Below, piece by piece: positions 1-64,000 of a stretch of 64,000 nucleotides of DNA; positions within the stretch are counted from its first letter, which is position 1, and each line of letters opens with the position of its first letter. The DNA lies in NCBI RefSeq assembly GCF_964204645.1, contig NC_134027.1, forward strand, positions 2,716,485 to 2,780,484, in the 5' to 3' direction. Origin of the DNA: Tubulanus polymorphus. Lineage: Eukaryota; Nemertea; Palaeonemertea; Tubulaniformes; Tubulanidae. A program made the position numbers and the translations under genes. Under the pieces are notes generated by a model that worked only from the letters and a program-made list of their open reading frames with translations, had not been told where the DNA came from and did not search any database.

Positions 1-1480
1 CGGGGGCGAAAGAATTAATGGCGTTTTTTAGCGGAATTGCCGGCATCGAATCCGTGCTCTGAGTAATCAAAATACCTTATTGTCAGTATCAATCACAATA
101 TTCACAAAGTTCGTAGAATCTATTCGGCGAATAATCGTATATCAAACACTAATTGACAAATTTTGATTGTTTCGCCCTGAAGCGGTAATTCTGCTTCGTG
201 AACAAGTTACAATTTCGCTGCAGCTCTTCGCTGTCTACCATTCGACACTCAGAGCTATTTATTAAAGTTACCTGTAACTTTGATGATGAAATTTGAATCG
301 CGTTCTCGTTGATTTGATATTTAGACGTAGTTTCTACCAGTCCCGAAAGCCATTATCTCGACAGATCCCTCAGCAATAATTTTACTGTCTGTTCATTCAT
401 TATGCGCGGAGAGGTTCAGCTTCGTTTTGACGTCAAAACCGTAAATGTCGACACTACGGGGAATATTAGTTGTTGCTATTACATTATGCTCGCGTAGCCG
501 TTGCGATCTGAAATGATGCAGAAAATTAAACTTCTTCCGAACGTGAAGTAGAAATCAAGATAAGTTGGACTCCGTTAATAGACGGTCGTCTTTCGAGATA
601 AGACATTCTGATGTATGGTATGATGGTCAGTATGACTGAGATACAAAACCGACCGGACTCCTGATCATTTATGCGTGTGATTTCTCGAGACAACTTCCCC
701 TGCTTCGTTGCATTATGTATTGAGCTAGAGAGGGATATGTTGATATACGACGTGATGAAATGTCTTCATCGGACAGACGAACATAGACGAAATGCTGACC
801 ACACGGAAATGTCAGCAGTCACGTAAGCGTGAGGAGGAAGAAAACCGCTTGCAAAAATATACTTCTTACCCTCTATCGAATTTCGGATCAAAATCAGAAT
901 TGGGCCATTATGCTGGCCTATCAGGACTCTGATAGGTGGTTGGTGTTTTCTTATTCTCTGACTATCAGTGAATCCTGTGCATGGGGGCAGAAATCTTGTT
1001 TCATTTGGTGACACAAGGAATAATGCCACTTTTGGCAATGTTATTATATTAGCCTTTCAACTTGATTTTAGATGAAGTCAATTGGCGTTCATAGATTGCC
1101 TCCTTGGCATTCATCAGACGTTGTTGTTTCCCAGCGCTTTATAAATCAGGTTATGTCCAGATGAATTGAACGATTTCTGCAGGCCTGCAACAGGATTAGA
1201 TGCCAAATTACCCGACAGCCAGATCTTTCTAATTTCATAAAACTGTAACGCAGTCTCATAATTAAATGGTATTGTCCCGAGGCACGTCCGAGCGCTTTCC
1301 AAATTAAACCAATTCTAACTCGATTCATCGTCGAGAAGGTAGAAGATTTTACAACCTCAGACATGAGACACATGCTCGAGTTGAAGTTCGATCCATATGT
1401 AAGATCTGAGAAGCGTAGCGAGGGATCTTCAAGGGTATTCATGTATTCAAACCTAGAACTGGTTAAAAGAATTTGAATAA

Positions 1481-1600
1481 AAGTTCTTCCTCCGATATTC
1501 GAACCTGGGATCCCCAGGTTCCTAACCCAGAGCACTAACCGCTGGGCCACTATGCCGTAGTACCAGATGTACTGGAAGTTAGTTTTGTATGAGACCAGTG
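1481..1600 (-). repeat. tRNA-derived SINE copy
   Basis: Read on the minus strand, this has an A-box-like string (TGGCCCAGCGG, near 1540-1550) followed about 40 bases later by a B-box-like string (GGTTCGAATAT, near 1495-1505), the internal polymerase III promoter of a tRNA. It does not fold as an intact tRNA. A leader containing ATACAAAAC precedes the A box (near 1583-1592) and recurs in the copy at 12,660-12,765, so the two look like one SINE family. Confidence 0.6.
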
Positions 1601-2489
1601 GTCAATGAAGTGACCGTATAGCTGTGATGACCAATCAGGCTTGGCGACCTTTCGTCGAGTGCTCCTACTTACAATCTTTGATTATAAAAGTTTCTTCTTT
1701 ATCAGGTCTATTACAAAAAGGTCTATTACTTTCATTCCATAAAGGGTAAGCACTTCCTAACCAAAAAAGGTCATATTTAGGGGGGACTTACAGAATTAGC
1801 AATCGAAATCGTAAGATTTCATTCACAGTATATGAATCAGTGTCGTAATGATTCTGATGTCGTGCAAGACGTAGTCGATAATGGTCACTTCTGTTTGGAC
1901 GTTGACGACATTATTTAAATTCAATAAACTGCTCGTGGAATATGATTCGTGAAGGTATCGCATTCAGCGATGTCGATCATATGATATGCCGGTGTTATTA
2001 CACCAATGTACGCAGTTTGCTCTCTAGGTAATAGTTAAGCGATTGAAATCGATGAAAAGGATAACATTGCTGATGAAAAGATTTCTACTCATCAGGAAGG
2101 ATCTTTATCCGTCATCAGTACCTGCTGAAACTGACAATCACGCACGCTCCTCGTCTCCTGTAGAACATTTCATCAAGCGACGTATTAGCGAAAATGGAAA
2201 ATGGAATGCGTATGTCTCAGTTCTAACGATCTTCTCTAACACCTGTAAACATTCTTAGCAGAAGATGCTTTTCTCGACGAAAGTAAACGAACAATTTTTA
2301 GTTTCGAAATTCTTAATATCGTATGAGGTAGACATGTGTAACATGTTTCTGCGGATTATTTCATAAGTTTTTTAATACTCATCGTTCATATAACGGCGCC
2401 CTGGATATCCTTCCTTCATATCAAGTCTCTGAAACATTCTCTGTCGGTCTTAATAGACAAGCGATTGTCTGACTCAATTGAAGAAAAAC

Positions 2490-2700
2490 CAACGAAAAAC
2501 CCACAACAGTATTTGATGTTTCGACTCGCCATTTTCAAAACAGTTTTTAGGAGTTTGAGAGGATGTGACGTTTCGACTGATCTCTATGAGCCATTTTCAA
2601 AACTATTTTAAAAATAGCCCAAATATTGAATCGAAATGTCGAATGGTCTCGTTGTTTTTTCAACATACTGTGGGTTTTTTTCAACGGTCTCTATATATTG
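2490..2700. repeat. Possible degraded MITE-like repeat
   Basis: The strings TTTCGACT and CCATTTTCAAAAC occur twice in direct orientation near 2520-2600. Strings resembling their inverse (CGAAATGTCGAATGG) lie near 2630-2650, and AACCCACA/TGTGGGTT-like ends sit at about 2497 and 2670. This looks like a decayed inverted-repeat element, with no coding capacity. Boundaries are uncertain. Confidence 0.3.
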
Positions 2701-5700
2701 AATGTTGTGAGGTGAATACATGTATATAAGTATGTATGTAGATTCAAACTAATGCTTATATACGACGTAAAATTGATTGTGGAAAATCCATGTGCATCTA
2801 TTTGAGAACTGTACATAGCTGTTCTCAGCTGTAGGCATTACTTCTATTAATCAGAATTACTGGTAATTAGTATCGTCTTACATCATCCATTAATGATGTG
2901 AAACTTTATCCTATAAACTACACCGTCAATAATCCGCAATTCCTCAACTTTCTGTTCTGTAGACAGACGTTCGGTTGACAAGATTTGATTTAAAACCCAA
3001 TAACATTTCGAAATTGTATGCTCAGCATTTTACATTCGGTAGAAACTTATCTATCGATTTGAACAGATGATGTGCACATTTTAGTGACAGTTTCTGCTCT
3101 ACACAGCAATTTTTCATGGTTAAAATGTCAAGTGTAGTTAAACTTGACAAGCAGGAAATTTTGAATTTGAATAGCACCCCCGGAACTTGACCGAGTTATG
3201 TCAGTGCGACTTTTTACGTCATTTGACAACCCGGATATATAAGGGATGGACACAAACTGTTAAATTCTAACGATGAAAGTCAATCAGGTTGAGAAATTCG
3301 AATTGAGAGTGATTTACCGCATTTGTCGTTGTAAATTTCACCATTCAGAAACGACAGAGTAGTTAGTTTTGTACTGAGAAGTGAACGTGGTCTGTTTAGT
3401 TAAACATCGATCGTAACTCGCCTTGATTGGCCCTCCAATCAGGTAAATGTAGGATGTACTAGCGACTGATTGAATCAGTCAATTTTTCCCCGTCGTAAAA
3501 CGTATTTCTTCGCATGCGATGCTAAAAATATTCCCTACGACAATTCTTCCAAACGCAGTCGATGAAACTACTCATGCTATTTGCCTATTTTATCATTAGT
3601 ACGACGACTAATCTTATGAAAACGGATTTTTGATATCGCTATTAAGTCGTGTTGATTTTAGATGTGCGTGTCATTTTCCAATCTCTGAGACTGATTTCAT
3701 GCTATTTTCATTGTCATAAACAAATGTCGATATTCATTATTCGTCCGCGGCCTTTTTATCCTACCCTCTCGTGACCATTAGCCGTGTACCCATTTTCGGT
3801 CTTGTCTGCGAAGAATTTTTAGTGTATCTCACACATTCTTCAGACAGTTATCGACAGTGTCATACATCTTATGGTTGTCTACGTGGTCTCCGAACAGATG
3901 GATATTACTATTTTCTAATATTCATGTCCGCAGTGGGCCTTATCCATATCATGTCTATGATATCAATTAGAAGGGCATGTTGGCTCCATGCGAAATTGGC
4001 ATAATCATGATTTATGGCTCGTTTTCCCAAATGGCTTAATAGGGTCATTTCTACAGAATAGTCTCTCCCGGAGTCGTATCTTTTTATATATTTTCGTGGC
4101 AATATTGCCGACATATTTCTCTTAGTTGATGTTATGATTGTAATGTTGATAGATCGCTGGATTTATTGCTATTTCTCAGCAGTCTCCAAACAGTTATTGA
4201 TGTGACCATCAAGTATAAATAATGGAGGAGGATGCGTATATGACTGGTACGTCCGTGATGAAATACTCAGCGTTGTTTCTCTAGAAGGCGGTGTTGCGTT
4301 GTGGTCGGGCAATATTTTGAGAAAACAGTTGACAAGTTTGAACGCTTGAAAATAGTTTGTTTTCATCGTGAATTCGTAGCGGAAAATTGATCCGATGTCG
4401 ACTGACTTAGACTTGCTCCTCAATGACACGAGGGCATTGACGAATCTGTCAAATATGGTTACAACTTAATCCTTTTCCTGAACGAAGATAGAAGCGTGCG
4501 CTGGTCTCTCGGTGCCATTGTGTATTCCAGTGAAGGGTTTCTGATAAATAGTGACTGACAAGATTGCAAATTGTCACAATCTGGAGATAGCATTTCCTTC
4601 TCCGGGTAATTGGTTCTTGATGCATGAATTTTGTCCAATTTTCATTCCTTGGGGGTTTACTTCGTTCTCAGTTGCGTAATGGGATTGAAGTGGTATTCTA
4701 TGTTGTTTTTATCCTCGCTGATAAGACTCGTCGCTAACAACTGAACATAGTCTTGTTTGCTGTAAGTATTACTGCATTAACGGTCGTTGTTGGAGAGAGA
4801 AAATGACAGCTACGCACGGATTACTTGGCAGACGCGTATCCCCGTCACAGGAATGTATATTTAGTCGCTCGGTGGAGAGAATGAGAATGTTAATGCGGAT
4901 TCCTCAAGACGGGAGTCGCATCTCATAACTGGTAATGAGAAGATGAATCGGTCATAATGTAAGATCTACTGTATGCCGTTAATCCACCTTGACTTTGGAA
5001 GAGTAAACTGGGATCGACGTATACATAGGGGCTTCCCGAAAACTGCAACTTTACTGCTTATCGGAATGTATAACGTTGACAGTAGATTCTCTTTTCCCAA
5101 ATACTTGTTTTCAGTGAAGAATTCGATACTCAACTAATAATGACAATCTTTGCTAGTGCGGGTGCTCACAGAGAATCGACTCGAATTCGTCATAATCTAT
5201 TTGAAGGATGTTATCCGATATCTCCTCAATACATCGACCGGCTTTACGACCATCCGCAAGGACTAGTCCTTGGTCTACCCAGTATTTGATCGCACGGCGG
5301 CCATTGCTTTTAATCCTCGGCGCGTGATTCAGAATTTTCGTAAGCCATCGTGTTTTCTAAATATTTGTCGAGCGCGTTTCAGCTACAAGTATTGACTCAC
5401 GGCGAATGAAGTGTTGACAGTTTGCCGCTAGGGGAATTCATGGCATTGCTAGATTGTGATTGCGAATGCTGACTGTTTTTCCGTGTTCGGCTCCCTAATC
5501 ACGATAATCATATTGCGGTATAACAACCTTCGAGCAAAATTTCATAATTGAATTTCTTCGCTGTCTGTATCGGGAATACCGACTGTAAACTGACATTTTG
5601 TTGCGCCGTTGCCAAAAACAGAGGATTATAGAATTAGCTTAACCCCCGACCTATTATCAACCCTTGTTCTCGGGCAAATCGATATGCGTGATGTAAAATA

Positions 5701-8700
5701 TGACGAGAAGTAGACGCAATAAGGTTATCGTAAATGACTTCTGCCAGTTTTCCTCTTTATGTCGGCATTTACTATGTTAATGTCGACAAGTGTACGGCAA
5801 GATCGATGTAGCGCTGATCTGCGCGAGAGTCATCTCTGAATTTATGGAATTGCCCCCAAAACTCAAGACTTTATGCCTGAATTAATGTCTTACAGTTTAA
5901 TCAATCCAGTTTTTAAACGGAGGTGTGGTCTACTGAATCATGTTTATTATTCCTCGAGGGCGATGCTAGTTCTATTAGCGCGATCGAGTGTATCATCTCG
6001 AAATTGGTTGCGTAAATCATTAGCGAGTATGCGCAATACGAGGGTAAGGGGTTTAATTCTCCAATTCCTATGCTGCTCATGTCTACTCTTCACACTTCAT
6101 GAATAATTGGGAGTAGTCGCAGACGCGTGTGAGGTAATGGTAATCAACAGTGGTGAATTCAACTTCTTCAACACGCTTTATTTCATTGATAGTTTCGTGT
6201 GAAGTGTGCGCCAGTTTCAGTCGAATGTATCATCATTCTTTTTATTTAAGTTTGTACATCCTCCTTGTTCTCCTCCTCGCGGGTGAGATGATGTTTCTGA
6301 TTGAAGCAATCGCTCTCCACACGATGTAGGGAGGAGATATGTTCGCTAACAGTGAATTGGTTGTTGTTAGATGTTTCCCTGCCAATCAGGCAATATCAAT
6401 ACATCTTAAAACGTTAATCCCGCAGCAATACGTGTCGTTTCTAAGAAAAAGTAGCATACGCTTCATATATTGCGCGTGATGAGGATAGAAAAATGCGTGG
6501 TTTACCGCTGTAAGACCAGAACTGTCTCTGACTATGACATCAGCTAAAAACTACTTTCTCCAATAACGCGTTGTGGGCTGAAGCTGGGAAAGCACCGAGT
6601 GACATTTAAACGTCGTGCATAATAAACAGCGCGCTGGCATTCCAAAAAAATAAAACCGTCGAAAATGGACATATTCATCTCGAGCATTGCAGTCATTCTC
6701 CTCATATTGAATATTTCCCATCTCCTTCACCGCATAGCAATAAACATGAAATGAATTATTATTAATAAGAGTTGCTGTTGCCGGCCAGTTTCAAGGGCTT
6801 ACTACGGGTAGATTGGCGTTGTAACAAGACCTTTATTGGCATCTTGACACTGGTGCTATTGGATTGGTATTGAAATATACGGATAGTGTCTGTCTCATCG
6901 ATATGGTAGTCACACACGTATTCCAGTGATTTCCTGTTGCAACGTTTCTGGCGAACATGGCGGCCGATCTAATCAGCTATCTAATCATACGTGTGATGGG
7001 AATATTTTGTGTGACCCACCCCTTCCCCTCACCTGCAGTCCACAGAACATTAGGCATTTTGATTATGCGTAAGTATATTTTCGCTGTTGCGCGACATGCT
7101 GCTGTAAATGGGAAGGCAAACGAAAGGATCGAAAGCGAAACATACCAATAAACCAATACAAGTAGCTAGGAGCGTGAATAAAAATGCAAAAACGTGACTG
7201 CAAATGTCTTCGTTTACGAATAGTGTTTCGTGTTTTGCGGCGAGGTGCTCGAGGAATCAAGGAATTACCGCGTCGCTGCTTGTAGAAAAAAAAACTTGCT
7301 TCTGATCTTCAGATTATCGACGAATCTATTAGGATTCGGTTAATCAATGAGCTTCTGTTATAGTCGCTCTTCATCTGTCTCTGAATTTCTGTCGATATTT
7401 CTGCCCGTCGATAGTTTGATGGCTCCCTTGAGCTTTCAATTTCATTCATCAAAATGAGTCATTTTAAGAAAATATAAAACAAAATCAATAGTTTTACACT
7501 AGAAAATGTTGGATTTTGTCCGTCGATGATGGCATTTCGAGTCTTCTTTGTTTCATTACTTGTTATTCAAAGTCTTATCGGTACACGTTCATCAAAGACA
7601 TGTTTGTTTTTTGCTCAGCACATAAGAATGTCTTCTCTATTCAACACTTCTCTATCCAATACAACGACAGTCAGATCCGTGATTCAATAACGATGTTCAA
7701 TAACCTTTACTACTCTTGTCATCAGTGTTTATCTTCCAAGACAAACTGTGCTCGGCTTAGATTCCCTACGTCACCATCAAATAATATCCGTCTTCGTGAT
7801 CAGTATCAGCCAGCGGCGCACGAACGCAGTACAACATTCTCTGTGTCTGTTTTACTAAGCCGAACGTGCCACTTGTTAGAAATACCGAATGTTACATTGT
7901 TAGTGCCATTTTTTTGTTTTATGTCTCATATTCGTAACATAAATTCGAACGTTTGACTTTTTAATTGCAAAGAGCTGGAGAAAGTGTCGCCAGAAAGTGT
8001 CACTAGAGACGACCTTGTTAAATACAGGCAACGGAAAGCTATTAGCCAGTGTCTGCTTTCTGTATTAATCCCGGATAAGGTTTCTGTATTGCAAGTGGTC
8101 GTCTTGTAAGGGGATTTTCGTATAGACATTTCCCAATAGATAACTTCTTACGGCATAATCTCAATCAGATCCGTCTGTTGAATTCACGGTGGGAGAATTT
8201 CTTCCGCTTAACCGCTGTTAATGTTCATTCCCAGAAGTTTGTTGGCAAGTTACGGTTAAACTCGTACATTGTCCGGTCAATTCCTGCGTCGACCGGAAAC
8301 TGTACTGCCATTTTCCGGTCAGATTACTGGTCGTTCACATGCATCCATACAACAAAACGTCTCAAGTGAGAATACTTCGGATATCTAAGTGCATTTCTTT
8401 CAGTAATCAATACGTTATTTAAGTACTTACTCAGGCAATAAGGACAGCGGCTTTTATACGGATAACCTCCTCGGCTGTGTCCTGGTTTCATACTCCCCGG
8501 ATAATGTGTTCCATGTTTGATTTCTAATTCCCTCGGGAAACTCATAAATGATATCGTCAATTTCACAATTGATTCTCGGTTTCCAATCAGCAAAACCTTT
8601 CAGTGGATATCAACAGCGCGTCTGCGTGCGGTTTCTATCCGGGAAACAAGCAGTGATTTTCTGTTCGATCTCGATAAACCGCGTTATTTAATCCTTCGAA

Positions 8701-9490
8701 TTTACTGCCGAAACAGTTTCGTGTTATTCCGAAAGCTTCATTCGGTTACAAGTCATTGAATTATTTCTGTTTCTGTCGGCGGAGTGGCGCAGATTTCATT
8801 TGTAACTCTTCTCTCTCGAATAAATCCATTCGAATCAACGTTTCTTATTCTGCGTTTCTTTCTATAAGGATTGAATACATCGTATCATCAGTTGATGATC
8901 GATAATCGTCATCTCTTGAAAAGGCTGACAATGTTGTCTTCCGGTTACGTTCGTTCCTTCTACCGCTAACTATCCGAAACACATCTCACTCTGCATTCAC
9001 TATGTATTTATCTTCATTCTTCGCGGATATTTAGTGCATGCGGCCAAATCTGGTGAATCTTGATCGAAAATAAATAATTAAGTGTTTTATCGCGGTACGA
9101 TATGATATTGACTGCGTTTTGCGAATCGTCACGAATGGATCGATTTAACGCCAGTATTCTGTCGGGGTGGTTCAAACCGGTTCCCGAAGATTACTAGAAA
9201 TCAAGCGAAAAGATCTCGCGGTCGTCGAAATTCGATCATATTTTGTGTGGTATTACAGTACGATGGTAATCAATGATGCGTGACTCGGTAATGATGCAAG
9301 AACCATCAACAGACAGTTGGACGGTATCATACACAGACGTGTAGAAAAATCCTCTACCGTTTATCGGCCATATTTGCCGAGGACTGGTGTTTTAATAGAT
9401 TATCAGAATTTTGCCACTAGTTCTATACAAAATACGGTAAAAATTCCACAATTAAAAGAAATTGTCTTAAAGGTTTCCTTAAGTTATAGT

Positions 9491-9791
9491 AGAGCAGGGT
9501 GGCCACTTATACCTGGGCCCAGTTTCATAGACTGAGCATCGAAGTTAGCCCTAGGGGTAAATCCTCAATCTGGGTGACAACCACCCATAGTAAACAATGA
9601 GAAACCGTGGTTATAACTGACGAATTTCGAAATATTCGCAGGGACTATTTTTCTTCCACATCTATGAAACCCAGCCCGAGATCAGGGAATTTTCAGTTCT
9701 GGGGGAATAGCCGGGGAATTTGGTAAAAATAAGCTAGAAGTCAGGGAAAAGTCGGTGGAAACGCAATTGCGATAAAAGTGACCAACCTGCA
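9491..9791. repeat. Nested MITE-like elements
   Basis: The outer element has imperfect terminal inverted repeats: AGCAGGGTGGCCACTTATA at its left end, and at its right end a string whose reverse complement reads GCAGGTTGGTCACTTTTAT. Its interior has runs built on 'tcagggaa'. A second inverted-repeat unit (about 9514-9678) starts GGGCCCAGTTTCATAGAC and ends TCTATGAAACCCAGCCC, interrupting the outer one. No open frame of note is present. Confidence 0.55.
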
Positions 9792-10604
9792 CAGTCCACT
9801 TTAACGTCTTGACTATATCCTAATAGTCATCTTTTTTCTTTTACCGTTTGTCTTTAATTACACGGTGATTTGCAATAGAACGCTCTATTTTTCTCATACT
9901 CGGCCGCCGTGATAAGAGATTTAATTGCTTCTGTAAGGATTTTATTATCAGTCCTTGACAGACGCGACGACAGTTATTTCGCTTTCGCTCGAGAAAATCT
10001 GTTTTTAAGTGATACACGCGCGGACAAGTGTAAACGATCAGTTTTATACGTCACTATTATAAATGGGACGAGTGTTCATTAATTTCGTTCGGAAACGATA
10101 CTTTCGAGGATGCCATTCGCAAACACTTTGACGCCGAAATTGGAAAGTTTATTAAATTGCTCGGGTTTGGAAATTAATGAAAACGTGGCAGTGCTCGTCA
10201 ACGACGCTGAAATGTAGTGGCAATAAATTGACGGGTAATTTGTTATGATGTCGGATCACGAAACGACAAAAGTATCCGTGATTAAATTAAACCAGCGAAA
10301 CAGTTCACTGAAGTGTGCACATATTCCGCGCCAATTTGATTTTCGTGTAAGCGAATTGATAAAGTTTGGCGAAACACGTTAAAGCGATTCGTTCCTAAAA
10401 GCAGTTTAAAACTTGTTCCGTTCGTCATTCATTTCTTTAATAACTCGCTGTAAGGTTATTGAAGTCGCCGTTCGGTGCAGTGAAGTGTGTAATGAACCTC
10501 GCAAACTCGTCGACGATAGACAAACTTCGATCGTTTATTGGAGAAAACGTGTATATCACCTCGTATAGTCGCTTAGAACTATCAACATCTCCTTCTATTT
10601 TCAG

Positions 10605-11266
10605 TTCACCAAACAATTCAGACCAGAAAATAATCAAGAGAATTATAGGATTACAAGGCGATGTAGTCAGGTAAATAGATGAATAGAACTGAACGATAAT
10701 TAGACTGAATCCAAATACGATTCTGTATCCATTTCTAAAGTTTGTGGGTTAGAGTTAGCTCTTGAGTTAGAGTTAGTTCATCATTTTCAAGTTGATGTTA
10801 ATCAACTCTTAACTATGAACTGTGGAAAAGTAGACCCTGATTCTCGATTATTTCGATCAATTTTCAGCACTTTACATTATAAAACCAATTACGTGAAGAT
10901 ACCAGATGGTCAGTGCTGGATAGAAGGAGACCACCATGGCCAGAGTCTCGATAGTAACTACTTTGGAACTGTACGTAATGATTGAATATTCATTAAATAC
11001 AATGACTGGTAGACTGGTATTAATCGCAGTCTTGTTAACAAATACAACCTAGTGGGCATTCAAAAAATCAACTACTGTCTTTTCAGGTGCCAATTACACT
11101 TATACAAGCGAAAGCGACGCATATCGTTTGGCCGCCATCGCGATGGAGTCGACTTCAATCGGAGGCGAGATGGGATCGTGTTTTTTCTAGAATACCACCC
11201 GAAGATGTGAAAGAAACTCTGAACTCTCCTAGAAAACAAAGGAGAGCGAAAATTATAGATTCATGA
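10605..11266 (+). CDS. IMMP2L: Mitochondrial inner membrane protease subunit 2, last three exons
   Basis: Exons: 10605-10670, 10868-10970 and 11087-11266 (TGA), with agreeing phases (2, 2, 0). IMP2/IMMP2L is a signal-peptidase-I-type serine protease of the mitochondrial inner membrane that trims intermembrane-space proteins. The visible protein contains the catalytic-lysine block [16 protein letters not shown], then [19 protein letters not shown] with the family WxEGDHxxxSxDSxxFG signature, then the [10 protein letters not shown] block. The tail is somewhat longer and more basic than I recall for the human protein. The upstream exons with the membrane anchor and catalytic serine (the SM motif) are not found; they may lie in the first 10 kb or beyond the window. 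Identification is secure, the 5' end is missing. An AATAAA lies 66 bases after the stop. Confidence 0.9.
10741..10850. repeat. MITE-like element in IMMP2L intron
   Basis: This stretch is rich in 'gagttag' and 'aactctt' and ends with an AACTGTGG string. It aligns by eye over about 95 bases with the reverse complement of the element at 39,885-40,000. Shared landmarks, in order, are GTTAGTTCAT, TTTTCAA, CTTAACT and GAACTGTGG. Its left terminus is decayed. It is non-coding. Confidence 0.5.
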
Positions 11267-11331
11267 CATAAAACGATATTAGGAATAATTTTCACGCTCA
11301 GGACATTCGATTATCGATCTTCCTTGTAGGA

Positions 11332-11337
11332 AATAAA
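11332..11337 (+). promoter_or_regulatory. Poly(A) signal AATAAA for IMMP2L
   Basis: A canonical AATAAA lies 66 bases downstream of the IMMP2L stop codon, followed by T-rich sequence. This is a plausible 3' end. Confidence 0.55.
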
Positions 11338-11339
11338 GT

Positions 11340-12850
11340 ATATTTGTTTTTGTACTAGTCATATGTGTTTTTATGATCGGAGATTGTTTCCATTTATTAA
11401 CATATCATACTGTCCTATACAAGCATCAGATTTACATGTATATCGAGTAAAAACAATCATGAGCAACTGTCAGACAACATCTGAAGATTTCACGTGGTTT
11501 CATGATGAACATTAGCATTTAGTTTATCATGTTTGGGTCCTGAATATGTGTTGTAGATGGCCCATTTTTGCTTTCAGACTTTGTCAATGCTGCGATAAAC
11601 TAAACTACAAATAGGGCTCGGGTAGCATGCTGATTAGGTAACTAGTTTCTATTGCATGGTTGACAATCCACTATTAGACTGGTGTAATTTATATGCGTCG
11701 TGATGTTTGAAATGATTGAAAATAAAACATTATTTTGTAATGATAGAAATATAGATTCGTGTCTCTTGTGGTTTATAAACGTTGATGGATCAGGATCAGA
11801 TGCACACTGAGGATGTTTGTTGAATTTTCCGCACAGAAATCATTCCCTGATGGATTATAAACTCGCCTATTTTAAGTAATTTTCCATTAGAAAAAGTAAA
11901 TCCTCAAGAAACATCTGCTAAGCATCTTACGCACTTTGTATTTTCAGCTATTCGCCATTAAAAGACTAAAGTTCGATGTAAGAAGAAATTCCTTTCACTT
12001 ATTTAGAACCAATCTGTTCCATGTTACTATATTCTTTTTATCGTCGACGGCATCAATTACAGCACTAGCTATAATCGCGTGGTAAACTGCCTCCTTGCTG
12101 GGTTCTAAATATAAAGCACCTTTGATAAGCGTTCAACTGGGTCTCTATGTACGCAGGATGTGTCGGTATTAATGCGTAATCCTGTGGCTCATCCCGAACT
12201 TCTCCTCGCTTCGCTATCCGTAATGGCTGAAGAAATTAGCAAATTAAAAGCATATCCCGGCATCGGAGGCTTATTCACTGGCTATGATATCGGAACGCAT
12301 ATGTTACATGTACCTCGACGGAAAAGATGAGTAACAAGTAGGAATATGCAGTTTTATGTTGTGTTTTGTTGTATGGTGCTGATGCTATATACCATATATA
12401 CAGGTTCGTATATGTTTGTACACTGTTTGTATGTTTACTATAATAGCATCCACTTGTCAGTTGCAGCAGTCCGGTGATAACCAAAATGATATCAAGCAAT
12501 TGTAGTTTATTGTACTAGAGGACCTAGTTCCGTAGTAGTTGGATAGAGGTATATAGAACTTTGTAAGTTCGATACATTTTGGTGAGATGTGGAAATTTAG
12601 TCCCAGTTCATTCACATTCCCTGTAGAAAATCTTCCATATCAGAACCGGAGATTGACAAGAAAGTCACTAATCGTAGCCATGATTCGAACCTGGGACTAA
12701 CCTAGTGCGCCGGCCATTTCGCCAATATGTCGTATTGCCAGCTCGTTTTGTATAAGATCAGTAATAGACGGAGTATACAAACGGGCAGTTTTTCCCCATG
12801 ACCGCAACCATGAAATAGTTTTAATCATTCGAACTTGTTAATCATTACAG
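11340..12850. other. Intergenic or 5' intron sequence of the EGF/SEA gene
   Basis: About 1.5 kb between IMMP2L and the first visible exon of the EGF/SEA gene. The missing signal-peptide exon of that gene may lie here or further upstream, but I could not identify one that splices in phase 1. The only clear feature is the SINE at 12,660-12,765. Confidence 0.4.
12660..12765 (-). repeat. tRNA-derived SINE copy
   Basis: The minus strand shows an A-box-like TGGCGAAATGGCCGG followed by a B-box GGTTCGAATC, separated by about 30 bases. The leader upstream of the A box contains ATACAAAAC, as in the copy at 1481-1600. It sits about 90 bases before the first recognised exon of the EGF/SEA gene. Confidence 0.55.
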
Positions 12851-15800
12851 ATATTTTTTGTACGCCGACCTGTCCGCAAAATCTGTGTCCAGATAACTGT
12901 TCATGCGTCGCTACAAGCGATGGAAGATTTAGCTGCATTAACGAATCAAGAACTGAAATACACGATATTTCTCAATCGGATCGATGTTCCTCGCATCCCT
13001 GCTATGACAATGACACGTGTTTTCAAAATTCCGGTCGTGCTTTATGTTCCTGCATCAGCGGCTTTCACGGGAATTATTGCCAGTTTACAAATTGGGTTTG
13101 TCTTACAAATACTTGCAAAAATAGCGGAAATTGTTCACCCCGAAATATAAGCGAATATACGTGCGAATGCCCACATTCGTGGCAAGGTAAAACCTGTCAA
13201 ATCTATTACAACATAAGTTGCGAACTCCAGTCGTGTTTGTGCAATGATACTTGCGAAATAGATTTAGAATTAAGAAGCGGCGAGAAAATCGTCGAGTGTT
13301 GTTTCGACTCGGTGTGCAGTTCTAACCGCAATGGCGGTGAATGCGTTAATCTACGGGATTCTTACGTGTGTAAATGCGTTCACACATCTACCGAGCAGAA
13401 ATGTGAAAATGACGTCCTTTCTACCGCTAGTCCCTTATCACAACCTACCCCCTGGATCGAGGTAGAGGTCTTTCAAAATCGTGAACATTCCAAAATTACA
13501 TACAGTCCGTCCACCGAAAGCATCCGCACTGGAATAATCCAATCGTCCGGATTGGATAGCAACACATTTCAATCAAGCGTTTATAAGACTGGCATTATTT
13601 CTATTATTGCAACGGAAACAACAAATGTGTTTGACAGAAGTTCAATTTCTACGTCTTCGGTCTTCAAAAATACGATTGGAATGAACAGCGATGATGTAGT
13701 GACATCATCTCGACCAGTTCTAATCGATAACGTTCCAAATATCGGCAACTCGGAGGAGAGGTATTTTTCCAATATAAACTCGAGCTTCGAATCCCATAAA
13801 ACTATTTCTATCTCATCAGAAAGCTCTGCCTTTGCTAAAGAGGGCACATTTTTTCACAGCAGTGTCACTCCGCACTTATCGAGTGAGTTGATAGATGAAA
13901 TAACTGATTTTCACGTTGCTAGCGCAGGCTCTTCACCGTCACCTACGAGAATAGTCAACTCGGCATTTACACAGATTCCTGCAATACCAAGTGATCATCT
14001 AGACAACTATTATAGCACTGCGTTGGATCAAACAACTTTCCCGATACCTGAAGCAATTACAACACCGGTTCCCATTAATGAGCAGAGTGCTTCGACGAAA
14101 GGTTTGTACCAGTAGAGACCTCGAACATTACATGATGTGCAAGTGCATATTTTTGCAGTTTACGGTGCAAAATCATTTTACTAATAATAAAAATGGAAAA
14201 AAGATGTTTTGTACAGAAAATAACGAAGTGCTTCGGATTTTTAGGTAAGGCGTTGAATTGTAGTGAAATTAACTGCCTTAATAGTGGTGAATGTGAAATA
14301 TTGGCCGACAAGTTTAGATGTAACTGTCCGGTCGACTACAGCGGAATCTACTGTGAGATACTTCGGAGGAAATGTAATATAACACTAGAAAAGCATAACT
14401 ATGTCGAAATAGAACATACATAAATACATATGAAACCTTATATAAACAAGTTATCAATTAACTTTCTTTTTTTAGTGATCGCACTGTATATGGTGTCGCT
14501 TAGATTAAACGCTCCGTACCATAATTCGTTAAAGCATGATACTTCATTTCAATCTAGTTTCGTAAAAGCTGTGAGTATATTCATTCAACGTTAAAGATGA
14601 TATCGTTTATCTGTGCGTTATTTTCAATTCTATTACAACCTAGGTGAAAGGAATTTATGCAGAAATTGCGTATGAAGTGGAAATCGATGTCATCATTGAC
14701 GACATTAGGTACGCAATATTCGATATGGAAAATGTTTTACACAAGAACATACAAAATCAGTTCAATGCTACTACGTTCATACAATTTCAAATATTACAGG
14801 CCTGGGAGTATCCAAGTTGATTTTACATTGAAACAAACCCAATACGCAGACTCCGATCAGTTGATCTATGCATCCGATATGGAAGCAGTGCTACATCACG
14901 CGTTACTACTGGGAAGACTTGGAAAATTTCCGACATCGCTGCACGGATTTACATTCAACGAAATTGTGGTTTCAGCTCACAGCGTGCGACCTGGAGATGC
15001 CCGATATACAATCTATATAATCATTGGAGCGGTTCTAGGAGCTGTATTCGTCCTGGTAGTTGTATTAGTCGTTACTCTTCTCATATTCAGACAGAAACGC
15101 AATTCGAAACTAATTGACAGGTATAGAGCCAACCGAAATACATCCGCTTACTCGATAGGAAAATAAGGCGTATTCTGTATTTTCTTTTATGTATTTCACA
15201 GGGAATCGAGTCGTGATCTTGACCAAATACCTAACATAAATCAAAACTTCAACTACAGATCCTCAACTAGACAAAGCCCTTTAGAAGGTACAGCTTTAGC
15301 GAATTATATAACTAAGATGAACGAGTTTTATAGTTATCAGTACGATTGAATGTTTTAATTTTTAGATGGGTTGTACGCGGATCTGAGGAACGAAGGTTCA
15401 TACTCGGTATCGATACCCGAGGAGATTCTCAGGCCACATTATGCAACTCCTGGCCCATGTAGCAGTAACAGCGGTGATGAGGTCGTCCGCGGAGACAACT
15501 ACCTGTGTCTTCAGATACTAGAAAAACAAGTCAAACTACACATATACGCCGAGGTAGAAACCAGTTCCGATGGGGGTAAAAGGGGTCGAGACAATCCCGC
15601 TTTTGAATGCGATACATTGACCGCGAAATCGGCGAAAATTCCACCGAAATTCGTTGAATCCGAGTTCAACGATCAACATCCATCTCAGAGTTCCGAGAAA
15701 ACACGTAGCGAAATTCAAAATACCGAGGTATTACTGCATCAGAAAATCGAAACGCGTTGCGATGGTTATAATCTAGATAGAAAAAATTTGAAACATTCCA

Positions 15801-16333
15801 ACAGCGAAGCTGATATAGGAAAGAAGGGTAAAATCAAAGTGCGACCCGCGAGTACTTCTTCGCTTGGTTCCATTAGCGAAGAGGTCGCGTTACATAGCGG
15901 CGATAAATCGAATCACTTGTGTAGGACAGCCAGTACAAAATCACAATCGACAAGTTCCTTACCGACCAACCTGGTGTCGTATTCACCACCAGAATTCATA
16001 CGTTCTAGAAGCAAAGAAGAACTAAAGCGATTTGTAACTGATTCACCAAAACCGTTGAAACCATCGCAGTTAAAACGTGAACCTCGAGACTCGCGAACCA
16101 TTCTTTACAGTAGTCTTACATCCGCGACTTCTCATGTTTACTCGGAAAATGTATCAGAAGAGAGAAAATGTGATTTGAATAATACTTTCGTTCTTCCAAA
16201 TCTAGAATTCCCGTTGATCAAAGTTGATCATATAACAATCGATCAAAAACAGAAGTCGATTCCTTACAGAAAACAACAGCAATTGTACATTTGGCAAAAC
16301 GAAAGGGAAAGATTACAACGAGAATTTTTCTAG
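12851..16333 (+). CDS. EGF- and SEA-domain type I membrane protein (mucin-like), 5' end missing
   Basis: Exons with agreeing phases: 12851-14101, 14245-14373, 14476-14570, 14644-14708, 14800-15120, 15202-15287, 15366-16333 (TAG). Order of parts: several cysteine-rich EGF-like repeats (for example CISGFHGNYC and CECPHSWQGKTC); about 220 residues rich in Ser/Thr, likely O-glycosylated; one more EGF (CLNSGECEI...CNCPVDYSGIYC); a SEA domain from about VSLRLNAPYHNS to the RPGSIQVDFTL signature; a hydrophobic membrane segment (IIIGAVLGAVFVLVVVLVV); then a Ser-rich cytoplasmic tail of about 380 residues with tyrosine motifs YADL and YAEV and a terminal Glu-Phe-Phe. SEA domains often cleave themselves at a Gly-Ser bond, and GSIQV sits at that place. 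The signal peptide exon is not seen. The EGF-SEA-TM layout fits cell-surface mucins or HEG1-like proteins; I cannot assign an orthologue. The 91-base intron 14709-14799 was preferred because it restores SEA spacing. Confidence 0.8.
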
Positions 16334-16415
16334 GACAATAATAATTGCATCTCTTTTGTAAAATATCAATGCAATGATTTATGTATAGACATTCTGAAAA
16401 GAATATATGTATGTA

Positions 16416-16421
16416 AATAAA
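16416..16421 (+). promoter_or_regulatory. Poly(A) signal AATAAA for the EGF/SEA gene
   Basis: AATAAA lies 83 bases after the TAG of the EGF/SEA gene and about 280 bases before the start codon of the next gene on the same strand. The two genes are tightly packed head to tail. Confidence 0.55.
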
Positions 16422-16704
16422 TCTAATGTACTGCGTTTTTGGTTCTAATTTCCTTCCTATCGGGAGCAGAAAAAAAAATCTTGAAAGGTTTTTATCGTTT
16501 CAATTCATCGATTTCAATATTATCTTATCAGCAGAGTTCATTCGCGTACTCGAGACTGTCGACAGGAATTTACGTCGAAAGTGTATCGCGTTTTTTCACG
16601 TATTCGTTTATTTCACACACGACCACATTGCCACTCATTGCGTTGTCTTTCTCGTGTGGCTTTACTTTTTTGGGGAAATATTATTCAAACGAACGACATC
16701 AGTT

Positions 16705-19700
16705 ATGTCTACGGCGATGGTAACGGGGGACTGGATAGCGGTAGGATTTTACTTTGCCAGTGTTATTGCGGTCGGAATCTACGTGAGTTTCTGAATCTAA
16801 AATCTATGATATTGACGCTAGAAATAAAGTGATTTTTAATGAATATACCGCCGTACGATATCTAAATTAAAGCATATATATCAACGATTTATAGGCAGTT
16901 TATCGAACCAAGAGAAGCACTGTTGATGGCTATTTTCTGGCTGAAAGATTTATGACATGGCTACCGGTATGTAACTAGAATCTCAGATAACAAGAGAAGA
17001 GAGGATTTCGGGTTCAAATCCCAAATGAATGAATATTCGCTATATAATTCTAGGTCGGGGCATCGCTTTTCGCTAGTAATATCGGCACTGAGCATTTTAT
17101 CGGTCTAGCTGGGTCTGGTGCCGCTACGGGACTTGCGATGGCAGCGTATGAATTCAATGTTAGTAGCATCAATAGATGATATTCAAATGAATCGGAAAGA
17201 GGGTTAAGATTTTCAATGTTGTCATTATTTCGCAGGCATTGTTCCTGTTACAAGTTCTAGGATGGATATTTCTACCGGTGTATATCGCAACGGGCGTACG
17301 TATGCTCTCGCGGGCAAATATCAACAACTTTCCGTGAAATAAATTTGAACTTAAACTTGATATTGAACATTATATATATACTAATTTACATGTATATTTA
17401 TTTGCATTGTACGTAAACCGGTTTATATAGTAAAACAATCTGTCTCATACAAATGTTGACCCTGACACTTTTTTATAACCTTGAGTATTTTTGCCTTTCT
17501 TGTTTCAGGTTCACACGTTACCCGAATACACTAAACGACGTTTCGGCACTGAACGAATTCGAATTTATTTGTCTTTACTCAGTATCTTGTTATATATTTC
17601 ACGAATATCGGTACGACAAACACCTGACTGGTGTCGATATATCACTATTTATGAACCGGTTATCAAAAGCAACCTACATCAAATGCTATAACCTTTTGAG
17701 CGTTTCAAACAGAATCGCAAAAGATTCTATGATATTCTTTTTAATTAATCATTTTCAGACAAATTTATTCAGTGGAGCAATATTCATTCAACAGTCTCTA
17801 AAATGGAGTCTGTATCTTTCGATATTATTGCTACTGGTAATTACCGCCCTTCTTACGATAACAGGTAGATCTCTTGAGCTTGTTTGAAATGTTCTTGCTG
17901 TTTTCAAAAATCTCGCAATTTGTTGATTTATTTTTCTTACGCAGGTGGTCTCGCCGCAGTTATCTATACGGACACACTTCAAGCGTTTATAATGGTTATC
18001 GGTAGTACAATTCTCATGATAATCAGTAAGTGATTTGAGGTCATAGAAAGAATTGTATGATTTCCTGATTGATTTGATTTCTTTCTTCTACTTTTTATCG
18101 TTTTTTCAGGCGTTGTTAAAATCGGTGGATATGAAGGACTCAAGGAGAAATATCCGCACGCAATATCAAATACAACACTTGTAAATAATTCAACATGTGG
18201 TTTGCCCAGTGAGAGGGCTTTTCAGATGCTTCGACCGTCGGACGATCCAAACATGCCCTGGATCGGATTCATTCTCGGGGCAACTCCTGGTTCAATGTGG
18301 TTCTGGTGCAGTGATCAGGTAAAGAATGTTTTTTTTCTGTTGCGCCTGCACTACTACTTTCAGCTGCCATTGGGGAACTGATGTAGGGTATGGTTATTTC
18401 AGATGGTTGTACAAAGGGCTCTAGCCGCGAAGAGTCTCTCGCACGCTCAGGGTGGCACCCTGTTAGCGGGATACCTGAAGATCTTACCTATGTTTGCTAT
18501 GAGTATTCCTGGAATGATAAGTCGAGTATTGTATCCAGGTAATTTGATTAAATCGTATATATCTTTAGTTAGAAGTGGATACCTACCATTGTGTCATTAG
18601 AAATGGCTGGAGTTGCGGATTTTAATGGCACTAATTCTTGCGCAACTGGAAAGACACTTTTCCCCTCAAATTTGCGTCCAAAATAGAATAGAATGGAATA
18701 TTTTATTGCTCAAAAAAGTACATTTGCTTAGAGCAAAAAGACAATACAACATGAATGTCAATACAATATCAGGACAATATCAGAAGCAAAATTATGTTGT
18801 ATTTTGGATAGGTGATAGCCAAGGCTAATATAAGCCGCGGTCACACGTAGACTATTTGGCCCGGATTAGGCTCGGGCCAAATTTGGCCCGTGCCTAATTA
18901 GAGAGTATAGTACAATGCACTATGTTGTTCATCTCAGATGAGGTTGCCTGTTCTGATCCGGATGTTTGCTATTCAATCTGTGAAAATCGTCACGGCTGTT
19001 CAAATATCGCTTACCCGAGACTAGTTCTCGGGATCATGCCGCAAGGTAAGTCGTTTATACCCCTTACACGGAAATCTAAAATCTCATGTGCGGTGAATCC
19101 CGCGTTTCACAGTCGTTGGTTGAATAATTCCGTTTTTTCAAAATTATTACATTTTCAGTGATTTAACAAATGAAAACTACTGATCTATAATAGGTTTAAG
19201 AGGTGTTATGATGGCTGTGATGTTGTCCGGATTGGTAAGCAATTTGACGTCCATATTCAACAGTGCATCAACTCTTTTCACTATGGATATTTACAGGAAA
19301 ATACGACGTCGACCTAAAAATAATGAACTAATGATCATTGGACGGTGACTACATTATTACTGGGCTTCTTTCCTTAACGTATTTCGACTGTTCGTCATGT
19401 CTTCGTGTATGTATTTTCAGAGTATGCGTTATAGTTATGGTCGCTATCGGGATAGCTTTAATACCATTGATTAAAGAATTTCACGGTAGTCAGCTTTTCG
19501 TTTATTTGGTAACAGTTGAATCGCACATTTGTCCGCAAATTCTCGTCATATATCTACTGGCAATATTGTGGAAAAGAACGAACGAAAAAGCAAGTATTTA
19601 ACCATCGATTTTAATTCATTGCTGACGCGTATAATCAGGTTTAGACGGTCAGGTTTTCTATTCCACTTTTTCAGGGAGCTATCTGCGGACTCGTTCTGGG

Positions 19701-20566
19701 GTCGTTGTTCGGACTCATTCGTCTGGTAATGGTATTCGTATACCCACCTCCTCATTGCGGAGAGCCGGACACTCGGCCAAGCTTCATTTCGAAAATACAC
19801 TTCATGTATTTCAGTATAGTACTGACTGCGTTTACTACCGTTGTTACAGTTGGTGTGAGTTTATGTACGAAGCCCCCAGCCCCGTCTCTGGTAAATATAA
19901 ACACCTATAGTATCTGGAATGAATTCAGGAATACTATAGTTGATAAATCTTTTTTTTTTCGATGCGATCGTTTTAGCTCGTTCACACAACGTATTGGACC
20001 TGTTGGAATAAAACTGAACTACCCGAACAAAAGCCCGAAGTAATAGAATTACAGGAGCCTATGATCAAAACACCTACTAGTAATGCTGAACACAGGAATG
20101 AAGGCGCAGGTTAGTTTGTAGACCCTACTTTTCTCTGCGGATCTGGCGACACCCATAGGTTTCCCCCAGACAAATTGATTCCTGGGCACTGGGAGTGACG
20201 ATGGATCGCCATCGCATGTATTTCAGTAGAAAATTTTGAAAAATCAATTGTTTCTGGCACGCGATGATCCGAGGCTCCGTGTCAAGCGGCCCCCACGTTA
20301 GCCCCCGAACTGTCAAATGACATATTTCAGAGTCTTCGATCGTTTCAGATGAAGGATGTCGACTAGGAAGAGTTTGCTGCAAGGCAACAATGTGGATATG
20401 CGGCATTAACGAGGAGAATCAAGTCGTACAAGAACAAGGAAAACAAGTGAATTTGAAAACCTTAGAACAAAGTTTGCGAATGAAACGAATTCTTTCAACA
20501 CTTCTGGGATTAGTTTTAATTTCGGCCGCTTCGATTTACATATATTTTTCATTACCGACGCATTAA
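16705..20566 (+). CDS. SLC5 family sodium/solute cotransporter (SGLT-like), complete
   Basis: Fifteen exons, all phases consistent, 647 aa: 16705-16782, 16895-16966, 17054-17158, 17236-17295, 17509-17610, 17759-17864, 17945-18025, 18110-18318, 18403-18538, 18938-19045, 19194-19344, 19421-19589, 19675-19890, 19977-20109, 20349-20566. Length and sequence match vertebrate SGLT/SLC5A members: [19 protein letters not shown] (sodium/sugar core), [20 protein letters not shown], the cysteine-rich loop [39 protein letters not shown], and a C-terminal last membrane segment. It should be a plasma-membrane symporter with about 14 membrane helices. Relative to human SGLT1, two positions I align with sugar contacts differ (Tyr290 to Phe, Gln457 to Val), so glucose is not a safe substrate call; myo-inositol or another solute is possible. 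Intron 12 uses a GC donor. Confidence 0.9.
18834..18905. repeat. MITE remnant with 34-base palindrome in SLC5 intron
   Basis: Positions 18865-18898 form a near-perfect palindrome (ATTAGGC...CGGGCCAAATTTGGCCCG...GCCTAAT) with a single mismatched pair. It is preceded by CCGCGGTCACACG, a string reminiscent of the ends of invertebrate MITEs. It lies in the intron between exons 9 and 10 of the SLC5 gene. Non-coding. Confidence 0.4.
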
Positions 20567-20664
20567 AATTTCGAAATAGATAATGACGAATATGTGTAAT
20601 TATAATGATTATCGGTTGAAAAGTATTTCTATTAATCTGATGTATATTTTAGAAGATTCCTTTT

Positions 20665-20670
20665 AATAAA
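20665..20670 (+). promoter_or_regulatory. Poly(A) signal AATAAA for the SLC5 gene
   Basis: AATAAA lies 98 bases after the TAA of the SLC5 gene. The convergent astacin gene ends only 146 bases further on. Confidence 0.55.
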
Positions 20671-20815
20671 ATGAACTAACAACGATGATGATTACATATG
20701 GATTTTTTAATTTTGTGCCTCTGTTCACCTTCTGTTGAAATTACGAGACGGATTCACAAATCTGTAAAGTTGTTGGAATACTAAAAGTAAGCAATTCATT
20801 TTATTTTTATTTGCT

Positions 20816-22859
20816 TTAGCACTTTCCGCATGTCTTTTTACAATATTTGATAGCTAATGTATTAGTGCCGCATTGGGATGCTAATGTCGGGCATTTCTCG
20901 AGTAAATCCTTGCACTTCGGAAGTGGAGGATCACCTGCAAAAATATAACATCAGAAATCATAAATATCTAAATCCTATCAAATCGTGGTAATGTTAAAAT
21001 CATTTGGTTCGAATCAAATAAAAATCGTATTCATCGTTTAAACTTACAGCCATACAAAAGTCGAACTCGTTTAGCGTCTAAAGAACCCTTTTTTATGCCA
21101 GAGTTGCGTCCAACTATTTCAGGATATTTCGGTATGATGGTTGGTTTTCGATTTTTACTACAATCATATGTCAGATGAATTATCAATTTTCAGAGAAATG
21201 TCCTTCAAATACAGCATTTACGAAACATTTTAGGGCAAATACCTGAATGCATATTTGCCATAGTGCATGATGGATGGATAGTTGTATCCAGTTCCCAGGT
21301 TATTGGTGTCGGCTTTGTGGAAATTATAGATATTTGCTGCAAAAAATGTATCACCACATTATTTTATATACATCTCAATGGCTGACAATTGCTTTAGATA
21401 AACTGCTTTATCTACATTAAAATGCGCTGCGTGTCTTTTTCAAACCTAGGATTCGTATTTGTACCAAACATGGCATATGTCTAACGGATGACGTTAACAG
21501 AAAGTTTCTGAAGATACAGTCAAAGCAAACCGCGCTGCGTATTCAGTCCAATAGAGGAGCCCCGGCAAGTGTGTTTGCATCGTACGTAAAAAATGATGGG
21601 GGTTCGGCCGAGCAGGTTAAACAGATCTAACGTATCGTTATGACGTGGCAAGTATCTGACACTGAAAGCGTAGGCCTACCTGGTTCGATGTTTTCAAAGT
21701 GTACTACAATGAAATCGTCTCTATCCGAACGAGTTTGCTCGTGTTTGAAACCCATAGCATGAAGAAACTCATGTTGCATCGTGTGCTCTCGGAAACAGCC
21801 CCAACTATTCAACGATAATCTCTGCGCTCCTCCGACCATTCCGACAAATGACGAACATCTAAAAACATTTATTCATTAAACATATTCTCTGAACAAAGAA
21901 CTAATAAGATAATCTAAAAGTTATGTTATAAGGATAGCAAGACATTTCGAAAAGAGACGATTCATGCTACATGTGATACATAATGAGGACTCCAACCGAA
22001 TTTTGCTCAAACAGTTAACTCAAACAGTTGGACATAGTGTAGCATTACATGAATGCGCCATCTATCTTTTTGTGACGATAGTACAGTTGTAATTCAGAAG
22101 TCCAACACAGCATTTAGTTTGAAGTCAGATCGGATGTACACTGCGTCCTCAACCTACCCGGATCCGCTGTATACACTGATGTAGTTTTGCTCGTTGGTTC
22201 TCGGCACAAATCTAATACAGTCAGTACCTATAGCCTTTTCGAGGTATGATAACGCCCGTCTAATTTTCCATCGAAGGAGAAAATCTGATGGCGAAACGAA
22301 GCAAGAACCAAATGAAACAACAAGAAGATAAAGAGAGATTTTCTGAATGTTTGCCGGATGTCGTGTCACTTACTCATTTTGCTTACATCGTATATCACGT
22401 TACCACCTGGCCATAACTTAGCACCCCGCAGTGCGTTCCGAAAGTTCTGCATGCAAAGTAAAGAAATCGTTTTGATTTTTGGAGGTTAATATCGGTTGAT
22501 TATCTTTGAATTCTAGGTATCTTTGCATACCCCGTTTAGAATGATATCTCCTTCAAATCCACCTGAAAATTCCTCAGGATTTTCGGCTGAAATTCAAAAT
22601 CTTTATTAATTTCAATAATAACTAGCGCGCCCCTACAATATCGCTACATCCATTGATTCTTGTCGGAATAAGAAAGCTAAGTACCGTACCCTTATATTTT
22701 TCAAATTCATCTTCTGTCAACTCCTAAAGATTATCAAGAATCGTGTTAGAAATTCAACAAATTGATTGTATTTAAAATCATGTCATACAGTTGTTTTTAT
22801 ACCTGACTAATGACCGTCACCAATAATACAGATACTAAACATAGTACGTTTAGTGTCAT
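20816..22859 (-). CDS. Secreted astacin-family metalloprotease with ShKT domain, complete
   Basis: Nine exons, phases consistent, 282 aa: 22803-22859, 22690-22723, 22531-22586, 22374-22446, 22158-22284, 21680-21858, 21243-21336, 21048-21157, 20816-20934. Residues 1-19 form a signal peptide (MTLNVLCLVSVLLVTVISQ). The short propeptide has FEGD, the astacin aspartate-switch motif that caps the zinc before activation. The catalytic domain starts near LWPGGNVIYDV and has CIRFVPRTNEQNYI, the zinc site HEFLHAMGFKHEQTRSD (three His and catalytic Glu) and the Met-turn SIMHYGKYAF. The C-terminus is one six-cysteine ShKT module (CKDLLEKC...CKKTCGKC), common as an add-on in invertebrate astacins. An extra cysteine in LYGC just before the module seems unpaired. 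Substrate unknown; extracellular matrix or digestive roles are typical of the family. Confidence 0.92.
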
Positions 22860-23954
22860 TGTCCCAACGTGCGTTTTTTAAATCATTCTCATCAAATTGT
22901 TTGGTTCTATTTATTCGTTGACTTTATTTTGCACCTGTCAAAAACACACCATCTCACGCCTACATCTCTATAGGTAATTTGTTTTTTGCCACTATTAACG
23001 TTGTCAGATAAGATTATTAACATATCTTTATACTGCAGCTAAAATCAGTGGCTCCATAAATATATAAATATCAAGATACCCATTAAGCCACCTTTGCTTG
23101 AAAAAACCTCTTTTAGAGCGTTCAGTTATTGTATATTTCATCGGAGGCTTTTCTTAGAAAACCGTTAATGTTATATCGTGAAGTTAGACTTCACGTGAAG
23201 TTACTACTAAATCAAATCAATTCGAATGTCCACCGTAGGAAATGTCAGATGTTTGAAGAATGTATATTTCATATCTTGGAATAATGAATCATGGATAGCT
23301 ACGGATATTTTTGAAATATGGAATTGGTTATAAAGAAGGGTAGAGAGGTCTGGGCGATACGAGTCTGTGCGACAGTGATCCAGTGTAACCCTTATTAGAC
23401 CGCCTCGAATATAATTCTATTCACGGGGCTTCTCCGCATTCCTCATTCGAAGTCCACTCGAAGCCCGCTTTGGCAGTCGAGGGGTGCTGTGGCGAATTTA
23501 TCGAAACGTACTCAATTTTCTGAGTACCACTACAAGTATAGTTCTCGACACATTTATCTAAAGGTGCACTCAAGTTTGGGTACTGTACTTGCCTTACCAC
23601 GCGCTAAAGAGCATGGTAATTTTGAGAATACCCGAGAAAAAAATGGCGGCCACTCACATGCAACTTCGACCATGTTGCAACGAAAACCAACATAACTTAT
23701 TTATCTACAAAATTGATTAAAGCCCTATACTTGTCAAGTAACCTACCTGAAATAAGGTAAATCTCGATAAATTCGCCATAGTGGTGAATTCATCGTACTG
23801 TCGCACTATGGGAAGTTCATACACAACTAATGAGACCTGATTCGAATTACGTACGATCGGTGCCAAATCGATTGTTTTATTCAGCCATTTTGATTAAAAT
23901 TTCCTGTGAGCAATTAATAACTTTTGATTAATTAAACATAAACGAAATACATGA
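22860..23954. other. Intergenic: upstream of astacin, downstream of guanylate cyclase
   Basis: About 1.1 kb with no recognised exon. It should hold the astacin promoter and the 3' untranslated region of the cyclase (a minus-strand AATAAA at 23876-23881, 74 bases past its stop). The single open frame (23489-23695, plus) has no homology I recognise. Confidence 0.45.
23876..23881 (-). promoter_or_regulatory. Poly(A) signal (AATAAA on minus strand) for guanylate cyclase
   Basis: The plus strand reads TTTATT, giving AATAAA on the minus strand 74 bases downstream of the cyclase stop codon. Spacing is typical of a used signal. Confidence 0.5.
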
Positions 23955-26900
23955 CTATAGAATAATACACAGTGAACTTATTAACTTTTCATCTTCTACT
24001 TTTTTCGCTGCATCCATGTCTACTTTATCTGTTGTCTCCGTGTCTACTTTCTGCGCTGCCTCCGTATCGACTTTATTCGCCGTTTCTGTTTGTCCTGCAT
24101 TTGATTTGTCAATAGATTGGTGGAATTCATCGTAATGTTTATGCGTTGATTCAAAAGTTTCAGCCGATTCCAAACCATCCGTCGACCCGTCCGCTAGTGT
24201 TATCTGAATATCAACTTGTGGAACCGGATTTTCGGGACGGCCAATCAGAAAATACGTGCACATCCGGCCTTTCCCTTTAACTTCGATGACACCACGACTT
24301 GTTAGACCATAATTCAAGTCGGCGATGCGGCTGTAAATGTAAGATCAGCATTTCAATTATTCACAGGAACGTTGGTTTCTAGTCGCATATCTCATCACGG
24401 ATATTTACTTACGTTTTTGTAGTCGGACTCAGGTGAATTCGACCCGGCTGACCGTGACTTTCCATACGCGACGCTGTATTTACCGTATCGCCAAATAAAC
24501 AATATCTGGGCATCTTATCTCCGACTACTCCCGCTACGACCGGCCCCGTGTGAATTCCAACTCGAATCTGCGCGAAACATTTCATAAAACGATTACAACC
24601 GAATCCATCAAAATGTTATTCGATGTTATAATTAGCCAGTGTTTTTTACCTGCAGTGGTTTACCGGTTGCTGGAGAGTGGACTTCCATTGACTTTTCTAT
24701 CATATCGAGGGCAAAATTAGCCACTTTCTCCGCGTGGTTCTTTATTGGTTCTGGTACACCTCCTACCACCATGTACGCGTCGCCGATAGTCTCAACCTAT
24801 CAAAACAATCAACACCATTATTCGAGAAGAACTAGCAGATTTTCAATGATTTTCAGATATAATAAACACCTTGTAAACATCATGTTTAGTCGTTAGTCTG
24901 TCAAATCGTAAATACATAGCGTTCAGCATCTTGACTATATCCAATGGAGAACACGCGGCTGCGATATTCGTAAAAGTCACAATATCACTGAATAGAATCG
25001 TCACCTCTTCAAATTTCTCTACAGAAACAAACCACGAAAACGATTGACGGAATATCAAATATAGCATCATTCTATAGAATGAAACTGATCGTTCTTTCAT
25101 AGACTATTTGAACTACCAAGAATTTACTACTTTCGCGCCAAAAGAGATGTGGCGGTGAAAGATGTAAAAGTATATACAGTTCGAGGGCTCTGGAATAAAC
25201 GACAGGATACAGAATAGTCAGGTGATAGTTTGTTACGTATTTAGCTACTTAAGTTCTAAGATTAATACCCTACCAGCATCGACTTTGAGACCATTGCGCA
25301 GTTGTTCGGCAACTTTTACGGGGAGCATCTGATGAAGTAACGTATCCGTTTTTTGTTTCTCTTTTTCCAGAGCGACCGCAGTTTTCTTCAATTCAGCTGT
25401 AGTTTCATCTAACTTCTTACTGTAATAAATACGACCAGATGGTCAATGTAACTAGATTATCTATCGAATATATTGCGGTTATTGAACTCCACATGTCGCG
25501 CACTGATGAAAGCATTGTTTATTTGATTGATCGGAGATAACGCTAAATGGCGTTATTCCCCAAATTCAATATTTCTAATGAATCTTATATCTATACTAAA
25601 ATGCTATGTCACCACTAATGCTGATTACTCATTTTAATGAATTATAGATTTTCCACTATCATTAAAATTACGTGTATCGTCTAACCTAATCTCAATTTCG
25701 GCGATGCGCTGTTGATTCAGCAAAACCAGTTCTCTCGTAACATCGTATAAAGGTATATCGGATAGAAAGACGCCTTTTTCTTCTAATTCATTAAGACTAG
25801 ATAATCTCGGTGATCCGATGAACATCATGTGCTTCGTGTCTTTCATCCACGACATTTGACCTGCAGAGAACAATTTGAAAGACGCGCTCGTTTTGTGGTA
25901 TTGCACCATTTCCTGTTAAAACGATCAGCTACTATGAATGACAGTACTGTTATCGGGGTGAGCCATGGCGAGTCGGGTTAGTCTTCACGTAAGACGTTCA
26001 TGCGAGACTAAAGCACATGAACATACCTTCGGGTACCGACCCGCTAATTCGATACTCACCTTTTCATTTTTTTATCGTGGATTTTCTCAATACGATGTAG
26101 AAAGTAATTGTTATGTTGAATATGTAGTGATTATTATATCGCTATCATATTGACTAAAATCATTCATATTCTTAGATTATAAGAAATAATCAATGAATTG
26201 CAAATTCAAAAAGAAAAAGCAACCTAATTAGAACCTCGATTACTCAGTTAATGGGACGTCGGATGCGATATGATGAATAATTGATGAATCGCAAATTTAA
26301 AAAGAAAACGAAAACCTTATTAAAACCTTAAAAAAACCATTAATGTGATATGTGAATGCGGTGAAAACTAATGTAATATTATGCGAGACTCTAACTTGGA
26401 ACCTTCGGTTTCAACAAAGATTAATAAAGTGTTAACTTAATTGAATTGGTCTCTGAAGTGACCGATTCGGCCACGGTGACCAGACGATGACTGAACCCGG
26501 TCAATATTCACGATGACGTAGTGCGCTGATAGTTACACTACATCCACCCCCGGGGTTCAGCGGTGGAGATTTAACAAAAACTATTTCAGGAATCTATGAG
26601 TTAAACGAATTAACGTATTCTAATTAATGTCGAGTAGAAATTAAGAGCAGTCAAAATTTTATCGAAATCTGACATACTCCGACAGTTTTAATGAAAAGAG
26701 TTAAAGTGCGTTGGAAGAAGGAAGAATATGATATACTTCAAGTACCTTTCAGTAATACAGTGTGTTCGTTTCCAGTCGATGCATGTTTCGATTCGAGCAC
26801 GAAAACTGCATTAATAAACTTGTGGATGTTTTCAATGGTAATCGGCATTCTAGGTTGAGAGAATCGAAACACGCAGTCCAGGTTTACTGACGGCGCCTGT

Positions 26901-29788
26901 AGTTGGTGTAATAATTTCTGAAGAATGCACCCGCTTTGTTTTATTTCGAGATTCTCGTCAAACACGATGTGATACGGGAACATCTTGCAGAATTGTTGGT
27001 TGCTGATGTGCGAATCCACAGGGCAAAACGGCATGAACTGCTGGGGACCTCCGATCTGCGATGCAGGCGTACACGGTCTAGAGATGACACGTAGATCAGC
27101 TACTGAAGCGGATTGGTTGTTGTCGACGCCCAGTTCGTCATCGGTCAGCTTTAGCAGGAAGACGACGTGTTCTTGTGGTTTTGCAGTTTCATCGACGAGT
27201 TCTTCGTTGACGGACACGACTGAGATCGTTAGACGAGTACCGAACAATTCAATAGCAACTGCTTTTACCAAACCTATAATGAATAGCAGTATGGAATTCA
27301 CAAAACAGCGGTTCATTTCACTGCTTATATATGTATGCATTTAATTACGGAATAGTTAATGTATATATGTTAGAAACCCTTAGAAAACCCTTCCAACAAA
27401 TTGTTTTTGACGGGGTCTCATGCATATATCCATTTTGTGATTTTTGAAGTGAAATTTTGAACTAAAAACTCACCGGATACAATAGGATACAATCCAGGGC
27501 GAACTGTATAATAGTGCAGATTCAACGTCCCGTCTTTATTTTCGTCGCATCTGTTAGTGAGGATTGAACACGGAAAATCATTGGGAAACTGTTGAAATAT
27601 CAAATTTGATGGTAAATGTATTGTGCGGTCTATGTTCCATACCTGAACGATGGGGCTTCGATATTTTTGTAAGTCATAGCCAGTAATGCGTGGAGGGAGT
27701 CTAGATTCTGAATGAAAGTTTTGAAATCTTCTCCTAACGTACGCAGCATCTTATCATAACCATGTTCCATGCAGTAAGTCAGAAAATATTCACCAAAAAC
27801 CTCCAGAACTGCCTCAATGGGAATGCCTTCGTTTTAGAAAGAAAATATCAAAATGAAAAAAGTTCATTATTTCGATTGGTGAAATCGAGGATTGTTTTGT
27901 TTTCGGTATTGTTTTGACAAGAGTCACTGATTTGATACAATCTAACGCACTTCATTGCCACAATCACGTGTTAATCAAAAGAGAACGAGGTATGGCCAGT
28001 TGTTTCAATACGCTTATTGCAGATCAGGAAATAGTACTACTAATTAGAATGAGTTCACGAGGAAGTCATCTTATTCGAAGGTATCATTTCTAATTCCAAA
28101 CACTCGATGTAATGCTTACCAAGTATTTCACCAACCGAACCAACAAGTTGGAAAGTAAGACTATCGTCATATCGGTGAAATATCATGAAATGATCCACTT
28201 CATCGAGTCCACAGTTCTCTCTAACAATAAAAATGTTTGGACATCAGCTCTCAGCACCGACTGCGGTGGCTGATTCGGGCAATCGTGAAAAATACCGAAA
28301 AGTTTACACGACGGCCCGAATCATCAGCCACAATCAATATTCTAATGAATATAGAAGCGAGAATACTTTTCTAAAAACAAACCTACATGATTTTCTTCCA
28401 CGTGGTTTCTCCGAATTTCTCCAGCACCAATTTTCGAACGCAAGAATGAATTTGACCGTACTGTAACGTTCAGAGCCATAGAAGGAAAACAAATTTAATC
28501 GTGAATCAATCATCGGTCTACAGAAATCGGTCCCATCCATCAACCCGTCTCGAAGCATCGAACATCGTTAAATACATCGATGCAAATAGAAAATGAAAAT
28601 CCTCGCAATCCAAAAGGAAAAAGAAAATGGATGGTGAGTGGTAATCGTGCGGAGGTTTACAGGTTTTTGTTTAGGTTTGCTGGTCCAGTAATCATTAGCT
28701 GAATCGGTATGAATGCTACATGTGTCTCCAGCGTGTCCATATCAAATTACCTCGCCTCACATTCAGCATATTGATACCACTACATTTTGATTGAATCCGG
28801 AATAATACTTCCTATTCTTTGTTAAATCTGAGCTTCATATTCACGTTTCATATGCGACCCTCGAGCTTTGTAACAACAGGTAAATCTAATCTCGACTCTC
28901 ATATATCAATAAAGAAATATTGAGATGTGAGTTTTGAATAGGTAAGGCGAATTATAAGTTGCGATGGAAAGTGTAAGGATGGATTGCGTATGAGGTTTAT
29001 CTGAGGGCTTAGAGAGATTTCATACAAATCTCTTCATCGATAGAAATGATATTGGAGCATCAATTAAATATGATATGTTATTTTTATACGTTTTAGATTT
29101 TCTATCCACGTTTTGTGACTCTCCTGAAATAACATATCGTGATTTAGATTTTTGACGTTTGAAGTTAACAAAATTGTGTATGGGCTTTTAATTGGCTACT
29201 AATGAGCGTGGGTTATGGATCGTGTATGAAAAGACTATTCACAGTAAGACAGGAAATTAAAATCAAACACAAGTTTGATCAGGGCACCTCCTAGTTTGAT
29301 CTAAAGATGCGATAGCTTAGATAACTTACGTATGGAATTTCAATTGATGTATTAATTGCCTCCTGGCTTAATAAACTCACAGGTATATCGGTCTTTTTGA
29401 ATGGATAAGTTTTTAGAAAACAGATCCAGCAATCACATGCTCTTGAACATGAGTTATGAATATTCGCCATATACACGGAAAAAGACAAATTGAAATTTCG
29501 TTCAATGAAATATTGTGCGTGCAAATTTCATCGTTGCTATAGTCTAATAGGCGACATCTGGGACGTAAAACACGGTTGTTTATGAAGTAATAAAAATGTT
29601 TTAGAATTAATCAAATTTCAGCTACATCTAGTTCCCTGGAATGTAAACAACGTATTTGTCAAATCAAAATTAATGTAAGTTACAGATTTTCGAGATATCT
29701 TCTATGGAGAATTGAAGGTTACCAGCGAAAGTCTGTCAGTATTAAAGATTATGAAGCCAAGAACGAAATAGTTAATATGACTTACCAT
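23955..29788 (-). CDS. GUCY1B2: Soluble guanylate cyclase beta subunit, beta2 type
   Basis: Twelve exons: 29786-29788 (start codon only), 28387-28460, 28120-28220, 27643-27826, 27474-27550, 26759-27273, 25686-25912, 25274-25419, 24870-25018, 24650-24796, 24413-24567, 23955-24330; about 717 aa. It makes cGMP from GTP in response to nitric oxide. Order: H-NOX domain starting [18 protein letters not shown], with the proximal haem histidine in NLDSLHALL and YYTVR in place of the YxSxR haem-propionate motif; PAS-like region ([17 protein letters not shown]); coiled coil ([20 protein letters not shown]); catalytic domain with both metal aspartates (FSDIV, GDAYM), guanine-selecting Glu and Cys (VETIGD, YCLFGD) and NTASR. 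Having all catalytic residues in one chain is typical of beta2, which can act as a homodimer. The tail has KVDxEAA-type repeats and ends Cys-Ile-Ile-Leu, a prenylation box. The donor at 26758 (GTATTA) was chosen for phase; a stronger-looking donor at 26745 would break the frame. Confidence 0.9.
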
Positions 29789-30671
29789 TGTCCCTGATCC
29801 GTTTGAAATAAAATTAAATTTATTTGTTTCCGTAAATAGTAAGTCCCCAGCACCTTTCACAGAGCTTCCTAACTAAATATCGAAATACAGAGTCAGGGCA
29901 GATGAGAGTATTTGCCGTGTTTCAAAATTAAATCCTCCAATCACAGTGACATAGTCGAACGCGCATCCACCTATTTAGATAGGTACATTGATTGGTAACC
30001 CATAAAATGAAAATGCCATGTTCACGTGTCGCATTCATCGTTACTAAGTGCCAGTAACCAGGTTGTGATCGTGTCGAGTAATTAGCAACGAGATAGATGG
30101 AGAGGTGGCGCGACAAATGAAAAATATATTCACATCTCATAATTGTTACAATTACGGTAAAAAGACATGAAAGTTGATTAACGTCAATGTTTCGAGGTTG
30201 ATTTGTTGTGTACATTATCATCGGTGTAACGACGCCAGGACGACATTGATGAACCGCGAACTAAGCAATAAATGCTAATCTAAGGATTCATTATTTGATC
30301 GATGATGGCCATAAATTCATATTTTCTATTCGTCAATTTTGCCGTTGTAGCGAAAGTCATAATGAATGGTAGTATTATCCGATTGTAGATACAGAGTAAC
30401 ATCTGATTTGATTTACGAATAATTTTTTCGACCAAGTTCATTGTCTAGATTTCTAACGGTATCACTTCGTCGAATTGTTACGTTTTATTTGTTTTGAATG
30501 ATGCGGCTGATTCCTCGAAAAGATAAATTTGTTTAAAATGTTTGATCTTAAATGTGAATTGAAAAATGGTGATTTCTAGTGATGAAGTAACGATTTTTAT
30601 TGTTGACTTGAAGGTGATATAAATTTAATAAACTATTTTACCTTACTGATTGTAGGGCTCGGGTTGTAGTC
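29789..30671. other. Intergenic between divergent genes (shared promoter region)
   Basis: About 880 bases separate the cyclase start codon (minus) from the first codon of the unknown two-exon gene (plus). Both promoters and 5' untranslated exons should be here. The cyclase 5' leader begins immediately (GGATCAGGGACA before its ATG on the minus strand). No clear TATA box or other element stands out. Confidence 0.4.
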
Positions 30672-31511
30672 ATGCCCAACTGCGATAAAGACGTACCGTT
30701 CTGGGAAGCCCAATGCGCGGTTGAATCCGAATTAAGGCAACTATTTCATTGGCAAAGATTCTACGAAAATCGTTTTTTCAATCCACACATCGAACACAAA
30801 GGTAAGGCGTTAGGTATAATAACGGCTACTTATGAATTACGTTGTAGATCTATATAAGAAATAGTTTGCATTCTTTCAGCTAAAGACGTGAATGCTGCTC
30901 TACGAAAGTCTACAAATAGTGTGAAAGTTAATAGTCGTTTAGGAAGAAAGCGCAATGTAGGCTGGGGTTACCACTGCGCGGGAGAGTTTTCGACATACTT
31001 TCCAAACTTTTCTAAAGAAGACACGCACAGAAAAAACTACACATTTAAGGTCGACTCACAGGCAACTACCGGAAAAGGATTAGGAATTCCTAAAAAACCG
31101 GACGAATCCTCGAATAAAGAGATATCGACACCGAGTCCTACACTAGTATTTCCCAGAATACCACGACAAAGTCCATTGGGTAAAAAACTACTTTCTACTA
31201 AACCATTACGAGTAGAGGCTAAGGTCCAACCAGCCGATTTAGACATGATTCTAGATGCGCAAACAAATCATATTTTCACAACGATTCCGGATCCAGATCC
31301 GTTTGAAGATGACGATTTCTATGAAAAGAATTTTCCGCTCTTGCTAAGACGCATTGACTGTAACGAGATGTCGCAAGCTGAAATAGAGAGACGGGAGAGA
31401 CTGAAGTTAGCCACGCTTTCACCAATCGCATTTTCACCATCGATAGAAACTTTCCAACACGGAGGAAATAGACGACTTTCACAATACGGCGCTCAATACT
31501 TCAATTTCTAA
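30672..31511 (+). CDS. Uncharacterised two-exon gene
   Basis: Exons 30672-30801 and 30880-31511 (TAA), phase 1 at the junction, 253 aa if the ATG at 30672 is the start. That ATG follows a splice-acceptor-like site at 30656, so a 5' untranslated exon, or a coding one if the frame upstream continues (it is open back to the acceptor), may exist. I do not recognise the protein. The N-terminal exon is rich in aromatic residues (FWEAQCAVESELRQLFHWQR). The second exon is basic and Ser/Pro-rich, with an acidic patch (DPDPFEDDDFYEKNF) and a C-terminal SQYGAQYFNF. There is no signal peptide or membrane segment, so it is probably intracellular. Clean splice sites, balanced codon use and a 210-codon open second exon support a real gene. 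Confidence 0.65.
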
Positions 31512-32332
31512 TTAAATTCAAATTTCAACTGCCAAAAGACAGCTCATATTTATTACAATGTATCCATCCATTCAACCCCAGACCGCAACATAACATTTAT
31601 ATGTACAACATGGCGTAAAATAATCAACATTTTTACAGACTTCTTTCCGAAATCAATCCATTTTCATACAAGAAAAAACATGTCTCGTGATTTCACGGCG
31701 ATTGATCTCATCAGGTGCGTGATTCTAAATCATTGCCACTTGTTATCGTATATTCAGAGTTTTTCACCGGTCTCGTTGACGGACCGCAGCATCGAGCAGC
31801 TCGCCGTAATTCAGCTAACATTCTACGACAAAACGATTCCTACAACGAGAATGAAAAACCAATCAACCCCAGTTTCAATCTCTAATTCAGCCTAATGCGT
31901 CAAATTTTCATAACCTAGAGTGAAATTGTATTTCACGATGTTAAGGCCTATCACACTTTTGTTATTGGCTAAAAAACCGATCATGAAAATCTAATCAATC
32001 ATGCTATGAGAGAATGATACAATAATTAACCGTGTTTGAAACGATTGATCGCGTGTTGCACGCGAGGTCTTAATGCCTATCATCCGTCTTCAAATTTATA
32101 TTATTTGAATAGCGGAACCGAAAAATGTTTCGCAAATAATCTACAAAACTTGAAAACGAGTAGATTTGAATCGTAAATGGCTTTTGTCTGAAAGTGGATT
32201 ATGCCCATGTATACTACGGTAAAAACCGCTTTAGAATAAACCGGTTTTATTTCGAACTCGCTATGGCAGGTCGTTCGTTCAAACTGCTTTCCTCGGAACC
32301 GGTTTTAGATCGGTATCCAACCAGCGTCTACG
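31512..32332. other. Intergenic between convergent genes
   Basis: About 820 bases containing the 3' untranslated regions of the unknown gene (plus) and of the first kainate receptor (minus). A 71-codon plus-strand frame (31680-31895) has no homology I recognise. A minus-strand AATAAA at 32246-32251 can serve the receptor. A short repeat of CCGGTTTTA strings sits near 32225-32310. Confidence 0.4.
32246..32251 (-). promoter_or_regulatory. Poly(A) signal for kainate receptor paralogue 1
   Basis: TTTATT on the plus strand gives AATAAA on the minus strand, 82 bases after the stop codon of the first receptor. Confidence 0.45.
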
Positions 32333-35300
32333 CTAGACACTGCAAGCGGTAGATGGAATTCGCAATACCTTATCCTTCTTTTTGTTTTTGCGTTCCTTCC
32401 ACGCGAACTCGGCTAAAGCGACCACTATCGATACCGTCGTTCCCGCGAATAGAACGACAAACACTCCGGCAACGTTCAGCATTCCCAGTTCATCTGCATC
32501 TTTCTCAGATTCATCTGTACACGCTCCTGCTCCTCCTTTCTCCCTCCACCATTGATGATACAAAGTTGTTATCTGTTCATTCTCTTGTAGTTTCAAAATG
32601 CTGTCCGATAGAAGATCTCTGTACGGCGAACCTTCAAATGGAATTAACAAATCGCATATCAATGTCGAATGAATCACAACTTGTGTCTGTTCAAATAATC
32701 GATTACCTCTTCGCAAACCGATGCCGTAACCTTTGGAATCAAGTCTCGATCCTATTTGTACGAGGTCGCAGTTTCTTTCCCGAAAATATTCATTAGTCGT
32801 AGATTCTATTAGAAACGCGTAACCGCCCTTTTTTACGCGATTGACGCCCTCTAACGTCGAGCCTACCATGACGCTTTCCGACCGGTTGAATTGCCGCATG
32901 AAATGCCACATTCTTTCGTAGATCGGGTTTTTAGAATTCTGTAAAAGAGTTCATTCGAAAATTAGGATTGCGGAAGATCCTCTTTATGGTGGCTGATAAG
33001 GGCCATAGCGTAAAATTCCTGGTATGTAAATGAGGGCGCCAGAACGCCAGAACGCCAAAACGAAAAAAAAACGTCCAATTTTCTCTAAAAGTTCGTTTTG
33101 GCGCGCCAAAACAAAGAAATTTCCGTTTTGGCGCCCCCGCCAAAACGAACTTTCATTTTGGCGCCCCCGCCAAAACGAACTTTCGTTTTGGCGCCCCCGC
33201 CAAAACAACGAAAAACGTCCAATTTTCTCTAAAAGTTCGTTTTGGCGCGCCAAAACAAAGAAAATTCCGTTTTGGCGCCCCCGCCAAAACGAACTTTCAT
33301 TTTGGCGCCCCCGCCAAAACGAACTTTCGTTTTGGCGCCCCCGCCAAAACAACGAAAAACGTCCAATTTTCTCTAAAAGTTCGTTTTGGCGCGCCAAAAC
33401 AAAGAAAATTCCGTTTTGGCGCCCCCGCCAAAACGAACTTTCATTTTGGCGCCCCCGCCAAAACGAACTTTCGTTTTGGCGCCCCCGCCAAAACAACGAA
33501 AAACGTCCAATTTTCTCTAAAAGTTCGTTTTGGCGCGCCAAAACGGAGAATATTCCGTTTTGGCGCCCCCGCCAAAACGAACTTTCATTTTGGCGCCCCC
33601 GCCAAAACGAACTTTGGTTTTGGCGCCCCCGCCAAAACAACGAAAAACGTCCAATTTTCTCTGAAAGTTCGTTTTGGCGCGCCAAAACAACGAATATTCC
33701 GTTTTGGCGCCCCCGCCAAAACGAACTTTCGTTTTGGCGCCCCCGCCAATACGAACTTTAAACCACGTAAAATAATTCTATATATACGTAAAATATTTTC
33801 ATTTATGCAAATTTATGCAAATTACACACAAGATCAACGCGCCAATTTGAAAAATAATTTTACAGTGGTTGAATGCTTGTTTTGGCGGGGGCGCCAAAAC
33901 GGAAATAACCGCGCCAAAACGAACTTTTCTTTGTTTTGGCGCGCCAAAACGAACTTTCAGAGAAATTTCGACGTTTTTCGTTGTTTTGGCGGGGGCGCCA
34001 AAACGAAAGTTCGTTTTGGCGGGGGCGCCAAAATGAAAGTTCGTTTTGGCGGGGGCGCCAAAACGGAATTTTCTTTGTTTTGGCGCGCCAAAACGAACTT
34101 TTAGAGAAAATTGGACGTTTTTCGTTGTTTTGGCGGGGGCGCCAAAACGAAAGTTCGTTTTGGCGGGGGCGCCAAAATGAAAGTTCGTTTTGGCGGGGGC
34201 GCCAAAACGGAAATTTCTTTGTTTTGGCGCGCCAAAACGAACTTTTAGAGAAAATTGGACGTTTTTTTTCGTTTTGGCGTTCTGGCGTTCTGGCGCCCTC
34301 ATTTACATACCAGGAATTTTACGCTATGGCCCTTATCAGCCACCATACCTCTTAGAGTCATTCGTCTAAAAATATATACCTTAAAGAATGTATGAGAAGA
34401 ACCACCCCAGATCGAGCCGTATCTTATCTCGGTCTGTTTCGATAAGTCTTCGGCGCTATTTATTGGAGAACTAAGCTTTTCAATCGTGAGGAAAGCTGCC
34501 AAATTAGCAGTATAAGACGAGATCATAATCAGTGTAAAAAACCACCAGAATCCACTGGCTACACGAGTTGAGTTCGCTATTGGAGCTATCTCTGAACCTA
34601 CAATACATGATATCACACATAGATATATCATTCCACTAATGCCATAGAATTTTCAATTTGAAATGTTACAGACCTTGCTGCATAAGTGACCCTATCGTAA
34701 ACCAGAAACTGTTGCGAAACGTGAACTGATTTTCTAGTTCATCGGGATTCTGGTCACAGGGATGAGGATTCTGCCATTCGTACGGTGTAAATCGACCAAT
34801 TACAAATATAATCAGACTAACAATAACGTATGAGACCAACATCAGCGCCCAGACATCGTTTGAAAAAGGCGAAAGGAAAGAAAACAAACTGGGATCCTTT
34901 TTCTCCGGTTTTTTTCCGAGGATCGTAATTCCGAGATTCATGAACGGTTTCGTAAAGTCGATTACTTGCTCTCTGTCATAGCTAATGGATAGTGGTGCAA
35001 CCGCTAGATCAGCTTTCTGTAAACATACAGTACAAAACACAATCTTCTCATGTTTATTTTCTTGATAGGTTCTTGATTCAGTTCTGTGCAGTAGTCATTA
35101 GCGTGAACTGAAATCTACGGTACGCCGAAATATAGAATATCATACCTGATCCATTAACTCACGAACCATACCATTCCAGCCGTAATTCCTGACCGGGGCT
35201 CCGTATCTTCCATCAGCTACCAGTTTTATCGTGTAGTTGAAATGTAAATCCGCAGCCATTAATTTGAGTAAATCTACGCAGAATCCTTCGAATCGGTCGT

Positions 35301-38041
35301 TGCCTACGAGCTTACGACCTGGCGATTTCTTCAACATCATGAACGGTGCTTCCTGTGAAGAATGTGTAGAATGTTAACTTCGCTGCCATGATTTATTTCA
35401 AATATACATCGAAAATCACGATTCACTCACTAAAATAGTCGTAACAATGAGTGGTTTTGATTTTTGTCCCGGTTGAATTCTGATCTTGTCACCTTTGACG
35501 ACGAGACCGATTTCTGGGGTCCAAGAACCAATCTGCATAATAATCAACCATCATTCCATTAGGATTGTGTAAACATTTCTAAGGGGATGCGAGATTATGA
35601 ATATTCACATAGTTTCTATGCTTACTTCTTGATTTTTTGAATCAACTAATTCCAATGAAAATCTTGATCGCTTAAACGAATTGTCAAATTCCACGGTACC
35701 TGTCATACCTCGAGTTTGCGTCTACAAAATAATGCAATGAATTAATCATTTGATTATTCCTTATGAAAGAATAGATAAATATGATTTTCAGTTATCACTT
35801 ATGGATGTTTCATGAGTTTCAGAATTTGAACATAAATCAATGATGTCATTTGATGCAACCAATGATAAACCTTTTCCAGATTTTTTAACAAAGATGCCCC
35901 TTGTGGCCAGGGAGCTGGCGAAGTGCACGACTGTGGATTCACACTAAGCGTATCAGTAGAATTGATGGCGGTTGCAAAAAGTTGTACAGCATCGTTTATC
36001 AGCGCAGCTTGCGTCTGAAAAGAGAAAAGAACGGGATTCTACAACCTACACCTAAACCTACAGTAATTATTTTTACCCGGGTCACCAACAAATTACTTCG
36101 ATAACCGTGTTACATTAATTACTAGGATAAATACCGGGTCAGAAATATATAAACAGCAGTTAATTCTAAATATGTTATAGAGAAATAAATCGCTATACAA
36201 ATAGTATATAATACTTACTGTGATCGAGGGCAAGAGTTCACTAAATGTATGGTTTCCTGGAAAACCTTTATCAATGTTTCCTGCGGGTGATTTGGGAGGT
36301 TTCATCATTCTGTAAAACCTTATCTTTCCGCCAACATCTTCGAAGTCACTCAAGTCAAATGTGTCGATGTCCTAAAAGAATTTGAATACAAATCATCTTT
36401 GAATGTTACCTGTAGGAAGGTAATGCCCCCGTCAATATGCCAGATATCACAGTTTTTGCTTACAAGCGTGGTGAAAATGTAGTTGTAATATACCGTTAAC
36501 ATTTCCAGCTTCAACGCCTAAAATAACAATAGGAATAGAAGATCGAATCTGAATAGATGTATTGGACGAAGTTCAACAGTACTTGATTACCTTTGTATTG
36601 CATTTAGTTTTTTTTTCGATATGAACAATGTTTCAATATGGTTTTGTTTATTTCATTATTGTAAATATGCATGGCTGAAAACAAACCAACAAACCTCTAA
36701 TAAAAACGAGTGAACGTCACCATTAGGAAAATCGACGACAAAATTTGTTTCTCCGAGTTTTTTCATTTCTTTAAGCAATTTTCTGTAATCTTCATTTTTG
36801 TTTATGATAGCTCTTGTTGTAACTCGTTTGCCATCGTGGCCCCGGACCCAGGTTTTGCTAGACGCGTTATCATTCTTATTCTCAAACAACGAATTCAAAA
36901 GAATTAATCCTGAAATAAAAAACAACGTTATTTTCACGAGTTGCTATTGAATTGTTGGCAGGTCTTGTGTTGTCGACCATCGTTTAACAGCGGTTAGGCC
37001 ATGAAACATGCATACCGTGGTTGTCCTCGTGGAATATTGTAAATCTTCGCCATTTTAAATATTTCACAAGATCAACAAAAGCTGCGCCAAGTGTTTCACT
37101 ATCCGGATATAAGTTAACCGTATAAGAATGTCGTGTTTTCTCGGTTTCAAGTCGTACGTTCAAATGAGGAACATTCATCACTTCACACATTGACCCGACG
37201 TGTCGCGCTGATTCGCCGTTGTACATAGGTCCAATAATTGCGGCAATACCTTTACTAAACAACTCACAAGCTGCAAAAATACGCCGTGGTTCTTTTTAAC
37301 TTATAAATAACATTGTAGACTGAATAGGCATTCCGGTAACGGGTTCTATCGTCTTATAATTTTGGTTACATGTATGTATTTTCTACTGTTTTTCCAGTTT
37401 TCCGTTTGAAGCGACCAACTGATGACACACGTTCATTCATATATCAACCTACCTTTTCCAGATGCTATGAAACTATTATCATTATCAGGCACCTCTACAA
37501 TCTCAGCTACTAGTCGTCGACTGTTTTGCGCGATTTTTTTCGTATTCACCAATTCGACTGCCTTTTGGAAAACTTGTTTGTCAAGCTTAAACCTCTTTTC
37601 GAACAAACCACCTTTGTGAAATTATTTTGAATAGTTTAAGGATTTTTTCAAACAGGCAAACTGCTGGGCTTTAAGATTGTTTGTGAAACATAGCTATATT
37701 AACCCTCATATTTAGAAATTTTGCGTTGCAAACGGCTATCCATAATTTCTGATATAGGATCAACTTCAAATAAATGAATAGAGGGCAAACAGCCACCTAC
37801 ATAATTGTCATTCACAATAAAAGATTTACGGTTATATCAATGTTTTCATGTAATTAGGGTGTAATGTAGTACTAGAAATAGTGTCGTTACGTACAGCTGT
37901 ATCGTAATAACAGAAAAGTGGTTGTTTAACTGAATGAAACATTTTTTTAAAGGAGATTTGATCCTTACCTATCTTAATATCAGCGGCGAAAGTGAATCTT
38001 ATCAAAACAACCAGACACAGAACTTCCGTAAACTTTGACAT
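32333..38041 (-). CDS. Kainate-type ionotropic glutamate receptor, paralogue 1 (complete)
   Basis: Fourteen exons with consistent phases, 849 aa: 37969-38041, 37453-37611, 37016-37270, 36695-36909, 36464-36517, 36219-36371, 35871-36014, 35626-35721, 35431-35532, 35146-35352, 34674-35016, 34380-34597, 32707-32938, 32333-32631. A signal peptide ([19 protein letters not shown]) is followed by the amino-terminal domain ([20 protein letters not shown]), ligand lobe S1 ([19 protein letters not shown], with the agonist-binding Arg), M1, the pore loop SLMQQG, M3 with SYTANLAAF, lobe S2 ([11 protein letters not shown], agonist Glu) and M4 ([21 protein letters not shown]). It is a glutamate-gated cation channel subunit, closest in motifs to GRIK1-5. 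The Q/R site of the pore is encoded as Gln. The intron between exons 12 and 13 holds a 1.36-kb foldback element. The last intron is only 75 bases and open in frame. The tail after M4 is short (stop at 32333). Confidence 0.93.
33036..33757 (+). repeat. Left array: about five 144-base tandem repeats of E2F-like palindromes
   Basis: The marker ACGTCCAATTTTCTC starts at 33071, 33215, 33359, 33503 and 33647, an exact 144-base period. Copies are nearly identical, with a few substitutions in the last two. Because 144 is a multiple of three, long open frames run through on both strands. They are by-products of the repeat, not genes. Confidence 0.9.
33878..34300 (-). repeat. Right array: about three inverted copies of the 144-base repeat
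   Basis: The same unit as the left array in reverse complement, with GGCGGGGGCGCC blocks and the complementary marker GAAAATTGGACGT near 34106 and 34249. The innermost copy is diverged (for example GAAATTTCGACG near 33962). Together with the left array it can form a long hairpin in RNA or DNA. Confidence 0.88.
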
Positions 38042-39142
38042 GGCGCTACTTGATTCGTCCTATACTAGTATATTACATTAGGTTCGACGACATTTGAGCT
38101 GCACAAAATATTACATCCAGTCCTAAGGAAATCTCATCGTCCGAGTACTTCAACAAGTTGATGTTATCTCGTCTTCATTCGTGTCACAAATGTGGTGATA
38201 GTATGTGACGTGTTGTGACATACCCCACTAAATGTATTCATATTAAGTGAATAATAGTTCATATAATTGTCTCGTGTGCGGGGCAATTACTTTTACGCTT
38301 TGACGCCGGAGCAGATTGGTTGAATGAAAAAAATTGGTAAAATTGAATCACGAAGGTATAAAATCGTGTCACTGTTATCGCTGAGGCTGAAGTATCGCAT
38401 GCATGATGTAACAGTTTTCAGTCAGTCAGGAACTATCGTGTTTTCCACAACATCCAGCGAGAGAAAAACACAAACACCACCCGAGTATCACAAGTTATAA
38501 GTATATACGCCTTCACTTTCGCTTTATCCCGATAAACTTCCTAAATATCATTCCTTGTTCCGTATCTTCAAGAAAACACAAGGCACAAATACGTATACAC
38601 GAACTTTGAAACTCGGAAGGTTGAACAGTTACTGCGAAGTTCGCGTGAACTAACACGTGATGTAATGTACTGCAGTACTGTTAAATATGATTTATGGTAA
38701 ATCCTTGGCAGATAAGACTTAGAACGTATGAGGGTAACATTCGAGAGGTAATCGCGGTCAGTTGCACCACGCACTCTCTTCGTTTCAGATTTCATGGTTG
38801 CGCGAGTATCAGATGATCATCAACTCGCCGCTTCATCTATAAATATCTTGAGAAAACGAAAAATGTTGCATTCCTTACGAATGGCAATTCCGAGAAGATT
38901 TCTAAAAGGTTTTTGATATTTCATCTCAAAAATCTGTTTATTCATCAATAGATTACCAACGTGTAAAGTGTCAAAACAATAAATTTATGAGTCATCTAAG
39001 AAACTAATTTGATTATCGAAATAGACAAGGAAACCTTACGGAGTCCAAACTAAGCGATATCCCGTGAAATAAGCAAAACGCCTACAATACTATACAGAAA
39101 ATAATGGAGGAGCAAAGTTAAAAAAGGTTTCGCGGTATTTTC
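38042..39142. other. Intergenic between the tandem kainate receptors
   Basis: 1.1 kb holding the promoter of the first receptor and the 3' untranslated region of the second; a minus-strand AATAAA at 38937-38942 is about 200 bases past the stop of the second. No coding exon is recognised. A 75-codon minus frame (38568-38795) looks like chance. Confidence 0.45.
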
Positions 39143-42100
39143 TTATTCGGTGCCAGTTTTATCGCAATCGGTATCCTCTGGTTCAGCAGGTCGTGTCGAG
39201 GATCCATTACAACGAGCTGCTATTTTCAGTTCGTTTAAAACGCTTTCACCAAGTGGCAACTGAAAAAAAATATTGACTATCAAACAATTTTTTTCTCTCC
39301 ATTAAAATGACGTGATCGTCGAAATGTATTCGTGATAATAGAATATCACTCAAGTTCAGATGGTGAGATGCAAATTCCAACAAAGAAAATATCACATTTC
39401 ATATCAAATTACGTTACGATGAAATATCACCAAACTTCTCAACTGTTAAATAAAATGCGAACAAATATCTTTTGATTTCTGTGCTTACCTTGTTTCCCTT
39501 TTTACTTCTACGATGGTGCCAGACGAATTCGAACAAAGCGATAACTATCGCTACTAAAGTTCCGATGAATAAAACGAAGAAGACACCTGCTACATTTAGT
39601 ATACCGAGTTCATTGGCATCTGTTTCTGTTTGTTCATCGCACATTCCAGCGCCTTCACTCTCCCGCCACCATTTCTCATATAATTCCGCTAATCGTTCCT
39701 GCTCTTGCAGCTTCAGTATACTGTCTGATATGACATCTCTATACGGAGAACCTGTTTATAGTGGAAACTCTTAATAGCATAACATTTAATCATGTCGTTA
39801 GTGTCATTAGAAAAAAATAATGCAGACAATGCAGGCGTCCTTATTTGGGATATATTTTGGTCGTCTCAGTTAAAATTTATTATCCAGGGTCCAGTTCCAC
39901 AGTTCCGAGTTAAGATTTGACTCAGAGTTTACTCATTGAAAATGAACTAACTTTAACTCAGTGTTAACCCTAACTCACAACTGTGGAACTGGGTCCAGGT
40001 TCATTCCGAGTTGAAAGAAACCTAAAAAATCATTTATTACTTAAAAAAGATTCATTCCGAGTTAGCTTACGAAAGTTTTGGAGCATTTGTTAACTTGATT
40101 TGAGCAAATTAGTTTACAAGTATCAGTGTCTTTACCTCGTCGAGTTCCTACCCCGTACCCCTTAGAATCGAGTCTGGAACCGATTTGAAATAGGTCGCAA
40201 TTTCTTTCGGTAAAATATTCATTTGTAGTCGATTCGAGCAGAAAGGCGTAACCTCCTTTTTTCACTCGGTCAACGCCCTCTTGCGTCGAATCAACCATCA
40301 CACTTTGCTCTCGTTTGAAGTGTTTCATGAAGTGCCACATTCGTGCATAGATCGGATTCTTCGAACTCGTTAAATACAGACACTTTAAAACCCACCATCT
40401 TAAAAATCAAAACATTAAGCTTAGGCCCGAAGCATTGGAGACAGGATACCCGAAAAAACAGGTGTGAAGATCCACCCCAGATGGTGCCGTATTTTATATC
40501 TGTTTGCTTCGATAAGTCTTCGGCGTCATTGATCGGGGAACTAAGCTTATCGATCGTGAGGAAAGCTGCCAAATTAGCAGTGTAAGACGAGATCATAATC
40601 AGTGTAAAAAACCACCAGAATCCACTTGCTACACGAGTTGAGTTCGCTATTGGAGCTATCTCTGAACCTACAATACATGATATCACACATACATATTTCA
40701 TTTCACTGGTCCATAGTATTTTCAATTTGAAATGTTACAGACCTTGTTGCATAAGTGACCCTATCGTAAACCAGAAACTGTTGCGAAACGTGAATTGATT
40801 TTCTAGTTCATCGGGATTCTGGTCACAGGGGTGAGGATTCTGCCATTCGTACGGTGTAAATCGACCAATTACAAACGTTACGAGGCTGATGACGATATAG
40901 GCAAACAGCATGAGCGCCCAGACACCGTCAGAAAATGGCGACAAAAACGAAAATAATTTCGGGTCCGGCTTCGCCGGTTTTTTACCGAGAATCGTTATTC
41001 CTAGATTCATATAAGGTTTTGTGAAGTCGATCACTTGTTCTCGGTCGTAACTGATTGTAAGTGGCGCGACCGCTAAATCAGCTTTCTGTAAAACAATGCC
41101 ACATTTTTCTAATCATATATATTCTTATATCTCATATCCTATTATTCTGGTCATTTACAGAAAGTCCGATGCTTTTCTCACGAAAACGTATATGAGTATA
41201 CACAAACCTGGTCCATAAGTTCTCTAACCATTCCATTCCAACCGTTTTTAACGGGAGCGCCATATTTCCCATCTGCTACCAGACGAATGGTATAATTGAA
41301 TCCAATATCTTCGGCAATCATTCTTATCATGTCGATACAGAAACCTTCAAATCTATCGTTTCCCGTGTAGTTAGCTTCACCGATATTCGGCTTCCTCAAC
41401 ATTACAAAAGGAGCTTCCTGAATATCAGAAATAGAGACACTACAAAATATTTAATTCCTGTAAAATCTTCAAAACTTGCATGAAGGAATAATAATAATAA
41501 CCATAATAGTTGTAACGACGAGGGCTTGTGGTTCTTTCTGTAACGGCATCTTTTTCAGTTTGTTCCCGATAACAGCTAGTCCATTATTCGGGTCCCAGTA
41601 TCCAAGCTGCAGAAGATTTCAACACATCATCAACGACTTTTGGATAAACAGTATTCGGTTGGAAAAAAATGGACTGAAGACATGATATATTCGTTTTAAT
41701 GATATGGGTAGAAATTCGTACAGAAAATTAGCTCTTAATTTACGCACCACGTCATTATTCGCATCAACCATCCTCAGTGTAAACATGATTCGCCTGCCCA
41801 GGTCATCGACCTCGATTTGACCGGTCAAACCATTCGAAATCTATCAGAAATATTGTTTATAGAATAATTACATATTATTCACGTGATGTCTCGTATAGGG
41901 TGATTAATAATCGCGTCAGTTGCTACAAATCGTTTACGACGCAGTGGAGGATATTCACGAGTCATTTGATCGGGTCATGTCAAAACGGATAACAACTTAC
42001 ATTTTCATTGATAATTCTTTGCAGCAGAGAATTCCCTCGTGGCCAATGGGTTGGTGAACTGCATGATTGTCCAGTTACTGTAACAAGCGATTGGTTTTCA

Positions 42101-45100
42101 ACTGCAGTTAGAGCTCTAGCCACTAGTTGGATGGCATCGTAGATAAGCGCTGATTGCGTCTGAAAATTGTGATATTCTGTGTTTTAAATTGCCTGAAGAT
42201 CAAAGATGAATTCAAGTAGCAAACAGTTAGAAACAGTTGTGATACTTTTATGCATTTAACAATGATGGTTCTGTGAACTAGAATCTTACCGTCACCGCAT
42301 CTGTTCGATTGTCAACGGTGTTTCCTGCAATTTTGAGACCTTTGCTTAGTTCGGGTATGAGTGGATGGGAAGGATCGACCAATCTGTAAAACCTGATCTT
42401 TCCACCGATATCTCGGAAGTCGCTGAGATCCATTACACCAACATCCTCGTAAAATATAAGTTATTTGTAGGTGACAAATATCGGGCATAAGTATCTAACA
42501 AGAATATATCATCATCGGTATTTATTTACCATAGTTGTGAAGATGAAATTGAAATAAACAGTCAGCATTTCCAACTTGAGTGCCTATTTTTAAGGAATCG
42601 GACAGACGGGGATTAGTTACTGTATAACTCACTGTCAGTGTTCATACATCATACGCATCATACTTCTGTATGAAATAGTTGCGACAGAGCAAATAACCTT
42701 TTACCTGCCTTACGAAGAGATTTACAGGCAAAACAATCTAGCAATAAACCATTTTACAGTTGCTAGCCGCCATTTTGTTAGGGTACTTTTGTCCCGTATT
42801 GTTGGGTCATTTTTTTCTATTTTTTAAAAACTATCCGTGATGCGTGTTGTATCATATTTCATCTGTCCATGGATGGATTTTGACAACTTCAGCAACATTC
42901 AAACCGCGTGAATCTCTAGTTTTCAGTTATGTAAAAATCATTTCTCAAATTTACAACAATGCGACATGAGAGCGATATAAAAATCGGTGGTCAGTTTTTG
43001 CCGTGCGCATAGAAATCAAGGGTACTGAACTTTGAAGTTCGTTATTTTCAGAAATAATTTTCTAAAAAATCCAAGCATTTCGAGAACTGTGCGCATAAAT
43101 GCCCCATTTCAGGTGAACTTTGAAATTTTAAGATATCTTGCCTAGTTTTTTTCCTATGGCACTTTAACTGCAGCGCGTGTATTGTCATTCCGAGATTCGG
43201 CGCTGTTTTCTTTGCGTGTATTTCAGTATATGGGTGTTATTTTTTCATTTTTACTACACTTGTCTCTACGGAAAATGGTTTTAATTGTTGGTACGAGCAT
43301 CAGGTTTTAATATTACGGCATTAATATTGTATTCCGTTCTCCGGCGCTAGTTCGTAATGGCTGTATTGGTAGCCGCTTTTACAGCAGGCAGAGGCTTACG
43401 TACATGCACCCAAGAAAACCCAAAATATCACTCTTTTGTTGTAAATGCAATCCACACACTTCTTGCGTTTTTGTGATGGTAGATGTCACTTTTTACTTTT
43501 TATCACCTGTGTCTGACATTAGGACTTGATACTTGATATGTCACCACCAAAGCAAGAAAACGTTTTCCTATATTTTCTTCCCAATCTAATCAATCTTGTG
43601 TGTACTTAATAGAAAGTATTCATAGAAAGTAGCTGAATATTTGCCCCAACCCATTTGTCCAGCTTTTTGACCACTTCTCCATCCATCTAATTTCAGTAGA
43701 TTTTTATGTAAATTTATTGATAGACTACTGATTTAAATGGTCATCATACTCGATTTTGAGTGATATATTTCTTTTCTTCTTCCATCTCAATATAGGCCCA
43801 TATATTCTCTTCCCGCGCGCAACTTCGAATACGTGATCAAAATGCCGTTCAGTCTCGCTGCTAAAACTGGTAAAAAAATCCCTTAAACTCCAACATCTCT
43901 AATGTCTTCGATCTATTATATTGCATAAATGACGTAATATTAAAACCTGATACTCGTACCAACAATTAAAACCATTTTCCGTAGAGACAAGTGTAGTAAA
44001 AATGAAAAAATAACACCCATATACTGAAATACACGCAAAGAAAACAGCGCCGAATCTCGGAATGACAATACACGCGCTGCAGTTAAAGTGCCATAGGAAA
44101 AAAACTAGGCAAGATATCTTAAAATTTCAAAGTTCACCTGAAAGGGGGCATTTATGCGCACAGTTCTCGAAATGCTTGGATTTTTTAGAAAATTATTTCT
44201 GAAAATAACGAACTTCAAAGTTCAGTACCCTTGATTTCTATGCGCACGGCAAAAACTGACCACCGATTTTTATATCGCTCTCATGTCGCATTGTTGTAAA
44301 TTTGAGAAATGATTTTTACATAACTGAAAACTAGAGATTCACGCGGTTTGAATGTTGCTGAAGTTGTCAAAATCCATCCATGGACAGATGAAATATGATA
44401 CAACACGAATCACGGATAGTTTTTAAAAAATAGAAAAAAATGACCCAACAATACGGGACAAAAGTACCCTAACAAAATGGCGGCTAGCAACTGTAAAATG
44501 GTTTATTTTGATGTCTCGTCAAACATATCCGACAAAATGTTATCGTTTCAAAGCGAAGGAACGTCTATTCTAAAATACCGACAACCTACGTGTAGTTATT
44601 AATCACAGTCATTTTTCTGGTTGTCTGCAAATTTGATGTTTATTACTACTGGAAACAAAACATCACGAAAGGTATAAATAATCGCGAATTACTACCTCGA
44701 ATAAAATATCTTTCACGATTTCGCTTCGGCAATCTACGATGAAATGCATTTCGCCACTTGTCTTTAGTTCTTTCAGCAACGAGTTATAATCGTGTTTATC
44801 TGCACCAATACGCCGAGTCGTGATACGGTAACCATCTTGCCCCCGGACCCACTCATCTGATGTGTTTGCTTTCTTTTTATTTTTCAACAAAGAACTCAAC
44901 AAAAATAGACCTAGAATAATGCATACGAGATATTGATAAGCTGTGAAGTTAGATGATTTTATATCCATATTCGAACGAAGCGTAAAGAGGCTTGGTTTGT
45001 TTACCGTGGTTGTCCTCGTGGAGTATTGTAAATCTTCGCCATTTTAGATATTTCACAAGATCAACAAAAGCTGCGCCAAGTGTTTCACTGTCCGGATATA

Positions 45101-45701
45101 AGTTAATCGTATAAGAATGTCGTATTTTCTGGGTTTCAAGTCGTACGTTCAAATGAGGAACATTCATCACTTCACACATTGACCCGACGTGTCGCGCTGA
45201 TTCGCCGTTGTACATAGGTCCGATAATTGCGGCAATACCTTTACTAAACAACTCACAAGCTGCAAAAATACTTTACGATAATGTATAATGTATTCATCCG
45301 ACAAGCTATCAAATAAGAAAGATGAAATACGTGTAATATAAAACCTTTTCTAGCTGTTATAAAGCTGTTGTCATCTCTGGATATCTCCGCAATTTGTGCT
45401 CGTAGAGTTGTTTGGGGTAATACGTCCCGTCGTGAGTTCACATCTTCAATCGCTCGTCGGAAAACATCATTCTCCGTCTTAAAATTCTTCTCAAACAACC
45501 CGCCTGTTTTATAATGAAGGTGTTATAACAGTTTCCTCATGAACTTGCCCTAAATCTCGTATACTTTCTTACGTTATAAACGTATTTGAATACTTATCAA
45601 AATGAAATCTGACCAATTTGAATATCGGCTGCCAATATCGATCCAATCCATAAAGCGGCAAATGATACGCATATACAACCACATCGGTATCCCAGCTTCA
45701 T
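39143..45701 (-). CDS. Kainate-type ionotropic glutamate receptor, paralogue 2 (complete)
   Basis: Fifteen exons, about 893 aa: 45614-45701, 45345-45503, 45005-45259, 44696-44910, 42530-42583, 42290-42445, 42001-42159, 41748-41840, 41502-41606, 41208-41417, 40743-41085, 40450-40667, 40136-40382, 39489-39751, 39143-39259. Same domain order as its neighbour: signal peptide, amino-terminal domain, [19 protein letters not shown], pore loop [26 protein letters not shown] and M4. Intron positions match, and several exons have identical lengths (159, 255, 215, 54, 343, 218). It differs in having an extra last exon (39143-39259) giving a 38-residue tail ending [10 protein letters not shown]. The acceptor of exon 13 (40383) is uncertain: the choice adds five residues (CLYLT) relative to the neighbour but is the one that keeps frame. 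Intron 4 contains a 1.76-kb inverted-repeat element. The two subunits may co-assemble; that is inferred from the family. Confidence 0.92.
39885..40000. repeat. MITE-like element in kainate receptor 2 intron
   Basis: About 115 bases with imperfect inverted ends: the left end reads CAGTTCCACAGTT and the right end AACTGTGGAACTG. The interior is rich in TTAACTC/GAGTTAA. It lies in the intron before exon 14 and is the better preserved relative of the copy at 10,741-10,850. Confidence 0.6.
42747..44503. mobile_element. Inverted-repeat (foldback) transposon, non-autonomous
   Basis: Two arms of about 570 bases (42747-43318 and about 43935-44503) are near-perfect reverse complements around a spacer of about 615 bases. 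The left end starts AACCATTTTACAGTTGC and the right end is GCAACTGTAAAATGGTT; a TA flanks each. Shared inner landmarks are TGGTACGAGCATCAGG (left) and its complement with one change (right). The spacer has no long open frame and no transposase motif. It lies in intron 4 of the second kainate receptor. Near-identity of the arms suggests recent insertion or arm-to-arm conversion. Confidence 0.85.
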
Positions 45702-48700
45702 CGTGTTAGATAATTTCTATGTAGCTCACCTATAGTTTTGAGAATTAGAAATCACTATGTGAACTGTATTTGTCTCCATTAGAATCAATGTATGCAGATT
45801 CATGGTGAAAAAAATTTACGGCCTCACAATTAACTAATTCATTGCGATTTTATACTTATCATAATAATTACTGTTCTTTTATACGTTTGCAAGAAAATAC
45901 ACAATCATTCTCACTTTCAATCGTTGCACAAGCGAGGTCATCAAATCAGGCGACATTTAGACCTAATAATTGATAACCAGGACAAAGCGCTACGTACCTC
46001 GAAAATCTTTTGATTTTAGTCTATTTTTAGCTATTTCGTTACTGTCAGATTCGTTTTTTTTTGTAAAATCTGAACAGTTTGTAGGGATATTTTGACGTTT
46101 AGTATGTTATTTATTGTATGTTCTGAGTACATTTTCCGGAATTCTCTTGTTAAGAAACAATTGTTAATATCCGTTACCATAACGAAGTATGTATATATTA
46201 CGAATGATACGTCGATTCGAATCGTTCGGGATATTTTTGAACAACGTGTACTCAATAACTCGATTATTGCTTTGTTTTTGTACTTTTGATCCCATACTGA
46301 CATCTCACCTACATTGCATCTATTTTTATGCTAAATTCACTTGAAACTTACGTGAAAAATGACATAAAGTTTCTTGAACTATCGATATAAGCAATATATG
46401 AGTGTCTTACCTAAAACTGAAATAGAATGTGAAATTTTTTAGTTTAATTTGATTGATATAGCAATAATGAAATTTGTGACATACGAGAAAATATCAACTT
46501 TCGAATGATCTTTATAATATAATATATGGATACAAGATTCAGTAGATTCATACAAGATTAAGATTAGCAGTTTGAAATATAAAAATAAGTTGAATTAAGT
46601 TAAATAGATGAGAAAAACGACCATTACAATCTATGGAAAAAATATTAACCAATTATTTTCCTTTTTTCTTACCACGAACTTAGTCACTTTGATTAACAAA
46701 GATGATTCCAGCTAAAATCTATCTGAGATTAAAAGTGCTTAAAAACTGTTTCAGTTTTTTAGAACTAACCTTCAACGCTGAAAGGTATAAAAATCCTACA
46801 AACAGGTTGATGCGTTGACGTGAAATGGAGGTGGGTTTACAGTTTGCAGCGATGTTTCTTCAGAAGTATACACTTCAATAAGTGCAAGTGATTCCCTCGT
46901 ATGTATTTTGCCATACGTGCAAATTATTGGAAAACGGCAAATTTCCTATTTTCTGCAAAATATCTATTACTGAAGGCAGTAATAGATAATTTAATCTGAA
47001 TTGCATATGAAGTAAACCTAATTTCATAATGAATAGAACATTAACATGAAGTGTAACTGGAAACGTAAATTCTCGTTTTTATGAACTTCTACTAATTGAA
47101 ATACCACAGAGGCTGGTTGAATCAGACTGTCTTTCGCTTGTCATCACATATCATCAAAAACCATTTATCGCTGCTTTGCAGCTACAATCATTTAATAATT
47201 TGTTAGATTAAAGACTGTCACCACTGAACGATTTACAGAACTTTAATGTGCATCTGTCTTGACAAGATTTTGTAGATTATGCAGTCTACTAACTGATTAA
47301 GTTATCTAGTAACTCTTATCTAACTGGTTTGATATAAATTTCAGCATTCCCTGACCAGTACCAGTTAGTATACACCATTATTACACCACATTTAAGTTAG
47401 AATAAACTTAAGTTGAGTCTAAATTCGTTGTTAGTGTCGTTTCATTGGTGAGTTTTGACCATGGCCGTATCATTTTTGAAGCAGGTGATTATGTAAGCTT
47501 ACAGATGAAGTTAAAGACGACTGTCAGATGTTTTCTTTTCTAGGTATTCAGAGTCGCAGATTTTGTGTCGCAAAACGTTACCAGATGGAAATATTCTAAT
47601 CAATTGTTCAGGTCTCATGTGGATTCATCATTTCGATTTATTTCTCATTTACGTAAGTGGATACCGATTGATTGTCACGGCGATCTATCATAACCTCGAT
47701 TGTTACACGTATGATCCGTCACATATGTATAATTCCTTTTTCAACTGAATGCAAATTGGAAAATTCTACCAACATTAGTTTTGTGAGAACCATTTAACGA
47801 ATATGTATGTGTAAATATAATGGAAGATGATGCATGCAAGGTCTTTAAAGAATACTAGAAGAAAATGCGAAATGAGCAATGCTAATAGTTTCAAGATGAC
47901 TCGCTAGTCGAGCGATTGAATAAGACGTTAGTTTAGAGGTGGCGATCATCACACACGCGTCCGTTACGTGTTGTACGGTAACAACACTAGAACTTGAAAG
48001 CTATCAACTCAAACAGTTCTCAACTTGACCACAAAAAGTAGATGGATATACTTGATCAGTACGAAAAGTAAAACTACGAACAGGTGGAAGAGAAACATTT
48101 TTTTTAAACGGTGACTTGAATGAGGTAAGATGGGTTTTGCATCCATTATCTAACCTGTATATACTTAATTCTTAAAGTGAATTTTTGCGAAGTGTTATGT
48201 ATCTATATATTAAGCCGATGCATGGATATTGATATTAAATGTTGTAAGACGACTGGCATCAACTATTAACAGCTTTCATTGACTTAACAGTTGGCCGACT
48301 AAACATGTGTTACAGAGCATCGATCCTGGAATATTTTCACCATTCATAAATCAGTTTTTGCTCTCGCATATCTCATATCTCATATCTCATATCTCATATC
48401 TCATAACTCATATCGATAATATTGATAGATCATATTTTTTGATAAACCAGAGATTATCACAAACAAGATTGACTGATAAGAATGGAAAATTGTTTTTCGC
48501 CAGGGACCTTTCTAGACATCCATCTAGCTGGTTTTGACTGCCCAAAATACTTGGAATCCTACTTAAACAATTAATAGTACTTATGTCGAAAACGGCGGAA
48601 GACGAGTTCTTTTTAACGGATTGGTTTAACTCGTTCATTGGGGGTATTAAGTCATTCGTTATATTTTACATGATAAACAAAATAAAATCGCTTGCTCCAC

Positions 48701-50370
48701 AAATACCAATAAATATCGGCAAGAGCTTCTGAAACTGACAACAGCGATGACTGATTTTGTATCCAGAGATACATTAGCAAGTTATGAAGATGTTGCATAT
48801 ACTGACATGGTTATGTACAATGCTGGCCAGATATATTTACACATCGGAAATATTTGCCGTTAGAAATGTTTACTTTAAGGCAAATTATCTGCAACTTCAT
48901 TAATACTCCGTCATGCCCAGCAGCAGCCATTTTGAACGAAGCCCAGAACGGAAATAGGTTATTACTAAACCCAGAATATCAGAATAACTTATCTGACATT
49001 TTCTTTCGTGGAAGATCTACGTTTGAACAAGTGTTCAATAGCGTGACCTGCCGTCGTAAAGATAAGGGTTCAATATTGCAGATTCCAGATCAGGACAAAC
49101 TATTAAATGCATCTGTTACAAGCACTTTGACGTAAGTACTAATATCAACATGGTCCCCCTAATATATCTTATTTTCGCTAATATCGTGTATATCGTAAAC
49201 GTCGAAATGCACTTATCTAATTCCGACGTGCTGTTACCGATATACACCATACAATCGACTCGTTACGAATAACCTTCGGCAACTAAACGTATAATAAAAT
49301 GAATTATAACTCGGCGACCAGTTGATAAAGTGTGGTACATTAAGACATGGTCAGGCTCACGACGATAGATTGGCTCGCGAATGAATTTCTGCTTATTTTG
49401 ACGACGGCGCGAAAGATTTGATTAATCTCGTGGTGAGGGAGATAATTGAACATGTGTCCTGAATTTCATGGTTACATCGTACGTAACTGTCGCGGTACTA
49501 GGTAATCATCAAATCTTACTACAGAAAAACAAGGATTGCAGTTTATGCACCGAATGAAGAACGTCCTCAAAACTTTTTATTCTGTTGTCGTAGTGGCCGG
49601 ATGAATTATGTAGATTCTGTAGCGTAAATCAGATTAAGACTGAATGGCTTTAGGTTATCGACGTTTCTCCTCATGTCACCAAGAACAAGTCATCGGTCCG
49701 TTTATATTCGGGGTAACCACATGTTTCATTGGCACTGACCGAGAAGATTAATGACATTAACTTCATCTCAGTCATTCGGTCTTAAGCAAAATACGCATCA
49801 TTGAACATGTAGCGAAAACCGAATATTGTACTTTATTTACCCTGGCACACTTAACGATTCCAGCATTAGATTTAAATGATGAAAAAGAAGGTTTCATTAG
49901 GGATACATGAGGTTGAAATGTCAGTGTACACAAAGCCGTCTAGATACACATTTTATGGCTGATGAAAACATGTTATTAGTTCGTAATCGTGACAACTAAA
50001 ACGTCGCGAATGTAGATTAGTAATCCCTATATTCGGGCGTCACCAAAAACATGCGGAAATTGCTATAAGTACCTAATCAAAGTCTACATGTCTCATAGTA
50101 TTTCATGTCTATGTTGAATATAGAGGAACAGTATCAAACGATATATATTTGATCTGCGTATAACGGAATTGAAATAACACAGACAGTTTTTATTGTAATA
50201 TGACGTAATGAATTGTAGGCGAGTGACGAGCTAGTCGACGTCAGAGTACTGTAACCTCACAGTCGGAATACAGTGTGTCTGGCCCGAGGGATTAATAATA
50301 CCCGAACAAACGTCTCCTCAGCTCCCAGCTTCACCTCAATAAATACATGTGTGAAGCTATCGATTTGTTT
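45702..50370. other. No recognised gene; upstream of kainate receptor 2
   Basis: The promoter of the second kainate receptor should lie near 45,702-46,500. The rest is AT-rich with only short frames. A cluster of small plus-strand frames occupies 48,583-49,138 (49, 38 and 93 codons in three different frames), the last ending at a donor-like GTAAGT. I recognise none of them. A 7-base microsatellite lies at 48,368-48,414. Confidence 0.4.
48368..48414 (+). repeat. Microsatellite, 7-base unit
   Basis: About six to seven tandem copies of a 7-base unit (ATCTCAT/CATATCT), the last slightly altered (CATAACT). Confidence 0.85.
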
Positions 50371-53300
50371 TTATTGGGTGGTAAGATTACGACAGAATTT
50401 TATGACATTTTTATGTTTTGACTCCGCCAGTTGATCATTGAAGTGACTTATTAAGAGGTCATGCAGTTCGTGTATAGAATAACGATGTGTCCTATCGCGT
50501 GGTGAGCATTTGCGAAAGTCGCTCGTGAAAAACCGATTGAAATTCCGTAGAAGCCGGTTTTCAAAAGATTGCTTCAGATGAACATTGTTCTCGCCCAGGC
50601 TATACATATCTACAATAGTTAGTCTACGGCTCTGATGGATAGAATTGTCAACTCATATTTGAAATAAATTTCATCGCATTACTAATTGACTAACACTCTG
50701 ACACGGCATATACCAAAGAGGTTTTCTAAGCACCACAATATGACCACTTTAATGCGGTCCACTTTTTTCAGCATTAGCTGCGGCTTCGGAAGCGTTATTC
50801 ATTTGTAGAGATACTTCTAGAGCCCTTGGTAGGTGGTATAATTTAAGAGGTTGTTCCCTACGATTTTCTGATTCTTAAACCAGAAAAGTACCAATTATCT
50901 GGCAACCTAATCATTCCCATCTATTGATTCACAAAAAGTCGCCTCAAAAAAATTCACTCACAGGCGCGATATTAACTCCGAAACTAATTCCTCGTGATAC
51001 TACTATTCATTACCATTCATGATATTCGGCTTATTAGAGATGCCTATGCACTCTAAATGTCTTCATGTCTCATTTTATCAATATCGTGTATCGTATTAAT
51101 TATTTCGTTGTTTTTTTGGTTACAGTCACCACTTGGCTCGATCCAAAGTTGTTACAGTCCGTGGGCTCTGCGACTGCACTCTCACTTATTTATGTAAACT
51201 TGCATCATATTTCTTTCATTCCATTATTATCTTTAAGTCAAAAATAAAATATTATCATAAATGGCATCTTCATGAAAATATCAATTACAAGAGAAAGTTG
51301 GTTCGCGAGGTGGCGATCACATGTCTGTGCCATGAAGGAATTATTTGAGGTATGATTGTGGGTCCCTCGATCGCACCTCCCTGATATCACCATCATCATT
51401 AACTAACCGATAATGAAACATGCCCATTTCACATTCTCAGAGTTACAGTTTTCATCTTTCCTGTCATGCATAATTGCATATCAAGACTTCAAGAGCTTCA
51501 ATTAATTTGCGACAAACACGTTATGTATATTCCAGACTAACTTAAGTAGCAGAACTCAAAAAGTCGGCACCACGTACAATGTTGCATCACAAATGATGTG
51601 AGATAGTGAGAATGGTTTTGTAGGAAGCGTTTGTCACTAATTGATAATCAAAAACCTGTCGAGCTCATTGTTATGCAGTCTGACATTCCCAACTTTCGAG
51701 TAAGCGCTTGTTGAACGGTCGTTGCTTTTACCGACTGTAACACATGTGAAGTTAAGTGATAGTTTTAGTATGAAATGGTGTTAATGAAGATGCAAGATGA
51801 CCTCGGTTCTTGACTCCGAGGGTATATATGTATTCACGTATACGTCTATTTGGTATTCATTGGAATCGGAATGCTGCACCAGAGCAAATACTTGTTATCT
51901 CGTGTTGTCATCCTCGATGGAGTTTAAACACCGAAATCTCGACAATCGACTTATTACTTATGTGGTATATATAACACTAGCTGCAATCGGATTTCCACTC
52001 GCAGATGAGAGGAACGTCAACCAGATTCCAAAAGGGTTATGATTACCGGGCTATGAGTGAGGGTTGTATGGGTCACCGATATTCTGAAGGATAGAAACTA
52101 CGCATCGGATTGTATGCAATTACTCTGCTGATCTTCTCGAAAATATCTACGGCGATAACAGTTTTGCTGTCGATGAAATGATTTTCTTTTTCACTGGTAA
52201 AAATTGAGCGGCGCCACTTGATCCGATGTTCTTATATTCAGATATAGACAATGAGTCTGGCTGGAGTCTGGCTGGAGTATTATCTGTTGAATTAATGAAT
52301 AATCGTGACGACTCGGATAATCTGCAACAATTACCGCGTACAAACACAGCGGTTGCGAAATGACAATCTATCGTTTCCTTTAATTTGTTTAATGCGTCGT
52401 CCATTTTGTAATCATTCGTGTGTCGACGAGAAACACGCAGCTCTCGAGTTCCAAGTTCAATCCATTTTCACACGACTAGTTGTACTTTCTACTTTCTTCT
52501 ATTCAAGTGAGCGATCATCAAAGTTATTTAGTTGAAAGCCGATGATGAATTTGTAATTACAGATGTGTTTGATATTTTCCCACTTTAAGAGGATTATCAA
52601 AATCTGGATGAAATTCGAAATAAAGAATAATGATGATAATTTCTTTCAAGGTGATGAAACTTTTTGATGAGCTGCATCAGCCAAGATTAATACGACTCCA
52701 TCTACGTTTAGTTTCGATGTAGCCTTGGCTTTGCATTGACAAATGCAGTCATCTCTCATCTTGTAAAATTACACATAAAACACATGATGCACAATGACAA
52801 CGATCATCAAACAGTCTTTTGATTAGACAGTTTCCATGTACAATTACAAGGTTTCAACATATCGTGCTGTACCGTTATTTTCTATAACGTCATTTCCATT
52901 TACGTTATCATTAACCAACGTATACGATAGAGAGGGCATGCCCAAAGTTCTTTCGAAAATCCCTTTTGAACGTTCTAACGAAACGCCTCCACCTTCTACA
53001 GCGAAAGAAAATGAAAAAAGAGTTACAAGACGTTGAATTCGAGCACTTCAAAGATGATTCCAAATTGAAATCGACATCGCACGAATCTGACCAGGAAATA
53101 GGCTTACTTCCACTTACGAAAGCTATTATCATTTGCAGACTCGGAATTCCAAAATCCGATTCACGCTTTACGCACTAACAATTTACGTTTTCAGTAAGAA
53201 GCCTGTGGTATAATATACGTAGATTGACAGGTGAAACTATAGACTCCTGCCGTGTACCCTGAAACCTTTAATAATAACAGCTGTTATTGGTAACGGTAAT

Positions 53301-55000
53301 GAACGAATTGGCCTTGAATTGTTCTACTACTGTTAATGATGATCATTCTTTGGTGCAAACCTCAAGAGACGCTCATTAAGCTCCCGCTATTTCAAGAATT
53401 CGAAATCTGAAAACTCTAGGTTTTTCGCGTTGCGCAAGGAATTCAATTCAGTTCAATTCACAAGGAATGATGGTTTCCACTATCGTTTATATCGTTACCA
53501 TACGCAGTAGGTCTATACTGGCAACTCATTACCATCATTTGAGAATCAACAGATTCAGCAATCGCCGTTTCTCTTTATTATCAGCCATCATCAAAATTCT
53601 GAAACGCGACGTGTACATTGTTTCGGGATAAACTGAACGGCGGCCATTACAATGTAAGATGTTTTAATGGTAGTGGTAATGGTGAACTGAACAGTAGCGC
53701 TGAGATAGATTCTTAATGGAACATTCGACACATTAATATGTTCTCATTAAAGCAGGCATAAATTGTCGGCAGTGGACGGCGAGAATCGAACCGATCTAAT
53801 CTACAGATTTATCATCGCGATTAGTCTCGCGTTTAGCAAATGTCTTTGGTCTAACCGTAGACGACGGCACATCCGTATTGATTACGACGAGGTCGATATC
53901 ACCAAGCAGACCTCTGTAAACATTTTATAAACTTAACCCGCGCGACTGAAGAGATATGTGAAATATTTCCACCAAAGCCACGCAAACGGGGTTCAATTCG
54001 TGCTCGTACACACATTTTGCTAATGTCGCATATTATTGATTCTGCAACGGTGAATCTGCCCGAATTGACCGGAAGATGGATTTTAGACTCGCAGCTACAA
54101 ATAACACGATAGCTATTCTTAACGATCAAAATTCCACATTCAGAAGATGCACGTAATGACAATATAATCGACGTTCCAAAAAATGGGCCAGAGTGTACGA
54201 AGTTTGGCGACCGACATCCAACGAAGTAAAAGCTAATATAAATTTAGTACGTGTTTTTATCACAAAAAAAAAAAAACTAGATCAAGAAACCAACTGGTGC
54301 GTGAACTTTAATTAGGAAGAATCTTTAATTGAATTCGAACGTAATTAGTAGGCTGTTAGAATCGGTTGAAGACTTAAGCGCGTGTATAATTTGCCTTGGT
54401 CCCGAATTCCGAGAGAAAATTTGATATCGTTTTATTAGACTATGTGCATTGGTTGCTTTGATGTAGCGCTCAGAGTCGGGATCGTAAATCCATGTTATAT
54501 CAGTTGCCGGCAGCGTTAGTTCTATTCGGTTGATTATGGTGGAAAAACAATGTTAACGAAATCCTGGTCGCAGAGTAATAGAAAGATGACCGTGGGCTGT
54601 TTCGTGTTCGTGCAGACTTCGAAGCAAGGTTGCGTTTAAGCTAATGACATTAATTGTAGCCTTTAAATACTTTACCGATTTTTCCTTTAATTTTCTATCA
54701 TATGTTACACGCTCCCACACTTTTATCGATTGTGGTTGAGGGGTATAGAAAATCCAGCCGCGGCACATCGATATATATCCAGTGGCTTAGGGCGGTATTT
54801 CATGACTTGCAAATACTTCAAAAAACAGACTAAGCGCGCTCTGCCAATGAATAATTGAAACGTATCGGTAGTCTCCCATGTGAAGACTTGTCACTATTCC
54901 AAGCACCGGTAAATAAAAGTTTAATCGAGTATACCGGAAATCCAGCTCCCAAACTAGTGACGTAGTAACAGTGTCTGTTCTACCGTAACGAAGAGGCATT
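50371..55000. other. No recognised gene; a few exon-like frames
   Basis: Mostly non-coding in appearance. Three minus-strand frames look more protein-like than the rest: 50371-50607 (preceded by an acceptor-like TTGTAG), 52147-52404 (85 codons with an ATG, ending beside a donor-like GTAGAT) and 53899-54162. A plus-strand frame, 52966-53178, is basic then acidic. None matches a family I know, and no consistent gene model joins them. Confidence 0.35.
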
Positions 55001-58000
55001 ACGATACTTTCAATCAATCACTTCATATTCGGTCCGAATTAATTCTTCTCCGGGTAAATTTAAGTGATTTTGTTTTCGTGTAAGATCCTCATTTATCCGT
55101 TTTGATCTGAGAATCCATATATCGGGTGATTTGAGTAACACTCGAAAGGTCAAGAGCGTTTTTACTTATTAATCTCGTTAAGCCAGTGTCCATATGGGTT
55201 CGAATCCTCCATTGAAGATTGTTTGTATGAACAGAAAACGAAATGACCGATTATGTCCTTCAATTTAAACAAAATTCTGTATAAATATTTATCTGTACTT
55301 CAATTTCCGATTTCAATAAATCAAACCCCCTCTTTCGCTCCCGGCAGGTGTGGTGGGTGTTTGTAATGAACACTATATCAAAACAAATGAATCGAAATCT
55401 ACCAATCGTAGGGACAATCCATATTTTAAGATAAAACAATCCTTTAAAGGCTTCAGTCGAGGGAGCATACACACAAAACGTTGAATCTGAGTTTCTGGGT
55501 CGATAACGCTAAGAAATATAAGCCTCATGAATATTCTTTGTCAAGGAAGACGTACATGTTTTTGTTGATTCCTTTCCAGAGTAAATTATTTTTTCGTTGT
55601 GTAAGATCAATTCAATTTTTAATCCTCCCTCTATACACAGAGATATGCTACCATTTTTCGATAAATGTACTGAGGAGCAGTTTTTTTTTTCGTCGTGTCG
55701 GTCCTGAAGGAAAACCAGACGGGTAATTTGTGACGGTGACGTAGAGGAATCAACAGTCGTCTGTTTTTCAAATAGTTGGCATTCTACCCGTAGGGAAGAC
55801 CTGAAATGATAGATAATTGAGGAAGCAGGTAAAAGCTGGTTCAGTGTAGCGAACGAAGTCACACTTCTCACCGGTAAATTGTTACTGCGACTGTGTTTCT
55901 GTGTGTATGTTTTGCATTATTCGGCGTTTTCGGAGACAAATGAACGCGAGAACAGCGTATCTAATATCAAACTAATCTTACTGAAATTTCCAGCACGACT
56001 TTGACACACCTGTATGTATTAATACACGTACCAATCCGTAATAAATGTCAAAAGTTTATTAGAATTGACAATAATTGATAATAATTAATGATGATATCTA
56101 TAGCTCGTATCGCGGTGAACAACGCCAAATTAATGAAATCCAAAACATGAGACATTTTCGAGCCTCCTGAAACGACGTTAATGATGTACGATAATAATGA
56201 AGTCCTTTTGCGAGTTCATTTATACCCTGGGATTGTGTTGACCTCGATAACTTATACCTTACCTGAATTACGACCTGTAATAACAATATCTAGAGCTAAA
56301 CCGAGCTCATCCGTTTGTCGTTAACTCTCGATAGTCGCAGCTGAGACTGGTATCTTTGCTCATCGTACTAACGTCATTAATAACGCGCCATTCTTTTTCT
56401 TCGCTCGACTCACAGGAAAATACGACGAACATCGTGTTCTTACCACCATTACGTATAATTTAGAGTAGACCGCTTGTCGCGAGGGAATGATTTACGTTTC
56501 CCTGGACAGATATAGATTATGAGTGATTAAAGGTAGATCCAACCATGTTACAAATCAGCATGTTATGAGCTGTAAATGTAAGGACATGATTTTTGTTTCA
56601 CTCTGGGATGGTCGCTGTCTGCAAGGCAGTATAAGGTAACTAGTAAACTATTTTGCTTTTTGAAAATCGGAGTCGAAATAAGAGACGATGTCAGCGGTGA
56701 ATTAGAAAATTATTCCAAAACATTGATTTAATGTAAATTACCTCTTTGCGGCGAAGGTGACGGCAAATTTAAGACGGATCTGTATCTTGTTTAATGCGGA
56801 TCGTGAAAGAGAAGAAGGTTCGCCCGTGTAGACAATTACCTGTTGATGCGTGAAACGTGGACTGTAATCAGTGGAATGCATTAGACAGCCTGCAGCTTGG
56901 CAAATTCGATAGAAAAGAAAATACACAGGACGATTCGGTTTACACAGTTTGTGAATTAGTTTTGGTTTATATTTTCGTTATTTTCTTAGAGAACGTGGGG
57001 TTTGCTCTGTCCACGTGGAATAAATGCGCACAACGCAGAAAAGTATTTTTATCGGTCCATATCCGGTCGGTTACAAAATACATCAGCATTGAATGACCAA
57101 TTGCTGCTCTGCATTTCTCAGCGATGACAGAAAATGTAAAAGGCCGTAGTAATTCAGTAGCCTAATTACTAAAGGTATCCATGTCATTTGTATGAAGCGA
57201 TCGAACGCTAACGCTAAAAGCGAATGAAATAAGATATTTCTCATTTAACGGATGTGAACCAAACATATGCCCAGTTCATAAGCGCGACCCCGAGAGATAT
57301 ATGGACCACAAATTAGAACTTTTCAAAGACGTATGCGCCATTATTATTGAAAAAATTCCCGTGCAGCGGTTTGTAATTTTAGGTTAATTGCAGTTCACCG
57401 ACAAAAATGCAAATCAATTCGTAAATGCATATTACATATATACTGGGTATTTTCATCACTTATCGAAAATGCAGGAAATCATGCCGTTTGGGAATACTAG
57501 TCTTTTGCAACGATTTTTTCCGAGAGAGTGCGGAATTTGCGATGAATGAATGATGGATGATCTGTACATGAATAGTCAATGAGTGCATGACAATTATATG
57601 GAAAGTGTGGAGATTTTACTGGTCGGAACAACGCATCACTTAGAAATACTTCATAAATACGAGTCGCTGACAAGTAGAACCCTGAGTTTTGAGGAAAAAA
57701 TCCATTAGTTTGAAGAAAATCTAAGAGTGGTTTGGCGTTCGAGTTCCGTCCACTTCGGATCGAAACATTGAATACACTCTTAGTTTTTTTTCATTTTTGG
57801 AAGAAGACAGTCACTAGTCTTGTCGGCGGAAACCACCCTGGAAGTGTTTTCCAATACAATGTATAAATAATTGGAGTTTTATTATTTCATCTAGTGATCG
57901 TAGTATCGATGATTATCGGTAAATTATCTAAAGTATTAGATCGTATTTGTTTAGGGTAGGTTACGGTAACGAATTGTATAGCTCTTTGTAAATAGTAAAA

Positions 58001-61000
58001 CTATTGTCAAAGGCGCTCTCCAGAAATAGATGATGACTTGAACAGAAACTTGACTTGATCCGTCTTAAGAATGCTGGGAGAGAGTCATTATCACGGAGAG
58101 GTGGGTCGGAGTGAGTGCAAATGTCCAAAATGCACGTCCACCAAATGACTTCAGACGACATGAATTGAACAGGATGGTCGTAGGTCATTGATTCCGGTAC
58201 GACGGAAAGTACCATAGTGTCTTATCCAGTTGACGGTGAGGCGTTGTCGTAGAATTAATGTTGTTTGTTCGACGTAATTATAGCCTCGTCCCATTCGTGC
58301 ATTACACGGTTATACATCCATTAATTTCCTTTTATAAGAAATTACCTTTGCATTATTTGTGTATTCATTGGCAGAAATACCCTTTGGCCATCTATATAAT
58401 GTATGAGTATGTATTTCATATTGCACACATCGTGATGTGCACGGTATTAAAGTTCCTCGCCCAGATATTAAATGCTTCCCGAATGAAATGATATATTTCA
58501 TCGTATAGGTCTATACAATATCAGCACCTTCAATCTCGTGGAAAATCTGAATATCATCCAATTCCGATCGAATCGACGAGATGAATATAACAGAGGGCTG
58601 AAGTCTACTCACGTGGGACTCAGTCGATATATGTTTTGATGTTTGACGAAATTCAATCAGCAGAGCGCCTTCCTCCGGCTGCGCAATCTGACTCTTCCCG
58701 AGGCACAAGGCGTTAGTTTAAAGGAAGTGTTTACCAATCAATCCTCCCAATACCAGTATCTGCTGTGAATACGGATCAATTTTTTCCACCGAACAACAAC
58801 AGAAACTTTTTACGTATAACACATCACGAAATACGGACGTCAATCTCGTAATTTTCACACTAGCCCTGGGAGCGATGTGAAATACGTGTACGCGTATTTA
58901 CGGGCACTAACTGCAGTTTGGATTGCAGTTGAAGAGTCTGTCTGCGATGCGTGACCGAATCAATCTTCTGGCGGAAATTACCGTCAGTCGCTGGTCCAGT
59001 GACGCTGATCTTGCACTGCTGCTATTCTGAATGTCGACTTTTGTGCGGACAACACGCGATGTTCTTCATCCCCATAGGCAAAACACGACGACTCGTTTTT
59101 TATGGAAAGTCTCGATTTTTCATTAAAAGCCCAGTATTATATATCTATTCACATACGTAGCTCGCAACTACAGCATCTATTACCATCTCCAGAGGTTCAA
59201 TCATTAATATATGCGTGACGTCACTGCGTCAAAATTATTCAATATAATTATCAGATGGGACGATCTGAAGATGTGCGCTATGCAAAACGGGTCAAGATGT
59301 CGCATACTCAGGCAACCGACATCCGTCCTAGAGGTCACAGAGTGTTACATCCTCATATTTGTCGAGGATTTTGTATCCCCCATAAGGACGTGTACTAGTT
59401 GAGGTTCTGAAGATGCGGCGTTGTGTTGGATGGTTGGATGGTGACTTATTAAAGATTAAACCGAATAGCTGATCGTTATCGATTGGTTGATTGATTTGTC
59501 TGATTAATCGATTTCTTCGTCCACGTATATTACTTAACGAAAGCCGCCGAGGTCTAGCATTACTAGACCTCAGAAATTAGTGTCTATTCAAGCAGAAGTT
59601 AATTGTGATTTGATGCTTGGGTGTCGATGGATGACCACTTTGCGGAATATCAAGTTCCAGTACTCAATAACAGTGGAATAACAGTAGTCACATATTCCGT
59701 TGAGTTTTAAAGAAAATTCCAAATAGTTTGCAGCGATAAATGCTTTATCGACGTTCATACAATTCAATTCTTCGTTAAATAAAATTCAAGCTTCAATATT
59801 TTCAACATAAAGAACAGTTTGACTAAAAGTAATATAATTTCATTATCATATCCCATGATATGTCTGCGACTAATGGAATAATTATATCGTAATTAAAGTT
59901 GTCTAGTGATGTTATAATTACGTATGGAAAATTGTCCGCGCGGAATAAAGGAACGTCTTGCGCTTTATATGCCGTGACTGACAATTACGTCAAAGTTTTA
60001 AACTAAGAAAAAGTGATTACTTTAACCAGTCACGTCAAGCGATGAAAAGCGACCCGGTTTCCCATCACTATCCTCTAGACTTAGTCCGCTAAAAATTGCT
60101 TTTACACTCAAAGAAACTAATCAAGTCTTCGGATGATTTAAATGCAGTACCGAAACCGGGAGCGACTCTCGGTTCAAAGGAAAAACAATCGTCACTGACA
60201 TTTCATCGTCTGAGTTTAGGGATGAGAAATATTGCATCTGATTTATTTGTTACATTTAGCTCGAAAACATAAGTTGATTACACGATAAATGTATTGTGGC
60301 GAGTGAAATGCATTCAACAGAGAAACGATTAGAGCAATGTGCATTGTATAGTATAATCCTGGTGACTGTTGGAAGAGATAATTCTTCGTTTTCATATTTA
60401 GTCTGATCTAGAAATAGGCAATTAGTTATTTCAGTATAGTTGGATGATCGTTCGAATTTACAGAGTTCAAACTAATTTCAACGTGGCTTTGAGTGTCATA
60501 GCATCATGCATTGGACATCGAAATGATGTGCTTAAATCAGCCAACAGAGCTCAGACCACTATTCCAAAATCTTCTATATCCTATAGTAAAAACAAGAAAT
60601 TCGAGAGTTTAGTTCATATATAAGCGCGTAAATTCAGGGGAAATCCTGCTTATGGCTCATAGGCCAGCATCTTAGCTACGCATTGAAGTGGTTTTCGCCC
60701 CATATACCCAACCTAACTTTTGAAATAATCAAACCTTTAGAAAGGAGGGGTATCCCAGTACAGGTATGCCAGTACATCCGAGCCAAATATCTAAGGGAAT
60801 CCCCCACCGTGTTTGGTACCCTTACTCCAAGCAAAAAAAGTCCAGGGAATCCCTTATTTCATCATCAAGCTGTCTCTCAGGATCAATGGATTTCATACAT
60901 ATAACCGAAATTCGTTACCTATCCCATTTGCAGAAATTATGGCAACATTTATAGGGGACCTCTTCTTCACTCTAGGTACTATTTTTGGGGTCCGGCCCTA

Positions 61001-64000
61001 CGCATCTTCGAGCTACTAACCTAATTGTGGTCTGATGCCAACAATGGGATAACACATGAGTGAATCATTACACACCCAGGAAGAATGTTTACTTTAAAAA
61101 CCTGTCGCATGGTTTCACCTTTCAAGTGTAGTTTCAGTTCGAATGTTTTTCTGAACATTATCGAAACATGATATGATGATTTGAAACTTTCACTCATTGC
61201 AAATAAAACAAATCCATTCGCCGTATTGAAAGACATCGTCTTCTTTTGTTTTAGGAAACGTGACGGATGGATCTTATCGTTTTTCTTTCTGTGGACCTTT
61301 GCCCCTTTGCTGAACTCGCCACGGTCTTTTCTGTATTAATGAAACTCGTGAAAGATATACCAAGGGAAAGTAGTAATAATTACATTTAGTGGGATCCGTT
61401 GGGAACTACAAGTTGTTTCGGGTAATTATTGGCCACAAGCGACCTTGATCAGTCAGTCGAGGAACACTAGCACGTCGCATTAGGGACTGCGAATGCAATA
61501 AATGTTGGTTACGTGCAGGAAAAAAATTCGATTGAAGCTACATTACCAATCGGATTGTTTCGTGTGCAAAATATGAAGAATGAATTCCCAAAACCTCGTT
61601 CGTTCCCTTCAAAAATCCGCATCCATAATTCAATAGACGTGATATATTCTATCGTAGTATGATAAACTAAACCGGTCACGTCAGGTCACAGCGGACGAGA
61701 CGCACTTGAATTAGAAACTTCGCGTTTAAATCAGAGATTGATACCTTCTATCCTTAGATAATTTGAAATAATACGCAGTATGATTATGAAGTTTCAATAA
61801 TGTATATAGGCTATATCTATAAATATTTTATACGTTTTTTTTATCCGTTCCGCTCTGAGAAGTCGCTGTATTCTTATGATAGTTGTTATTCTGTATATTG
61901 TCATATTTTGCACTCATATTGTCTTAAATGTAGACCTTGAGTTTGTCAAATATACTGTAATCTGTAAACTGTTTATAGGAGCCGTGTAAAAACCTTGTAA
62001 CGTAACGAAAAATGATAGTACTTTGAAGGTTAACGTGATTTTAAAAAAAGTTCCAGATTTTGCTACTAGTGTATAGTATCTTAACTTGATTTACCTGAAT
62101 TAGTCAACGTCTCCGATGAAGATAATAAATCTAGTTAACCTTCAACGAATTATTTGTTATCTTATATATTATATATTACGCTTACTGTATTTTACGGGGC
62201 AACATACATTTCTATGGACAACTGAACAATAAATATGTCGATATGTTATCGTAAATATGTAATTTCGAATTTCGAAATATATGAAGATCATTGAATAGTT
62301 GATACATAGGATATTCATTCATAATTCAGCCGATAGTTCAATTTTGGTTTCGCCTTCATAATTGGAATTGATAACAGTTTAGATATTGAAATTAAAAGTA
62401 TTGTGACATGACATCGAATTGCAATTAAACTAATTTTGTGCACGCACCTAATTTACCTGCTAGCCCGCGCACGCGTATCACTTTTTAACTGGTTGTTAAC
62501 GTGGCACGGGTTGAACGGATATGCTTGATGTTTGTACCTGGGAGATACATAATGATACTGATGTGATGTGACGTATAGCGCGCGATATATCGTGTGTCGC
62601 AGATGTCATTACTGACTGAAGATACGACGCACAACTTCAGTTCTTATCATTCATTAGCACCAAGGATAAGCAACTCTTTGCGGATTCTACATTTAGGGAA
62701 CTCTTTTCAATAAGTGAGTAATTCAAACAACAACTTGTCGGACCTGGGCATTTTACCTTTTTACGTTGCATCTTTAATTAGTTTTAATTTGAGCTCGTTG
62801 CTTAAAATGAATTGAAATTTAGTGTTATGATTTTGCTCTTCTGGAAAATCGAATATTCTTCTCAGTAATGTGATTTCTGCCGTCACAGAGAAAAAAGAAT
62901 CCAAATAATCGAAAAAGAGTAAATTCATCTTCTCGAAGAGTACAATATTGAAAAAGGCAGCACTTTCGGAAATCGTGCTTTTAACAAAATAGAATTTCCT
63001 CGTTGTTTGAAATGAAAAATACTGATCCGCGATCAGTATTATACAATTGAATTATATGCAGTAACACAAAGATTTTACTAATAAAATTGACGTTTTAGTT
63101 TTAATGCACCCGTATGCAGTATTGCCTCGCCGGTAAGTCGGTATGCAAACAAAGTACGTATGAATACGGGAGTATGGGTAATTGAGTGAACAGGTGTCGA
63201 AATCATTGAAGTCAACAGTGCAACGGATTGGTTGATTAATACTTCAAAAATTATTAACATAAAAAATATGGAATGGAAAAATTCGAATTTAATTTTTACC
63301 GTACATCGAAAAATAGAGACGCGTGATAGATATTCAATACATATATTATTATATGCATTACATATTATTCGCATGTTACTCATTTATCGATGTTATAATG
63401 TTTCCAATGAGAGTCCTTCAGTTATCCCGGTCCGTTGCTCATGTAAGTAGATATCAGGGTTATGTGTTATAACGTATAAATGAATTATAAATATTTATAG
63501 TCAAGGTGGCTCCCTAAAAATTGGAGACAAACTTCAAACATCAGGTTGATTTTCAAATTTGAATTCAAACACCACGTTGATTTTCAAAATTGGAATACCA
63601 ATCGTGGCAAAGTTCAAAACAATATGCGACGCATCTGTACAGTCATTTATCATCATGAATTATCACAGCCATCTCTTACACTTTCTCGTCTCATTGACTT
63701 TTCTCTCTTCCTTTTATTTGTGTCTCCACTCTCCTGATAACAATGTCGAGAATCATCCCATCTCTCCGTCAATTTGATGTTCGTTACTGGCCTTTGAAAT
63801 ATCGCGACAGTTTCGCGTAAGGATCTCTTCATTTCCGCTGGTTCGCTTTGGATTCTGACGATTAAAGAACGACGTTCATCCCATCAAACTAGCGCAGGAC
63901 AGAAAAATTCACTGAAAGGCGACGATCGTTATATTTTTCCTCTCGTCTTGAACATCGATGACAGCGGAGCATTTGAGTCATCCAAAGTACGTTTCAAATA
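55001..64000. other. No recognised gene
   Basis: Nine kilobases of AT-rich DNA in which I see no recognisable exon, RNA gene or complete mobile element. The longest minus frame (55509-55871, 120 codons) shows no family motif. A B-box-like GGGTTCGAATCCTCC near 55,196-55,210 may be a SINE remnant without a clear A box. This could be intergenic DNA or intron of a gene outside the window. Confidence 0.4.

Follow-up and report, generated by a model that had tools for sequence, protein, structure and literature searches.

An intron of a glutamate receptor gene in the nemertean Tubulanus polymorphus is occupied by inverted arrays of short palindromes, many of which match the E2F consensus TTTSSCGC. 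The locus raises the question of what kind of element carries such arrays and what the arrays might do. We analyzed the surrounding window of 64,000 nucleotides (contig NC_134027.1, forward strand, positions 2,716,485 to 2,780,484) together with related sequences throughout the genome. Positions below refer to the window unless a locus is named.

A foldback element with arrayed ends in a receptor intron

The element is a 1,363-bp foldback structure spanning 32985-34347. Its termini, TATGGTGG...CCACCATA, are reverse complements of each other, with TA as the outermost bases of the inverted repeat. Over 86 bp at each end (left, plus orientation, 32985-33070, reading TATGGTGGCTGATAAGGGCCATAGCG...; right, minus orientation, 34262-34347) the arms are 100% complementary and start with TATGGTGGCTGATAAGGGCCAT. 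Complementarity between the arms reaches 99% over 359 bp. Tandem Repeats Finder identified 4.9 copies of a 144-bp unit in the left array (33053-33759, plus orientation, 97% matches) and 2.6 copies in the right array (33911-34279, minus orientation, inverted relative to the left one, 96%). Between them lies an AT-rich centre (33760-33870). The layout described in an earlier note on this DNA, inverted 144-bp arrays around an AT-rich centre with inverted ends, is thus borne out by both repeat detection and arm complementarity. That note had also taken TA to be the flanking boundary of the element, which proved wrong: TA is the tip of the inverted repeat itself, and what was duplicated at the target site is the 6-bp sequence CCTCTT, found at 32979-32984 and again at 34348-34353.

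Units are built from a TTTTGGCGCGCCAAAA palindrome and TTTTGGCGCCCCCGCCAAAA blocks set at 30-bp steps. The composition of one palindrome plus three blocks, proposed earlier for every unit, is too strict as worded, since the innermost units are partial and three blocks are not present in all. Exact counts in the element are eight for TTTTGGCGCGCCAAAA, 13 for TTTTGGCGCCCCCGCCAAAA and seven for the reverse complement of TTTTGGCGCCCCCGCCAAAA, that is, 28 paired palindromes or blocks. The consensus TTTSSCGC matches 38 times within the 1,363 bp, against six times in the 62.6 kb of window outside the element, a concentration far beyond chance. Elsewhere in the window, a seven-copy CATATCT tandem repeat lies at 48367-48414.

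The host intron (32939-34379, minus strand) measures 1,441 bp and runs from a GT end at 34379 to an AG end at 32939; its flanking minus-strand exons have GluK2 as their best PDB match (E 3e-105), identifying a kainate-type ionotropic glutamate receptor gene. The element fills nearly all of the intron, leaving ~40 bp to the acceptor and 26 bp to the donor with the duplications counted out, and subtraction of the element and one duplication leaves 72 bp. Kainate-type receptor genes are arranged in tandem here, both on the minus strand (34299-35040 and 40065-41112). The paralogue (~40.0-41.1 kb) has an interruption of roughly 80 bp, free of the element, at the matching place, and the receptor intron therefore most likely predates the insertion.

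Genome-wide copies, unoccupied sites and array variation

A 22-bp terminus with two free bases NN (TATGGTGGCTGATNNGGGCCAT) has 657 exact matches in the genome (334 + 323), while its reversed control has none. Using a 78-bp end query, 41 places out of 453 candidates were scored; 14 paired copies were extracted at first and further copies were added later. Thirteen copies of the same family (family A), including the one in the window and comprising array-bearing as well as full-length copies, carry perfect 6-bp duplications. For two copies, the joined flanks match uninterrupted genomic repeats across the junction, base for base and with a single instance of the 6 bp, so that these unoccupied sites confirm, at the level of sequence comparison, the insertions to the exact base. 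The AT-rich centre is common to most other short copies, with 98-99% identity where it is full, and the two full-length elements compared lack it. Copies differ in how many palindrome-bearing units an arm contains (0 to 10), and units of one element resemble each other slightly more (95.5%) than units of different elements do (94.0%). Perfect 6-bp duplications also flank short copies of 222-513 bp that contain only 3-19 half-sites of the array motif.

The searches suggested in the earlier note, for genomic copies of terminus and unit, for empty sites and for array-length variation, thus all gave positive results: hundreds of copies share the ends, and the structure is not confined to a single site. 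Taken with the GT-AG ends of the intron, the shared termini, the target duplications and the unoccupied sites, this upholds the description of an intronic, mobile foldback element. As many independent copies have the same ends, centre and duplications, an assembly artefact is unlikely, the exact unit numbers per copy resting on the assembly rather than on reads.

Some copies have a more complex arrangement. At L022, L070 and L074, elements are nested in or abut copies of the same or a sister family, and a terminal repeat is found directly beside or inside the element. Two further loci, G000:C1:21399020-21400271 and G000:C2:7665975-7666527, combine one AAG-type with one TTC-type terminus and are possibly hybrids, or else unrelated halves of neighbouring copies.

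Full-length relatives encode an integrase-core transposase

Five full-length relatives of 8,831-9,888 bp (two on C1 and one each on C7, C8 and C10) share these ends and arrays, and each is flanked by a perfect 6-bp duplication. Their plus strand contains a multi-exon transposase gene, of which the spliced frame amounts to 386 codons, open in at least three copies and with an in-frame stop in L011. This frame matches the Pfam family rva_4 (integrase core) with an E-value of 7.7e-40, and a shorter piece of it matched too. The surroundings of the DDE triad read HLDGYD, RMDAGTEN and NQRIERWW, with 36 residues, counted by hand, between the second D and the E. Upstream of the core, residues 26-47 and 75-116 give helix-turn-helix matches that are weak and below the Pfam cut-offs. 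Of the splice junctions, the one between exons 2 and 3 is the least certain, using a weak donor, and a first exon with a start codon was not found in the full-length copies. The 386 codons read, which exclude that exon, include no HHCC zinc domain, and no match to a THAP domain was obtained in this frame. A second transposase lineage, ~48% identical, is present at G000:C4:17377092, C3:15406623, C7:11941979 and C1:15690759, its catalytic region being a single uninterrupted frame.

As published, the signature of the IS3EU superfamily combines TA..TA termini with target duplications that are usually 6 bp long (PMC10045372). Because the present elements have TA..TA ends and 6-bp target duplications and their full-length relatives encode an IS3-like DDE transposase of the integrase-core type, the window element is very probably a non-autonomous, foldback-type copy of an IS3EU/GingerRoot DNA transposon with internally repetitive ends. 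Two features set it apart from IS3EU/GingerRoot elements as described: its terminal repeats are long inverted arrays of 144-154-bp units, and its full-length relatives carry a HECT-domain gene in addition to the transposase. In open papers, a comparison outside which Repbase entries lie, we found no description of inverted arrays or of a HECT partner in this superfamily; the accessible portions of the literature on IS3EU in other animals deal with copy numbers or repeat similarity and mention neither. The TA at both ends would also suit an element of the Tc1/mariner type, which targets TA. We give this reading practically no weight, as TA lies within the inverted repeat, the transposase has an IS3-like integrase core, and the duplications, as well as the unoccupied sites, are of 6 bp where a Tc1/mariner element would leave a 2-bp TA duplication.

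Sister families share a half-site frame and differ in E2F matches

Related elements were reached through transposase exons that share 66-73% identity. Families B (C8, C2) and C (C6) have TATGGTGGCTGATnnGGGCC ends in common, and three of their copies are flanked by the 6-bp duplications GTTCAG, GATTCG and GGATTG. One family-B right end reads CTACCATA; otherwise, all complete copies examined have the TATGGTGG...CCACCATA termini. Family D, whose ends were not found, is placed by transposase and motif similarity only. Units are 154 bp long in families B and C, compared with 144 bp in family A, and shorter in D.

All four families share the core TTTTnnCG, mostly in the form CGTTTTnnCGC, at a density of 37-61 per kb against a window background of 1.2 per kb. 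This core persists while the surrounding sequence and the unit length vary. The two central bases are GG in family A, TG in B, TG, GG or AG in C, and mostly AT in D. In family A, half-sites are paired head to head at distances of 8 or 12 bp, the pairs being repeated at ~30-bp steps, and pairs in B and C are arranged much as in A, with a spacing of 11-12 bp being common. Since the central bases vary while density, pairing and plan persist, what appears conserved among the families, judged by sequence comparison, is the frame of the half-site together with the way half-sites pair and arrays are laid out; the match to E2F is not.

This bears directly on the E2F reading raised in the earlier note. 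As considered here, that reading has the arrays attract host E2F/DP and thereby time the element's transcription or replication to S phase, or act as an intronic enhancer of the receptor gene. The dense consensus matches on which it was founded are real as matches, with 38 TTTSSCGC in 1.36 kb in addition to palindromes of the TTTGGCGCGCCAAA type. Yet the two bases that define an E2F site are replaced in sister families of like architecture (TTTTTGCGC, TTTTAGCGC, TTTTATCGC): counts of TTTSSCGC in families A, B, C and D are 38, 0, 32 and 0, and among TTTnnCGC-like sites the consensus is found in 0/119 in B, 32/103 in C and 0/8 in D. Two of the three relatives thus have no consensus match at all, at an undiminished density of TTTTnnCG. 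Arrays are also retained in short copies devoid of genes, which speaks against a role confined to transcription of the element's own genes. A literature search for amplification of E2F sites by transposons brought up papers on plant MITEs. We therefore regard E2F recruitment as very improbable; the consensus match is more likely an incidental by-product of the family-A variant of the motif than a docking site for E2F.

Arrays as putative transposase-binding sites

The reading we prefer, and consider somewhat more probable than its negation, takes the arrays as putative cooperative binding sites of the element's transposase. It is suggested by the density of TTTTnnCG in four families with variable nn and by the inverted pairing of half-sites, and it has a precedent in Galileo, whose transposase binds multiple sites in tandem-repeat terminal inverted repeats. 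Transposase supplied by full-length copies would bind paired CGTTTTnnCGC half-sites cooperatively through its N-terminal helix-turn-helix region and would act on the TATGGTGGCTGA... tip for catalysis. Each array would mark and synapse both ends, whereby a gene-less copy could compete for the enzyme, and unequal exchange between units would lengthen and shorten the arrays. Copies with 3-19 half-sites and perfect duplications count against a strict requirement for arrays, unless the arrays shrank after insertion. Because such copies, 222-513 bp in length, were evidently inserted cleanly, the arrays may be better seen as transposition enhancers than as essential ends.

Two other readings deserve consideration. 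The arrays could be neutral, satellite-like expansions within the terminal repeats, kept by unequal exchange and conversion and having no binding function. Free variation between 0 and 10 palindrome-bearing units per arm, the clean duplications of copies with few sites and the slightly higher similarity of units within elements are all in line with this. The retention of dense TTTTnnCG, inverted pairs and like spacing in families whose transposases are only 66-73% identical is, however, unexpected for neutral repeats, and we hold neutrality to be rather unlikely. Alternatively, the insert might work mainly via RNA, as a long intronic hairpin that is edited or diced and so alters receptor expression or silences the transposon family. 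The transcribed strand is predicted to fold end to end (-1083 kcal/mol) and the element takes up almost the entire intron, making a source of hairpin RNA physically plausible. The same architecture recurs at many unrelated sites, and any local effect would thus be a consequence of the structure, not its cause; as the main explanation, an RNA role seems improbable.

In shape, the element stands beside known foldback systems. In Galileo, footprinting shows repeated transposase-binding sites in foldback-like ends, which its authors propose to supply specificity, and the transposase is a THAP protein of the P superfamily (PMC3688188). The present elements resemble Galileo and the Foldback (FB) elements of Drosophila in their long, internally repetitive inverted ends with variable tandem repeat number and in their short, foldback-like copies without genes. 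Unlike Galileo, they pair an IS3-like integrase-core transposase with 6-bp duplications. Membership of the Galileo/Foldback group (P superfamily) was rejected: the repetitive inverted ends are present and a THAP transposase was not found. By analogy, the element would work like Galileo/Foldback while standing outside that group. Foldback elements are also described from root-knot nematodes (Mutator/Foldback Tm1, PMC3169594) and from Drosophila virilis (Tetris, PMC4079207), a likeness drawn from the accessible descriptions and not from sequence. The IS3EU lineage would join a short list of transposon groups that built foldback arrays independently, which supports a general reason for such arrays. 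The main interest of the system lies in its co-varying half-sites and in the linked HECT gene, and families differing at two central bases of a half-site that they otherwise share make a natural test case for the co-evolution of enzyme and site.

A linked HECT-domain gene

Why would a cut-and-paste transposon carry a ubiquitin-ligase-like protein? The minus strand of the full-length relatives contains a 629-aa open reading frame (L011:4885-6771 and matching loci), in which a match to Pfam HECT (8e-9), scoring above the gathering threshold, is limited to the C-terminal part. By eye, its motif ARTCAQILELP resembles the region of the HECT catalytic cysteine. No PDB sequence matched at an E-value of 0.001, and a literature search for HECT genes in DNA transposons returned nothing relevant. 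Five loci have this reading frame at 100% identity and a sixth has it nearly so, and two full-length copies are 99.5% identical over 7.2 kb, which suggests that the transposon system was active recently.

Of 35 HECT loci, 23 have a transposase match no more than 16 kb away, compared with 0.006 expected per locus. The pairing therefore appears stable across diverged relatives, suggesting that HECT is a long-standing second gene of this transposon lineage. A more far-reaching reading, which we consider less likely than not, is an IS3EU lineage in which family-specific arrays of palindromic half-sites co-diverge with the transposase, and which also has a stably linked, HECT-type ubiquitin-ligase-like partner gene. 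If this holds, it would be a two-gene transposon, one that assembles large nucleoprotein complexes at its termini and, while transposing, modifies proteins of the host or the transposase. At a separate locus, G000:C12:6502727-6553210, a related full element occurs as three similar copies spaced ~23 kb from each other, an arrangement that resembles a segmental tandem duplication.
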